This document shows, piece after piece, positions 1 through 64,000 of a stretch of 64,000 nt of DNA (positions are counted from its first letter, which is position 1; the number at the start of each line of letters is the position of its first letter). The notes under the pieces are model-generated. The model was not told where the DNA came from, did no database searches, and was given only the letters and a program-made list of their open reading frames with translations. The position numbers and the translations under genes were made by a program. This stretch comes from Pseudomonas sp. J452 (lineage in GTDB: Bacteria > Pseudomonadota > Gammaproteobacteria > Pseudomonadales > Pseudomonadaceae), in the NCBI RefSeq assembly GCF_024666525.1, contig NZ_CP088294.1, forward strand, positions 1,984,001 to 2,048,000, read 5' to 3'.

Positions 1-254
1 GGGCTGGAGTTGGGTGACAATCCGTGTTTGACCACTGCCTTGGTGATCAGGCTGGCGAAGTTGAAGGCGGTATCGCGGTGCATGTCGAACTCTTCGCAGA
101 ACTCGCGGCCCTCGATGGTGCCCGTCACTTTGAAGTGCATCAGCATGCCTTCGACCGCGTCGCGGCGAACCTCATAGAACACGTCGATCTCGAACTTCGG
201 CATGTTCGGCATATTGAGTGGTGTAGTGCGGTGAAGATGACCTGGTTTAAACAT
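1..254 (-). CDS. DUF5064 family protein, cut by the window edge
   Basis: The reverse strand from 254 reads MFKPGHLHRT, then PNMPKFEIDVFYEVRRD, and stays open to base 1, so the 3' end lies outside the window. The MF(K/E)PGHLHR start is what I know from the small Pseudomonas DUF5064 proteins, whose function is unknown. About 85 residues are visible; no signal peptide or membrane segment is seen. The ATG at 252-254 was chosen because the family motif begins there; an internal Met would remove it. It is transcribed away from the DUF3302 gene, with about 270 bp between them. Confidence 0.75.
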   Translation of the reverse strand, partial: MFKPGHLHRTTPLNMPNMPKFEIDVFYEVRRDAVEGMLMHFKVTGTIEGREFCEEFDMHRDTAFNFASLITKAVVKHGLSPNSS

Positions 255-521
255 GCTAGCCCCCATGGCCTTGCAGAACGGTCTGGCTTTGGTGTTGCGC
301 TGGGGCGCCGTTTACTGCGTGCCATTTATTGGTACGGGCGTCCCTTGCCTTATGGAATGTAGTGCGCAATCTCCAACTAGCAAGCGCGCAGAAAGCTATT
401 GAAAGTTGGCTTGACCTGCGTCATGTCGACTCTGCGGCTGGTGCGGGTATTGCTCGCCTTGCACTGGCTTGGCTGCTAGCCTCAGGCGCATGTATGCGTG
501 TTGATAACTGGGGGCAGGGAA

Positions 522-908
522 ATGCTGGACTACGTGGCACTGGGGATTCTGATTTTCGTCGGCATCGTGCTGTTCTATGGGGTGATCGTCATTCATGACA
601 TCCCCTACGAAATAGCCGTGCACCGCAAGCATCCGCAACAGGATGCGATTCTGGTGGCGGGCTGGGTCAGCCTGTTCACCCTGCATGTGATCTGGCCGTT
701 CCTGTGGATCTGGGCAACCTTGTACCGGGAGGATCGCGGTTGGGGCTTTTCCACCGGCGAGTCTGCGCAGAGCCCGCGTCTGCAGGCGCTGGAGCAGCAG
801 GTCGGGGCCATACAGCAGCGCCTCGATGTGCTTGCCAGTAGCAGCGCGCCGAGCGTGGTTGACGCCCCCGCGGCACCGGTTGCACCCACGCCGCAGCAGG
901 AGGGCTGA
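522..908 (+). CDS. DUF3302 (YiaW-like) inner membrane protein
   Basis: The 128-residue product begins MLDYVALGILIFVGIVLFYG and has two hydrophobic segments (about residues 5-25 and 45-65), then a polar tail with a short coiled coil and a Pro/Ala-rich end. This matches DUF3302 proteins such as E. coli YiaW, which are found beside a HlyD-type subunit. The next gene starts 3 bp after the stop and encodes exactly that partner, so the two probably form one membrane unit. The ATG at 522 follows a purine-rich stretch; an in-frame ATG at 498 would add eight residues before the membrane segment. The substrate is unknown. Confidence 0.8.
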   Translation: MLDYVALGILIFVGIVLFYGVIVIHDIPYEIAVHRKHPQQDAILVAGWVSLFTLHVIWPFLWIWATLYREDRGWGFSTGESAQSPRLQALEQQVGAIQQRLDVLASSSAPSVVDAPAAPVAPTPQQEG

Positions 909-911
909 GCC

Positions 912-1871
912 ATGGATTTGTTGTTGATCCTGACCTACACCGCCATCTGCGTCGTCATCTTCAAGGTCTTCAAGATTCCGCTGAACAAGTGGACCGTGCC
1001 TACGGCCATGCTCGGTGGCATCGTGCTGATCGGCAGCCTGATCTTCCTGATGAACTACAACCATCCCTATTCGGAAGTGTCGCGCAGCTACTTCGTCAGC
1101 ACGCCGATCGTGCCGGCAGTCAGCGGCCAGGTGATCGAGGTGCCGGTGCAGGGCAACCGGCTCATGGAAAAGGGCGAGGTGCTGTTCCGCATCGACCCGA
1201 CACCGTTCGAAAATCGGGTGAAGTCGTTCAAGGCGCAACTGGTTTCGGCCAGGGCCGATCAGTTCCGCGCCCGCGAGCTGGCCAAGCGCAATGTGGGTAA
1301 TCGGCGTGATGTCGATATAACCACGGCGCGGGTCGATGACCTGCAGGCGCAGCTCAATATCGCTCAGTTCGAACTGGACAATACGGTGGTGCGGGCGCCC
1401 TCGCGCGGTTATGTCACCCAGGTGACGCTGCGTCCCGGTATCTACGCGGTGAAGATGCCGCTACGCCCGGCGATGATCTTCGTGCCCCACGAGGATTATT
1501 CCTATGTGGCCTGGATGCGGCAGAACAGCCAACTGCGCCTGAGCACGGGCGATGATGCCGAGATCGCTTTCGATGGCCTGCCGGGGCAGGTATTCAAGGC
1601 GCGGGTGAAGATGGTGCTGCCGGTGATTGCCGAAGGCCAGTTGCAGCCCTCGGGCAACCTGATGGGCTTTACCGGTTCGCCGCCGGCCGGCCGGGTGCCG
1701 GTGGTGCTGGAAGTGATCGATCCGGCCTTCGAGCCTTACCGCGACCTGATGCCGGGCGGCTCTTATGGCCAGGCTGCGCTCTATACCGAGCATTTCCATC
1801 ATGTGGCGGTGATGCGCAAGATTCTGCTGCGCATGTCGTCCTGGATGAACTACTTCTTCCCGTTCCACTAA
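912..1871 (+). CDS. HlyD family periplasmic adaptor (YiaV/EmrA-like)
   Basis: A 319-residue membrane fusion protein. It has an N-terminal hydrophobic region (about 1-50, two segments), a lipoyl-like half around PAVSGQVIEVPVQGN, a coiled-coil hairpin (about 100-145) and the second lipoyl half around VVRAPSRGYVTQVTL, followed by a beta-barrel. Such adaptors link inner-membrane transporters to outer-membrane channels. No transporter is adjacent; the partner is the DUF3302 gene 3 bp upstream, as in the E. coli yiaW-yiaV pair. Transcription ends at a very strong hairpin just after the stop. The family is clear; the exported substrate is not. Confidence 0.85.
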   Translation: MDLLLILTYTAICVVIFKVFKIPLNKWTVPTAMLGGIVLIGSLIFLMNYNHPYSEVSRSYFVSTPIVPAVSGQVIEVPVQGNRLMEKGEVLFRIDPTPFENRVKSFKAQLVSARADQFRARELAKRNVGNRRDVDITTARVDDLQAQLNIAQFELDNTVVRAPSRGYVTQVTLRPGIYAVKMPLRPAMIFVPHEDYSYVAWMRQNSQLRLSTGDDAEIAFDGLPGQVFKARVKMVLPVIAEGQLQPSGNLMGFTGSPPAGRVPVVLEVIDPAFEPYRDLMPGGSYGQAALYTEHFHHVAVMRKILLRMSSWMNYFFPFH

Positions 1872-1875
1872 GTAC

Positions 1876-1932
1876 AAAGGCCCCGTCGCCGGATATGCCG
1901 TGTCAGGCATATCCGGCGACGGGGCCTTTTTT
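1876..1932. terminator. Bidirectional terminator with a 24-bp perfect stem
   Basis: AAAGGCCCCGTCGCCGGATA and the next four bases (1876-1899) pair perfectly with 1906-1929 around a 6-base loop, followed by T's on the + strand and preceded by A's. It lies between the convergent HlyD-type gene and the DUF2388 gene and can serve both. Confidence 0.9.
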
Positions 1933-1943
1933 GCGTGTCGCTT

Positions 1944-2255
1944 TCAGCGCGCCAGCATGGCCTGCGCCAGTTGCATGTCGCTGGCTTCGCCAGTGGGGTA
2001 GTGCGTGCGGGCATGGCGGAGGGCGACTTCGAGGAAGGCGCCGCGTATTTCGCCCTGGCTGGCGACGAAACTGGCGGCGTCGTCCTGTGCCTGCAGGATG
2101 ATCTTGTCATCCTTGAACGACGAGGACGTGGCATCGCTGGTGCCACCAATCGACTCGATCGTGGTGTCGGTAGTGACCACGAAGCTGGTGGCCATGGCCA
2201 GCGGGCTGCAGAGCAGGCCCAGGATGGTCAGGTAATGTGCGGGTTTAAGGCGCAT
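1944..2255 (-). CDS. DUF2388 family exported protein
   Basis: A 103-residue protein with a signal peptide (MRLKPAHYLTILGLLCSPLAMA, cleavage expected after AMA), then SFVVTTDTTIESIGGTSDATSS, the typical start of the mature DUF2388 domain. Members are small periplasmic proteins of unknown function, common in Pseudomonas and often multicopy. The start at 2255 carries a complete signal peptide and is preceded by an AAGGAGAA ribosome site. It shares a strand with the downstream-facing DUF3313 lipoprotein gene upstream of it, about 60 bp away. No catalytic motif is visible. Confidence 0.8.
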   Translation of the reverse strand: MRLKPAHYLTILGLLCSPLAMATSFVVTTDTTIESIGGTSDATSSSFKDDKIILQAQDDAASFVASQGEIRGAFLEVALRHARTHYPTGEASDMQLAQAMLAR

Positions 2256-2318
2256 GGTGGTTCTCCTTGCCGTTGTTTAGGCTCCGCCCATTTTTAGAGT
2301 AGGCGGAACGCGTGGGAT

Positions 2319-2990
2319 TCACTGCTTGGCGCGCAGTTGTTCGAGAGACAGGCGCATGTCGGTGGCCCAGCCATCAATGACCGGCTTCACATCGCTGGCG
2401 CTGAGCACCTGTTTGCTGTTTTCCAGGCTGGTGCCTGCGCCCTTGCGTACTACTTCGGCGACCACCTTGCTGCTGCCACCGTCGACGAAGGAAGCTTCGG
2501 TGGCGATTTCCACTGTCTGGTCGCGCTGGCCAGCGGCGGTGGTCGCGGCAGCCAGTACCAGGGCAATCGGGATCACTTCATAGGGTTGCAGGCCTTCGGT
2601 TTCCGCCGACACGGCGGTGATGGCCGGGCGAATGATCAAGGCCGAGCTGGTTGGCGCGTCGGCGATGCTAATTACCTTGCCCAGTTCGCGCCTCAGGGCC
2701 TGGTCGTAGTAGCGGGTGACGTCGTTCAGGGTGGCCTGCGGGATGCGCGAGTTGGGCTGCGGGCGCGGATGGAACTGGCTGGGCTCGATATACACCTGGG
2801 TATAGCGACTGATGTCCAGATTCGGATCGACCCAGCGCGCCACCTTGACCCCACTCGGGCTGGTCTGCTCGCTCAGGCGGTTGTAGTCCTGCAGAAAGCC
2901 CGAGTACTGGGCGGGCTCCACCAGCGTGCTGGCGCAGCCGGAAAGCAGCAGGCTGGCGGTCAGCAGGGATGTAGCAAGGCACTTGGTCAT
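2319..2990 (-). CDS. DUF3313 family outer-envelope lipoprotein
   Basis: A 223-residue protein with a lipoprotein signal peptide: MTKCLATSLLTASLLLSGCA, with lipobox LSGC and the lipidated Cys at about residue 19. The body (SGFLQDYNRLSEQ, DPNLDISRYTQVYIEP) matches the DUF3313 family. A hydrophobic, Ala-rich helix near residues 138-160 is typical of it. The residue after the Cys is Ala, not Asp, so outer membrane sorting is expected. Function unknown. It may be cotranscribed with the DUF2388 gene that follows it. Confidence 0.85.
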   Translation of the reverse strand: MTKCLATSLLTASLLLSGCASTLVEPAQYSGFLQDYNRLSEQTSPSGVKVARWVDPNLDISRYTQVYIEPSQFHPRPQPNSRIPQATLNDVTRYYDQALRRELGKVISIADAPTSSALIIRPAITAVSAETEGLQPYEVIPIALVLAAATTAAGQRDQTVEIATEASFVDGGSSKVVAEVVRKGAGTSLENSKQVLSASDVKPVIDGWATDMRLSLEQLRAKQ

Positions 2991-3146
2991 GTAGAGCTCC
3001 TGATGGTGGTTTTTCTTAGTGATTGCTGATGGCCTGGCTTGCCCCCTGGCCTGAAAAGCTGGGGGCTATATTGCTGCAAGCATAGTGAGCTGTTTGGGCA
3101 ATGCCAGGTCTCACCGGTAGCTTGATGTGCTGAGATGACGCTGTGA

Positions 3147-3209
3147 TTGACGGGTATCAATAAGCGGCAGCCTGCCGGGCTTACCGGGCCTGTGCTTGAC
3201 GGCTATCAG
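3147..3209 (+). promoter_or_regulatory. Two ANR/FNR-like boxes
   Basis: TTGACGGGTATCAA (3147-3160) and TTGACGGCTATCAG (3196-3209) resemble the ANR/Dnr consensus TTGAT-N4-ATCAA with one and two mismatches. They are 49 bp apart and lie upstream of the DksA-like gene at 3262. The match is seen directly; anaerobic control is inferred. Confidence 0.5.
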
Positions 3210-3261
3210 TGCAAGCGGCAAAGAAATGGCCACACTGATGGAAACTATCACGGAGTTTGCC

Positions 3262-3588
3262 ATGACTACCTTCGATCCGCGCGCCGCTCTAGATCAACTG
3301 TTCGCCGAGTACAGCAAGCGTGCCAATTCGATTCGTCGTGACCTCGGCCTGCCCCATCAGGCCGATTTTGCCGAGCAGGCCCAGGAACGGCAGAACGATG
3401 AAGTGCTGGAAGCCCTGCTGGCCGAGGCCGCGGCCGGATTGCGCCAGGTCGGCCTGGCGCGCCAGCGTCTCGACGAGGGCCGCTATGGCGACTGCCTGCG
3501 CTGTGGTGAGCCGATTAATCCGGCGCGCCTGGCCGCGTTACCGACCGCCGAGTGTTGCCTGGCTTGTGCGGAAAAACCGCCCACTTGA
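3262..3588 (+). CDS. TraR/DksA family zinc-finger protein
   Basis: A 108-residue protein: an N-terminal helical region (MTTFDPRAALDQLFAEY), a helix pair with RLDEGRYGDCLRCGEPIN, and a four-cysteine finger (CLRC ... CLAC). This is the layout of short DksA/TraR-type proteins, which bind the RNA polymerase secondary channel. The coiled-coil arm is shorter than in DksA (about 150 aa), and I do not see the DxxDxA tip motif, so a DksA-like effect on transcription is uncertain. The ATG at 3262 has CGGAG 6 bp upstream; longer in-frame starts lack a good ribosome site and would overlap the second ANR-like box. Confidence 0.75.
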   Translation: MTTFDPRAALDQLFAEYSKRANSIRRDLGLPHQADFAEQAQERQNDEVLEALLAEAAAGLRQVGLARQRLDEGRYGDCLRCGEPINPARLAALPTAECCLACAEKPPT

Positions 3589-3667
3589 TGCCTTGCCAGC
3601 AGCGTCAGGGCGGCGCCAGAATGAGTCCAACTTTCCGCGGTGTTGTACCGCCCGATAAGGACTTCCG

Positions 3668-6121
3668 ATGCCCGAATCCTTCGCTGCCGGCCTGCACCTG
3701 GCGCCTGATGACCTGACCCGCCCCTTCGCTCCTGAACAGTTCAACTTCACCACCACCGACGATCTGGAGTTCTTCCGCGGCGTGCTGGGCCAGGAGCGTG
3801 CGGTCGAGGCCCTGCAGTTCGGCGTGGCGATGCCGCGCCCCGGTTACAACGTGTTCGTCATGGGCGAGCCGGGCACCGGGCGCTTCTCCTTCGTCAAACG
3901 CTACCTCAAGGCCGAAGGCAAACGTCTGGCCACCCCGGTCGACCGGGTCTACGTCAACCACTTCGACGAGCCGCGCGAGCCGCGCGCGCTGGAGCTGCCG
4001 CCGGGCACGGCGGGCACCTTCATCAGCGACATCGGCCACCTGCTCGACAACCTGCTGTCGACCTTCCCTGCGGTGTTCGAGACGCCGAGCTACCAACAGA
4101 AGAAAAGTGCCATCGATCGCGTGTTCAACCAGCGCTACGACAAGGCCCTGGATGTAGTCGAGCGCCTGGCCCTGGAAAAGGAAGTGGCGCTGTACCGCGA
4201 TAGCAGCAATATCGCCTTCACCCCGATGAAAGACGGCAAGGCCCTCGACGAAGCCGAGTTCGCCCAGCTGCCGGAAGCCGAGCGCGAGCGCTTCCATACC
4301 GATATCGCGGCCCTGGAAGAACGCCTGAATGAAGAGCTGACCGGCCTGCCGCAGTGGAAGCGCGAGCTGAGCAACCAGTTGCGCCAGCTCAACGAGGAAA
4401 CCATCACCCTGGCCCTGCAGCCGCTGCTGGCGCCGCTGTCGGAGCAATACGCGGAGAATGCTGGGGTCTGCGCCTACCTGCAGGCGGTGCAGGTCAACCT
4501 GCTGAAGACCGTGGTCGATCAACTGGTCGATGAGAAGCCCGATGGCCAGCGTCGCGAAATGCTCGAAGAGCAGTATTCCCCGAGCCTGGTGGTCGACCAT
4601 CACGTCGACGGCGGCGCTCCCGTGGTGTTCGAGTCGCACCCGACCTACGACAACCTGTTCGGCCGCATCGAATACAGCACCGACCAGGGCGCGCTCTACA
4701 CCAGCTACCGGCAGCTGCGCCCAGGCGCCCTGCATCGGGCCAACGGTGGTTTCCTGATCCTCGAGGCGGAGAAGATGCTTGGCGAGCCGTTCGTCTGGGA
4801 TGCGCTCAAGCGCGCCCTGCAATCGCGCCAGCTGAAGATGGAATCGCCACTCGGCGACCTCGGCCGCATCGCCACTGTGACCCTGACCCCGCAAGTGATC
4901 CCGCTGCACCTCAAGGTGGTGATCATCGGCTCGCGCCAGCTGTATTACACCCTGCAGGACCTCGACCCGGACTTTCAGGAGATGTTCCGCGTACTGGTCG
5001 ACTTCGACGAGGACATCCCGCTGGCCGATGACAGCCTGGAGCAGTTCGCCCAGCTGATGAAGACCCGCACCTCGGAAGAGGGCATGGCGCCGCTCACCGC
5101 CGCCGCCGTGGCGCGCCTGGCGACCTACAGCGCCCGCCTGGCCGAGCACCAGGGGCGCCTGTCGGCGCGAATTGGCGACCTGTTCCAGCTGGTCAGCGAG
5201 GCGGACTTCATCCGCAACCTGGCCGGTGATGCGGTGACCGATTCCGGCCATATCGAGCGCGCGCTGAAGGCCAAGGCCACGCGTACGGGCCGCGTGTCGG
5301 CGCGGATCATCGACGACATGCTGGCCGGCATCATCCTGATCGACACCGCCGGCGCCGCCGTGGGCAAGTGCAACGGCCTGACCGTGCTGGAAGTCGGCGA
5401 CTCGGCCTTCGGCGTACCGGCGCGCATCTCCGCCACGGTCTATCCGGGCAGCAGCGGCATCGTCGACATCGAGGGCGAGGTCAACCTCGGCCAGCCGATC
5501 CACTCCAAGGGGGTGATGATCCTCACCGGCTTCCTCGGCAGCCGCTACGCCCAGGAGTTCCCCCTGGAGATCTCCGCGAGCATTGCCCTGGAACAATCCT
5601 ACGGTTACGTCGACGGCGACAGCGCCTCGCTCGGCGAGGTCTGCACGCTGATCTCGGCCCTGTCGCGCACGCCGCTCAAGCAGTGCTTCGCCATCACCGG
5701 TTCGATCAACCAGTTCGGCGAGGTGCAGGCCATCGGTGGGGTCAACGAGAAGATCGAAGGTTTCTTCCGCCTGTGCGAGGCCCGCGGCCTGACCGGCGAG
5801 CAGGGGGTGATCATCCCGCACTCCAACGTCAGCAACCTGATGCTTGATGAGCGCGTGCTGCAGGCGGTGCGTGGCGGTATGTTCCACGTCTATGCCGTGC
5901 GCCAGGTCGACGAGGCGCTCAGCCTGCTGGTTGGCGAGGCGGCGGGCAGCCCGGATGAACAGGGCCAGTTCCCGGAAGGCAGCGTCAATGCGCGGGTGGT
6001 CGAGCGCCTGCGCAGCATTGCCGAGATGGGCATGGAGGAAGAGGAGAAACCGGCGGAAGAGGCCAAGCCCAAGGAAATCAAGGCGAGGGCCAAACCGGCG
6101 GCGAAAAAGCCCAAGGAATGA
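3668..6121 (+). CDS. Orphan Lon-type AAA+ protease (AsrA/PA0779-like)
   Basis: An 817-residue ATP-dependent protease of the LonB/LonC-like class. The Walker A segment GEPGTGR lies near residue 75, followed by a long helical insertion (about 135-290), the second half of the ATPase, and a C-terminal Lon protease domain. The catalytic Ser is in DGDSASLGE (about residue 652) and the Lys in GGVNEKIEG (about 695). The C-terminus ends in a Lys/Ala/Glu-rich tail (EEEKPAEEAKPKEIKA). It lacks the N-terminal substrate domain of classical Lon. The P. aeruginosa relative PA0779 (AsrA) takes part in the aminoglycoside-induced stress response. It appears to be a single-gene unit; the function here is inferred from the family. 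Confidence 0.85.
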   Translation: MPESFAAGLHLAPDDLTRPFAPEQFNFTTTDDLEFFRGVLGQERAVEALQFGVAMPRPGYNVFVMGEPGTGRFSFVKRYLKAEGKRLATPVDRVYVNHFDEPREPRALELPPGTAGTFISDIGHLLDNLLSTFPAVFETPSYQQKKSAIDRVFNQRYDKALDVVERLALEKEVALYRDSSNIAFTPMKDGKALDEAEFAQLPEAERERFHTDIAALEERLNEELTGLPQWKRELSNQLRQLNEETITLALQPLLAPLSEQYAENAGVCAYLQAVQVNLLKTVVDQLVDEKPDGQRREMLEEQYSPSLVVDHHVDGGAPVVFESHPTYDNLFGRIEYSTDQGALYTSYRQLRPGALHRANGGFLILEAEKMLGEPFVWDALKRALQSRQLKMESPLGDLGRIATVTLTPQVIPLHLKVVIIGSRQLYYTLQDLDPDFQEMFRVLVDFDEDIPLADDSLEQFAQLMKTRTSEEGMAPLTAAAVARLATYSARLAEHQGRLSARIGDLFQLVSEADFIRNLAGDAVTDSGHIERALKAKATRTGRVSARIIDDMLAGIILIDTAGAAVGKCNGLTVLEVGDSAFGVPARISATVYPGSSGIVDIEGEVNLGQPIHSKGVMILTGFLGSRYAQEFPLEISASIALEQSYGYVDGDSASLGEVCTLISALSRTPLKQCFAITGSINQFGEVQAIGGVNEKIEGFFRLCEARGLTGEQGVIIPHSNVSNLMLDERVLQAVRGGMFHVYAVRQVDEALSLLVGEAAGSPDEQGQFPEGSVNARVVERLRSIAEMGMEEEEKPAEEAKPKEIKARAKPAAKKPKE

Positions 6122-6217
6122 CGACGCAGCCTGCCGACAACTGGTCAGTCACTGACCAGTTCGGTGGCGGCCACGGGGCATGCTGTTCGGGGCTGCTTTC
6201 CCCCGCTCCATCCACAG

Positions 6218-6244
6218 AGTTATCCACAGTGCGCGGGGATAACT
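6218..6244. repeat. DnaA-box inverted repeat, copy 1
   Basis: AGTTATCC (6218-6225) is the inverted complement of GGATAACT (6237-6244), and the left arm carries TTATCCACA, a perfect DnaA-box sequence. A very similar unit occurs at 6736-6763. It lies upstream of the gene at 6309. Confidence 0.6.
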
Positions 6245-6308
6245 TTTACCTTCCCCGCGCGTGGGGCGGGGTGTAGGCTGAAAGTCAGACCTTGCGAGGA
6301 TCGCCGCC

Positions 6309-6650
6309 ATGCCGCGCAGCCTCTGCCTCACCCGTCAGTGCCTGGGCCTGACCACCCGTATCGAGTGCGTGATTCGTCCGCTGGCCGGTGAACGTGGCCT
6401 GTGGACGCTGCTCTGTGCGGCCGGAATGTCGGGCGCCCAACCTTCCGCGATCAAGGCGCAGGGCCCATTCCACGGGCCTTTCGTGGCCGAAGCAGTGCTC
6501 GATTCGATTGCCCAGTGCCTGGCTGTGCAAGGTTATGTCGAGTGCACGGAGCCGCAGATCTGGCGCCTGCACCTGCAGGCCGAACTGCGCCGTTTGAATG
6601 GCGAGCATTGCCGTCATGTCGGCGATTACCAGTTCCGTCCGGAAAGCTGA
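6309..6650 (+). CDS. Conserved hypothetical protein (113 aa)
   Basis: A 113-residue soluble protein beginning MPRSLCLTRQCLGLTTRIEC. I recognise no named domain. It has three Cys in the first 40 residues (LCLTRQC, IEC) and a basic C-terminus (RLNGEHCRHVGDY). A weak GAGG ribosome site precedes the ATG. It stands between two near-identical DnaA-box inverted repeats, with UPF0114 downstream on the same strand. Coding character is supported by codon-position GC bias and a length above chance, but no role can be assigned. Confidence 0.6.
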   Translation: MPRSLCLTRQCLGLTTRIECVIRPLAGERGLWTLLCAAGMSGAQPSAIKAQGPFHGPFVAEAVLDSIAQCLAVQGYVECTEPQIWRLHLQAELRRLNGEHCRHVGDYQFRPES

Positions 6651-6735
6651 TCACCCCACTGCACGCTTTTTGCGCAATGTACGCTAGCCGGCACATGGGC
6701 TGGCCTGCAGCCATCCGCCCCAACCTTGCGCACAA

Positions 6736-6763
6736 GGTTATCCACAGCAGCCGGGGATAAACC
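6736..6763. repeat. DnaA-box inverted repeat, copy 2
   Basis: GGTTATCCACAG (6736-6747), N5, GGGGATAAACC: arms TTATCC and GGATAA face each other with TTATCCACA in the left arm. It matches the unit at 6218-6244 over most of its length and lies upstream of the UPF0114 gene, before its TATACT -10 element at 6803. Confidence 0.6.
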
Positions 6764-6842
6764 CTGCAAAGCTTTCGCGCCTTTGTCCGGCAGGGCTGGC
6801 TGGGTATACTCGCGGCCGGATTTTCTGACTTGGTGAGAGCTC

Positions 6843-7337
6843 ATGGAACGCTTTATCGAGAACGCGATGTACGCGTCGCGCTGGCTGTTGGCCCCCATCT
6901 ATTTCGGTCTGTCCCTGGCCCTGCTGGCCCTGGCGCTGAAGTTCTTCCAAGAGGTCTATCACATCCTTCCGCAGGTATTTGCCCTGGAGGAGGCCGCGCT
7001 GATTCTCAAGTTGCTGTCGCTGATCGACATGGCTCTGGTCGGCGGCCTGCTGGTGATGGTGATGATTTCCGGCTACGAGAACTTCGTCTCCCAGCTGGAC
7101 ATCGACGACGGCAAGGAGAAGCTCAGCTGGCTGGGCAAAATGGACTCCGGCTCGCTGAAGATGAAGGTGGCCGCCTCCATCGTGGCGATTTCCTCGATTC
7201 ACCTGCTCAAGGTGTTCATGGATGCCAAGAACTACGATCCGGATCATCTGATGTGGTATGTGATCATCCATATGACCTTCGTGGTGTCGGCCTTCGCCAT
7301 GGGCTACTTGGACAAGCTGACCAAGCACGACCACTGA
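6843..7337 (+). CDS. yqhA: UPF0114 / TIGR00645 (YqhA-like) membrane protein
   Basis: A 164-residue integral membrane protein. [20 protein letters not shown] is the conserved UPF0114 start. Hydrophobic segments lie at about 14-35, 58-78, 104-122 and 136-155, and the conserved loop [11 protein letters not shown] sits between the second and third. The family is widespread in Proteobacteria and has no established biochemical function. A likely promoter is TTGTCC, 16 bp, TATACT just upstream. It ends in a short intergenic region before the photolyase operon and appears monocistronic. Confidence 0.9.
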
Positions 7338-7419
7338 TCCGCTGCTTGCGCGTCAATCGCCGCCCGGCCGTTGCATAACGGACGGGCGGTTTCATTTCTA
7401 CCTTGCGTCAGTCTTTTAT

Positions 7420-7454
7420 TGTACAAAAATTATATTTGTACATATTCTTGTATA
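7420..7454 (+). promoter_or_regulatory. Repeated TGTACA boxes before the photolyase operon
   Basis: TGTACA (7420-7425), TGTACA (7437-7442) and TGTATA (7449-7454) occur in an AT-rich patch about 20 bp before the DUF6482 start. Light-responsive MerR-family regulators (LitR/CarH/PplR type) bind TGTACA-like elements before photolyase genes. The third box overlaps a plausible -10 (TATAAG). The binding protein is inferred; no litR gene is in the window. Confidence 0.5.
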
Positions 7455-7474
7455 AGATTGATGCGAGGCGCGCC

Positions 7475-7780
7475 ATGAGACTGTTCGATCTGCTAGCCCA
7501 TGCCCAAGCCGGGCATGTCGATGAGTTGAACCTTATCTCCCTCGAAGGCGGCATCTATGTGCTGGAAGTGCGCATGGATGGCCAAACGCTGCCGGTCAAG
7601 GACGAGCACGGCAAGACCCTGCACCTGCGCTCCGTGGAGCATGCCCGCGATGTATTGCGCGAGCTGCCGCGGTTGCCCTTCCATCTGGTGCACGCCGAGG
7701 TGCATGACGAGATGTGCGGCATGCCGCCTGCCGCCAGCGAGCCGCTGCGGGTGCCGATCTCGATGAACAACGCCTGGTGA
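7475..7780 (+). CDS. DUF6482 family protein
   Basis: A 101-residue soluble protein, MRLFDLLAHAQAGHVDELNL, containing SLEGGIYVLEVRMDG and LHLRSVEHARDVLREL, typical of DUF6482. Function unknown. The ATG at 7475 directly follows the AT-rich TGTACA region. Its stop TGA overlaps the GTG start of the photolyase gene, so the two are probably translationally coupled. The context suggests a role with light repair or light response, but nothing in the sequence proves it. Confidence 0.8.
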   Translation: MRLFDLLAHAQAGHVDELNLISLEGGIYVLEVRMDGQTLPVKDEHGKTLHLRSVEHARDVLRELPRLPFHLVHAEVHDEMCGMPPAASEPLRVPISMNNAW

Positions 7781-9312
7781 GTGGCCCGCGTCTGGCCCTG
7801 GTGCTGGGCGATCAGCTGTCCTTCGACCTGGCTTGCCTGGCGGCGCTGGACCCGGCACAAGATGCCGTGCTGCTGGCCGAGGTGATGGAGGAGGCCAGTC
7901 ATGTTGCCCATCACCCGCAGAAGATCGCGCTGATCTTCAGTGCCATGCGGCACTTTGCCGAGGCGTTGCGCGAGCAGGGCTGGTGCGTGCATTACGTGCG
8001 CCTGGATGATCAGGGTAACAGCGGTTCGATCGCGACTGAGCTGCGCCGTTGGGCGACACAGCTGCAGCCTGCCGAAGTGCATGTCACCGAATGTGGCGAC
8101 TGGCGGCTGGAGCAGTCGTTGCGTGACAGCGGCTTGCCGCTGGTGTGGCACGCGGACGCGCGCTTTCTCTGCAGTCGAAGCGAGTTCGCCGACTGGGCCA
8201 GCGGCAAGAAGCAGCTGCGCATGGAGTATTTCTACCGCGAGATGCGCCGCAAGGGCGGTTGGCTGCTGAATGGCGACGGCAGCCCGGTGGGCGGTACGTG
8301 GAATTTCGATGCGGAGAACCGCAAGGCGCTGCCGAAGCAGCTCAAGGCGCCCATGGTGGCGAGCTTTGCGCGGGATGCGATCACCTGCGAGGTGTTGCAG
8401 CTGGTGGCGCTGCGCTTCGCTCATCACTACGGCAGCCTGGAGCGCTTCGATTACCCGGTAACCCATGCCGAAGCCGAGGCGCTGTGGCTGCACTTTCTCG
8501 ATTTCGCCCTGCCGGCCTTCGGCGACTATCAGGATGCCATGGCCACGGGCGAGCCCTTTCTGTTCCACGCGCGCATCAGTGCGGCATTGAATATCGGCCT
8601 GCTCGATCTGCGTCGCCTCTGTGCGGATGTCGAGTCGGCCTATTGGGCGGGGCGCGTGCCGCTGAATGCAGCGGAAGGGTTTATTCGCCAGTTGATCGGC
8701 TGGCGCGAATATGTGCGGGGCATTTACTGGCTGCACATGCCTGGCTACGCCCAGTGCAATGCCTTCGGCAACACCCGGCCGCTGCCGGAGTTCTACTGGA
8801 CCGGCAAGACCCGGATGAACTGCATGCGTCAGGCCATCGGGCAGACGCTCGAATACGCCTATGCCCACCATATCCAACGGCTGATGGTCACCGGCAACTT
8901 CGCCCTGCTCGCCGGCATCGCCCCGCAGCAGGTCTGTGACTGGTATCTGGCGGTGTACATGGATGCCTTCGACTGGGTCGAGTTGCCCAATACCCTCGGT
9001 ATGGTCATGCATGCCGATGGCGGCTATCTGGGCTCCAAGCCCTATTGCGCCAGCGGCCAGTACATCAAGCGGATGTCCGACTACTGCGGCGATTGTGCCT
9101 ACAAGGTCACTCAGAGCACCGGTGAGCAGGCCTGCCCGTTCAATGCGCTGTACTGGCACTTCCTGATGCGCCACCGCGAGCAGTTGGGGCGCAACCAGCG
9201 CCTGGGCATGGTCTACAAGAACCTCGAGCGCATGCCCGAGGCCAAGCAGCAGGCGTTGTGGCAGCGCGGCGAGCAACTGCTGGCGCAGCTGGATGCCGGG
9301 GAAGTGCTGTGA
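7777..9312 (+). CDS. phrB: [4Fe-4S] bacterial cryptochrome / (6-4) photolyase
   Basis: About 511 residues, a full-length member of the FeS-BCP (prokaryotic 6-4 photolyase) family: an N-terminal alpha/beta antenna domain ([12 protein letters not shown]), a helical FAD domain ([47 protein letters not shown]) and iron-sulfur cysteines. The spacing C-x2-C-x12-C in [19 protein letters not shown], with an upstream Cys in RMNCMRQ, matches the four cluster ligands of Agrobacterium PhrB. It should repair (6-4) photoproducts using light. The GTG at 7777 overlaps the preceding stop; an upstream in-frame start would run into DUF6482. DUF2256 follows with overlap. Confidence 0.85.
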
Positions 9313-9455
9313 AGAAGGCCGCATTGCCGGTGAAGCACTGTGCGGTATGCGGTTTACCCTTCAACTGGCGCAAGAAGTGGAGCCGTTGTTGGGCTGAGGT
9401 GCGTTACTGCTCCGAGCGTTGCCGACGAAATCGAACCACCGCGGTGGGGTCATGA
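9309..9455 (+). CDS. DUF2256 small zinc-binding-type protein
   Basis: A 48-residue protein that starts at a GTG inside the last codons of the photolyase gene. It has C-x2-C ([14 protein letters not shown]) and C-x3-C (YCSERC) pairs and a basic tail, the signature of DUF2256, a treble-clef-like family commonly encoded with photolyases. Function unknown. The 4-bp overlap makes it the last gene of the DUF6482-phrB-DUF2256 operon. Confidence 0.85.
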
Positions 9456-9510
9456 ATGACGGCCTGTGCTAGGCTGGCCGCCCTTTTTTGTCCGCTAGTG
9501 GAGCTCGGCC

Positions 9511-10140
9511 ATGTCCGAAGTCAATCTGTCCAACGATCTGTCCACCGACGAAGGCCGCGTCAGCTACGGCATCGGCCGTCAGCTGGGTGACCAGCTGCGT
9601 GACAACCCACCGCCGGGCGTCAGCCTGAATGCGGTGATCGCCGGTCTGCGTGACGCTTTCAATGGCCAGCCCAGCCAGGTCTCTTCGGAGGAGCTGAATG
9701 CCAGCTTCCGAGTGATCCGCGAAATCATGCAGGCCGAAGCTGCCGCCAAGGCCGAAGCGGCTGCCGGCGCCGGGCGTGCCTACCTGGTCGAGAACGCCAA
9801 GCGTGATGGCGTGACCGTGCTGGAATCCGGCCTGCAGTACGAAGTACTGGTTGCCGGCGAGGGCGCCAAGCCGTCCCGCGAAGATCATGTGCGCACCCAC
9901 TACCATGGCACCCTGATCGACGGCACCGTGTTTGACAGCTCCTACGAGCGCGGTCAGCCGGCCGAGTTTCCGGTGGGCGGCGTGATCGCCGGCTGGGTCG
10001 AGGCCCTGCAGCTGATGAACACCGGCAGCAAATGGCGCCTGCACGTGCCGAGCGAGCTGGCCTATGGTGGCCAGGACGTCGGCAGCATTCCGCCGCACAG
10101 CGTGCTGGTGTTTGACGTAGAGCTGCTCGACATCCTGTAA
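9511..10140 (+). CDS. fklB: FKBP-type peptidyl-prolyl isomerase FklB
   Basis: A 209-residue protein with an N-terminal helical dimerisation domain (about 1-90: DEGRVSYGIGRQLGDQL) and a C-terminal FKBP domain (about 105-209: VRTHYHGTLIDGTVFDSSYERG, GSKWRLHVPSELAYGG, VLVFDVELLDIL). The active-site aromatic and Asp residues are present. No signal peptide is seen, so a cytoplasmic FklB rather than periplasmic FkpA is the better call. The gene lies upstream of the PA4570-like/ispB block, as in P. aeruginosa (PA4572). Confidence 0.9.
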   Translation: MSEVNLSNDLSTDEGRVSYGIGRQLGDQLRDNPPPGVSLNAVIAGLRDAFNGQPSQVSSEELNASFRVIREIMQAEAAAKAEAAAGAGRAYLVENAKRDGVTVLESGLQYEVLVAGEGAKPSREDHVRTHYHGTLIDGTVFDSSYERGQPAEFPVGGVIAGWVEALQLMNTGSKWRLHVPSELAYGGQDVGSIPPHSVLVFDVELLDIL

Positions 10141-10153
10141 GTCGAGCGCTGGT

Positions 10154-10195
10154 AAAAAGCGATGCCCGGCCGGTAGTCCTGACTGGCCGGGCATC
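10154..10195 (-). terminator. Terminator for the PA4570-like gene
   Basis: GATGCCCGGCC (10161-10171) pairs with GGCCGGGCATC (10185-10195). A run of five A's at 10154-10158 gives a U-tract on the minus strand. It may also end fklB on the + strand, though there it has no T-tract. Confidence 0.65.
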
Positions 10196-10318
10196 AGCAG
10201 GCGCCTCGTTGCACCTGCGCATGTGAGCTTCCGCGGTCGCTCCCATGCTTTCCCGGCCCTTCCCTGGGCAGGGTTCTTGCCCGGCAGATTAGCCGTCGTT
10301 GGCTAACGGCCGGCGTCT

Positions 10319-10561
10319 TCAGTGCATCTCGCCGTGCGGCCGCAGCGCGCGGGCATAGCAGAACAGAAACAGGTTACGCACCAGCTCTTTGAGCACCACC
10401 GGCTCGTTGGAGTTGAGGCTGGTCAGATCCAGATCGCCCTGGTCGCGCAGCTCGTCGATGGCTTCCTCTTCCAGTACCGCACACACCGCTCCGGTTTCCC
10501 GATTGAGAATGCGCAGGTAGGGGTGCGGGCGATCCAGCCAAGCATCGATCAAATAGGTCAT
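10319..10561 (-). CDS. Small conserved protein (PA4570-like)
   Basis: An 80-residue acidic protein, MTYLIDAWLDRPHPYLRILN, with AVCAVLEEEAIDELRDQGDLD and a C-terminal LVRNLFLFCYARALR helix. It resembles the uncharacterised P. aeruginosa protein PA4570, which also lies between fklB and ispB. The ATG at 10561 has an AAGGAGAGA ribosome site. A Fur-box-like sequence is found 30-50 bp upstream. Function unknown; iron control is only an inference from that site. Confidence 0.75.
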   Translation of the reverse strand: MTYLIDAWLDRPHPYLRILNRETGAVCAVLEEEAIDELRDQGDLDLTSLNSNEPVVLKELVRNLFLFCYARALRPHGEMH

Positions 10562-10591
10562 GGCTCTCTCTCCTTGTCACTAAACCATGAG

Positions 10592-10610
10592 ATGAGAATA
10601 ATTCCTATTC
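10592..10610 (-). promoter_or_regulatory. Possible Fur box
   Basis: ATGAGAATAATTCCTATTC (on the + strand) resembles the AT-rich GAGAATAATT-type Fur boxes of Pseudomonas, with the inverted repeat GAATA-N5-TATTC. It lies about 30 bp upstream of the PA4570-like start and could overlap its promoter. Visual match only. Confidence 0.45.
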
Positions 10611-10651
10611 AAATAATAGCAAGCTTTAATGACGGCCTTTGGTCGGCAAAT

Positions 10652-10680
10652 AAAAAGCCCGTCACGAGGACGGGCTTTTT
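10652..10680 (-). terminator. Terminator of ispB
   Basis: AAAAAGCCCGTC (10652-10663) pairs with GACGGGCTTTTT (10669-10680), just beyond the ispB stop. It has T-tracts on both strands. Confidence 0.9.
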
Positions 10681-10695
10681 AGCGTGCCGTGCGGC

Positions 10696-11664
10696 TTAGT
10701 GGGTGCGAGCGACGGCGAAGCGGCACAGTTCGATCAGGGCGGCGCGGTAGGCGTTGTCTGGCAGGCTGTCGAGGCAGGCAATGGCGCGATCGGCGTGCTC
10801 GCGGGCCAGGCTGGCGGTGTAGGCCAGGGCGCCGGAGGCTTCGACGGCGGCGCGGATGCTTTCCAGGTCGTCGAGACCGCCTTTCTGGATCGCCGTACGC
10901 ACCAGGCTGGCCTGTTCGGCAGAGCCTTCGCGCATGGTGTAGATCAGCGGCAGGGTCGGCTTGCCTTCGGCCAGGTCGTCACCGACGTTTTTGCCCAGGG
11001 TGGCGGCGTCGCCCTGATAGTCGAGCAGGTCATCGACCAGCTGGAAGGCGATGCCGAGGTGGTCACCGAAGCGGCTCAGGGCTTCGCTCTGCGCCTGGCT
11101 GGCGCCGGCCAGGGCGGCGGCGCTGTGGGTCGAGGCGTCGAAGAGCATGGCGGTCTTGCCGCGGATGACTTCCATGTAGGTCTCTTCCGTGGTGCTGGCA
11201 TCACGGATCTTCGACAGCTGCAGCACTTCGCCTTCGGCGATCACCCGGGTGGCGCGCGAGAGAATCTTCATCACCGGCATACAGCCGAGCTCGACCATCA
11301 TTTCGAACGAGCGCGAATAAAGGAAGTCACCGACCAGCACGCTCGGTGCGTTGCCCCACTGCGCGTTGGCGGTGGCGCGGCCGCGGCGCATGCCGGACAT
11401 GTCGACCACGTCGTCATGCAGCAGGGTGGCGGTGTGCAGGAATTCGATGGTCGCCGCCAGCAGGCGCAGATCGTCGGCCTGGTAGCCCAGGGCCTTGCCG
11501 CTGAGCAGCACCAGCAGTGGGCGTAGGCGTTTGCCGCCGGCGGAGATGATGTAGTCGCCGATCTTTTCCACCAGGGGCACGCGCGAGACCAGCTGGCGGC
11601 GGATAATCCCGTCGACGGCGGCAAAATCGTCCGCCACCACGCTATAGAAGGCCTGGGGTTGCAT
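10696..11664 (-). CDS. ispB: Octaprenyl/polyprenyl diphosphate synthase
   Basis: A 322-residue trans-prenyltransferase that makes the ubiquinone side chain from farnesyl and isopentenyl diphosphate. Both Asp-rich motifs are present: first LLHDDVVDMSGMRRG (about residue 84), second VDDLLDYQGD (about 211). GGKRLRPLL binds the diphosphate. It is divergent from rplU, the standard gammaproteobacterial arrangement, and ends at its own terminator. Length matches the family (about 320). Confidence 0.95.
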   Translation of the reverse strand: MQPQAFYSVVADDFAAVDGIIRRQLVSRVPLVEKIGDYIISAGGKRLRPLLVLLSGKALGYQADDLRLLAATIEFLHTATLLHDDVVDMSGMRRGRATANAQWGNAPSVLVGDFLYSRSFEMMVELGCMPVMKILSRATRVIAEGEVLQLSKIRDASTTEETYMEVIRGKTAMLFDASTHSAAALAGASQAQSEALSRFGDHLGIAFQLVDDLLDYQGDAATLGKNVGDDLAEGKPTLPLIYTMREGSAEQASLVRTAIQKGGLDDLESIRAAVEASGALAYTASLAREHADRAIACLDSLPDNAYRAALIELCRFAVARTH

Positions 11665-11806
11665 CGTTGACGGGGGCTCCTGGGAATTGTGCCGGTATAG
11701 GTCACAACGGGGTGACGGGCAAAAGCTATGCCGAACCGGGCGCTATCGGGCTGCGCGGCATGCTAGGGGGCGGGGTAGGGGCTGTCAAGGCAAGTGCTGG
11801 CGGGGC

Positions 11807-11835
11807 TTGCCTCGCCATCGGGCTTTCCGTACAAT
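11807..11835 (+). promoter_or_regulatory. Sigma-70 promoter of rplU-rpmA
   Basis: TTGCCT (11807-11812), a 17-bp spacer and TACAAT (11830-11835) lie in the 304-bp ispB-rplU region and would leave a leader of roughly 125 nt before rplU. The leader contains GAGTCGGGTGAGCAGG and a good GGAGAGA ribosome site; I see no other gene there. Confidence 0.75.
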
Positions 11836-11968
11836 CGCGGCCCCTAACTTCTTTGGGCACTCCCTGCCTTACGCAATTGCTAGGGTTTGACACTGACCCA
11901 AGCAGCCATGCCGGCCAATAACTCTTCCTATAAAGAGTCGGGTGAGCAGGTTTAACGGAGAGATATCC

Positions 11969-12280
11969 ATGTACGCAGTAATTGTTACCGGTGGCAAGCA
12001 GTACAAAGTCGCCGAAGGTGAATTCCTCAAGATCGAAAAGCTGGAAGTCGCCACTGGCGAATCCGTGACTTTCGACCGCGTTCTGCTGATCGGCAACGGT
12101 GATGACGTCAAAATCGGCGCCCCGGTAGTAGAGGGTGCGAAGGTTGTTGCTGAAGTGACCGCCCAAGGCCGTCATGACAAAGTGACCATCATCAAGTTCC
12201 GCCGTCGTAAGCACCACATGAAGCGTCAGGGCCACCGTCAGTGGTTCACCGAAATCAAGATCACTGGCATCCAAGCCTGA
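11969..12280 (+). CDS. rplU: 50S ribosomal protein L21
   Basis: A 103-residue L21: [43 protein letters not shown]. It binds 23S rRNA and needs L20. The ATG at 11969 follows ACGGAGAGATATCC; an upstream in-frame ATG at 11942 lacks a ribosome site. It is followed after 23 bp by rpmA, the conserved L21-L27-Obg order. Confidence 0.98.
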
Positions 12281-12303
12281 TCCCAGTCTGGAGTATTTGA
12301 CTC

Positions 12304-12561
12304 ATGGCACACAAAAAAGCTGGCGGTAGTACTCGTAACGGCCGCGACTCAGAAAGCAAACGCCTTGGCGTGAAGATGTATGGCAGCCAGGCTATCAAAG
12401 CCGGCAACATCATCGTGCGTCAGCGCGGCACCCAATTCCACGCTGGCTACGGCGTTGGCATGGGTAAAGACCACACCCTGTTCGCTAAAGTCGATGGCGT
12501 GGTCAAGTTCGAAGTTAAAGGCGCCTTCGGTCGTCGTTACGTGAGTGTCGTGGCCGCCTAA
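12304..12561 (+). CDS. rpmA: 50S ribosomal protein L27
   Basis: An 85-residue L27: [20 protein letters not shown] is the conserved N-terminus that reaches toward the peptidyl transferase centre; GQRG-type [10 protein letters not shown] and GRDHTLFA-like segments follow. The start is fixed by the invariant MAHKK. It is cotranscribed with rplU; a terminator follows, but obgE shares the strand about 106 bp on. Confidence 0.98.
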
Positions 12562-12575
12562 GCCCGCGCTTGCTG

Positions 12576-12606
12576 AAAAAGCCCTGTCTCGCGACGGGGC
12601 TTTTTT
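12576..12606 (+). terminator. Terminator after rpmA
   Basis: AAAAAGCCCTGTC and GACGGGGCTTTTTT form a stem with one G-T pair around TCGC, with a T6 tract. Confidence 0.9.
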
Positions 12607-12640
12607 GTTTCTGTATATCCTGTATCCCGTGTTCCATTAG

Positions 12641-13894
<1,254 letters not shown>

Positions 13895-13906
13895 GGTATC
13901 GTACAG

Positions 13907-13924
13907 CGCCGCTAGATAGCGGCG
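13907..13924. other. Perfect hairpin between obgE and proB
   Basis: CGCCGCTA-GA-TAGCGGCG is an 8-bp perfect stem between the obgE stop and the proB start, without a T-tract. It may stabilise or process the transcript rather than end it. Confidence 0.5.
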
Positions 13925-13955
13925 TTGTGCTGACTGGCCAGTAGGATTTGACGAC

Positions 13956-15074
13956 ATGCGGGACAAGGTGACTGGCGCCCAGCGCTGGGTGGTGAAGATC
14001 GGTAGTGCGCTGCTGACGGCGGACGGGCGTGGCCTGGATCGCGCGGCGATGGCGGTGTGGGTCGAGCAGATGGTGGCGTTGCGCGAGGCGGGCGTCGAGC
14101 TGGTGCTGGTGTCGTCCGGGGCGGTTGCCGCGGGCATGAGTCGCCTGGGCTGGGCGACCCGTCCGAGTGCCATCCATGAGTTGCAGGCCGCAGCGGCGGT
14201 GGGGCAGATGGGTCTGGTGCAGGCCTGGGAGTCGAGCTTCGGCGAGCACGGCAAGCACACGGCGCAAGTGCTGTTGACCCATGACGACCTGTCCGATCGC
14301 AAGCGCTACCTGAATGCGCGCAGCACCCTGCGTACCCTGGTCGAGCTCGGCACTATCCCGGTGATCAACGAGAACGACACGGTGGTCACCGACGAGATCC
14401 GTTTCGGTGACAACGACACCCTGGCGGCGCTGGTGGCCAATCTGGTTGAGGCTGATCTGCTGGTGATCCTCACCGATCGCGATGGCATGTTCGATGCCGA
14501 CCCGCGGCACAATCCCGATGCTCAGCTGATTTTCGAGGCGCGCGCCGACGATCCGTCGCTGGATGCGGTGGCGGGCGGTACCGGTGGTGCGCTGGGGCGT
14601 GGCGGTATGCAGACCAAGCTGCGTGCGGCGCGGCTGGCAGCGCGTTCCGGGGCCTATACGGTGATTGTTGGTGGGCGCATCGAGCGGGTGCTCGATCGGC
14701 TCAAGGCGGGCGAGCGTCTCGGCACCTTGCTGGCGCCCGAGCGCGGTCTGCTGGCGGCGCGCAAACAGTGGCTGGCCGGGCATCTGCAGACCCGTGGCAC
14801 CCTGGTGCTGGATGCGGGTGCGGTCAAGGCCTTGCTGGAGGATCGCAAGAGCCTGCTGCCGGTTGGGGTCAAGGAAGTGCAGGGCAGCTTCCGGCGTGGC
14901 GAGATGGTGGTTTGCGTCGCTCCGGATGGTCGTGAGATTGCCCGTGGCCTGGCCAACTACAGCGCCCTGGAAGCGCAGAAGATTGTCGGTCAGCCGTCGG
15001 ATGCCATCGAGAAATTGCTCGGTTATGTCGATGAGCCCGAGCTGGTGCATCGGGACAACCTGATTCTGGTCTGA
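13956..15074 (+). CDS. proB: Glutamate 5-kinase
   Basis: A 372-residue enzyme phosphorylating glutamate in the first step of proline synthesis. The amino-acid-kinase domain (about 10-260) shows [44 protein letters not shown] and [18 protein letters not shown]-terminal PUA domain (about 280-360) includes [20 protein letters not shown]. Full length for the PUA-containing type. It sits 60 bp after obgE, and creA follows after 11 bp. Confidence 0.96.
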
Positions 15075-15085
15075 GGAGAGCGCAA

Positions 15086-15547
15086 ATGCGTATGGCGAAG
15101 GGATTGCTGGGTGGTTTGCTGATGCTGCCGCTGCTGGTTTCGGCCGAAGAAATCGGCGAGGTCTCCACGGTGTTCAAGTGGGTCGGGCCGAACGACAAGA
15201 TAGTGGTCGAGGCGTTCGATGACCCCAAGGTCGAGGGTGTGACCTGCTATCTGTCGCGTGCGAAGACCGGTGGGGTCAAGGGTGGTCTGGGTTTGGCTGA
15301 AGATCGTGCCGAGGCGTCCATCGCTTGCCGTCAGGTCGGTGCTATCCGCTTCTCCGGCAAGCTCAAGGATGGTGAAGAGGTGTTCAAGGAGCGCACTTCG
15401 CTGGTGTTCAAGACCATGCAGGTGGTGCGTTTCTTCGATGAGAAGCGCAATACCCTGGTTTATCTGGTGTATAGCGATCGCATCATTGAGGGCAGTCCGC
15501 AGAATGCGGTGACCGCCATTCCGATTCTGCCCTGGGCGGGGCAGTAG
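15086..15547 (+). CDS. creA: CreA family periplasmic protein
   Basis: A 153-residue protein with a signal peptide ([22 protein letters not shown], cleavage near VSA-EE) followed by [44 protein letters not shown], which identifies the CreA family. Function is unknown. The proB-creA gap is 11 bp with a GAGGAGAG ribosome site, so it is probably read through from proB; a terminator follows. Confidence 0.92.
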
Positions 15548-15553
15548 TCGGAT

Positions 15554-15586
15554 AAAAAACAACCGGAGCTGGGCTCCGGTTTTTTG
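15554..15586 (+). terminator. Terminator after creA
   Basis: AACCGGAGC (15561-15569) pairs with GCTCCGGTT (15573-15581), followed by T's. Confidence 0.9.
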
Positions 15587-15607
15587 TGTCTGGCGAATCG
15601 CAGGCAA

Positions 15608-15636
15608 TAAAAAAACCGGCCGAAGCCGGTTTTTTA
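15608..15636 (-). terminator. Terminator of rpsT
   Basis: AAAACCGGC-CGAA-GCCGGTTTT with A/T runs on both sides, 14 bp beyond the rpsT stop. Confidence 0.9.
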
Positions 15637-15649
15637 GGAGCGGTACATC

Positions 15650-15928
15650 TTAGGCGGCGGTAGCCATTGCCTTGATGTGACCGTTCAGGCGGCTCTTGTG
15701 ACGAGCGGCTTTGTTCTTGTGGATGATGCCTTTGTCGGCCATGCGGTCGATTACAGGCACAGCCAGAACGTAAGCGGTTTGCGCTTTTTCCAGGTCTTTG
15801 GCGTCGATAGCCTTGACCACGTTCTTGATGTAGGTACGAACCATGGAGCGCAGGCTGGCGTTATGGCTACGACGCTTCTCAGCCTGTTTGGCGCGTTTTT
15901 TGGCAGAAGGTGTATTGGCCACCGTCAA
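15650..15928 (-). CDS. rpsT: 30S ribosomal protein S20
   Basis: A 92-residue S20: [59 protein letters not shown]. It is a helical bundle binding 16S rRNA. Most homologues begin at [10 protein letters not shown]; here MTVAN places the start two codons earlier. It is divergent from murJ, a conserved arrangement, and is likely expressed from its own promoter in the 191-bp gap. Confidence 0.97.
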
Positions 15929-16119
15929 GCTCCTCGAAAAAAAACTGGGGGGGATAGCAACAAATAAGGCCGCGAATCATGCCGAGGCGCTGGGCATCTG
16001 TCAAGTGCATTAGCACTCTGCTCTGCTGGCCTGACCAGTGGCTGGCCGTTACACTCGGAGCCTTTCTACGCCAGCGGGCAAACCCTGGCTGTGTCCGTCA
16101 GCGGAAGTCGAAGTATCCC

Positions 16120-17664
16120 ATGAATCTGCTCAAGTCGCTGGCTGCTGTCAGCTCACTGACCATGCTGTCCCGTGTGCTGGGCTTCGTGCGTGACACCCTG
16201 ATCGCGCGGATTTTTGGCGCCGGGGTGGCATCCGATGCCTGGGTGGTGGCGTTCAAGCTGCCCAACCTGCTGCGGCGGATTTTTGCCGAGGGCGCATTTT
16301 CCCAGGCTTTCGTACCGATTCTGGCGGAGTACAAGACCCAGCAGGGTGATGAGGCCGCGCGCACCTTTGTCGCATATGTCTCGGGCCTGCTGACCCTGGT
16401 GCTGGCACTGGTCACCTTGCTAGGCATACTGGCGGCGCCCTGGATCGTGTGGATTTCGGCGCCGGGCTTTGCCGACGAGGTCGATCGCTTCGGTCTGACG
16501 GTCGATCTGTTGCGGGTGACCTTTCCTTACATCCTGCTGATCTCCCTGTCATCGCTGGCCGGGGCGGTGCTGAACACCTGGAACCGCTTCTCGGTGCCGG
16601 CCTTCGTGCCGACCTTGCTGAATGTCAGCATGATCATTTTCATGCTGTTTCTCGCGCCCTATTTCGACCCACCGATCATGGCGCTGGCCTGGGCTGTGTT
16701 GGTGGGCGGCCTGCTGCAATTGCTTTACCAGCTGCCACACCTGAGGAAGATCGGCATGCTCGTGCTGCCGCGCCTGAGTTTTAGGGATACCGGCGTGTGG
16801 CGCGTGCTCAAACAGATGGGGCCGGCGATTTTCGGTGTGTCGGTCAGTCAGATTTCGCTGATCATCAACACGATCTTCGCCTCCTTCCTGGTTGCCGGCT
16901 CGGTGTCCTGGATGTATTACGCCGACCGCCTGATGGAGTTGCCCTCCGGAGTGCTGGGCGTAGCCCTGGGCACCATCCTGCTGCCGGCCTTGTCGAAAAC
17001 CTACGCCAGTGACAATCGTGAGGATTACTCGCGCTTGCTCGACTGGGGATTGCGCCTGTGTTTCCTGCTGGTGCTGCCCTGTGCGCTGGCGCTGGCCGTG
17101 CTGGCCGAGCCGCTGACCGTTTCGCTGTTTCAGTACGGCAAGTTCACGGCCAGTGATGCCGATATGACCCAGCAGGCGCTGATCGCCTATTCGGTCGGCC
17201 TGCTTGGAATCATTCTGGTGAAGATTCTGGCGCCGGGCTTCTATGCCCAGCAGAACATCAAGACGCCGGTGAAGATTGCCGTCATCAGTCTGGCTGCCAC
17301 GCAGTTGATGAACGTGCTGTTTGTTTTCGTTATTCCCCTGGCGCATGCCGGCCTGGCTCTGTCGATCAGTTTTGCGGCCTGCCTGAATGCCGGGCTGCTG
17401 TATTGGCAGTTGCGCAAAGGCGGGTTGTATCAGCCGCAGGCCGGTTGGCCGGTATTCCTCGGCAAGTTGTCGCTGGCGGTGGTGGTCATGGTCGCGGCGC
17501 TGCTGCTGGCCATGCATTTCATGCCGCCGTGGGCCGCCGATGGCATGCTCCTGCGTCTGCTGCGTCTCGCGGCGCTGGTACTGGTTGGGGTGTTGGCTTA
17601 TTTCGGCGTGCTGCTGCTGCTGGGTTTCCGTTTGCGCGACTTTGCCCGGCGGACGGCGCACTAA
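16120..17664 (+). CDS. murJ: Lipid II flippase MurJ
   Basis: A 514-residue MOP-superfamily protein with about 14 membrane segments that flips lipid II to the periplasm. [30 protein letters not shown] and [34 protein letters not shown] carry the conserved Arg residues, and [17 protein letters not shown] follows. The ATG at 16120 begins the family motif; the in-frame stretch from 15979 has no membrane or signal features. It ends 82 bp before ribF. Confidence 0.96.
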
Positions 17665-17712
17665 CGGACTGGGCGGTGGACGTGCTGCCTGTTGTCCGCT
17701 GTCGCCTGTGCG

Positions 17713-17718
17713 TATAAT
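17713..17718 (+). promoter_or_regulatory. Likely -10 element of the ribF-ileS-lspA operon
   Basis: TATAAT lies 29 bp before the ribF ATG. A TTGTCC 15 bp upstream is a weakly spaced -35. This is the only clear promoter between murJ and ribF. Confidence 0.55.
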
Positions 17719-17746
17719 CGACCACTTTGTAAGCAAGAAGCGCGCT

Positions 17747-18685
17747 ATGCAGCTGGTCCGAGGTCTCCACAATCTGCTACCCCTGACCCAGGGATGCGTT
17801 GCCACCATCGGCAACTTCGATGGCGTGCACCGTGGCCACCAGGCCATCCTGGCGCGCCTGCGCGAGCGTGCCATCGAGCTGGGCGTACCTAGTTGCGTGG
17901 TGATTTTCGAGCCGCAGCCGCGTGAGTACTTCGGCCCGGATACCGCCCCGGCACGCCTGACCCGCTTGCGTGAGAAGCTCGAATTGCTGGCTGCCGAGGG
18001 TGTCGATCGGGTCTTGTGTCTGGCCTTCAATCGCCGTCTGCGCGAGCTGTCGGCCGCCGAGTTTGTCCGTCAGGTGCTGGTGGACGGGCTGCACATCAAG
18101 CATCTGGAAGTAGGCGATGACTTCCGCTTCGGCTGCGACCGTTCCGGTGACTTCGCCTTTCTGGTGCAGGCGGGCGAGCAGCAGGGCTTCACGGTCGAGG
18201 CGGCGTTGACCGTCGAGCTGGATGGCGATCGGGTCAGCAGCACGCGAGTGCGCCAGGCGCTGCAGGCGGGCGAGCTGGAGTTGGTCGAGCGACTGCTGGG
18301 GCGCCCTTATGCACTGGTCGGGCGAGTCCTGCATGGGCAGAAGCTGGCGCGTCAGCTGGGCAGCCCGACCGCCAATGTGCAGCTGAAAAGGCGTAAAGCG
18401 CCGCTCACCGGCGTGTTTCTGGTGCGCGCGCAGTGTCAGGGCAAGAGTTTTCAGGGCGTGGCCAATATCGGCCAGCGGCCTACGGTAGCGGGCGATGGCA
18501 GCCCGCACCTGGAAGTGCACCTGTTGCAGTTCGCTGGCGATCTATACGGTCAGCGCCTGACGGTGCAGTTCCACCACAAGCTGCGCGATGAGCAGCGATT
18601 TGCCTCCCTGGAGGCGCTGAAGACGGCGATAGACGCGGATGTCGCCGCCGCCCGGGCCTACTGGCTTGGCCAACCGCTTGACTGA
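17747..18685 (+). CDS. ribF: Riboflavin kinase / FAD synthetase
   Basis: A 312-residue bifunctional enzyme producing FMN and FAD. The N-terminal nucleotidyl-transferase domain shows [14 protein letters not shown] (about 24) and [14 protein letters not shown]; the C-terminal kinase domain begins near 185 ([30 protein letters not shown]). The ATG at 17747 was chosen because an upstream extension is Cys/Trp-rich read-through of murJ in another frame. It opens the ribF-ileS-lspA-fkpB-ispH cluster. Confidence 0.95.
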
Positions 18686-18699
18686 TCGAAGAGCCTGAG

Positions 18700-21531
18700 A
18701 TGACCGACTACAAAGCCACGCTGAACCTCCCGGATACTGCCTTCCCGATGAAAGCCGGCCTGCCCCAGCGCGAGCCGCAAACCCTGGCGCACTGGGACAG
18801 CATTGGCCTGTACCAGAAGTTGCGCCAGCTTGGCGAAGGCCGGCCGAAGTTCGTCCTGCACGATGGCCCGCCCTACGCCAACGGCAGCATCCACATCGGT
18901 CACGCGGTCAACAAGATCCTCAAGGACATGATCATTCGCTCCAAGACCCTGGCCGGCTTCGATGCCCCGTACGTGCCGGGCTGGGACTGTCATGGCCTGC
19001 CGATCGAGCACAAGGTCGAAACCACCTTCGGCAAGAACCAGCCCTCCGACCTGACCCGCGAGCGCTGCCGCACCTATGCCGGCGAGCAGATCGAAGGGCA
19101 GAAGGCCGACTTCATCCGCCTGGGTGTGCTCGGCGAATGGGACAGCCCATACAAGACCATGGCCTTCGCCAACGAGGCCGGTGAAATCCGCGCCCTGGCC
19201 GAGATGGTCAAGCAGGGTTTCGTGTTCAAGGGCCTTAAGCCGGTGAACTGGTGCTTCGATTGCGGCTCGGCCCTGGCCGAAGCGGAAGTCGAATACCAGG
19301 ACAAGAAATCCGATGCCATCGACGTGGCTTTCGCTGTCGAAGATGCCGCCAAACTGGCTGCCGCCTTCAGCCTGAGCGACTTGAGCAAGCCGGCCAGCAT
19401 CGTGATCTGGACCACCACGCCGTGGACCATCCCGGCCAACCAGGCGCTCAACGTCCACCCGGAATTCACCTACGCCCTGGTCGACACCGGTGAGCGTCTG
19501 CTGCTGCTGGCCGAAGAGCTGGTCGAAAGCTGCCTGGCCCGTTACGGTCTGCAAGGCGAAGTGATCGCCACCGCGGCCGGTTCCGCGCTGGAAAACATCC
19601 GCTTCCGTCATCCGTTCTACGAGCGCTTCGCCCCGGTCTACCTGGCCGAGTACGTCGAACTGGGTGCCGGTACCGGTATCGTTCACTCGGCGCCGGCCTA
19701 TGGCGAAGACGACTTCCGCTCGTGCAAGCAGTACGGCATGAGCAACGACGACATCCTCAGCCCGGTGCAGAGCAACGGCGTGTATGTCAGCGACCTGCCG
19801 TTCTTCGGCGGCCAGTTCATCTGGAAGGCCAACCCGGCCATCGTCGCCAAGCTCGACGAAGTCGGCGCGCTGCTCAAGCACGAAGCCATCCAGCACAGCT
19901 ACATGCACTGCTGGCGGCACAAGACACCGCTGATCTACCGCGCCACGGCGCAGTGGTTCGTCGGCATGGACAAGCAGCCGGAGCAGGGCGCCACCCTGCG
20001 TGAGCGCGCCCTGTCGGCCATCGAGCAAACCGAATTCGTCCCGGCCTGGGGCCAGGCGCGCCTGCACAGCATGATCGCCGGGCGTCCGGACTGGTGCATC
20101 TCGCGTCAGCGCAACTGGGGCGTGCCGATCCCGTTCTTCCTGCACAAGGAAAGTGGCGAGCTGCACCCGCGCACCGTCGAGCTGATGGAGCAGGTGGCCG
20201 CGCGCGTCGAGGAACAGGGCATCGAAGCCTGGTTCAAGCTCGACGCCAGCGAGTTGCTCGGCGCCGAGGCGGCGCAGTACGACAAGATCAGCGATACCCT
20301 GGACGTCTGGTTCGACTCCGGCACCACTCACTGGCACGTGCTGCGCGGTTCGCACCCGCTGGGCCACGCCAGCGGCCCGCGCGCCGACCTCTATCTGGAA
20401 GGTTCGGATCAGCACCGCGGCTGGTTCCACTCTTCCCTGCTGACCGGCTGCGCCATCGACGGCCATGCGCCGTACAAGGCCTTGCTGACCCACGGCTTCG
20501 TGGTCGACGAGAACGGCCGCAAGATGTCCAAGTCACTGGGTAATGTGGTTGCGCCGCAGGAAGTCAACGACAGCCTGGGCGCCGACATCATGCGCCTGTG
20601 GGTTGCCTCGACCGATTACTCGGGCGAGATGGCCGTATCCAAGGTCATCCTGCAGCGCAGCGCCGACGCCTACCGGCGTATCCGCAACACCACGCGCTTC
20701 CTGCTTTCCAATCTGAATGGTTTCGATCCGGCCAAGGACCTGCTGCCGGTCGAGCAGATGCTCGATCTGGATCGCTGGGCCCTGGACGCCGCGGCGCGCC
20801 TGCAGGAAGAGATCATCGAGGCCTACGGCGAGTACCGCTTCTGGAACGTATACTCCAAGGTGCACAACTTCTGCGTGCAGGAGCTGGGCGGCTTCTACCT
20901 CGACATCATCAAGGATCGTCAGTACACCACTCAGGCCGACAGCATCGCCCGGCGTTCCTGCCAGAGCGCGCTGTTCCACATCGCCGAGGCGCTGGTGCGC
21001 TGGATCGCGCCGATTCTGGCGTTCACCGCCGACGAGATCTGGCAGTTCCTGCCGGGTGAGCGTAACGAGTCGGTGCTGCTGAACACCTGGTACGACGGCC
21101 TGAATCGTTTGCCGGAAGGCTTCGAGCTGGATCGCGCCTACTGGGAGCAATTCATTGAGGTCAGGGCCACTCTGAACAAGGAGCTGGAGAATTTGCGCGC
21201 GGCCAAGGCCATTGGCGGCAATCTGCAGGCGGAAGTCACCCTGTTCGGTGATGAGTCCTTGCAGCAGTCCCTGGCCAAGCTCGGCGATGAGCTGCGCTTC
21301 GCTCTGATCACCTCCGCCGCCAGCGTTGCGCCGCTGAGCGAGGCGCCAGCCGATGCGGTGGTTACTGAGGTGGCGGGGCTCAAGCTGAAGATCGTCAAGT
21401 CGACTCACGCCAAGTGTGGCCGTTGCTGGCACTTCCGCGCCGACGTTGGCAGCAATGCCGCCCACCCGGAGCTGTGCGAGCGCTGCGTGAGTAACGTCGA
21501 AGGTGCAGGCGAGGTGCGCAAGCATGTCTGA
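18700..21531 (+). CDS. ileS: Isoleucyl-tRNA synthetase
   Basis: A 943-residue class I synthetase. HIGH motif in [14 protein letters not shown] (about 62), CP1 editing domain with [17 protein letters not shown] (about 240), KMSKS in [10 protein letters not shown] (about 608), and a C-terminal zinc finger CGRCWHF ... CERC (about 906-928). This matches the eubacterial, mupirocin-sensitive type rather than the IleS2 type. The last 8 bp overlap lspA. Confidence 0.98.
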
Positions 21532-22033
21532 CGTCAGTCGTTTTGGTCGTTTGGCCTGGTTGTGGTTGGCGCTGCTGGTGTTCGTGCTGGATCAGGGCAG
21601 CAAGCAGGTCGTGCTGCAGGTCCTTGAGTACGGCCAGCGCGTGGTGGTGCTTGATGGCTATTTCGACTGGGTTCACGTGTACAACCGTGGCGCGGCGTTC
21701 AGCTTTCTGGCTGGCGAGTCGGGCTGGCAGCGCTGGTTCTTCGCCGCCATCGCGCTAGGCGTCAGCGCCGTGCTGGTGGTCTGGCTCAAGCGCCTGAAGG
21801 CCGACGAGACCTGGTTGGCCATTGCTCTGGCGATGGTGCTAGGTGGCGCGCTGGGCAACCTGTACGACCGCATGGTGCTCGGCCACGTCGTCGACTTCAT
21901 CCTGCTGCATTGGCAGGATCGCTACCGCTTCCCAGCCTTCAACCTGGCGGACAGCGCCATTACCCTGGGTGCGGTGATGCTGGCGCTGGATATGTTCAAG
22001 AGCAAGAAGTCCGGAGAACCTGCCCATGACTGA
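21524..22033 (+). CDS. lspA: Prolipoprotein signal peptidase
   Basis: A 169-residue aspartyl peptidase in the inner membrane that removes signal peptides from lipoproteins. Four hydrophobic segments are seen; the catalytic Asp residues lie in [14 protein letters not shown] and FNLADSAIT. The ATG at 21524 overlaps the end of ileS, and its own end overlaps fkpB by 8 bp, indicating tight coupling. It would process the lipoproteins encoded in this window (for example BamE and the DUF3313 protein). Confidence 0.97.
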
Positions 22034-22463
22034 GCAACGTATTGGCCCGGACAAGGAAGTCACCCTGCATTTCGCCCTCAAGCTGGCCAACGGCGATGTG
22101 GTCGACAGTACTTTCGACAAGAGCCCGGCCACCTTCAAGGTGGGTGATGGCAACCTGCTGCCGGGTTTTGAGGCGGCGCTGTTTGGCTTCAAGGCCGGTG
22201 ACAAGCGCAGTCTGCAGATCGAGCCGGAAAAGGCCTTCGGTCAGCCCAACCCGCAGAACGTGCAGGTCATGCCGCGCTCGCAGTTCGCTGACATGGAGTT
22301 GTCCGAAGGTTTGCTGGTGATCTTCAACGATGCCGCCAATGCCGAGCTGCCGGGGGTGGTCAAGGCTTTCGACGATAGCCAGGTGACCATCGATTTCAAT
22401 CATCCGCTGTCGGGTAAGACGCTGAGTTTCGATGTGGAAATCATCGAGGTTCGCCCGGCCTGA
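22026..22463 (+). CDS. fkpB: FKBP-type peptidyl-prolyl isomerase (SlpA/FkpB)
   Basis: A 145-residue SlyD-like FKBP: HFALKLANGDVVDSTFDKSPATFKVGDGNLLPGFEAALFG, then an insert-in-flap domain (PQNVQVMPRSQFA) and VTIDFNHPLSGKTLSFDVEI. It lacks the His-rich tail of SlyD. It overlaps lspA by 8 bp and precedes ispH by 81 bp, the classic ileS-lspA-fkpB-ispH order. Confidence 0.95.
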   Translation: MTEQRIGPDKEVTLHFALKLANGDVVDSTFDKSPATFKVGDGNLLPGFEAALFGFKAGDKRSLQIEPEKAFGQPNPQNVQVMPRSQFADMELSEGLLVIFNDAANAELPGVVKAFDDSQVTIDFNHPLSGKTLSFDVEIIEVRPA

Positions 22464-22544
22464 TCCTTTAGCGGGGGAGGGTGCCCAGTCTGTAAGGCGG
22501 CGTACACTCTTCCGATCTGCTTACCGCGCGCCGAGACTCCCAGC

Positions 22545-23489
22545 ATGCAAATCAAACTCGCCAACCCTCGCGGCTTCTGTGCCGGCGTCGACCGCGCCAT
22601 CGAGATCGTCAACCGTGCCCTGGAAGTGTTCGGCGCGCCGATCTATGTGCGGCACGAAGTGGTGCACAACAAGTTCGTGGTCGAAGACCTGCGCGCACGC
22701 GGTGCGGTTTTCGTCGAGGAGCTGGATCAGGTGCCGGATAACGTCATCGTCATCTTCAGCGCCCACGGCGTATCCCAGGCCGTGCGGCAGGAGGCCGAGG
22801 CGCGTGGCCTCAAGGTGTTCGACGCGACCTGCCCGCTGGTGACCAAGGTGCATATGGAGGTGGCACGCTACAGCCGCGACGGCCGCGAATGCATCCTCAT
22901 CGGCCACCAAGGGCACCCGGAAGTCGAAGGCACCATGGGCCAGTACGACGAGCGTAACGGCGGTACCATCTATCTGGTCGAGGACGAGGCGGATGTCGCG
23001 GCGCTGCAGGTGCGCGATCCAGAATCTCTGGCCTTCGTCACCCAGACCACCCTGTCCATGGACGACACCAGCAAGGTGATCGACGCCCTGCGCGCCAAAT
23101 ACCCGAGCATCGGCGGCCCGCGCAAGGATGACATCTGCTACGCCACGCAGAATCGCCAGGACGCAGTCAAGCAACTGGCCAGCGAGTGCGACGTGGTGCT
23201 GGTAGTGGGCAGCCCGAACAGCTCCAACTCCAACCGCCTGCGCGAGCTGGCAGAGCGCCTGGACACTCCGGCCTATCTGATCGATGGTGCCGATGATCTC
23301 AGGCAGGAGTGGTTTTCCGGGGTGCAGCGCATTGGCATCACGGCCGGTGCTTCGGCGCCTGAGGTGCTGGTGCTGGGAGTGGTGGAGCGCCTGCGCAGCT
23401 GGGGAGCTGTTGGTGCGGAAGAGCTGGATGGCAGGCCGGAGAATGTGACCTTCTCGATGCCCAAGGAGCTGCGGCTCAAGAGTGTTTAA
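22545..23489 (+). CDS. ispH: 4-hydroxy-3-methylbut-2-enyl diphosphate reductase
   Basis: A 314-residue iron-sulfur enzyme, the last step of the MEP isoprenoid pathway. The three cluster cysteines are in [12 protein letters not shown] (about 12), FDATCPLV (about 96) and [11 protein letters not shown] (about 197). SNSNRL and the conserved TxE ([12 protein letters not shown] region) are present. It provides precursors also used by IspB above. It ends at a hairpin shared with pilE. Confidence 0.97.
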
Positions 23490-23502
23490 TCACGCAAAAG
23501 AA

Positions 23503-23524
23503 AACGGGGCCTTTCGGCCCCGTT
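23503..23524. terminator. Bidirectional terminator between ispH and pilE
   Basis: AACGGGGCC-TTTC-GGCCCCGTT lies between two convergent genes; the minus strand has a TTTTCTTTT tract, the plus strand GTTATTT. Confidence 0.85.
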
Positions 23525-23529
23525 GTTAT

Positions 23530-23967
23530 TTAGATGCCAGAGCAACTGCCCCAGGCATTGGCCAACTCATCCGTCCCATCCCTGACTCCCGCTGAGCTAA
23601 GAGTCAGCGTGCCGCGGCCATCGAGTCTGCTGTTTACGTTCGGGGTGGCGACCAGGCAGTAGCTTGTTGCCTGAGTGTGGGCTGCTGCGCAGTCGGCGTT
23701 GAGCAATGCAATGGTGAATTGCTTGTTGTTTCCGTCCACCGGGCTGGCTGCATAACTCCCCAGAGCAGCATTCTCATAGGAGCTGTTCTGGGCGCGGAAA
23801 CGCTCCATTACGTTGGCGGCCCCAATCAGGGTCGCCTTGGCATCCTCGCAGGTGGCTCGTCGCAGGTAGCCCTGATAGCTCGGAATAGCAATGGCCGCCA
23901 GGACGGCGATTACCATGATCACGATCATCAGTTCTATCAGGGTGAAGCCACGGCTTTGCTTGTCCAT
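23530..23967 (-). CDS. pilE: Type IV pilus minor pilin PilE
   Basis: A 145-residue prepilin: the leader MDKQSRG is cut before [20 protein letters not shown], with the essential Glu at mature position 5. The globular part has four Cys (ATCEDAK, NADCAA, YCLVA, GSCSGI), which can give a C-terminal disulfide loop. It follows pilY1 by 3 bp, with no pilY2 between. With FimU, PilV, PilW and PilX it primes pilus assembly. Confidence 0.93.
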
Positions 23968-23970
23968 GTC

Positions 23971-26900
23971 TTAGCGCTCATCAATCCAGTAAGTTGGGCC
24001 GGGGGAGGGGAGATTCACATCCACGCACTCGGGGCCGCTGCACACTACGCCTTCTTTTCTGCCCTCAGGGAATAGAATGATGCTCTTCGGTGGGATGCCG
24101 GCGGTCAAGAGAACCTTGCTCCTGTCGCCACGATCCGGCGTGCCGTCGACGCGCTGCTGAATCGGGGTGGCGTTGAACAGGTTGACGGCATAGGAGTGTC
24201 CGGTGCCTTGTACTGCCTTGCAAGAGTTGTTGGCCGAGCCATTGTTGGGTTCGTAGGTATTGAAGAACACCATGCCGGAGATAGTACTGGCTTCGGCGAG
24301 TACCTTCTCGCCATCGTTCTCCATCCTGATGTACCAACCGCCTTCACTCTTGGCGAAGGCTGCGGCTGCGTCCGCTTGCTGCGCGGCGGAGCCTTCCTGG
24401 ATCAGGTTCAGCGTGGTGTCGTACATCTCCTCTTCAGTCAGGATGTTATGGCTGGCATTGGTGTAGATGATCGGTGTTCTGAACGAGTAGAAACGATCAT
24501 CTGCGCCGGTATCCAGCGGGTGGCCCCGATAGCCTGAGCCGATGTTGATCGCCAGGGTTTTGCCGCCGTAGACCGATGTCAACACGATATCGGGAGCGTT
24601 ATAGAAGCGCCGCAGGTTGCTCTTGAGTTGTGCATCGCTTTCACCGCCGGTAATGGCCGGGATCACGCTGGCGATCACGCCGTCGGCAGTGCTGCCGCTG
24701 GCGCTGTCGGCGGGGCTGACCAGACTGCTGGTAGAGCTGCCGTTGTTGATGAAGAAACGCCAGAGCTGGCCGCCCATGTCGCCGACGAAGAACTGATCGG
24801 CCAGGCCGTCACGGTTTATGTCGATGGCGCGAACACTGCTGGGCATGCTGTAACGCATTTTGCTCAGGTTTTGGTGTGCTTGGGCGCTGGCGTTGGCGAC
24901 CTCGCTGCTGCCGGACCAGATCAGCGCACCGGTCACCGCATTGACGATATAGATAGCGTTGCCGTACTGATCCTGAGTACGGGCATTGCCCTGATTGTCC
25001 TTATCGAGGATGGAGACATTGTCCTGAGTCTCATCATAGCCACCAGTGAAGATGATGATTGGGGTCTGGGTGCCATTGATGTCGATCTTGGTGACCACTG
25101 GCGTGGACCATGTCTGCCCCAGGCGACTGAAACCAGGCGTGTTGGGCGTAATGAACCAGCGCAGTTTCGGGGCGTTCACGTCCGTTACGTCCAGAGAGTA
25201 GAGGTTGCGTCCCCCTCGACCCATAGTGGCGTAGGCGTAGACGAACTCTCCTGTATTCAGGCCGCCACCGTTAACCTGGCCGACCTGTGCCGACAGGGCC
25301 GGATCGCGACCCCCATAGATCACGCCATTCTTGTTCACATCGTTAACCCAGACGGAAACGGTGTTGTCCATGCCATATTTGCGTGGATTGAGCGAGGTCG
25401 ACTCCTCGTTCAGTTTGAGGTGTTTGATGTTGCCAAGCAGTGCCTCAGGCATGTAGGCCATCTGCTCGGAGCCGTCGTTGGTGTTGAAGGCATGAACCAG
25501 GCCTTCGTTGGTGCCGAGGAAGGCGGTTTGGTCTTCTTTTCCGGTTTTGCAGGTTGTCAGGTTGGTGTCAGTGAACTCGGTGCACTTGTAGGTCACCAGG
25601 CGTGGCACCGAGTGCAGCGGATCGCCGACCGCTTTGCGTGGGGTTGCATCATCGTTGAGCCCGCGAATCCAGTTGATCAGCTGGGTACGTTCGGTGGTGT
25701 CGGCAGCGCCCAGCAAGGCGCTGGTGACATTGCTGTTGGCTGTGTTGAGCAGGTAGGCGCTGCCGGTCAGGTCGACTGGTGTCACCGGAGAGTTGCCAAC
25801 ATAGGTATAGAGCTTGCGGCTGATATACGAAGGCAGCTGGCTGGCGACGCCACCCACGGCAGTGTTGTTGCCATCAACGCTGAGGTTCCAGAAGCTGCGC
25901 GCTGTGGTCTTGAAGAAGCCGGTGTTGCTATCGATCGCGCCGACATTGTCGGCATCGATGATGATGTCGCCAGCCCCGCTGTTCAGCGCATAGCGCTTCA
26001 GGTTGCCCACCCAGCGATTGCTTTCCGCCGGTTTGAACAGGGCAAAGTACACCTCGTTCTTGTTGCTCTGCCGGTTGAACTGGTTAACCGTGGCGCCGGG
26101 GCTGACGAAGGTGGTGTCGGTGCTCAGTACATCCTGGAGAATCTTGCTGAAAGCGGCGCTCAGTTCCGAGGCATTTTCTGCGGTGTAAGCTTGTCCCTTG
26201 CCATTGTTGGCCATGTCGGTCAGAAAGGTTTGTGGGCCGGTGTTGGGGGCCAGGGCACCCAGCGCGAAACCAATGGTATGGGTGGTGATGAAGTTGTCGT
26301 CGGCGATGCTGGACTGATCGGTCTCAGCCATCCATGTGGCCAGCCTGCGTCCGCATTGCTCGTCAGACAGCGTCGCATCACCTGTGCAACTGCTGCCGGT
26401 AAGGGTGCCAATCGAGCTTTGCGCGCCGTTTCCGTTGGCCTGACCATCCGTCAAGACGACCAGGTGCGTGGACTGGCACGCACTGGTGATTGGGCTGCTG
26501 TAGCCTGTTCGTTCCCCGCGCAAGTAACGAGCAGCCTCATTCATGGTGGGTACTATCGGTGTGCCATCACCGGCATTCATTGACTGCACCAAGGCATCCA
26601 GTTGATTGCGCACGGTCGTCGTAGTGGAGGCTATCCCGCCGCTGGCGACCTTGATGCGCAGCTTGATCGACTCGGCAGGGTTGCTTTCGTAGGCTTGCAC
26701 CTCAAGGGTGCTGTCCTGGCTTTGCACTGACATCAAGGAGATGGCATTGCCTGGGGTCCAGCCACCGCGGTTAACGATGCCCTGCAGCCCGGTTTTCAGT
26801 TCCGGGCCACTGCAGATCACGGGGGATCCGGTGACCCAGCTGCTCAGGGTGCAGGAGCTGTCCGCAGTGTCGTTACGGTCGGTGATGTCGTCATCGTTCC

Positions 26901-28755
26901 CTGTAAAAGGCGCTGAGTTGTCGGCGTTCTCGAAGCGGACAGTCACCGTTTGGTTGGTGTTGCTGACTGTATTGGCTGGGGTAAGGATGACGCGCGTATC
27001 AAGGATGGTCGCGCCGCGCAGGATAGGAATGCCCTCATAGCGGGCAGCGAAGCGATTACGATCGACCGGTAAGGTATTACCGCCGAGCACCATGTCGTCG
27101 TCGTTTTCCTCGTAGGCATCATTTTTCGGGTTGGTGATGCTGGCTTCGATGATGGGGTTCAGGCAGCCGCCGGTGCCGCCGGTGTAGTTAACGGTCAGGG
27201 TCGGCTGCAGGCCGGGAGCACCATCGATGCTGTAGGTCGTGCGCGAGCCGCTACCAGCGCTGGGTTCGAAGTAGAACGCCATGGCGTTGTTACCGCACCA
27301 GCCTGCAGTGCTGACCACTTCCTGGACCACTGCGGTGACATCCGGGCCGTTTTCATGGGTGGCCGGGCTCTGGTTGACCCAGGCTGGTGGCGTCCAGCTG
27401 GTCAGGGCCGTGGTTTTCGGCGTACGTGCGGCAAAGTCGTTGCCGGCGCTGAACGTCGACGCGTCACTGACCTTCTCGGCTCTCACCTGCAGGGTCAGAG
27501 GGTCGGCATTGGAGGTGGCTGGAGCGAAGTCGATACGTGCGCTGGTAATGGTGGCGCCCTGGGGGATGCCGACGTTCTGGAAGCGCAGGGCGGCTTTCTT
27601 GGTTTCGTTGATAATAGATGTGCTGTTGTACTCGATAACTAGGCGCGGCGCGTTGCTCACACCACCGCTGGTGCCGCAGTTGCGGGTGCAGAAGGTGTAG
27701 TCGGTGGTGGTGGTGGCGCGCACCTTGAGAAATACCTGCTGCAGGGCCGCGGCATCGTTATCCAGCACTTGCTTGAACAGGTCGGTGACGTCCAGGCGGG
27801 TGACGCTTGCGGAGTTCCAGGGGGTATTCGCGAAGTCGGTGGCTGCCAGGTAGGTGCGGCCGGGGTTGACCTGGGTCAGGTCATTCATCGCTGCCGGGGT
27901 CTTGCTGTCCTGCATGGTCACGCGCAGGGTCGGCTTGTTGCTGTTCTGGCTATTGGTCGGGCGCAGATCCAGATAGGCCTTGAAGCTGGGTTCCAGACGT
28001 ACCGCTGCCGGGATGTTCAGCGCACGAAAGTACAGGAGTGACGTACCAATGATCGGGTTGGCATTGCCGGTGTTGGTGTCGTTGTTGGAGCGCAGGTTGA
28101 TGTTGCTCTGGTCATCGTTGCCGCAGCCGTCGTTGTTGGTGTTGTGGTCATTGCCGGGTTCATTCATCCGACAGGCCCAGTCGATGCTGTTGTAGCGGCT
28201 CTGGAAGAAGGCATCGTTGTCTTGCAGGTCGCTGCTCTGGGTGTCGAGAGTGGTGGTGCTGGTGGTGACATAGCCCATTTGCAAGGTAGTGCCATTGATA
28301 ACAGCACCACCCCCTAAGCTGCTCTGAGTGGCATCGTCGCCGCTGACGAGGATTTCGGGAGTGCTGGCCACCAGATTGGCGGAACTGGGCAGTGGGTCGT
28401 CGATGTTGGTCACCGGGTAGACCATGCGCCCGTCGTAGATACTGCGTGAGTTCAGCACCATGATGCCGGCATTGATCGCCCCGGCATTGTTGATGATGCT
28501 GGAGAACGATTCCTTGAGAATCTGCATCCGCGACTTTTCACCGCTGCCTGGATTGTTGTTGCTGCCGGTGCGCCAGGCCATGGAACCCGAGTTGTCGAGC
28601 ACGAACAACACATTCGGACGCACGCTGTCATCGATGGCCGCGCCACCGAAGAAAATTTCGGTGTCATCGCCGTAGCTGATCGCGCTATGGAGTACCAGGG
28701 CGCTCGCGACAGTGCTAAGTGCCAAGCGATGCAGAGCTGAGAGGCGCTTGTTCAT
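23971..28755 (-). CDS. pilY1: Type IV pilus tip adhesin/mechanosensor PilY1, enlarged
   Basis: A roughly 1594-residue exported protein, larger than the P. aeruginosa version (about 1160). A signal peptide (to about 28) is followed by a VWA half with MIDAS motif VLDNSGS (Asp about 54). About 460 residues of repeated beta-sandwich-like modules (about 230-690, ending VIEYN, LTVNY and RIKVA) interrupt it before VVLTDGQANG (about 767) resumes the VWA fold. The C-terminal beta-propeller (about 900-1560) carries DINRDGLADQ (about 1311), like the PilY1 calcium site. The ATG at 28755 has GAGGA upstream; one at 28779 overlaps the pilX stop. It controls pilus retraction and adhesion in relatives. Confidence 0.9.
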   Translation of the reverse strand: MNKRLSALHRLALSTVASALVLHSAISYGDDTEIFFGGAAIDDSVRPNVLFVLDNSGSMAWRTGSNNNPGSGEKSRMQILKESFSSIINNAGAINAGIMVLNSRSIYDGRMVYPVTNIDDPLPSSANLVASTPEILVSGDDATQSSLGGGAVINGTTLQMGYVTTSTTTLDTQSSDLQDNDAFFQSRYNSIDWACRMNEPGNDHNTNNDGCGNDDQSNINLRSNNDTNTGNANPIIGTSLLYFRALNIPAAVRLEPSFKAYLDLRPTNSQNSNKPTLRVTMQDSKTPAAMNDLTQVNPGRTYLAATDFANTPWNSASVTRLDVTDLFKQVLDNDAAALQQVFLKVRATTTTDYTFCTRNCGTSGGVSNAPRLVIEYNSTSIINETKKAALRFQNVGIPQGATITSARIDFAPATSNADPLTLQVRAEKVSDASTFSAGNDFAARTPKTTALTSWTPPAWVNQSPATHENGPDVTAVVQEVVSTAGWCGNNAMAFYFEPSAGSGSRTTYSIDGAPGLQPTLTVNYTGGTGGCLNPIIEASITNPKNDAYEENDDDMVLGGNTLPVDRNRFAARYEGIPILRGATILDTRVILTPANTVSNTNQTVTVRFENADNSAPFTGNDDDITDRNDTADSSCTLSSWVTGSPVICSGPELKTGLQGIVNRGGWTPGNAISLMSVQSQDSTLEVQAYESNPAESIKLRIKVASGGIASTTTTVRNQLDALVQSMNAGDGTPIVPTMNEAARYLRGERTGYSSPITSACQSTHLVVLTDGQANGNGAQSSIGTLTGSSCTGDATLSDEQCGRRLATWMAETDQSSIADDNFITTHTIGFALGALAPNTGPQTFLTDMANNGKGQAYTAENASELSAAFSKILQDVLSTDTTFVSPGATVNQFNRQSNKNEVYFALFKPAESNRWVGNLKRYALNSGAGDIIIDADNVGAIDSNTGFFKTTARSFWNLSVDGNNTAVGGVASQLPSYISRKLYTYVGNSPVTPVDLTGSAYLLNTANSNVTSALLGAADTTERTQLINWIRGLNDDATPRKAVGDPLHSVPRLVTYKCTEFTDTNLTTCKTGKEDQTAFLGTNEGLVHAFNTNDGSEQMAYMPEALLGNIKHLKLNEESTSLNPRKYGMDNTVSVWVNDVNKNGVIYGGRDPALSAQVGQVNGGGLNTGEFVYAYATMGRGGRNLYSLDVTDVNAPKLRWFITPNTPGFSRLGQTWSTPVVTKIDINGTQTPIIIFTGGYDETQDNVSILDKDNQGNARTQDQYGNAIYIVNAVTGALIWSGSSEVANASAQAHQNLSKMRYSMPSSVRAIDINRDGLADQFFVGDMGGQLWRFFINNGSSTSSLVSPADSASGSTADGVIASVIPAITGGESDAQLKSNLRRFYNAPDIVLTSVYGGKTLAINIGSGYRGHPLDTGADDRFYSFRTPIIYTNASHNILTEEEMYDTTLNLIQEGSAAQQADAAAAFAKSEGGWYIRMENDGEKVLAEASTISGMVFFNTYEPNNGSANNSCKAVQGTGHSYAVNLFNATPIQQRVDGTPDRGDRSKVLLTAGIPPKSIILFPEGRKEGVVCSGPECVDVNLPSPGPTYWIDER

Positions 28756-28775
28756 GATGGGAGTCCTCGGGTACT

Positions 28776-29228
28776 TCATTTGATAATGCGCAGGCGATAG
28801 CCCTGCCGGTGGCGGGCATAGGCGTTGTTTTCGTCAATGGTGACGACGCTTGGATCCAGCGTGGTGGTGCTGGTGATGTCGTACAGGATGAAGTCTGGAG
28901 TGCCTGGATCGACATTCAGGCTGCTTTCAGTGGGGTGAGATTCGACTTCCAGGCGCGTGCGCACGCTCTTGTTGGTGTAGCTCGTGTTGGTTATCAGGCT
29001 ATCGGCGGCGGGCTCAATGTAGGTATTGAGCTGGCTGTTCACCGTGGTCAGGGCGCTTTCGGAGGCCTGGAAGGCGATATTCTCGTCCTGGGCATTGGCG
29101 GCCATGCGTTCCTGCAGGGTCGAGCTGGTCGAGGCGGTAATGGCCAGGATGGTCAGCAGCAGCAGCAAGATCAGGCTGACGGCCAGAACTACGCCGCGCT
29201 GTTGCCGAGGGGTAGACAGATTTCTCAT
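28776..29228 (-). CDS. pilX: Type IV pilus minor pilin PilX
   Basis: A 150-residue prepilin-like protein: MRNLSTPRQQRG then VVLAVSLILLLLLTILAITAS, the PilX variant of the class III prepilin site (G-VVL, not G-FTLIE). ENIAFQASESALTTV is the typical PilX helix. It overlaps pilW by 4 bp and precedes pilY1. It is a minor pilin that bridges the tip complex with PilY1. Confidence 0.9.
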   Translation of the reverse strand: MRNLSTPRQQRGVVLAVSLILLLLLTILAITASTSSTLQERMAANAQDENIAFQASESALTTVNSQLNTYIEPAADSLITNTSYTNKSVRTRLEVESHPTESSLNVDPGTPDFILYDITSTTTLDPSVVTIDENNAYARHRQGYRLRIIK

Positions 29229-30232
29229 GGACGATTTCTCACATCGATGACTGTGTTGAACGCGCGCCGCAGGCGGCGATCGGCAATGGCATTCAACTGG
29301 TTGCTGGCAAGATTGGCGATAGTGAAAGCCTGAGTGTTGGCCTGGTCGGCGACCTCGTCCGGGCTGGACATGACCAGGCTGATCTGCAGGCGACTAACCT
29401 GGCTGCGCAGATCTTCGGTATTCAAGGTGTCACCGTTGTACCAATTGATCGTGCCGCCTGGTTCATTGCCATTTGAATCAATGCCATAGAGCACCTGGAA
29501 GTTGTCCACGTCGGCGATCATCGGGTCATCGCCTTTGTACAGGGTGGGCCGATTGTTGTTGGTCGGGTCGTCTCTGACCGCGTACTGGTGTTCGGTAATC
29601 CGCAGAAATTCGGTGTGCTCAGTGGTGGCCATGGTGCTCAGGTCGGGCGCTGGACCGTTATTGAAACCTTTCAGGTTGCTGATGGAATATTTGTTGGGGA
29701 ATTCGACCTCGGTCGCTGGGTCGGCATTGTCGCTGGGTGCGGAAACATCCGCAGTGAAGATGGCGACAGCCTCGCAGTCGGTCAGAACGAACTCGTAACG
29801 TTCGCCTGCAGTGAAGCCGACGCCGGGGCCGGTAATGATGGTGGTATCGGGGAAGGTCTCGACCAGGCGAATGCGCGCAGGCGCTGCGTGGCGCACAAGC
29901 AGAGTGTCGTTGTCGGTGCCTGCCCCTTCAACCTGGTCGCCCATGGCATCCAGTGGGAAGGTTCGGCTGGACCTTTCCAGGCTTTCCATGTCGGGTGAGG
30001 CGCAGCCCTGGTAGCCGGTTCTACGGAAGTCGCGCTTGACCATGTCCAGGGCGATGCGGCCATTCTCTTGCAGGCGGGCGAGGGCAGAGTTGGCGCGGTC
30101 GGTGGTATTGCTGTTGATGAATAACTGCAGAATGCCGAGCAGAAGGAAGGAGCTGAGCAGCAGGGTAACCATCAGCTCGATCAGGCTCAGGCCCTGCTGC
30201 CGGCCACGGGGCGTCAGGATTATGCCATTCAT
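29225..30232 (-). CDS. pilW: Type IV pilus minor pilin PilW
   Basis: A 335-residue minor pilin. The leader ends RGRQQG and the mature helix starts LSLIELMVTLLLSSFLLLGI, with Glu5 present. A conserved MVKRDFRRTGYQGC segment follows at about residue 65. The start at 30232 gives a short basic leader; the open frame extends to 30421, but that extension would precede the leader with Tyr/Gln-rich sequence read through from pilV. It overlaps pilV by 4 bp. Confidence 0.9.
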   Translation of the reverse strand: MNGIILTPRGRQQGLSLIELMVTLLLSSFLLLGILQLFINSNTTDRANSALARLQENGRIALDMVKRDFRRTGYQGCASPDMESLERSSRTFPLDAMGDQVEGAGTDNDTLLVRHAAPARIRLVETFPDTTIITGPGVGFTAGERYEFVLTDCEAVAIFTADVSAPSDNADPATEVEFPNKYSISNLKGFNNGPAPDLSTMATTEHTEFLRITEHQYAVRDDPTNNNRPTLYKGDDPMIADVDNFQVLYGIDSNGNEPGGTINWYNGDTLNTEDLRSQVSRLQISLVMSSPDEVADQANTQAFTIANLASNQLNAIADRRLRRAFNTVIDVRNRP

Positions 30233-30732
30233 AGGGTTGCACTCAGGATATAGGAGCATTGGCCTTCTACGTCGTCTTCGTTGCATGTATTCAGGTCGCT
30301 GGTCTTGGGATCCCGCCAGGTATTGAGATCCTGCCAGGTAATAGTCACCGTCAGGGTGTTGCCAGTCTGCTGTATCGCGCCACTGAGCCCGGCCTGCTCC
30401 AGTTGGGTTTTCCATTCCCACAGATCGAGCTGTGCCGTAGCGGTCGCCGTGCAGCCCGTGTCCTTGCAGCCTGGATCATCCACGTCATCCGCCGTATCCG
30501 CTGCTGCGATGTCATAGTTACCATTTGTGGCCGTGGCTGCGTTTAAACGCATGCGTTCGATGATGTCGTAGGCCAGCCAGGTGGCCTGGCTGCGTACGGC
30601 GGCGCTCTGGTTGGACTTCATGCTGGTCATCATCAGGCTGGCCATGCCAAACAGGCCAATGGCCAGAATCAGCAAGGCGAACAGCACTTCGATGATGCTG
30701 AAGCCGCGTTGTTTTCTTGCGCTTATGGGCAT
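30229..30732 (-). CDS. pilV: Type IV pilus minor pilin PilV
   Basis: A 167-residue prepilin: MPISARKQRG, then FSIIEVLFALLILAIGLFGMASLMM, with Glu5. AAVRSQATWLAYDIIERMRLN is the usual PilV post-helix segment. Cys pairs near the C-terminus (PGCKDTGC, NTCNEDDVEGQC) suggest disulfides. It overlaps fimU by 10 bp and pilW by 4 bp, so the operon is strongly coupled. Confidence 0.92.
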   Translation of the reverse strand: MPISARKQRGFSIIEVLFALLILAIGLFGMASLMMTSMKSNQSAAVRSQATWLAYDIIERMRLNAATATNGNYDIAAADTADDVDDPGCKDTGCTATATAQLDLWEWKTQLEQAGLSGAIQQTGNTLTVTITWQDLNTWRDPKTSDLNTCNEDDVEGQCSYILSATL

Positions 30733-31238
30733 ACGACATCTCCCGGATTGCCTTTGCTGATACGGCTTTGCCCAGCAGTGTTGAGTCGAACCTGGCGGGA
30801 GCTGGCCGCGCCGCGCGTATCGCAGATCGCCAGCATGGCCGTGGCATCTAGCGTGCCATCGGCCAGAAAGCTGATGACGCCATTGACCCCGCGAATGGTG
30901 TTGTCATTGCTGACTGCGGGCATGACTCGCACTACCGCTTCGGAAGCGTCTTTGATGCCATCCCCGTTAGTGTCGCGGAAGAGAATGGCGCCATCTTCCC
31001 AGTTGTTGGTGTCGCAGGTGGCTTGATCGGTACTGCCACAGACGCCAGAACTAACCCGATTGGTTACTGCCTCGCTGCGCGCCAGTTGCATCAAACCTTG
31101 CAGCTGATTCACCTGGGTAGAGATGCGGCCGTTCTGCATCATGCCGTTGAACTGGGGGATGCCATAGCTGGCGATCACCGCGATGAGGGCGATCACGATC
31201 ATCATTTCTATCAGGGTAAATCCACTACTTTTGCGCAT
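30723..31238 (-). CDS. fimU: Type IV pilus minor pilin FimU (GspH-like)
   Basis: A 171-residue GspH/FimU-type pseudopilin: leader MRKSSG, then FTLIEMMIVIALIAVIASYGIPQ, with Glu5. QVNQLQGLMQLARSEAVTNR is the conserved post-helix region, and WEDGAILFRDTNGDG the GspH core. It is the first gene of fimU-pilV-pilW-pilX-pilY1-pilE. The 100-bp gap after fimT probably holds the operon promoter; in P. aeruginosa it is activated by AlgR, but I could not find a convincing AlgR box. Confidence 0.92.
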   Translation of the reverse strand: MRKSSGFTLIEMMIVIALIAVIASYGIPQFNGMMQNGRISTQVNQLQGLMQLARSEAVTNRVSSGVCGSTDQATCDTNNWEDGAILFRDTNGDGIKDASEAVVRVMPAVSNDNTIRGVNGVISFLADGTLDATAMLAICDTRGAASSRQVRLNTAGQSRISKGNPGDVVCP

Positions 31239-31338
31239 GACACAGGCTTCCCTTTTTTCCTGCCCCTAAACCTACAGGAGGACGCAGGGAAGACCAGTTC
31301 TGTGGGATGGGCGTGCCGGATGTCGCGACGAGATGCAC

Positions 31339-31854
31339 TTAACTGCAACGAGCCTGAGGCATGGGTGGCTGGACGCGCGGTCGGCCTGTGACGCTCACCA
31401 CAATTTGCCGGGTAGGGGTGGTTTTGTGGCAGAGGGTGAATGTGCCATTGAGGGCCAGGGTGGTGCCGTCGTTGGCGAAGCTGATGCGGGTGCGGCTGCG
31501 AAAACTGGACCAGCGCCAGGAATAGTCTTCTGGAATGGCCAGCTTCTGCAGCAAGACCTCTCCAGCATCCAGTTGGCCGTTAGCGTTCGGATCGGAGAAA
31601 ACCAGGAGGTCATTTTGCCAGGTCGTGCTGCTCGAACAGCTCAGTTCGCCGTTGCACAAGCTGGTGCTTATCCGCGAGAAAACTGCCTGGCTACGGGCAT
31701 AATGGAGCGCGCCAAGCATGTTGTTGGTTGTTGCGCGCTGAGCCATTTGCTGACGCAAATGGGCAAGGTGAGGTATGCCGATGCTGGCTAGGTAAATGAA
31801 AACTGCCAAACAGATCAGCAGTTCCAACAGGGTGTGTCCATGGCTATTTTTCAT
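31339..31854 (-). CDS. fimT: FimT-type GspH pseudopilin
   Basis: A 171-residue protein starting MKNSHGHTLLELLICLAVFIYLASIGIP. The processing site reads G-HTLLE instead of G-FTLIE, with Glu5 kept. ATTNNMLGALHYARSQAVF and WQNDLLVFSDPNANGQLD are GspH-domain features parallel to FimU. In other pseudomonads FimT binds DNA during natural transformation; basic residues in the tail (KTTPTRQIVVSVTGRPRVQ) fit that. The promoter must lie in the 32 bp shared with thiO or inside thiO. Confidence 0.85.
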   Translation of the reverse strand: MKNSHGHTLLELLICLAVFIYLASIGIPHLAHLRQQMAQRATTNNMLGALHYARSQAVFSRISTSLCNGELSCSSSTTWQNDLLVFSDPNANGQLDAGEVLLQKLAIPEDYSWRWSSFRSRTRISFANDGTTLALNGTFTLCHKTTPTRQIVVSVTGRPRVQPPMPQARCS

Positions 31855-31886
31855 TACAGCGTCCTTGCTGTAAGTGGGGTGAGCGA

Positions 31887-33020
31887 GTGAGTGTAGTTCA
31901 GTCGCCTGTATTGCAAGGCCGCGCCGAGAGCAATGTACTGATCGTCGGTGGTGGGGTTATCGGTGCCCTGAGTGCGCTGTTTTTGGCACAGTCGGGACTG
32001 CAGGTGAGCCTGCTTGATCGGCGTGGGATAGGGCAGGAGTCCTCCTGGGCCGGCGGCGGCATCATTTCACCGCTCTATCCCTGGCGTTACAGCTCAGCGG
32101 TGACTGCGCTGGCGAGTTGGTCACAGGGTTTTTATCCCGATCTTGGCGCCAGCCTGGAAAGCGAGACGGGGATCGATCCACAGGTTCATGCCACCGGGCT
32201 GTACTGGCTGGATCTGGAAGATGAAGAACTGGCTTTGGCCTGGGCGGAGCGTGAGGGACGAGTGTTGCTGCAACCCGGCATGGCAGAGGTTCACAAGACG
32301 TTGCCAGTGCTGGGTGGTGGGTTCGGCAAGGCGTTGCATATGCCTGGGGTGGCCAGTGTGCGCAATCCGCGTCTGCTCAAGGCTCTGCGTTTAGCCTTGG
32401 CGCAAAGAGCCAATGTCACGGTATATGAAGGCTCTGAGGTAACCGGTTTTATTCAGCAGGAAGGGCGTGTGTGGGGGGTGCGCACAGGTCAGGGCGAATT
32501 GCGCGCTGATCGTGTATTACTGACTGCCGGCGCCTGGAGTGGCGAGTTGCTGGCTACGCTTGGGCTGAGCCTTCCCGTGGTGCCGGTCAAGGGGCAGATG
32601 ATCCTCTACAAGTGCGCCGAGGACTTCCTCCCGGCCATGGTGCTTGCCAAGGGCCGCTATGCCATTCCGCGCAAGGATGGCCATATCCTGATTGGTAGCA
32701 CGCTGGAACATGCCGGATTCGACAAGACGCCCACCGAGGTTGCGTTGGCCAGTCTGAAAACCTCTGCGCAGGAGCTGTTGCCGGCACTGACTGATGCCGA
32801 GGTGGTCGGTCACTGGGCCGGGCTGCGTCCTGGGTCGCCGGAAGGCATTCCCTTTATCGGCGAGGTGGTCGAGCATCCAGGGTTGTGGTTGAACTGCGGG
32901 CACTACCGCAATGGTCTGGTGCTTGCGCCAGCGTCCTGCGAGCTGCTGAAAAATCTGATGCTGGGCGAAAGTCCGATTGTCGATCCGGCGCCTTATGCGC
33001 CGGCTGGAAGGCTGGGCTGA
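31887..33020 (+). CDS. thiO: Glycine oxidase ThiO
   Basis: A 377-residue FAD oxidase that converts glycine to the iminoacetate used for the thiazole of thiamine. The dinucleotide motif VLIVGGGVIGALSALFLAQSG lies at about 17, SSWAGGGIISPLYPWRY at about 52, and the C-terminal GLRPGSPEGIPFIGEV is typical of ThiO. It starts with GTG (GTGAGTGTAG). The position between fimT and pilR is the same as in P. aeruginosa (PA4548). It ends 3 bp from the convergent pilR. Confidence 0.9.
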   Translation: MSVVQSPVLQGRAESNVLIVGGGVIGALSALFLAQSGLQVSLLDRRGIGQESSWAGGGIISPLYPWRYSSAVTALASWSQGFYPDLGASLESETGIDPQVHATGLYWLDLEDEELALAWAEREGRVLLQPGMAEVHKTLPVLGGGFGKALHMPGVASVRNPRLLKALRLALAQRANVTVYEGSEVTGFIQQEGRVWGVRTGQGELRADRVLLTAGAWSGELLATLGLSLPVVPVKGQMILYKCAEDFLPAMVLAKGRYAIPRKDGHILIGSTLEHAGFDKTPTEVALASLKTSAQELLPALTDAEVVGHWAGLRPGSPEGIPFIGEVVEHPGLWLNCGHYRNGLVLAPASCELLKNLMLGESPIVDPAPYAPAGRLG

Positions 33021-33023
33021 GGG

Positions 33024-34364
<1,341 letters not shown>

Positions 34365-34366
34365 GG

Positions 34367-35959
34367 TCAGCTCAGTTTGCGTGAGTGGGCGAAGGTGATG
34401 CGGAAGCAGCTGCCGCCACCTTCACGCGGTTTGTAGTCGAGGCGTGCCTGGTTGCTTTCGCACAGCTCGCGGGAAATATACAGGCCCAGACCGGTGCCCT
34501 TGTTATCGGTGGTGTAGAAGGGCTCGAAGATATGTTGTAGCTGCTCGGCGGGAATGCCGGGGCCGTCGTCGAGTACCTCGAGCACGGGGAGGTCGCTGTC
34601 CGGGTCGCGGAACAGCTTGAGCCAGACCTGGCCGAGCTGGTGTACCTGGGCGCTGTAGCGCATGCCGTTCTGCACCAGGTTGGTCAGTACCTGGGTCAGC
34701 TGGTGCGGGTCCATGCGGGTCTGCAGGCCGCTGCCGGAAGTTTCCAGATGCAGAGTCTGGTCGAGTGCCGCCGAGCTGCGAAACTCGCTGGCGAAACGAT
34801 GCAGCCAGTATTTCAGGTCCAGCAGCTGGGGTTCGGCCTGGCGCCGGCGCGACAGCTGCAGAACGTTCTCGATGACCAGGTTCATCCGCCGCGAGTGGTC
34901 CTGAATGATCTGTGCCAGGCGCCGGTCAGGCCCATCGAGGATCTCCGATTCCTGCAGCAGCTGCGCGGCGTGGCTGATGGCGCCAAGCGGGTTGCGGATT
35001 TCATGGGCGATGCCGGCAGTCAGGCGGCCCAGCGAGGCCAGCTTGAGTTGCTGGGCCTGCTGGGTGATCTGCGAGATATCTTCGAGAAACACCAGGGTGT
35101 GCATTTCCTCGCCGCGGTGCAGAGGAATGAAGCTGGGTTGCAGCAGCGGCCCATCAGGAATGGCCTGCAGGCTCTGCGGGCGCAAGGTGGGGTTGTGCAG
35201 CCATTGCTGCAGCCGTCGAACCAGCTCCGGGCAGTGCGGGTCGAGGACTTTGCCCGTCAGCTCGTTGCGTCCGAGCAAGGTCAGGGCGCCCTGGTTGGCC
35301 AGCACCACACGGTGCTGATCGTCCAGCACCAGGATGCCGGTGCGCATGCGCTGCAAGATCAGTGCGTTGAGGGCTTCCAGGCTGGCGACATCGACCGCCC
35401 GTTGTTCGGCGAGCTGTTCGCTTTGCTGCAGGCGCCGGCTCAAGCCCTGTAGGAATATGGCGGCGGCGAAGCACAAGGCGCCGAGTGCGCCCGCCTGCAC
35501 ATACTGGCTGGCGGCTGCCGGGCGGCTGAAGCTCAGGTAAAAGGTCAGGTAGATCATGCCAATGGCCGCGACAGCCGCGATCAGCAGGCCGACCCGGCCG
35601 CGTAGCAAGATGTTGGCAATGGCCACTGAAACGATTAGCAGGTTACCGATGCCGCTGGGCGTACCTCCTGCCGCGTAGAACAGCGCCACCAGCAGGATGA
35701 CGTCGGCCAGCGCCAGGCTGAACACCTGCAGCAGGTGGCGTGGCCGCTGCATCAGAACGGCGATCAGGATGTTGATGATCAGGTAGGCCCAGCTGCCATC
35801 GCGGAACAGTCCCGCGTGGGCCAGGTTGAGCAGATCCTCGTCCAGGTCGCTGGAGATCAACAGCACCAGAGCCAGGCCAACGGTTACCCGATAAAGATGG
35901 TACAGGCGCAGGACGCGGCGGCCATGGACACCTTCGAGGGTCATGGCATCAGCGTTCAC
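34367..35959 (-). CDS. pilS: Type IV pilus sensor kinase PilS
   Basis: A 530-residue histidine kinase with about six membrane helices (20-180), a PAS domain (about 190-300), the H-box LTAGIAHEIRNPLGAISHAA (His about 325), N-box NLVQNGMRYSA and G-boxes DDGPGIPAEQ and GTGLGLYISREL. It senses major pilin in the membrane and phosphorylates PilR. The start overlaps the PP0621-family gene by 11 bp, so all three are cotranscribed. Confidence 0.95.
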   Translation of the reverse strand: MNADAMTLEGVHGRRVLRLYHLYRVTVGLALVLLISSDLDEDLLNLAHAGLFRDGSWAYLIINILIAVLMQRPRHLLQVFSLALADVILLVALFYAAGGTPSGIGNLLIVSVAIANILLRGRVGLLIAAVAAIGMIYLTFYLSFSRPAAASQYVQAGALGALCFAAAIFLQGLSRRLQQSEQLAEQRAVDVASLEALNALILQRMRTGILVLDDQHRVVLANQGALTLLGRNELTGKVLDPHCPELVRRLQQWLHNPTLRPQSLQAIPDGPLLQPSFIPLHRGEEMHTLVFLEDISQITQQAQQLKLASLGRLTAGIAHEIRNPLGAISHAAQLLQESEILDGPDRRLAQIIQDHSRRMNLVIENVLQLSRRRQAEPQLLDLKYWLHRFASEFRSSAALDQTLHLETSGSGLQTRMDPHQLTQVLTNLVQNGMRYSAQVHQLGQVWLKLFRDPDSDLPVLEVLDDGPGIPAEQLQHIFEPFYTTDNKGTGLGLYISRELCESNQARLDYKPREGGGSCFRITFAHSRKLS

Positions 35960-36188
35960 CGGAGCTGGCGTCCTGCTCTAAGTGGGCCTGGCTGCAATAC
36001 CAGCGCTGCGCGTCGGCCAGCGCCGTGTCGCGCGGGACATGCACACCGCAGTGCGCGCAACGCACCATTGGTGGCGCACTGGGTTCTGCCGTGTCAGCTT
36101 GGGGCTTGCTGCTGGCGGGGCGATTGAAACGCCGCCACAGCCAGACGGCAGCGGCAATCAGGGCAATCCAGAACAACAGACGGAACAT
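35949..36188 (-). CDS. PP0621 family small membrane protein
   Basis: A 79-residue protein: one N-terminal membrane helix (MFRLLFWIALIAAAVWLWRRF), a Pro-rich linker, and a C-terminal zinc-ribbon-like segment with C-x2-C (VRCAHCGVHVPRD) and a later Cys in WYCSQAHLEQD. It matches the PP0621 family, which lies next to pilS in pseudomonads. The ATG at 36188 places the helix at the N-terminus. Function unknown; the overlap with pilS hints at a link to that system. Confidence 0.85.
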   Translation of the reverse strand: MFRLLFWIALIAAAVWLWRRFNRPASSKPQADTAEPSAPPMVRCAHCGVHVPRDTALADAQRWYCSQAHLEQDASSGER

Positions 36189-36367
36189 GGCGCACTCTTC
36201 TTGTTGGCAGGCGGCCAGTGTAGCCAAGGTCAATGCCCGGGCGCAGCAGATAAAGCGTGCCTGTGGCGAGCAAGAAAGTTCTGTCGGTTTTGTTTCGCAG
36301 GTAAATAGCCGGCAATGGCGTCGAGCGGGAACAGGCCCTAGGGGGGCAGTACTTTTTCGCCAGCAAC

Positions 36368-36479
36368 AAAAAACCCGCCGAAGCGGGTTTTTCTCAGACC
36401 ATTCCGACATCCTGTCAGCTGCCGTCCTGGCGATGGTCGATCATCCTTGATCCTGCTGCGCGTCCTGCGCTGCAGTGAT
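36368..36479 (-). ncRNA. RsmX/Y/Z-type CsrA/RsmA-sequestering sRNA candidate
   Basis: On the minus strand, hairpins GCGCAGGACGCGC (36470-36458), GATCAAGGATGATC (36452-36439), GCCAGGACGGC (36431-36421) and GACAGGATGTC (36416-36406) each show AGGA in the loop. Another GGA lies near 36402, and the RNA ends at AACCCGC-CGAA-GCGGGTT with a U6 tract. A -10 (TAATCT, 36491-36486) predicts a start near 36479 and a transcript of about 112 nt. This is the layout of RsmX/Y/Z, decoys that titrate RsmA under GacS/GacA. It occupies the 451-bp gap between the divergent PP0621 gene and polB. I recognise the class but cannot say which member. Confidence 0.8.
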
Positions 36480-36535
36480 GTAGCTAGATTAGTGACTGCC
36501 GCTGGCTTGCGACAGGGCGGATCGCAGCTTGCCCG

Positions 36536-36553
36536 TGTAAGCCTTTGGCTATT
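36536..36553 (-). promoter_or_regulatory. GacA-type upstream activating site (half-conserved)
   Basis: Read on the minus strand, AATAGCCAAAGGCTTACA keeps the right half of the GacA site TGTAAG-N6-CTTACA exactly and the left half poorly. Its centre is about 65 bp upstream of the predicted sRNA start, the usual distance for rsmX/Y/Z promoters. Confidence 0.5.
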
Positions 36554-36666
36554 CGTGACTCGACTGGGGTGTGTTGCCATTGCACGCCGGGCTGCGACTA
36601 AGCACAGCGAATACTCAGCTGTGCCAGTAGAATTGCGCCGTGAAACAGATTTCCGAGGTTGCAAGG

Positions 36667-39027
36667 GTGGAACTACAGCAGGGCTTTGTCCTGACCCGGC
36701 ACTGGCGCGATACGCCGGCCGGCACGCAGGTCGAGTTCTGGCTGGCGACCGACACCGGCCCGCGCCTGGTGCGCCTGCCGTATCAGCCCTCGGTGGCCTT
36801 CATTCCGGCTGAGCAACGGGCGCGCGCCGAAACGTTGCTGCAAGGCGCGCGCGGGGCGGAGCTGCGCGAGCTGGGGCTGTGCGATTTCCACCATCGCCCC
36901 GTGCTCGGCCTGTACTGCCAGCAGCACCGCCAGCTGATCAACCTCGACAAGCAGTTGCGCAAGGCCGGCGTCGATGTCTACGAGGCCGATGTGCGCCCGC
37001 CGGAGCGCTACCTGATGGAGCGCTTCATCACCGCGCCGCTGCTGTTCGGCGGCACGCCGGATGAGGGCGGCATGCTGCTCGAGGCGCAACTCAAACCCGT
37101 GGCGGATTACCGCCCACCATTGCGCCTGGTCTCCCTCGATATCGAAACCACCGAGCATGGCGAGCTGTACTCCATCGCCCTGGAAGGCTGCGGCCAGCGC
37201 CAGGTGTATATGCTCGGCCCGGCCAATGGCGACGACAGTGCCGTGGACTTCCAGCTCGACTACTGCGCCAGCCGTGCGCAGTTGCTGGAGCGCTTGAACG
37301 AGTGGCTGGCCCGGCATGATCCGGATGCGATCATCGGCTGGAACCTGGTGCAGTTCGACCTGCGCGTGCTGCACGAACATGCCCAGCGCCTCAAGGTGCC
37401 GCTGCGCCTGGGGCGTGGTGGTGACGAGATGGGCTGGCGCGAGCACGGCAGCGGCAAGCACTACTTCGCCGCGGCGGCCGGCCGCTTGATCATCGACGGC
37501 ATCGAGGCACTGCGCTCGGCGACCTGGAGCTTTCCCTCGTTCAGCCTGGAATACGTCGCCCAGACCCTGCTCGGCGAGGGCAAGTCGATCGATACGCCCT
37601 ACCAGCGCATGGATGAGATCAACCGCATGTTCGCCGAGGACAAGCCCGCCCTGGCGCGCTACAACCTCAAGGACTGCGAGCTGGTCACGCGGATCTTCGC
37701 CAAGACCGAACTGCTCACCTTCCTTCTCGAGCGCGCCGCCGTCACTGGCCTGCCGATCGACCGCAGCGGCGGCTCGGTAGCGGCTTTTACCCACCTGTAC
37801 ATGCCGCTGATGCATCGCCAGGGTTTCGTCGCGCCCAACCTTGGCGAGAAGATCCCGCAGGCCAGTCCCGGTGGCTTCGTCATGGAGTCGCGCCCCGGCC
37901 TGTACGAGTCGGTGCTGGTGCTCGACTACAAGAGCCTGTATCCGTCGATCATCCGCACCTTTCTGATCGACCCGGTGGGCCTGGTGGAAGGCCTGTGCCA
38001 CCCCGACGACAGTCAGTCGGTGCCCGGCTTTCGCGGCGCGCGCTTCTCGCGCAGCAAGCACTGCCTGCCGGCCATCGTCGCGCGCGTCTGGCAGGGCCGC
38101 GAGGCGGCCAAGCGCGAGGGCAACGCGCCACTGTCGCAGGCCCTGAAAATCATCATGAACGCCTTCTACGGCGTGCTCGGCTCCAGTGGCTGCCGCTTCT
38201 TCGACACCCGCCTGGCCTCGTCGATCACCCTGCGCGGCCACGAGATCATGCGCCGCACCCGCGAGCTGATCGAAGCCGAAGGCCATGGGGTGATCTATGG
38301 CGACACTGACTCCACCTTCGTCTGGCTCGGTCATGAGCATGCCGAAGAAGAGGCGGCGCGTATTGGCCGGGCGCTGGTGCAGCGGGTCAACCAGTGGTGG
38401 CGTGAGCATCTGCAGCAGGAATACGGCCTGCACAGCGCGCTGGAACTGCAGTTCGAGACGCACTACCGGCGCTTCCTGATGCCGACCATTCGCGGTGCGG
38501 AAGAGGGCAGCAAGAAGCGCTACGCTGGCCTGGTCAAGCGTGCCGACGGCCACGAGGAAATGGTCTACAAGGGCCTGGAAACGGTGCGCAGCGACTGGTC
38601 GCCGCTGGCCCAGCAGTTCCAGCAGGAGCTCTACCAACGCATCTTCAACCGCCAGCCCTATCAGGACTATGTGCGCGACTACGTGCGGCGCACCCTGGCC
38701 GGCGAACTGGATGAGTTGCTGATCTACCGCAAACGCCTGCGCCGCCAGCTCGGCGACTACCAGCGCAACGTGCCGCCGCATGTGCGCGCAGCGCGTCTGG
38801 CCGACGACTACAACGAGCGCCAGGGGCGGCCGCGGCAGTACCAGAACGGTGGCTGGATCAGTTACGTGATGACCCTCGCCGGGCCGGAGCCGCTGGAAAC
38901 CCGCAGCTCCCTGATCGACTACGAGCACTACCTGTCACGCCAGTTGCAACCGGTGGCCGATGCGATCCTGCCCTTCGTGGATGACGACTTCAGTCGCTTG
39001 GTCGACCGGCAGCTGGGCTTGTTTTGA
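36667..39027 (+). CDS. polB: DNA polymerase II
   Basis: A roughly 786-residue family B polymerase with proofreading. Exo I is [11 protein letters not shown] (about 158), polymerase motif [16 protein letters not shown] (about 418), motif [16 protein letters not shown] and motif [11 protein letters not shown] (about 545). In relatives it is SOS-inducible and restarts stalled forks or bypasses lesions. A GTG at 36667 has GAGG upstream and matches the [14 protein letters not shown] start of homologues; an in-frame GTG at 36640 is the alternative. No LexA box was noticed before it. It stands alone. Confidence 0.93.
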
Positions 39028-39042
39028 GGCGGCGCTGAACCG

Positions 39043-39768
39043 TTATCTGTTCAGCTCGTACGCGCACATATTGACCGTCGTCGCCAGGTTCAGCGACTCG
39101 ATGGCGCCACAGCCGGCAATGGTGAACGGCTGGGCATTCAGCGCGATCAGCTGCTCGCGCGGCACGCCGCGCGCTTCGTTGCCGAACAGGTAGCAATCGA
39201 AGGCCTTGAAGCCGGCCGACTGCACCGGCTCACCCTGCATATCCAGGCAGGCGATGCGCGCGAAGCGCGTGCGCAGAGAGTCCAGCTGCACATCCAGCTC
39301 CAGCGGCACATGAAAAATCGCGCCCATGCTGGAGCGCACGACCTTGGGGTTGTACGGATCGACGCTGTCGGGGCTGAGCAGGCAGCGGAAATTGCCGAAC
39401 CAGGCTAGGGTGCGCAGGATGGTGCCGAGATTTCCCGGATCCTGGATTTCATGCAGGTAGATGGCCCGTTCGTTGGCTGCAGACACCGGCGGCGTCAGCG
39501 CCGCCATCGGCACCACGGCCAGAATGCCCTGTGGGGTCTGGGTATCGGCGATCTGTGCCATCTGCCGGTCGCTGATCACCTGGGTCTTGAACGGGCTCTG
39601 CCAGTGCTCGTAGGCGCCGGTCACATACAGCTGACTGCGCTGCAGCAGCGGGTTGTGCAGGGCCGCTTTCTGCAGTTCCAGCAGCAGATGCTCGCCTTCC
39701 ACCAGAAAATGCCCGAATTCGGCGCGGTACTTCTTCTGCTGCAGCTTCTTGATGTCGTCGAGTTTCAT
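39043..39768 (-). CDS. SpoU/TrmH family RNA 2'-O-methyltransferase
   Basis: A 241-residue methyltransferase with an N-terminal substrate-binding part (FLVEGEHLLLELQKA) and a SPOUT knot: motif 1 LHEIQDPGNLGTILRTLAWFG (about 129), motif 2 LFGNEARGVPREQL (about 191), motif 3 IPxxG-like IAGCGAIESLNLATTVNMCAYE. It would methylate a ribose in rRNA or tRNA; the target is not predictable. Its start overlaps the end of the FAD protein gene by one base. Confidence 0.9.
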   Translation of the reverse strand: MKLDDIKKLQQKKYRAEFGHFLVEGEHLLLELQKAALHNPLLQRSQLYVTGAYEHWQSPFKTQVISDRQMAQIADTQTPQGILAVVPMAALTPPVSAANERAIYLHEIQDPGNLGTILRTLAWFGNFRCLLSPDSVDPYNPKVVRSSMGAIFHVPLELDVQLDSLRTRFARIACLDMQGEPVQSAGFKAFDCYLFGNEARGVPREQLIALNAQPFTIAGCGAIESLNLATTVNMCAYELNR

Positions 39769-41387
39769 CAGCGGCTCTGCTCGGCCAGGATCGACTTGGC
39801 CAGCGCTTCGGCGACCTTGATGCCATCCACGCCTGCCGAGAGGATGCCGCCGGCATAACCGGCGCCTTCACCGGCCGGATACAGGCCCTTCAGGTTGAGG
39901 CTCTGCAGGGTTTCGTTGTCGCGGGTGATGCGCACCGGGGAGGAGGTGCGGGTTTCGATACCGGTGAGCACCGCGTCATCACGGTCGAAGCCGCGAATCT
40001 GCTTGCCGAAGGCCGGCAGCGCCTCGCGGATCGCCTCGATCGCATAGGCCGGTAGCGAGAGCGCCAGGTCGCCCAGGCGTACACCGGGCTTGTAGGAGGG
40101 TTCCACTTCGCCCAGTTCGCTCGACGGAACGCCGCGAATGAAGTCGCCGACCAATTGCGCGGGAGCACAGTAGTCACTGCCGCCCAGCTTGTACGCGACC
40201 GACTCCAGGCGCTCCTGGAGCTCAACGCCGGCCAGCGGGCCACCGGGGAAGTCCTGCTCCGGGTTGATGCCGACGACGATGCCGGCGTTGGCGTTGCGCT
40301 CGTTGCGCGAGTACTGGCTCATGCCGTTGGTCACCACGCGCTCCGGCTCGGAGGTGGCCGCCACCACGGTGCCGCCGGGGCACATGCAGAAGCTGTAGAC
40401 GGCGCGGCCATTCTTGGCGTGGTGTACCAACTTGTAGTCGGCGGCGCCGAGCTCCGGGTGACCGGCGTATTTGCCCAGGCGCGCCTGGTCGATCAGGCCT
40501 TGCGGGTGCTCGATGCGGAAGCCCACCGCAAAGGGCTTGGCCTCGATGAACACGCCCTGGCGGTGCAGCATGCGGAAGGTATCGCGCGAGCTGTGGCCCA
40601 GCGCGAGCACCACATGGCGACTGTGCAGGGTCTCGCCACTGGCCAGCACCACGCCCTCCAGCTGACCATCGTCGATCAGCAGGTTGGTCACCTTGCTCTC
40701 GAAGCGCACCTCGCCGCCGAGGGCGATGATCTCCTCGCGCATGGCCGCGACCACACCGGTGAGGCGGAAGGTGCCGATGTGCGGCTTGCTCACGAACATG
40801 ATCTCGTCCGGCGCGCCGGCGCGGACAAACTCGTGCATCACCTTGCGGGCGTAGAACTTCGGGTCCTTGATCTGGCTGTAAAGCTTTCCGTCGGAGAACA
40901 GGCCGGCGCCGCCCTCGCCGAATTGCACGTTGGATTCCGGGGTCAGGACCTTCTTGCGCCACAGCGCCCAGGTGTCCTTGGTGCGGCTGCGCACATCCTT
41001 GCCACGCTCCAGCACGATGGGCTTGAAGCCCATCTGCGCGAGCAACAACGCGGCGAATAGGCCGCAGGGGCCAAAGCCCACCACCAGCGGGCGCTCGCTC
41101 AGGTCGGCCGGCGCCTGGCCAACCGGATAGTAGTGGGTGTCCGGAGCCGGGCGGATATGCGGGTCATCGGCAAAACGCGCCAGGATGGCCGCCTCGTCGC
41201 GCGCCTCAAGATCGACGATATAGATGAACAGGATGACGCTGTTCTTCTTGCGGGCATCGTAGCTGCGCTTGAATACGCTGAAGTTCAGCAGGTCGGCGTC
41301 GCTGATGTTCAGGCGGTTGACGATGGCCTGGCGCAACTCATCGGCGGAGTGATCGAGGGGCAGAGAGAGTTCGTTGATGCGAATCAT
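39768..41387 (-). CDS. NAD(P)/FAD-dependent oxidoreductase (COG2509 type)
   Basis: A 539-residue flavoprotein. N-terminal region MIRINELSLPLDHSADELRQAI with an RxxDARKK segment, a Rossmann motif VVGFGPCGLFAALLLAQMGF (about 105), GGAGLFSDGKLYSQIKD and a C-terminal GLYPAGEGAGYAGGI (about 507). This arrangement belongs to uncharacterised FAD-dependent dehydrogenases of the COG2509 class. The start at 41387 matches family members; the open frame goes further upstream without features. Linked to the SpoU gene by a one-base overlap. Confidence 0.88.
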   Translation of the reverse strand: MIRINELSLPLDHSADELRQAIVNRLNISDADLLNFSVFKRSYDARKKNSVILFIYIVDLEARDEAAILARFADDPHIRPAPDTHYYPVGQAPADLSERPLVVGFGPCGLFAALLLAQMGFKPIVLERGKDVRSRTKDTWALWRKKVLTPESNVQFGEGGAGLFSDGKLYSQIKDPKFYARKVMHEFVRAGAPDEIMFVSKPHIGTFRLTGVVAAMREEIIALGGEVRFESKVTNLLIDDGQLEGVVLASGETLHSRHVVLALGHSSRDTFRMLHRQGVFIEAKPFAVGFRIEHPQGLIDQARLGKYAGHPELGAADYKLVHHAKNGRAVYSFCMCPGGTVVAATSEPERVVTNGMSQYSRNERNANAGIVVGINPEQDFPGGPLAGVELQERLESVAYKLGGSDYCAPAQLVGDFIRGVPSSELGEVEPSYKPGVRLGDLALSLPAYAIEAIREALPAFGKQIRGFDRDDAVLTGIETRTSSPVRITRDNETLQSLNLKGLYPAGEGAGYAGGILSAGVDGIKVAEALAKSILAEQSR

Positions 41388-41611
41388 GACGGTAATCCTG
41401 GCCGGTGACTCCGGCAAAGGAAGCAATAAAGGAGGGGGGTAGGGGGCGAATTGTAGCCGCCGCCGCCATATTCTGTCAGGACGCCTGTCAGGGCAGCGGC
41501 CTGTGGATTTAACCTGCACGGCACTATCGGCTTATACTTGGCGCCACTTTGCGCCCTCTGTCCATGGCATCGGCGCGCTCCTTTCCTTGATTTTTCGTGC
41601 TTGGCTCCCTT

Positions 41612-42232
41612 ATGAAACGCTCCAAAAGCAGCGCCCGCTGGCTGAACGAACATGTCAACGACCCCTACGTCAAACAGGCCCAGAAGGATGGCTTGCGCTC
41701 GCGCTCCAGCTACAAGCTGATCGAGCTGAACGAGAAGGACAAACTGATCCGCCCCGGCATGCTGCTCATGGACCTTGGCTCCGCGCCGGGCGGCTGGTCG
41801 CAGGTGGCCGGCAAGTTAGTGGGTGAGAAGGGGCGGGTTATCGCCACCGACATTCTGCCGATGGACCCGCTGGACAACGTCGACTTCATTCAGGGCGACT
41901 TTACCGAGGACGGCGTGTTCCAGCAGCTTCTCGCTAAGCTCGATGGCCGACAACCCGATCTGATCGTCTCCGACATCGCCCCCAACCTCAGCGGCGTCGC
42001 TGTTGCCGACCAGGCGTCTTCGATGTATCTGGTTGAGCTCACCCTCGATATGGTCCGCAAAGTGCTCAAGCCTGGTGGCAACTATGTGGTCAAGGTCTTT
42101 CAGGGCGAGGGATCCGACGAGTTTCTGCGGGACGTGCGCACCTCATTCGACAAGGTGGTCGTACGCAAGCCAGCAGCATCGCGGCCGCGCTCGAATGAGG
42201 TTTATCTGATGGCCAAGGGCTTCAAGGGATAA
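41612..42232 (+). CDS. rlmE: RlmE-type 23S rRNA 2'-O-methyltransferase, probable second copy
   Basis: A 206-residue RrmJ/FtsJ fold protein, full length. The K-D-K-E catalytic set is visible: Lys in RSSYKLIEL, Asp in VSDIAPNLSG, Lys in YVVKVFQGEG and Glu in RSNEVYLM; the SAM motif is DLGSAPGGWSQ. RlmE methylates U2552 of 23S rRNA. In pseudomonads rlmE normally lies beside yhbY and ftsH; here yhbY is 21 kb away at the window's end. The sequence also differs visibly from the Pseudomonas RlmE I know. The ATG at 41612 is the family start; TATACT at 41533 may be its -10. Confidence 0.85.
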   Translation: MKRSKSSARWLNEHVNDPYVKQAQKDGLRSRSSYKLIELNEKDKLIRPGMLLMDLGSAPGGWSQVAGKLVGEKGRVIATDILPMDPLDNVDFIQGDFTEDGVFQQLLAKLDGRQPDLIVSDIAPNLSGVAVADQASSMYLVELTLDMVRKVLKPGGNYVVKVFQGEGSDEFLRDVRTSFDKVVVRKPAASRPRSNEVYLMAKGFKG

Positions 42233-42284
42233 GGCGTCCGCTGCTGGCGATGGCGCTAAAGATCCCGTATTTACTGGGTTTCAG

Positions 42285-42321
42285 GCACAAAAAAGACGCC
42301 CTAGGACGTCTTTTTTTGTGC
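42285..42321. terminator. Strong bidirectional terminator, likely the ancestral ssrA terminator
   Basis: GCACAAAAAAGACG pairs with CGTCTTTTTT and outer GTGC around a short loop. It lies between the rlmE-type gene and the left 17-bp repeat. Read leftward it would directly follow the ssrA 3' end in the uninterrupted chromosome. Confidence 0.8.
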
Positions 42322-42323
42322 AT

Positions 42324-42340
42324 TTGGTGGAGCCGGGGGG
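42324..42340. repeat. Left attachment repeat (attL)
   Basis: TTGGTGGAGCCGGGGGG is identical to 44738-44754, which is the 3' end of ssrA. The two copies bound the integrated element. Confidence 0.85.
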
Positions 42341-42516
42341 AGGAGAAATACGCCATTTCATGGATTATATATCCATATAAATCAGACACTTATATTTCTC
42401 TTGGTTTCCGGGTGCCGCCCTTTCTCTGTCGAAATTGCCGCCCTGACGCAGGGGATAGCTTGAGCATTATCGCTTTGGATTGGTTCAGATGCCATTAGAG
42501 CAAGCAGAAGCACGAT

Positions 42517-42843
42517 GTGTACGCCGATGTCGAAAAGGTAGCCCGTACCTACGGATTTTTCGGTGGGGATTCGCTGCTCGATGGCACCGACTACAAGCGC
42601 TACTACAAGACCTCTCGCGGCTTCTCCGGCAAGAACGTCGAGCTATTCCTGGGCAACTTCGTCAGCTTGCTGGCAAGGGAGAAGGTGGGGGCAAAAAAGG
42701 CGTTTGACCGGCTGCAAACCTGGGAATGCTGGCCGGTGATCCGCGACCACTATGCCGCCAAGGATATGAGCGAGTTTGACCTGTACAAGCACATCAAAGC
42801 TCTGCTTGAAGAACGGCATGTTCGGTGGGGTAGGGCGGTATGA
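42517..42843 (+). pseudogene. C-terminal fragment of a possible phage replication protein
   Basis: A 108-residue frame from a GTG, VYADVEKVARTYGFFGGDSL, with KNVELFLGNFVSLLAREK and DLYKHIKALLEERHV. Two features suggest a 5' truncation: the frame opens upstream as KQKHDV without a ribosome site, and a TAG stop lies at 42496 just before it. Its stop overlaps the integrase ATG (ATGA). In Pf phages the gene immediately before the integrase encodes the replication initiator, so this may be its C-terminus; I cannot confirm the family by eye. It could also be a small intact gene. Confidence 0.5.
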
Positions 42844-43853
42844 GTGTTAAGCGCCGTGATGATGGTCGGTGGTTAGCTGACGTCCAGCCCATCCGTGGCC
42901 AGCGCTTCCGCAAGCTCTTCGATACCAAAGCCGAAGCACTGCGCTATGAGACCTTCATTCTCGCCAACAAGGCCAAGGATGCTGGTTGGAATCCAAAGGC
43001 CTCAGACCGTCGCAAGCTCTCCGAACTGGTGACCCTCTGGTATGACCTGCACGGTCACATGCTCAAGGATGGTTTACGCCGAAAGGCTAAGCTCGATGCT
43101 CTGTGTGTTCGGCTGCGCAACCCGGTAGCTGCCAAGCTTGATGCTTCTGTCTATGCCCATGATCGGCGCCTTCGTTCTGAAACGGGTACCAGTCCGAAGA
43201 CGCTTAACAATGAGCTGGGCTATCTGCGGGCTGTCTATAACGAGCTGCGTGGGCTGGGCCAGATCGACTATCAGAACCCGCTGGAGCTGGTGAAGCCATT
43301 CCGCATTGAAGAGCGCGAATTATCTTGGCTGACAGACGATCAAATTTCGATTCTGCTGGAAGCCATTCGGCAGCACTCTGATAACCCGCACGTCGAGCCG
43401 ATCACGCTGCTTTGCTTAGCTACGGGCGCGCGATGGTCTGAGGCTGAGGGGTTAACCCCATCCAGGCTGCGCAATGGATCGGTAACGTACAGCAAAACCA
43501 AATCCAGCCGCGTTCGCACTGTTCCTATCGGGACGGCCTTAGAGAGTTTCATCAAGGATCATTGGAAGCGCTACGGGCCATTTACGGGGTCGATCAGCTC
43601 GTTTCGTCGTGCCCTGGCTCGGTCGGGCATTGAATTGCCCAAAGGGCAGGCCAGTCACGCGTTGCGCCATACCTTCGCCAGTCACTTCATGCAGAAGGGC
43701 GGAAACATCCTCACCCTGCAGAAGATTTTGGGTCACTCCAGCTTGGCTATGACTATGCGCTATGCGCACTTGGCGCCGGAGCATTTGGCCGAGGCTGTGA
43801 GGCTCAATCCCTTATCTGGCAGTGACTTTTCGTTTTCTCTTGTGGGTCGGTAA
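42840..43853 (+). CDS. Tyrosine-type site-specific integrase
   Basis: A 337-residue recombinase. The N-terminal arm region begins MSVKRRDDGRWLADVQPIRGQR, a core-binding domain follows (about 60-160), and the catalytic domain shows Arg in ATGARWSEAEG (about 198), HALRHTFASHF and GHSSLAMTMRYAHLAPEHL, where Tyr is the nucleophile (about 310). It would integrate and excise the element at ssrA. Start fixed by the ATGA overlap with the preceding frame. It appears intact, so excision might still be possible, although no excisionase is seen. Confidence 0.92.
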   Translation: MSVKRRDDGRWLADVQPIRGQRFRKLFDTKAEALRYETFILANKAKDAGWNPKASDRRKLSELVTLWYDLHGHMLKDGLRRKAKLDALCVRLRNPVAAKLDASVYAHDRRLRSETGTSPKTLNNELGYLRAVYNELRGLGQIDYQNPLELVKPFRIEERELSWLTDDQISILLEAIRQHSDNPHVEPITLLCLATGARWSEAEGLTPSRLRNGSVTYSKTKSSRVRTVPIGTALESFIKDHWKRYGPFTGSISSFRRALARSGIELPKGQASHALRHTFASHFMQKGGNILTLQKILGHSSLAMTMRYAHLAPEHLAEAVRLNPLSGSDFSFSLVGR

Positions 43854-43994
43854 ATAAAGTGGTAGCGGTGTTTACTTTGGTCTGAATTTGGGCTATATTT
43901 GGATCATCTCAGCAGCTATGCCGTTGAGAGATCTGCACGCCGGGGCTATGCCCATATTGGTGCTTTGCATACAGCAACTCAGAGGTACCAGACC

Positions 43995-44234
43995 ATGAAG
44001 GTCGAAACGATTAGCTACTTAAAACGTCACGCGGCAAACCTCGACCTCACAGAGCCGATGGTTGTTACTCAGAATGGTGTGCCGGCCTACGTGGTTGAGT
44101 CCTACGCCGAACGTAAGCAACGAGATGAGGCAATCGCTCTCATCAAGCTTCTTGCAATTAGCAGTAGAGACAAGGCCCAAGGCCGCATTATCTCGGGTGA
44201 AACCCTTCTGCAACGTCTGAGCGAGGAGCCCTAA
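43995..44234 (+). CDS. Phd/YefM-type antitoxin
   Basis: A 79-residue protein, [45 protein letters not shown]: the Phd/YefM fold that binds DNA and the toxin. A flexible C-terminal half ([20 protein letters not shown]) should cover the toxin. The pair is probably autoregulated from the AT-rich stretch at about 43855-43990. The ATG at 43995 matches the family start; the frame extends upstream to 43899 with no ribosome site. It ends 16 bp before the toxin gene. Confidence 0.85.
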
Positions 44235-44250
44235 CATATGGAGAAATAAA

Positions 44251-44595
44251 TTGAATAAAGCGGAAGTCGGTTTTACGTCTACAGCAGAACACAGCATCAA
44301 GAAATTTCAGCTCAATCTCGCCCAGCGCCAGGGCTCGTCAGCTGCTCGGCAGTTCGTTCGAGAGCTGATTCAGTCGATTATTGATCGACTATCTCTTCAC
44401 CCCCTTTCTTGCCCCGTCAGCCCGCAAGCCAGTCTGCTTGGTGTGCTTCAGTACCGTGAGTACAACAAGGATGGGTGTCGAATCCTCTACGAGTATTTTC
44501 CAGAAGAAAATCTCGTTGCCGTCGCGCTTGTGATGTCGCAGCAGCAGAGCGTCGAGCAAATGCTCGTTGACTACTGCCTGCTCTGGACTCCGTAA
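44251..44595 (+). CDS. ParE-type toxin (RelE/ParE superfamily)
   Basis: A 114-residue toxin: NKAEVGFTSTAEHSIKKFQLNLAQRQGSSAARQFV, then SIIDRLSLHPLSCPVSPQASLLG, QYREYNKDGCRILYEYF and NLVAVALVMSQQQSVEQML, the beta-hairpin core of ParE/RelE proteins. It starts with the rare TTG, preceded by GGAG 7 bp upstream. ParE members act on gyrase, RelE members on mRNA; the residues seen do not settle which. It recalls the PfiT toxin of Pf4. Its function in the remnant may be to stabilise it. Confidence 0.8.
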   Translation: MNKAEVGFTSTAEHSIKKFQLNLAQRQGSSAARQFVRELIQSIIDRLSLHPLSCPVSPQASLLGVLQYREYNKDGCRILYEYFPEENLVAVALVMSQQQSVEQMLVDYCLLWTP

Positions 44596-44687
44596 GCCCG
44601 CTCTAGATTCTTTGTGTTCTTGCCTTGGTGGTCTTATCCGGGGTGTCGGATGTGACACTTTGGGGGCACAAGCAGTCTCTAGAAAGC

Positions 44688-44724
44688 AAAAACCCCTGAA
44701 AATCTCTAGGATAATCAGGGGTTT
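44688..44724 (-). terminator. Present terminator of ssrA, brought by the element
   Basis: On the minus strand, AAACCCCTGA pairs with TCAGGGGTTT around a 15-nt loop, followed by U's, 15 nt beyond the ssrA 3' end. It lies inside the element. Confidence 0.85.
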
Positions 44725-44737
44725 ATGCTGTTTCTGA

Positions 44738-44754
44738 TTGGTGGAGCCGGGGGG
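44738..44754. repeat. Right attachment repeat (attR) within ssrA
   Basis: TTGGTGGAGCCGGGGGG, identical to 42324-42340; it comprises the acceptor-stem end (CCA included) of ssrA. Confidence 0.85.
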
Positions 44755-45131
44755 GATTTGAACCCCCGTCCGCCAGTTCTCCACTTTCGGTACTACATGC
44801 TTAGCCGTGTCTATTGAGTTAATCCGTAGCCGCCCGACGGGCAGGGTGCTTTGGACGAGTTGTGTAAGTTTTAGCCACTTTGTCCACAACGTACTACGCG
44901 GCGATCCTGTTCTGCATGACAATCACTTCAGGTTTACAGGCATCCCCTAGTGATCGCTGGAGCCGAAGCTACCAGAAGGACTAGTCGCGCTGCTTACGCA
45001 GCGAGAGCGTAGCCCTCGTAGTTTTCGTCATTGGCAACTATAGAAAGTTGCAACAGTGGATTTACGACTTCTGTTACCAAGTCGGCATGCACCTAGAGCT
45101 TCGCTACCGGCGTCGAATCCTAATCGGCCCC
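44739..45131 (-). ncRNA. ssrA: tmRNA (transfer-messenger RNA)
   Basis: Minus strand begins GGGGCCGATTAGGATTCGAC at 45131 and ends GGCTCCACCA at 44739, a total of 393 nt. The 3' T-arm GGGTTCAAATCC and encoded CCA are present. The tag frame on 45035-44994 reads ANDENYEGYALAA followed by TAA; the last residues (ALAA) are the ClpXP signal. It rescues stalled ribosomes with SmpB, encoded 4 kb away at 48942. The integrated element replaced the DNA beyond the 3' end but restored the mature sequence. Confidence 0.95.
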
Positions 45132-45292
45132 AAAACTCTCCTACATGAGTAGGACGCGCAGTTTACGGTAAAGGTTCCCCAGCGTCGACCTGCGATCTGG
45201 CTTTAGAATGCTGGCCGGATTTCTGTGGCTGTCGGCTAGCTCTGGCGCTGCCATGTGCCATCATTCCCCTGTCCTGATTTTGGAGCGTCGGC

Positions 45293-48211
45293 ATGCCGTC
45301 CGCACAGCACAAACCTCTGCGCCGCTGGATCTGGCAGGCCTTCCTGCAGAGTGCGTTGATTCCCCTGGTGTTGGTGGAGTCGGTGCTGATTGGTGTGTAC
45401 CTGTACACCAACGAATCGATCCGTGATTCCCAGGTGGGCTATCTGCAGAGCAGTGCTCTGCAGGATCTGGCCAGTGCGGTGCAGCGCGAAGGGCAGGTGA
45501 TCGACAGCCGCCTGCGGGCCATCGAGGCTCAGGTCAGCATTTTCCGTGATGCGGTAGGCGAGACCTTGCAGGACCGCCGCTATCAGCCGGATGAGCTGGA
45601 GCGTGCGCGCCATGTGCAGGCGCCCGATGGCGTATTCCACAGCCGCAGTGACGATGGTCGTGCGGCTTCCTTCTATGCCAACAGCACGCCGCCGGCGCGC
45701 CAGGACCGCGACAAGGCGTTGCGCCTGTCGCGTGTCGATCCGTTGATGCGTTCGATCAAGCAGGCGGACCCGCTGGTGGCCGCGGTGTATTTCAATGCGT
45801 GGGACAGCTACAACCGCATCTACCCGTATTTCGATGTGCTGCAGCAGTATCCCCATGACATGGTCATCCCGGAGTACAACTTCTATTACCTGGCCAATGC
45901 CGAGCACAACCCGCAGCGCAAGACGGCCTGGACCGATGTCTACCTCGATCCGGCCGGCCTGGGCTGGATGATGTCGGCGGTGGCGCCGGTCTATCGCGGT
46001 GATTTTCTCGAAGGTGTGGTCGGTCTGGACGTGACGGTCGGTCAGATGCTGGCCGAGATCGGCAGCCTGCAGGTGCCCTGGCAGGGCTATGCCCTGCTGG
46101 TTAGCCGCGACAACGGCATCATGGCGCTCCCGGCCGCCGGCGAGCACGATTTCGGCCTGCGCGAGCTGACCCAGTATTCCTATGCTGAAGCGGTCAAGCG
46201 TGAGGTGCTCAAACCGGCTGACTTCAAGCTGGATCGCCAGGCGGGGCTAAAGCCGTTGCTCGCTGCCATGGCCACGGCTACCCATGGGGTGGAAGAGGTG
46301 CAGCTGGGCGGCCGTAACCAGCTGATGGCCTGGAGCGAGATTCCGCAGACCGGCTGGCGCCTGCTGCTGGTGGTGGATGAGGCAAACATCTTCCGCGAGA
46401 CCAACCGCCTGGCCGAGCAATACCTGCAGATCGGTTATCTGCTGATCGCCGGCCTGGTGTTCTTCTATCTGCTGTTCGGTAGCTGGATGTGGCTGCGTTC
46501 GCGGCATCTGAGTAACGAGTTGGCCGAACCCATCGCCGGGATTGTCGGGATGATGCGCAGCCTGGCGGTGGGTGAGCGCAAGCCGGCGGCACCGGAGACG
46601 GCGATTCTGGAAATGGCCGAGATGGCCGAGGAAGTGCAGCATGCCGGCCAGCAATTGCAGGCCAGTGAGGCGCAGCGCGTGCATGTGCAGCGCACCCTCG
46701 AGCTGGTGCTGGAAAGCACCACGGAAAGCCTCTGGGAAGTGGAGGCGGCGAGCCTCAGCATCTGTGTCAGCGAGCGCTTCGTCAAACGCTTCGGGCTGCG
46801 CGAGAGCTGCCTGCCGTTTGCCGAGTTCAACCAGCGCGTACACCCGGATGACCTGCAGCGTATTCGTCATCTGCGGCTGAGCCTGGCTGACGCTGTCGAG
46901 GACTTCTTCGAGGCGGAATATCGCTATGCCGATGCCATGGGCAACTATGTCTGGCTGCTCAGCCGCGGCAAGGTCATCGAGCGCGACGAGCAAGGCAGTG
47001 CCGTGCGCGCGGCCGGTACGCATGTCGATATCACCGGCCTCAAGCTGGTGCAGGAGGAATTGCGCCATGCCAGCCTGGAGGCGCAAGCCGCCAGCCAGGC
47101 CAAGAGCCGCTTCCTGTCCAGCATGAGCCACGAGCTGCGCACGCCGCTGAATGCCATCCATGGTTTCGCCCAGCTGATCGAGCTGGAAGCCCAGGAGCGG
47201 CCCGAGGCTCGTCAGGAGCTGGAGTACGCCCGTGAGATCGTCCTGGCCAGCCGCCATCTGACGTCGCTGGTCGACGATATTCTCGATCTCTCCAGCATCG
47301 AAAGTCGTCGCCAGCATCTGCAGCTCAAGCCGGTGGAGGTCAGCGCGCTGCTCACCAGTTGCGCCGAACTGGTCCAGCCGGAAGTGCAGCAGCGCGGCCA
47401 GCAGCTACGGGTGACGCCCGGCATCGTCGGTGAGCTGTATGTACTGGCGGATGTGCGCCGGGTGCGCCAGGTGCTGCTCAACCTGCTGTCCAACGCGCTC
47501 AAGTACAACAGCCCGCAGGGCCTGGTCTGCCTGGGGTATGAGCTGCGCCCGGCGGGTGTGCGCTTGTGGGTCGAGGACAGCGGCCCGGGGCTCAGCGAGC
47601 CGCAGCAGGCGCAGCTGTTCCAGCCATTCCAACGCCTCGGCCGGGAGAGTTCGAATATTCCGGGCACCGGTATCGGCCTGGTGTTGTGCAAGGAACTGGC
47701 GGCGCTGATGGATGGCGAGATCGGTTTCAGCAGCGAGCCGGGCGCCGGTAGCCGCTTCTGGATCGACTTGCCGAGTGCGGCCTGCCCACAGGATTTGCTG
47801 AGCCATGCCGGCCAGGCCGGTGCTGGCGAAGTCGCGCTGCCGTTGGCCCGGGTGCTTTGTGTCGAGGACCATCCCGCATGCCTGCGGGTGCTGCAGGAAG
47901 GCTTGCGCGATATGGCCGAGGTGCAGGGCGTTGGCTCGCTGCGGCGCGCGCAACTGCTGTTGGCCGAGCAGGTTCCCGCGCTGGTGCTGCTGGATCTCGA
48001 TCTACCCGACGGCAATGGCCTGGAGCTGCTGGAGTGGATGCGCAACCAGCCGCGCCTGGTCGATGTGCCGGTGCTGGTGGTCAGCGCGGCCGTCGACGAG
48101 GTGCAGAAGGCCGAAGCGCGTCGGCAGGGGGCACAGGCCTGCCTGCTGAAACCGGTGGATCTGCAGCAGTTGCGGCAGATGGCGCTGTCGTTGCTAGGTG
48201 AAGTGGTCTAG
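45293..48211 (+). CDS. Hybrid sensor histidine kinase with dCache sensor, PAS and receiver domains
   Basis: A 972-residue kinase. Membrane helices lie at about 15-37 and 380-402 and flank a 340-residue periplasmic dCache-like region (AVYFNAWDSYNRIYPYF, GVVGLDVTVGQML). A PAS domain (about 465-590), HisKA box FLSSMSHELRTPLNAIHGFA (His about 613), ATPase boxes (LLNLLSNALKYNSP, EDSGPGLSEP, GTGIGLVLCKEL) and a receiver (Asp about 901, VLLDLDLPDG) follow. Ligand and partner regulator are unknown; no response regulator is adjacent. Start chosen at the first Met before the signal-anchor helix. Confidence 0.9.
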   Translation: MPSAQHKPLRRWIWQAFLQSALIPLVLVESVLIGVYLYTNESIRDSQVGYLQSSALQDLASAVQREGQVIDSRLRAIEAQVSIFRDAVGETLQDRRYQPDELERARHVQAPDGVFHSRSDDGRAASFYANSTPPARQDRDKALRLSRVDPLMRSIKQADPLVAAVYFNAWDSYNRIYPYFDVLQQYPHDMVIPEYNFYYLANAEHNPQRKTAWTDVYLDPAGLGWMMSAVAPVYRGDFLEGVVGLDVTVGQMLAEIGSLQVPWQGYALLVSRDNGIMALPAAGEHDFGLRELTQYSYAEAVKREVLKPADFKLDRQAGLKPLLAAMATATHGVEEVQLGGRNQLMAWSEIPQTGWRLLLVVDEANIFRETNRLAEQYLQIGYLLIAGLVFFYLLFGSWMWLRSRHLSNELAEPIAGIVGMMRSLAVGERKPAAPETAILEMAEMAEEVQHAGQQLQASEAQRVHVQRTLELVLESTTESLWEVEAASLSICVSERFVKRFGLRESCLPFAEFNQRVHPDDLQRIRHLRLSLADAVEDFFEAEYRYADAMGNYVWLLSRGKVIERDEQGSAVRAAGTHVDITGLKLVQEELRHASLEAQAASQAKSRFLSSMSHELRTPLNAIHGFAQLIELEAQERPEARQELEYAREIVLASRHLTSLVDDILDLSSIESRRQHLQLKPVEVSALLTSCAELVQPEVQQRGQQLRVTPGIVGELYVLADVRRVRQVLLNLLSNALKYNSPQGLVCLGYELRPAGVRLWVEDSGPGLSEPQQAQLFQPFQRLGRESSNIPGTGIGLVLCKELAALMDGEIGFSSEPGAGSRFWIDLPSAACPQDLLSHAGQAGAGEVALPLARVLCVEDHPACLRVLQEGLRDMAEVQGVGSLRRAQLLLAEQVPALVLLDLDLPDGNGLELLEWMRNQPRLVDVPVLVVSAAVDEVQKAEARRQGAQACLLKPVDLQQLRQMALSLLGEVV

Positions 48212-48263
48212 CAGACTGTTGATGAATTACCTGCGTTGCCGCGGTGTTGTCGAAATCTGCTAG

Positions 48264-48509
48264 TTACTCGCTGGCCTGCAACAGGCTCATGGCCTCTTCC
48301 AGTACCTTGACCGATTCGGCGTGGTCGCCGGCCTTGTGCAGGGCTTCGCCCTCGGCGCGCAGGCGCTGCACTTCGGCCAGCACTTCGGTATCGGCCGGTG
48401 GATCGCTTTGCAGCAGCTTATCGATCTTGGCCATCTCGGCCGGGCAGTGCATGGCCATCAGCGGGGTGCAGAGCAGGGCAGTAGCGAGAAACAGGGCTGT
48501 GCGGCGCAT
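48264..48509 (-). CDS. Small exported hypothetical protein
   Basis: An 81-residue protein with a signal peptide (MRRTALFLATALLCTPLMA) and a mature helical part (MHCPAEMAKIDKLLQSDPPADTE, EVQRLRAEGEALHKAGDHAESVKVLEEAMSLL). The latter resembles a single TPR-like helix pair. I know similar small proteins in Pseudomonas but no function. A GGAG ribosome site precedes the ATG at 48509. It converges on the hybrid kinase gene. Confidence 0.75.
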   Translation of the reverse strand: MRRTALFLATALLCTPLMAMHCPAEMAKIDKLLQSDPPADTEVLAEVQRLRAEGEALHKAGDHAESVKVLEEAMSLLQASE

Positions 48510-48566
48510 GACAGGGCTCCTCCAGTGGGCGGTGTCAGCAGTATAGGAGTCTTGCGGCGATCTGCT

Positions 48567-48870
48567 GTGCTGGCGATTGCCGAGGCCAGCCATAACGCGG
48601 TGCTGCTGCACACCATTCGCGGCCTGTTCGACCTGCTCAAGCGCAACGTGGTGACCAATATCGGCGGCATGTACGCCCAGCGCGAGGACGCCCGCAGCAT
48701 GCTGATCAATCAGCACCGGGCGCTGTTCGAGGCAATCATTGAGAGGGCAGGCGGAAGAGGCGCGAAGCCTGTCCATCCGGCATATCGATTATGTGCAGGA
48801 AGTGCTGGCAGATGTGCAGCTGGAAGCGCAGCGTCGGGCGCGGGCGCAGCGGCGGTGGCGGTCAAACCGT
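48567..48870 (+). pseudogene. Remnant of a GntR-family regulator (FCD C-terminal domain)
   Basis: One frame reads LAIAEASHNAVLLHTIRGLF then DLLKRNVVTNIGGMYAQRED and INQHRALFEAII. Near 48741-48747 the match jumps to the next frame, GQAEEARSLSIRHIDYVQEV then LADVQLEAQRRARAQRRW. Together these form the end of an FCD effector domain of FadR/LldR-type regulators. The winged-helix N-terminus is missing, so it is both truncated and frameshifted. P. aeruginosa has an intact FCD regulator (PA4769) next to smpB, which makes this a decayed version in the expected place. Confidence 0.75.
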
Positions 48871-48929
48871 AGGGTGCGCTGTGCGCACCAAGGCCCCATG
48901 TGGGCTTTCAGGTGCGCGCGGCGCACCCT
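48871..48929. repeat. Nested inverted repeats downstream of smpB
   Basis: AGGGTGCGC (48871-48879) pairs with GCGCACCCT (48921-48929); an inner hairpin GGTGCGC/GCGCACC lies at 48873-48889 and further GGTGCGC copies follow. Looks like a dispersed intergenic repeat of the GTAGGGTGCGC type; it may end transcription from smpB. Confidence 0.5.
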
Positions 48930-48941
48930 GTGGACGGCTTC

Positions 48942-49424
48942 TTAGTCGTCCTTGCCCTTGGTGCGCATGGCGCGTTGCACTTCGCGGTCGGCGTCGCGTT
49001 CTTTCTCGGTATGACGCTTGTCGAAGTCCTTCTTGCCCTTGGCCAGGGCGATCTCGCACTTGATCAGGTGCGCCTTCCAGTAGATCGACAGGGCCACGCA
49101 GGTGTAGCCCTTCTGCTGTACCGAGCCGAACAGCTTGTCCAGCTCGCGCTTGTTTAGCAGCAGCTTGCGCGTGCGTGTCGGGTCGGCGATGACGTGGGTG
49201 CTGGCGGCCTTCAATGGGGTGATGTGGCAACCCATCAGCCAGGCTTCGTCATCCTTGAGCAGCACGTAACTATCGACCAATTGCGCCTTGCCGGCGCGCA
49301 GGCTCTTCACTTCCCAGCCGGACAGAACCAGGCCGGCCTCGAACTTGTGTTCGACGAAATAGTCATGCAGCGCTTTTTTATTCTGCGCGATGGTCCCCGT
49401 AGGGTGTTTCTTTTGCTTAGCCAT
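48942..49424 (-). CDS. smpB: SsrA-binding protein SmpB
   Basis: A 160-residue protein: [58 protein letters not shown] OB fold and a Lys/Arg-rich tail ([20 protein letters not shown]) that enters the decoding centre. It recruits tmRNA, encoded at 44739, to stalled ribosomes. The ATG at 49424 is the conserved start. It is divergent from ratA, the usual gammaproteobacterial arrangement. Confidence 0.96.
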
Positions 49425-49572
49425 AGGCGCGGCATTATAGGGAGTCGGCGCGGTGCTGGCGACAGCCTGTGCTTGAGGGGGCAGGGTGAATTCCGCACAA
49501 TGCGCGCTTTCCGGCGGTTGGCCAGGCATTTTGTCGTGACCTGCCGCGATGCAGTACTCGAAGTGAGAGTCG

Positions 49573-50007
49573 ATGAGCACGCGAATCCAACGCTCGGCGC
49601 TGCTGCCTTACCCGGCGCAGGCGCTTTACGATCTGGTCAACGATGTGGCCAGTTATCCGCAGTTTCTGCCCTGGTGCTCGGCCTCCGAAGTGCTGCTCGC
49701 CAGCGACAGCGTGATGCGGGCGAGCCTGACGGTGGCCAAGGGTTCGCTGAGTCAGCGCTTCATGACCCGCAACAATCTGGTGCCGGGCAAATCCATCGAA
49801 ATGCAGCTGGAAGAAGGACCGTTTACCCAGTTGCAGGGCGTGTGGGAGTTCAAGTCCCTGGGCGACAAGGCCTGCAAGATCAGCCTGGACATGACCTTCG
49901 ATTACGCCGGGCCGCTGGTGCGGGCTACGCTTGGGCCATTGTTCAATCAGGCGGCCAATACCCTGGTCGATGCCTTCTGCCAGCGAGCCAAGCAACTCTA
50001 TGGATAA
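49573..50007 (+). CDS. ratA: RatA-family START/coenzyme Q-binding protein
   Basis: A 144-residue SRPBCC-fold protein: [77 protein letters not shown]. coli RatA was described as blocking 70S assembly; COQ10-type relatives bind ubiquinone, so its role here could be either. It overlaps rnfH by 8 bp, the conserved ratA-rnfH pair. Confidence 0.92.
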
Positions 50008-50320
50008 GCCGAATATCTTCGTCGAGGTGGTGTATGCCCTGGCGGACAAGCAGAAACTTCTGCGCCTGAGCGTGCCGGCCGGCACTACGGTGCGTGAGGT
50101 GGCATTGCGTTCGGGCCTGGATGCGCACTTTGCCGATCTGGATCTGGCTACCAGCCCGCTGGGCATCTTTGGCAAGGCCGTGGCCAAGCCGGAAGAGCGC
50201 TTGATCGAGGAGGGCGAGCGGGTGGAAATCTATCGTCCCCTGATCGCTGACCCGAAAGAAGTGCGCAAGCAGCGTGCGGCCAAGGCGGCGCAGGCCAAGG
50301 CGGCCGAGCAAGGCGAATAG
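50000..50320 (+). CDS. rnfH: RnfH family protein (UPF0125)
   Basis: A 106-residue ubiquitin-like protein: NIFVEVVYALADKQKLLRLSVPAGTTVREVALRSGL, LGIFGKAVAKPEERLIEEGERVEIYRPLIADPKE, then a basic Ala/Lys tail. The family is paired with ratA but its function is not known. The ATG at 50000 lies within the ratA end. A terminator follows. Confidence 0.92.
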   Translation: MDKPNIFVEVVYALADKQKLLRLSVPAGTTVREVALRSGLDAHFADLDLATSPLGIFGKAVAKPEERLIEEGERVEIYRPLIADPKEVRKQRAAKAAQAKAAEQGE

Positions 50321-50335
50321 TTTCGCGCAGATATG

Positions 50336-50363
50336 AAAAAGCCCGGTCAGACCGGGCTTTTTT
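50336..50363. terminator. Terminator between rnfH and bamE
   Basis: AAAAAGCCCGGTC and GACCGGGCTTTTTT form a long stem shared by the two convergent genes. Confidence 0.9.
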
Positions 50364-50374
50364 GTGCCTGCAGA

Positions 50375-50890
50375 TTACTGCGGCGTGGCTTCCAGCGGCT
50401 CCGGGATCGGCACCGGTACGGGTTCGGCGGCATCCACTTCGCGCTGGATCTGTTCCAGCAGCGAGCCTGGCTTGGCCGGCTCTTCGCTCTGGGTTTGTGG
50501 CGTGGCGGTGGTGGTCGGCGCGCCATCTTCACCGAGGATCGCCTGGTCACGGCTGACACCTGGCATGAAGTCACCGGCCAGGCCGATCAGTTGGTCATCG
50601 CTGCCGAACATCAGGCTGACACGCTCCTGATAACGCTGACGGCCACCCGGCTGGATGCTGTACAGATAATCCCAGCGACTGGCGTGGAAAGTGTCGGTGA
50701 TCAGCGGGTTGCCCATGATAAACCGCACTTGACGACGGGTCATTCCGGGCTTCAACTGGTCTATCATGTCCTGCGTTACGACATTGCCCTGCTGGATGTC
50801 GATTTTATAAACCCCGGGAAATGAACAACCGGCGAGTGCGAGCAGACTCACGAGGGTGAGGCTGGACAGCAAGAGCTTGGTGTTTTGCAT
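50375..50890 (-). CDS. bamE: Outer membrane assembly lipoprotein BamE (OmlA)
   Basis: A 171-residue lipoprotein: [22 protein letters not shown], lipobox LAGC. The SmpA/OmlA fold shows [50 protein letters not shown]. The C-terminal 60 residues are a Pro/Thr/Glu-rich extension. It belongs to the Bam complex, which inserts outer membrane beta-barrels. It is divergent from fur across a 97-bp gap, as in P. aeruginosa. Confidence 0.93.
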
Positions 50891-50987
50891 CGGTGGGTGA
50901 CTTCCACTATCTTGGCTGGGCAAAGTAAACCCCGATCATACCCGCATAAACGGAAGCTGCGAAGCAGCAACCTAGAGAAAGCTGACC

Positions 50988-51398
50988 ATGGTTGAAAATA
51001 GCGAACTGCGCAAAGCCGGCCTCAAAGTAACCCTGCCGCGCGTGAAGATCCTGCAAATGCTCGACTCGGCCACTTCCGGCCAGCGTCACATGAGTGCGGA
51101 AGATGTCTACAAGGCTCTGATGGAGGCGGGCGAGGACGTCGGCCTAGCGACCGTGTACCGGGTGCTGACCCAGTTCGAGGCCGCGGGCTTGGTCGAGCGG
51201 CACAACTTCGACGGCGGTCATGCCGTGTTCGAGCTGGCCGATGGCGGTCATCACGACCACATGGTTTGCGTCGATAGCGGCGAGGTCATCGAGTTCTTCG
51301 ATCCGGAGATCGAGAAGCTGCAGAAAGAGATCGTCAAGCAGCATGGCTTCGAGCTGGTCGACCACAACCTGGTGCTGTACGTACGCAAGAAGAAGTAA
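50988..51398 (+). CDS. fur: Ferric uptake regulator Fur
   Basis: A 136-residue Fur: MVENSELRKAGLKVTLPRVKILQML (winged helix), AEDVYKALMEAGEDVGLATVYRVLTQFEAAGLV, and metal sites HHDHMVCVDSGEVIEFFDPEIE. It has one Cys only, as in the P. aeruginosa protein, so no structural Cys4 zinc. It is the expected repressor of the Fur-box-like site at 10592. Divergent from bamE; convergent with recN at a shared terminator. Confidence 0.97.
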   Translation: MVENSELRKAGLKVTLPRVKILQMLDSATSGQRHMSAEDVYKALMEAGEDVGLATVYRVLTQFEAAGLVERHNFDGGHAVFELADGGHHDHMVCVDSGEVIEFFDPEIEKLQKEIVKQHGFELVDHNLVLYVRKKK

Positions 51399-51414
51399 GT
51401 ACGCCAGAGTCGAC

Positions 51415-51443
51415 AAAAAGGCGCCCCGCGGGGCGCCTTTTTT
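51415..51443. terminator. Bidirectional terminator between fur and recN
   Basis: AAAAAGGCGCCCC and GGGGCGCCTTTTTT form a perfect stem around CG, between convergent genes. Confidence 0.92.
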
Positions 51444-51457
51444 CATGCGCGCGATAT

Positions 51458-53131
51458 TCAGCTCTGTGCGCTGGTGACCATCTTGCGCGCGTGCTGCAGG
51501 GACTCTTCGGTCAGGTCGAGGCCGCCGAGCATGCGCGCCACTTCCTCGACCCGTTGGGCGGTATCCAGGGTCGCTACAGCGGTGCGGGTTTCTTCGCTGC
51601 CGCGCTGCTTGTGCACGAACAGGTGCTGGTGCCCCTGCGCCGCTACTTGCGGCAGGTGGGTGACGGTCAGTACCTGGCCGCGCTCGCCGAGGCGGCGCAG
51701 CAGCTGGCCGACCACTTCGGCAGTGGGGCCGCCGATGCCGACGTCGACTTCATCGAATACCAGGGTCGGTACGCGCGAGGTCTGTGCGGTGATCACCTGG
51801 ATGGCCAGGCTGATACGCGACAGTTCACCGCCGGAGGCGACTTTGGCCAGAGACTTCAGCGGCTGACCGGGGTTGGCGCTGACCAGAAATTCGACCTGTT
51901 CCAGGCCATAAGGCTGCGGCTCTTCGGCGCTGCTGCCCTGCAGTTGAATGCTGAAGCGCCCGCCGGGCATGCCTAGGCTCTGCATCTCGATCTGCACGGC
52001 ATCGGCCAGGCGCTTGGCGGCCTGCTGGCGCAGTTCGCTCAGCTCACTGGCCTTTTCCTGGTAATGACGGGCGTAGGCCGCCAGTTCTTCGGCCAGGCGT
52101 TCGCTGGCCTGGTCGTCGGCATTCAGGCCTTCCAGTTCTTCCAGCAGACGCTGCTGCAGCTCGCCGAGTTCGGTGGGCTGGATGCGGTGTTTGCGTGCCA
52201 GGGTGTAGATGGTGTCGAGGCGTTCTTCGAGGATCTGCTGGCGCTGGGGGTCGGCGTCGAAGTGGTCGATAAAGCGGTTCAGTTCGCCGACCGCTTCCTC
52301 GACCTGGATCTGCGCGCTGGCCAGCAGGTTGCTGGCTTCGCCAAGCGCGCCGGGCTGGCTGCTGAATGCGCCCAGGCGGTTGAGGCTGGCGGTCAGGGCT
52401 GACAGCACGTTGCCGGCATCGCTTTCGCTGCACAGGTCGAGCACCTGGCGGCAGGCGCCGAGCAGCTGTTCGGCGTTGCTCAGGGTCTTGTGTTCCTGTT
52501 CCAGCTGTTCTAGTTCGTTGTCGCCGAGGGTCAGGTTCTCCAGCTCTTCCAGCTGATAGCTGAGCAGTTGGTGGCGGGCGCGCTGCTCGTCGCTGGTCGA
52601 GGTCAGGCGCTGCAGCTCCTGGCGGGTCTGGCGCCAGCGCTGGGCGGCCAGCTGCACCTGGCGCGCCAGCTCCTGGCTGCCGGCATATTCGTCGAGCAGG
52701 CGGCGGTGGGTGTCCGGCTTGAGCAGCGACTGATGCTCGTGCTGGCTGTGGATGTCGATCAGCAGCTCGCCGAGGGCCTTGAGGTCACCCAGTGGGCAAG
52801 GTGCGCCATTGATATAGCCGCGCGAGCGGCCTTCGCTGGTGATCACCCGACGCAGGATGCACGGCCCGTCGTTATCCAGATCGCGTTCGCTGAGCCAGGT
52901 GCGCGCCTCGGGAATGTCGTCCAGATCGAAGCTGGCGAGGATGTCCGCCTTGTCTGCGCCGGGGCGCACTACGCCGCTGTCAGCACGATCGCCAAGGGCC
53001 AGGCCGAGGGCGTCGAGCATGATCGACTTGCCGGCGCCGGTCTCGCCGGTGATCACCGACATGCCGCGGGCCAGTTCCAGATCCAGGTGTTCGACGATGG
53101 CGTAGTTGTGTACGGACAGGTGCGCCAGCAT
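51458..53131 (-). CDS. recN: DNA repair protein RecN
   Basis: A 557-residue SMC-like ATPase for double-strand break repair. Walker A GETGAGKSIMLDAL (about 33), coiled-coil arms (about 155-370), signature SGGELSRISLAIQVI and Walker B LVFDEVDVGIGG. The start at 53131 (MLAHLSVHNYAIV) is the family start; an in-frame ATG five codons upstream is the alternative. A LexA box lies about 160 bp upstream, consistent with SOS induction. Confidence 0.96.
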   Translation of the reverse strand: MLAHLSVHNYAIVEHLDLELARGMSVITGETGAGKSIMLDALGLALGDRADSGVVRPGADKADILASFDLDDIPEARTWLSERDLDNDGPCILRRVITSEGRSRGYINGAPCPLGDLKALGELLIDIHSQHEHQSLLKPDTHRRLLDEYAGSQELARQVQLAAQRWRQTRQELQRLTSTSDEQRARHQLLSYQLEELENLTLGDNELEQLEQEHKTLSNAEQLLGACRQVLDLCSESDAGNVLSALTASLNRLGAFSSQPGALGEASNLLASAQIQVEEAVGELNRFIDHFDADPQRQQILEERLDTIYTLARKHRIQPTELGELQQRLLEELEGLNADDQASERLAEELAAYARHYQEKASELSELRQQAAKRLADAVQIEMQSLGMPGGRFSIQLQGSSAEEPQPYGLEQVEFLVSANPGQPLKSLAKVASGGELSRISLAIQVITAQTSRVPTLVFDEVDVGIGGPTAEVVGQLLRRLGERGQVLTVTHLPQVAAQGHQHLFVHKQRGSEETRTAVATLDTAQRVEEVARMLGGLDLTEESLQHARKMVTSAQS

Positions 53132-53291
53132 GGAGATCGCTCCCAAAAGTTAACGGTCCAAAGCCTGCTGCGCGTCGGCCATGCGGCGTTGAAACTGGGC
53201 CCGGGCTGCTCATTTACCTTTCGTAAACTCCGCGCCCTCGCCCACTTTCGCCTTGCCTGACTCTAGCTCGCGAGGCTTTGAGCTTTTTGTG

Positions 53292-53307
53292 CTGTCTATT
53301 TATACAG
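53292..53307 (-). promoter_or_regulatory. LexA (SOS) box of recN
   Basis: CTGTCTATTTATACAG fits CTGT-N8-ACAG exactly. It lies between divergent recN and grpE. It is nearest to recN's predicted promoter on the minus strand. Confidence 0.85.
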
Positions 53308-53333
53308 TGTTTTGTTTTGTCCTGACAATAACC

Positions 53334-53361
53334 CTTGAAAGCCTGTGTTTGGGCCCCATAT
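53334..53361 (+). promoter_or_regulatory. Sigma-32 heat-shock promoter of grpE
   Basis: CTTGAAA (53334-53340), 13 bp, CCCCATAT (53354-53361): a near-perfect RpoH promoter, 52 bp before the grpE start. Confidence 0.92.
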
Positions 53362-53413
53362 AGGCGGAAGAAACGCGGGCCATGACCCGCTGGCGTATTG
53401 ATAGGAGGACCCA

Positions 53414-53971
53414 ATGGCTGACGAACAGACTCTCGACCCACAGAATCCGCAGGACAATCCGGCACCCGAGGGGGCGTTTGGCGAGGATCTGATTGCCCGT
53501 GTGCAATCGCTCGAAGAGCAGCTGGCTGCTGCGCAGGATCAGTCTCTGCGTGTGGCTGCCGACCTGCAGAACGTGCGCCGCCGTGCCGAGCAGGATGTCG
53601 AGAAGGCGCACAAGTTCGCCCTGGAAAAGTTTGCCAACGACCTGCTGCCGGTGGTCGACAGCCTGGAGCGCGGCCTGGAGCTGTCCAGCCCCAGCGATGA
53701 GGCGATCAAGGCCGTGCGTGAAGGCATGGAGCTGACCCTCAAGCTGTTCCACGACACCCTCAAGCGTTACCAGCTGGAAGCGGTCGATCCGCACGGTGTG
53801 CCGTTCAACCCGGAGCACCACCAGGCAATGGCCATGGAAGAAAGCACCCATGTCGAGCCGAACTCCGTGCTCAAGGTGTTCCAGAAGGGCTACCTGCTCA
53901 ATGGTCGCCCTGCTGCGCCCGGCCATGGTCGTGGTCAGCAAGGCGCCGAGCGCGCCGCTGCCGTCGATTGA
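53414..53971 (+). CDS. grpE: Nucleotide exchange factor GrpE
   Basis: A 185-residue protein: an acidic disordered N-terminus ([20 protein letters not shown]), a long coiled coil (about 30-90: [20 protein letters not shown]), [36 protein letters not shown], and a C-terminal beta domain with [16 protein letters not shown]. It releases ADP from DnaK. It leads the grpE-dnaK-dnaJ cluster behind a sigma-32 promoter. Confidence 0.96.
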
Positions 53972-53979
53972 CGAGCAGG

Positions 53980-54007
53980 CTTGAAATCCGGGGCATAGGC
54001 CCCATCT
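53980..54007 (+). promoter_or_regulatory. Sigma-32 heat-shock promoter of dnaK
   Basis: CTTGAAA (53980-53986), 13 bp, CCCCATCT (54000-54007), located 90 bp before dnaK, so dnaK has its own heat-shock promoter besides that of grpE. Confidence 0.9.
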
Positions 54008-54096
54008 ATTAGTACAAGCGATTTAGTGCTGGCGCGGCCAAGCCAATCTATGGGCCGCGCAACCAAGGTTATAGACACAGTTTCGGGAGAGTAAAA

Positions 54097-56013
54097 ATGG
54101 GCAGAATCATCGGTATCGACCTGGGGACTACCAACTCCTGCGTCGCCATTCTGGAAAACGGTAGCGTCAAGGTCATCGAAAACGCCGAAGGCGCGCGTAC
54201 CACGCCGTCCATCATTGCCTACGCCAACGACGGCGAGATCCTGGTCGGTCAGGCTGCCAAGCGCCAGGCCGTGACCAACCCGCACAACACCCTGTACGCG
54301 GTGAAGCGCCTGATCGGTCGCCGCTTCGACGAAGACGTGGTGCAGAAAGACATCAAGATGGTCCCCTACAAAATCGCCAAGGCCGACAACGGTGACGCCT
54401 GGGTCGAAGTGAAGGGCCAGAAAATGGCACCGCCGCAGATCTCCGCGGAAGTGCTGAAGAAGATGAAGAAGACCGCCGAAGACTATCTCGGCGAGCCGGT
54501 CACCGAAGCGGTGATCACAGTTCCTGCGTATTTCAACGACAGCCAGCGCCAGGCCACCAAAGACGCCGGCCGCATCGCCGGTCTCGAGGTCAAGCGCATC
54601 ATCAACGAGCCGACCGCGGCTGCGCTGGCCTACGGCATGGACAAGGGCAAGGGCGACCACACCGTGATCGTCTATGACCTGGGTGGCGGTACCTTCGACG
54701 TGTCGGTGATCGAGATCGCCGAAGTCGACGGCGAGCACCAGTTCGAAGTGCTGGCCACCAACGGTGACACCTTCCTCGGTGGTGAGGACTTCGACATTCG
54801 CCTGATCGACTACCTTGTCGACGAATTCAAGAAAGAGTCCGGCATCGACCTGAAAGGCGATCCGCTGGCCATGCAGCGCCTGAAAGAGTCCGCCGAGAAG
54901 GCCAAGATCGAGCTGTCGTCCGCGCAGCAGACTGACGTCAACCTGCCGTACATCACGGCCGATGCCAGCGGTCCGAAGCACCTCAACGTGAAGATTTCCC
55001 GCGCCAAGCTGGAAGCCCTGGTTGAAGAGCTGGTCACCCGTACCATCGAGCCGTGCCGCATCGCCCTGAAGGACTCCGGTCTGGACGTTGGCAGCATCGA
55101 CGAAGTGATCCTGGTTGGCGGTCAGACCCGCATGCCGCTGGTGCAGCAGAAGGTTGCCGAGTTCTTCGGTAAAGAAGCGCGCAAGGACGTCAACCCGGAC
55201 GAAGCCGTAGCCATCGGTGCTGCGATTCAGGGCGCCGTTCTGGCTGGCGACGTCAAGGACGTGCTGCTGCTCGACGTATCGCCGCTGACCCTGGGTATCG
55301 AAACCATGGGCGGCGTGATGACGGCGCTGATCGAGAAGAACACCACCATCCCGACCAAGAAGTCGCAGGTCTTCTCCACCGCCGACGACAACCAGGGCGC
55401 AGTGACCATTCACGTGCTGCAGGGCGAGCGCAAGCAAGCCGCGCAGAACAAGTCGCTGGGCAAGTTCGACTTGGCCGAGATTCCGCCGGCTCCGCGTGGC
55501 GTGCCGCAGATCGAAGTGACCTTCGACATCGACGCCAACGGCATCCTGCATGTCGGCGCCAAAGACAAGGCCACCGGCAAGCAGCAGTCCATCGTGATCA
55601 AGGCCAACTCCGGTCTGTCCGAGGAAGAAATCGAGCAGATGGTGCGTGACGCCGAGGCCAACGCCGAGGAAGACCGCAAGTTCGAAGAGCTGGTCACTGC
55701 GCGTAACCAGGGCGATGGTCTGGTGCACGCCACCCGCAAGATGATCACCGAAGCCGGCGACAAGGCCACGGCTGACGAGAAAGCGGCCATCGAGAAGGCG
55801 CTGGGCGAGCTGGAAGTTGCCGTCAAGGGCGACGACAAGGCGGCCATCGAAGCGAAGATGAACGCGCTGTCCGAAGTCACTGCTCCGCTGGCGCAGAAGA
55901 TGTATGCCGAACAGCCGCAGCCGGGTGCTGCAGCTCAGGGTGCAGACCAGGCTCAGGACGCGGCCGACGATGTTGTCGATGCCGAGTTCGAAGAGGTCAA
56001 GGACAACAAGTAA
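54097..56013 (+). CDS. dnaK: Chaperone Hsp70 DnaK
   Basis: A 638-residue Hsp70: [18 protein letters not shown], phosphate loop [34 protein letters not shown] linker motif, interdomain linker [16 protein letters not shown] (about 388), and C-terminal lid ending in the EEVKDNK type EEV tail. It folds nascent and heat-damaged proteins with DnaJ and GrpE. GGGAG precedes the ATG. Confidence 0.99.
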
Positions 56014-56035
56014 GCCACGGCTTGCTTCCGTTCCA

Positions 56036-56062
56036 GCCTGCCGAAGCCTGGCTTCGGCAGGC
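56036..56062. other. Intercistronic hairpin between dnaK and dnaJ
   Basis: GCCTGCCGAAG (56036-56046) pairs with CTTCGGCAGGC (56052-56062). No T-tract follows, so it may lower or protect the dnaJ part of the message rather than stop transcription. Confidence 0.6.
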
Positions 56063-56073
56063 GCGATTCGCCG

Positions 56074-56093
56074 CGCGGGAGCTTGCTCCCGCG
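56074..56093. repeat. REP-type palindrome between dnaK and dnaJ
   Basis: CGCGGGAGCTTGCTCCCGCG is a perfect 20-base palindrome, of the GCGGGAGC-type REP sequence found in many Pseudomonas intergenic regions. Only one copy occurs in the window. Confidence 0.7.
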
Positions 56094-56133
56094 TTGGCGT
56101 GTCTGGAGCAGACGAATTTAAAGGTGTTGATGT

Positions 56134-58075
<1,942 letters not shown>

Positions 58076-58082
58076 CATAGCG

Positions 58083-58111
58083 TTTCGGTCCATCCTGGCG
58101 GTGGACCGAAA
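58083..58111. terminator. Hairpin after dapB
   Basis: TTTCGGTCCA (58083-58092) pairs with TGGACCGAAA (58102-58111), just after the dapB stop. The T-tract on the + strand is weak, so its strength is unclear. Confidence 0.55.
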
Positions 58112-58165
58112 AGGCGTTTTCCTGTAAGCTTCCTGCTTTAGTGTGTCCACTAAAAGTAACGCAGA

Positions 58166-58249
58166 ATGAATCAGATAAAGAAGCGGGGTGACGGTCAATA
58201 CGTCATCCCGCTTTTTTACAACCTGCGTTTGTGCAAGTTTCAGATCTAA
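58166..58249 (+). CDS. Probable carAB leader peptide (27 aa)
   Basis: A short frame starts ATG at 58166 with [17 protein letters not shown], continues [10 protein letters not shown] and ends TAA at 58247-58249, one base before the carA ribosome site. It runs across the hairpin at 58180-58217. A CTT-TTT-TAC codon run lies on the U-tract. That is the design of pyrimidine-responsive attenuators; a leader ORF has been described upstream of P. aeruginosa carA. The peptide itself need not have a function. Confidence 0.65.
58180..58217 (+). promoter_or_regulatory. Attenuator-type terminator in the carA leader
   Basis: AAGCGGGGTGACG pairs with CGTCATCCCGCTT around GTCAATA and is followed by a T-run (58212-58217), all inside the leader ORF and about 44 bp before carA. 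Consistent with conditional termination controlled by pyrimidines. Confidence 0.75.
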
Positions 58250-58260
58250 GGGAGGTCTTC

Positions 58261-59397
58261 TTGACTAAGCCAGCCATACTCGCCCTTGCCGACGGCAGCA
58301 TTTTCCGCGGTGAAGCAATCGGGGCCGACGGCCATACCATCGGTGAAGTGGTGTTCAACACCGCCATGACCGGCTATCAGGAAATCCTTACCGATCCTTC
58401 CTATGCCCAGCAAATCGTCACGCTGACCTATCCGCATATCGGCAACACCGGCACCACGCCGGAAGATGCCGAGTCCAACCGCGTGTGGGCTGCCGGCCTG
58501 ATCATTCGCGATCTGCCGTTGACCTCCAGCAACTGGCGCAACAAGCAGCCGCTGGACGAGTACCTGAAAGAGAACGGTACCGTCGCCATCGCCGGCATCG
58601 ACACCCGTCGCCTGACCCGCATCCTGCGCGAAAAGGGCTCGCAGAACGGCTGCATCCTGGCTGGTGAAGACGCCACCGAGGAAAAAGCCCTGGAGCTTGC
58701 GCGCAGCTTCCCTGGCCTGAAAGGCATGGACCTGGCCAAAGTGGTCAGCTGCACTGAGCGCTACGAGTGGCGCTCCAGTGTGTGGGAGCTGAAAACCGAC
58801 AGTCATCCGGAAATTGCCGCCAGCGAGCTGCCCTACCACGTGGTCGCCTATGACTACGGGGTCAAGGTCAACATCCTGCGCATGCTGGTCGAGCGCGGTT
58901 GCCGCCTGACCGTGGTGCCGGCGCAGACCCCGGCCAGCGACGTATTGGCGCTGAACCCGGACGGCGTGTTCCTCTCCAACGGTCCTGGCGACCCCGAGCC
59001 GTGCGATTACGCGATCCAGGCGATCAAGGAAGTGCTCAACACCGAGATTCCGGTGTTCGGCATCTGCCTCGGCCACCAGCTGCTGGCCCTGGCCTCCGGC
59101 GCCAAGACCGTGAAGATGGGCACCGGCCACCACGGCGCCAACCACCCGGTGCAGGACCTCGACAGTGGCGTGGTGATGATCACCAGCCAGAACCACGGCT
59201 TTGCCGTGGACGAGCCGAGCCTGCCGGCCAACCTGCGCGCCACCCACAAGTCGCTGTTCGACGGCACCCTGCAGGGTATCGAGCGTACCGACAAGGACGC
59301 GTTCAGCTTCCAGGGTCACCCCGAGGCGAGCCCCGGCCCGCACGATGTGGCTCCGCTGTTCGATCGCTTCATCGAAGCCATGGCCAAGCGCCGTTAA
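58261..59397 (+). CDS. carA: Carbamoyl phosphate synthetase small (glutaminase) subunit
   Basis: A 378-residue subunit supplying ammonia from glutamine to CarB. N-terminal [21 protein letters not shown], class I glutaminase with [18 protein letters not shown] and nucleophile Cys in [15 protein letters not shown] (about 261), His/Glu in [15 protein letters not shown]. The start is TTG at 58261, five bases after a strong AAGGGAGG; a longer open frame begins at 58231 but overlaps the leader. It feeds pyrimidine and arginine synthesis. carB follows after 35 bp. Confidence 0.96.
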
Positions 59398-59432
59398 GCC
59401 AGCCGACTGACCCAAGGATTCGAGTAAGAAAC

Positions 59433-62650
<3,218 letters not shown>

Positions 62651-62654
<4 letters not shown>

Positions 62655-63127
62655 CCAAATACCCCATGACCGTCCAGGGCGCTCGCGCCCTGGAGGAAGA
62701 GCACGCTCATCTGACCAAGGTGGTGCGCCCCAAGCTCAGCCAGGACATCGGTACCGCGCGTGAGCTGGGTGATCTCAAGGAAAACGCCGAATACCACGCC
62801 GCGCGCGAGCAGCAAGGCATGGTCGAGGCGCGTATTCGCGATATCGAAGGCCGCCTGCAGAATGCGGTGATCATCGATGTCACTACCATTGCCCACACCG
62901 GCAAGGTGATTTTCGGCACCACCGTCGAGATCGCCAACTGCGAGACCGACGAGAGCGTCACCTACCAGATCGTTGGTGAGGACGAGGCCGATATCAAGCT
63001 GAGCAAGATTTCCGTTGGCTCACCCATCGCCCGTGCCTTGATCGGCAAGGAGGAGGGGGATGTGGTCACGGTGAAGACGCCGAGCGGTGTGGTCGAGTAC
63101 GAGATTGTCGAAGTCCGTCATCTTTAA
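62651..63127 (+). CDS. greA: Transcription elongation factor GreA
   Basis: A 158-residue Gre factor: [33 protein letters not shown], the acidic tip [16 protein letters not shown] (Asp and Glu for cleavage), and the C-terminal FKBP-like domain ([24 protein letters not shown]). It rescues backtracked RNA polymerase. The 4-bp ATGA overlap with carB is conserved in pseudomonads. Confidence 0.98.
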
Positions 63128-63542
63128 GCGTCAGCCGCCGCGTGCGGGGGCGATCAGCTGGCAGCTGGCCCAGACCTTCTGGGTCGGCGGCTTGTGGCTG
63201 TTGCACTTCGTCATGCTGCCGGCGCTGGAGAAGATCGGTCTGGCGCCGCTGCTGATCGAGACGATCGGCGCGACCCTCAATCCCTTGCTGATCGGTTTCG
63301 CTGCGTTCTGTGCATTGTTGCAGGTGGCAGTGCTGATGCAGGCCGAAGGCGTGCGCAGCCTCTGGCGTGATATGCGTGGGCAGTTGCTGCTAGCGGTGCT
63401 GGGGATGGCGCTGGCGTACTTTGCAGTGCGCGAGTGGCAGCCGGATGCGGCGCGCTGGCTGCTGTTCAACTACCTGGTGCTGGCGTTGTGCGGCGTGCTA
63501 CTGGTGTTGCAGCCGCTGCCGGGGCAGCGGGCGGGGCGCTGA
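63087..63542 (+). CDS. DUF4149 membrane protein
   Basis: A roughly 150-residue protein with four membrane helices ([75 protein letters not shown]). GGLWLLHFV fits DUF4149. It corresponds to PA4754 between greA and yhbY. The start is uncertain: GTG at 63087 (used here) or TTG at 63105, both inside greA. Function unknown. Confidence 0.75.
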
Positions 63543-63551
63543 CTGCCGCTA

Positions 63552-63863
63552 TCAGGCCTGATAGCGGTGGATGTTGGACAGGTTCTTGTTGGCCTTGGGG
63601 TTCTTGCGGTAGACCAGGGCCATCTTGCCAATGATCTGCACCACTTCACAGCGGCCGACCTTGCTCAGTTCCTCGATCAGGGCGCGGCGATCGTCACGCT
63701 CGGTGATGCGGAACTGCACCTTGATCAATTCGTGATCACTCAGTGCGCGCTCCAATTCGGCCTGTACGCCTTCGGTCAGGCCGTTCTCGGCGACAATCAA
63801 TACCGGCTTCAAGTGGTGGCCGATAGATTTGAAGTGTTTCTTCTGCTCGTTGGTAAGCGCCAT
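63552..63863 (-). CDS. yhbY: Ribosome assembly RNA-binding protein YhbY
   Basis: A 103-residue CRM-domain protein: MALTNEQKKHFKSIGHHLKPVLIVAENGLTEGVQAELERALSDHELIKVQF, with the GLTEG loop and GxxAVLYR-like IIGKMALVYRKNPKANK. It associates with pre-50S particles. The ATG at 63863 is the family start; the open frame extends further without features. rlmE normally sits divergently just upstream, which would be beyond the window's right edge. Confidence 0.95.
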   Translation of the reverse strand: MALTNEQKKHFKSIGHHLKPVLIVAENGLTEGVQAELERALSDHELIKVQFRITERDDRRALIEELSKVGRCEVVQIIGKMALVYRKNPKANKNLSNIHRYQA

Positions 63864-64000
63864 GATCTGATCCTGCGACGGGGAAGCTGCCGGAAACGGA
63901 ATGCGTTTGACCTGCTTGGGCGAAAGCTGGAAGGCGCGCATGGCGCAGTTTCTCCAACCTTTTTGCCAAGTCTGGCCTCGCATGCCGAGGTTGCGGGTGG

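Follow-up and report, generated by a model that had tools for sequence, protein, structure and literature searches.

An rsmX small RNA gene located between polB and PP0621-pilSR in Pseudomonas sp. J452

Identification of an rsmX gene

The minus strand of the window, as we call the whole 64,000-nucleotide stretch analyzed here (positions 1984001-2048000 of genome G000, a single contig of 4,862,927 bases), carries at 36368-36480 what we regard, with a probability of about 0.96, as an rsmX gene of Pseudomonas, which would be activated by GacA and yield an RNA of ~113 nt that titrates the translational repressor RsmA together with RsmY and RsmZ (Table 1). A cmscan search of the complete window against Rfam 15 returned three gathering-level matches, among them the rsmX model RF02144, which scored 116.1 bits (gathering score 56; E 2.5e-21) and was matched over its full length (model positions 1-114 of 114). 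The RsmY model (RF00195) reached 50.3 bits at this locus, below its cut-off of 57, and for the RsmZ model (RF00166) no match at E 0.001 was listed here, the two places listed for it being elsewhere in the genome. The Rsm-type sRNA that an earlier note had recognized from the letters of the DNA is borne out as RsmX, the one model of the three proposed there for checking that passes its threshold, and the coordinates, strand, size and structure had been read correctly. These assignments, the predicted fold and the conserved upstream activating sequence (UAS) are computational results, and the same genome encodes rsmY, rsmZ, a GacA-family regulator and CsrA.

With 150 of the 1061 first-look candidates scored, RF02144 matched the genome only once. 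Among the 57 genomes of the search for relatives, run with stricter filters, 24 had a match above the cut-off, all of them from the same genus. A DNA search with rsmX produced matches at E 0.001 in 292 of 298 genomes of the genus, many of them weak (E ~1e-4 to 1e-6), and these weak matches were excluded from the rsmX count.

Table 1. Coordinates of the rsmX gene, its predicted elements and its neighbors in the window
Feature	Position	Strand	Basis
rsmX sRNA gene, ~113 nt	36368..36480	-	RF02144, 116.1 bits; fold z -4.53
Putative GacA UAS, AATAGC-N6-CTTACA	36536..36553	-	CTTACA placement in 60/64 copies; 15/18 identical to published rsmX UAS
Putative -10, TAATCT	36486..36491	-	Sequence; identical box in many listed orthologues
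Predicted hairpin 1, loop AGGAC	36453..36475	-	Minimum-energy fold; double changes at 4/6 consensus pairs, each in one or more sequences
Predicted hairpin 2, loop AGGA	36439..36452	-	Fold; GGA exact in 31/31 aligned rsmX; 2/4 consensus pairs changed on both sides
Predicted hairpin 3, loop AGGAC	36421..36431	-	Fold; GGA exact at these columns in 24/31; no pair changed on both sides
Predicted hairpin 4, loop GGA (AGGA if the innermost pair opens)	36404..36418	-	Fold; GGA exact at these columns in 17/31; no pair changed on both sides
Predicted rho-independent terminator hairpin and T run	36368..36393	-	Sequence and fold; pairing in 99.7% of cells (31 sequences)
PP0621-family gene, downstream of rsmX, same strand	35949..36188	-	NF041023, 91.8 bits vs cut-off 45
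Sensor histidine kinase (called pilS from its position and after the earlier note)	34367..35959	-	Histidine-kinase profiles, none above cut-off among the 25 matches listed
polB, DNA polymerase II, divergent from rsmX	36640..39027	+	NF004422, 1557.5 bits vs cut-off 1103

The window also holds, on its minus strand, the Pseudomonas sRNA P31 (58183-58261; RF01676, 62.3 bits against a cut-off of 40) and a tmRNA gene (44739-45131; RF00023, 190.4 bits).

Predicted fold and covariation

The 113-nt RNA (minus strand, 36480 to 36368) ends in CCCGC-TTCG-GCGGG-TTTTTT, and folded alone, terminator included, it attains -48.9 kcal/mol (z -4.53), a stability equaled by none of 200 dinucleotide shuffles. A rho-independent terminator is predicted directly at the 3' end, with an 11-bp stem including the A/T run, in agreement with the terminator and the transcript of ~112 nt noted previously. 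Several AGGA/ANGGA motifs are predicted to lie in hairpin loops: in the minimum-energy fold, four loops bear GGA, hairpins 1 and 3 presenting it as AGGAC, hairpin 2 as AGGA and hairpin 4 as GGA. The RNA contains six GGA in total, but one, an additional AGGA that spans the junction between stems 1 and 2, is paired in the same fold and the sixth lies partly within a stem, so that four sites, rather than six, are likely to be accessible. The initial description gave four AGGA loops and a fifth GGA, and the paired AGGA comes in addition to these.

The consensus structure calculated with RNAalifold from 31 rsmX sequences comprises 31 pairs with 97.5% of the cells paired, compared with 40.5-47.4% in slid controls, a comparison in which the consensus is favored because it was derived from the same 31 sequences. 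Changes on both sides were found for 9 of the 31 consensus pairs, against a mean of 2.1 after shuffling; none of 500 shuffles reached this number, a frequency that is not to be read as a probability because the shuffled sets no longer reflect how closely the sequences are related. The double changes are distributed over stem 1 (four pairs), stem 2 (two), the enclosing stem (two) and the terminator (one), and none was detected in hairpins 3 and 4 in the alignment.

Promoter and upstream activating sequence

The -10 box reported at the expected place corresponds to TAATCT at 36491-36486 and is plausible. Farther upstream, the minus strand at 36553-36536 reads AATAGC-CAAAGG-CTTACA, which matches the palindrome TGTAAG-N6-CTTACA at 8 of 12 positions (4 mismatches), the CTTACA half-site occupying 36541-36536 and the center of the palindrome (36544.5) lying 64.5 nt before the 5' end of the Rfam match. 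The half-perfect site previously placed about 65 bp upstream is real and represents the standard upstream element of rsmX. CTTACA by itself occurs 10 times in the window, where 10.3 occurrences are expected, and hence its significance derives only from its placement and conservation. Both were assessed in rsmX copies matching at E 1e-5 or better (68 copies in 53 loci, reduced to 64 by removing three duplicates and one copy near a contig end): an exact CTTACA is located 59-63 nt before the first base of the model in 60 copies, and the other four have a one-base variant of it at 62. In this set the left half of the UAS mostly reads TATRGC or AATRGC, and rsmX elements are thus regularly imperfect on that side.

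The passages cited from PMC7911923 give the rsmX UAS of P. brassicacearum as TATAGCGAAACGCTTACA, describe it as recognized by GacA, and report that expression of rsmX-1 and rsmX-2 in that species is exclusively GacA-dependent. The 18-mer of the window is identical to this sequence at 15 of 18 positions and is the best match to it on either strand of the 64 kb; it corresponds to the GacA UAS of the form TATAGC-N6-CTTACA that is expected ~60-65 nt upstream of an rsmX gene. According to the cited part of PMC4950607, the promoters of rsmX, rsmY and rsmZ each carry a UAS of 18 bp, which GacA requires for their activation.

Gac/Rsm components encoded in the genome

The genome contains RsmY at C1:709275-709394 on the minus strand (98.9 bits), with a perfect UAS centered ~66 nt upstream, and RsmZ at C1:4786400-4786535, also on the minus strand (108.4 bits), with a perfect UAS ~181 nt upstream. 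A GacA-family regulator adjoins uvrC (NF007018, 306.2 bits against a cut-off of 280), and a CsrA/RsmA gene is present (117.5 bits against 73). The parts list of the Gac/Rsm system found in this Pseudomonas comprises one rsmX, one rsmY and one rsmZ, along with two CsrA-family proteins. The second of these is a divergent protein of ~69 aa (L179, 1495-1701, minus strand) that scores 36.3 bits with PF02599, above the cut-off of 27, and stays below the cut-off of the NCBIfam csrA models; we take it to resemble RsmN/RsmF. A candidate fourth Rsm RNA at G000:C1:3127367-3127469 was rejected, its RsmZ-model score of 27.4 bits being below the cut-off of 44 and the match overlapping both the 3' end of an ORF resembling periplasmic binding proteins and a terminator-like hairpin that follows this ORF.

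Exact TGTAAG-N6-CTTACA palindromes occur three times in the genome, two of them lying before rsmY and rsmZ (the distances given above were obtained by subtraction). The third (L036, 1501-1518; G000:C1:4058597-4058614) lies ~40 bp ahead of an ORF that encodes 356 aa and contains a GGDEF motif, and it possibly marks this ORF as a direct target of GacA. It may also have arisen by chance, since ~0.29 exact matches are expected in 4.86 Mb at equal base frequencies. Among the matches listed in 40 genomes of the genus, the only relative of near-whole length outside this genome is in G028 (residues 8-355, 58%), and its locus lacks a TGTAAG-N6-CTTACA site within three mismatches. The close relative G139 has two perfect palindromes only.

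Chromosomal address

Among the loci examined, only G000 and G139 showed the gene order polB-rsmX-PP0621-pilSR; over 178 bases, the rsmX region of G139 shares 93% identity with that of the window. No rsmX was detected beside polB in the fetched flanks of 80 named polB loci (best nhmmer E 0.73), nor was PP0621 found in these flanks, which extend more than 2 kb before polB in 75 loci and more than 1 kb in 78; two of the 80 contain weakly similar stretches of a kinase or regulator. All 80 polB relatives kept are labeled Pseudomonas, and the set may lack the window's own genome or a very near one. Conversely, within ~1.5 kb, neither rsmX nor polB adjoins PP0621 in 28 of 30 loci (in one of the 28, just ~300 bases upstream of PP0621 were covered), and the remaining two are those of G000 and G139.

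The junction of polB with PP0621-pilS itself (window 35949-39027) was likewise observed only in these two genomes among the loci examined, which is compatible with an apparent lineage-specific rearrangement, and denser sampling could find more carriers. No description of rsmX at the polB/pilS address was found in a full-text literature search, largely confined to non-subscription journals. The neighbors of rsmX vary in general: in a crude gene call, the best-scoring flanking ORFs of 50 loci fell into many separate groups. In 15 loci of relatives, two rsmX copies are present within one ~3 kb locus (L009, L018, L022, L120, L130, L133, L134, L135, L138, L139, L140, L141, L143, L146 and L147), and tandem rsmX has already been described, in the cited passages of PMC7911923.

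The earlier note had stressed that the location differs from those of rsmY and rsmZ in P. aeruginosa. The difference is genuine, but the surprise that it implied is smaller: the RNA of the window is a different Rsm RNA and a different location is therefore expected, rsmY and rsmZ are found elsewhere in the genome, and rsmX neighbors vary. In the cited part of PMC4950607, P. aeruginosa is credited, among the three types, with RsmY and RsmZ, so that this species offers no rsmX address for comparison.

Alternative readings and proposed mechanism

That the locus is a decaying relic of rsmX, stranded at a rearrangement junction with its expression and regulation lost, is highly improbable. The polB/PP0621 address is restricted to two close species among those examined, the UAS is imperfect, and in the copy of G139, the nearest relative, hairpin 3 no longer has its GGA. 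However, rsmX elements normally have one imperfect UAS half, the six GGA, the terminator, the -10 and the UAS are all in place, the copy has been kept in G139, and the RF02144 score is the second highest listed for the 57 genomes of the search for relatives. The notion that the hairpins and terminator form a 5' leader or attenuator of PP0621-pilS rather than a separate sRNA draws on the same-strand position of PP0621 and pilS downstream, with the PP0621 ATG ~180 nt beyond the terminator; it is scarcely credible given that rsmX relatives retain the RNA, the UAS and the terminator beside many unrelated genes and that the 28 other PP0621 loci, including the one with a short upstream stretch, have no adjoining rsmX.

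A further proposal extends the rsmX reading to the neighboring genes. In this small lineage the UAS, an enhancer that GacA would bind, lies ~90 bp away from the start of the divergent polB, and Gac signaling might therefore influence DNA polymerase II as well, or a low level of read-through past the terminator might feed PP0621-pilSR; we consider this very unlikely, although read-through into PP0621-pilSR, if true, would link pilus control directly to the Gac switch.

For the separate rsmX gene, by analogy with the family, we infer transcription, dependence on GacA, binding of RsmA and its sequestration. Phosphorylated GacA would probably bind the element at 36536-36553 and then, with the cells nearing high density, activate a promoter of the sigma-70 type whose -10 lies at 36486-36491. 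The resulting RNA of ~113 nt would stop at its own terminator, ahead of PP0621, and its AGGA hairpin loops would bind RsmA dimers and perhaps also the second, divergent CsrA-like protein, so that, alongside RsmY and RsmZ, the RNA would draw RsmA off target mRNAs.

Comparison with known Rsm RNAs

The rsmX of the window belongs as an orthologue to a known family, and its lineage-specific chromosomal address is its sole unusual trait. It shows that an rsmX with the full promoter element can occupy a different address with the spacing of the UAS kept, and leaves the understanding of the family unchanged. RsmY (RF00195) and RsmZ/PrrB (RF00166) share with the window RNA the Rfam clan and the proposed function. 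They differ from it in that the RsmY model remains below its cut-off and no RsmZ-model match is listed at the locus; in this genome, moreover, rsmY has a perfect UAS palindrome, unlike rsmX, and the UAS of rsmZ lies ~181 nt upstream. The known RsmX RNAs (RF02144) of P. protegens CHA0, P. brassicacearum and P. syringae have the same length, AGGA hairpins, terminator and -10 as the window gene, as well as a half-degenerate UAS at an equal distance, and the window copy is distinguished from them by its position between polB and PP0621-pilSR.
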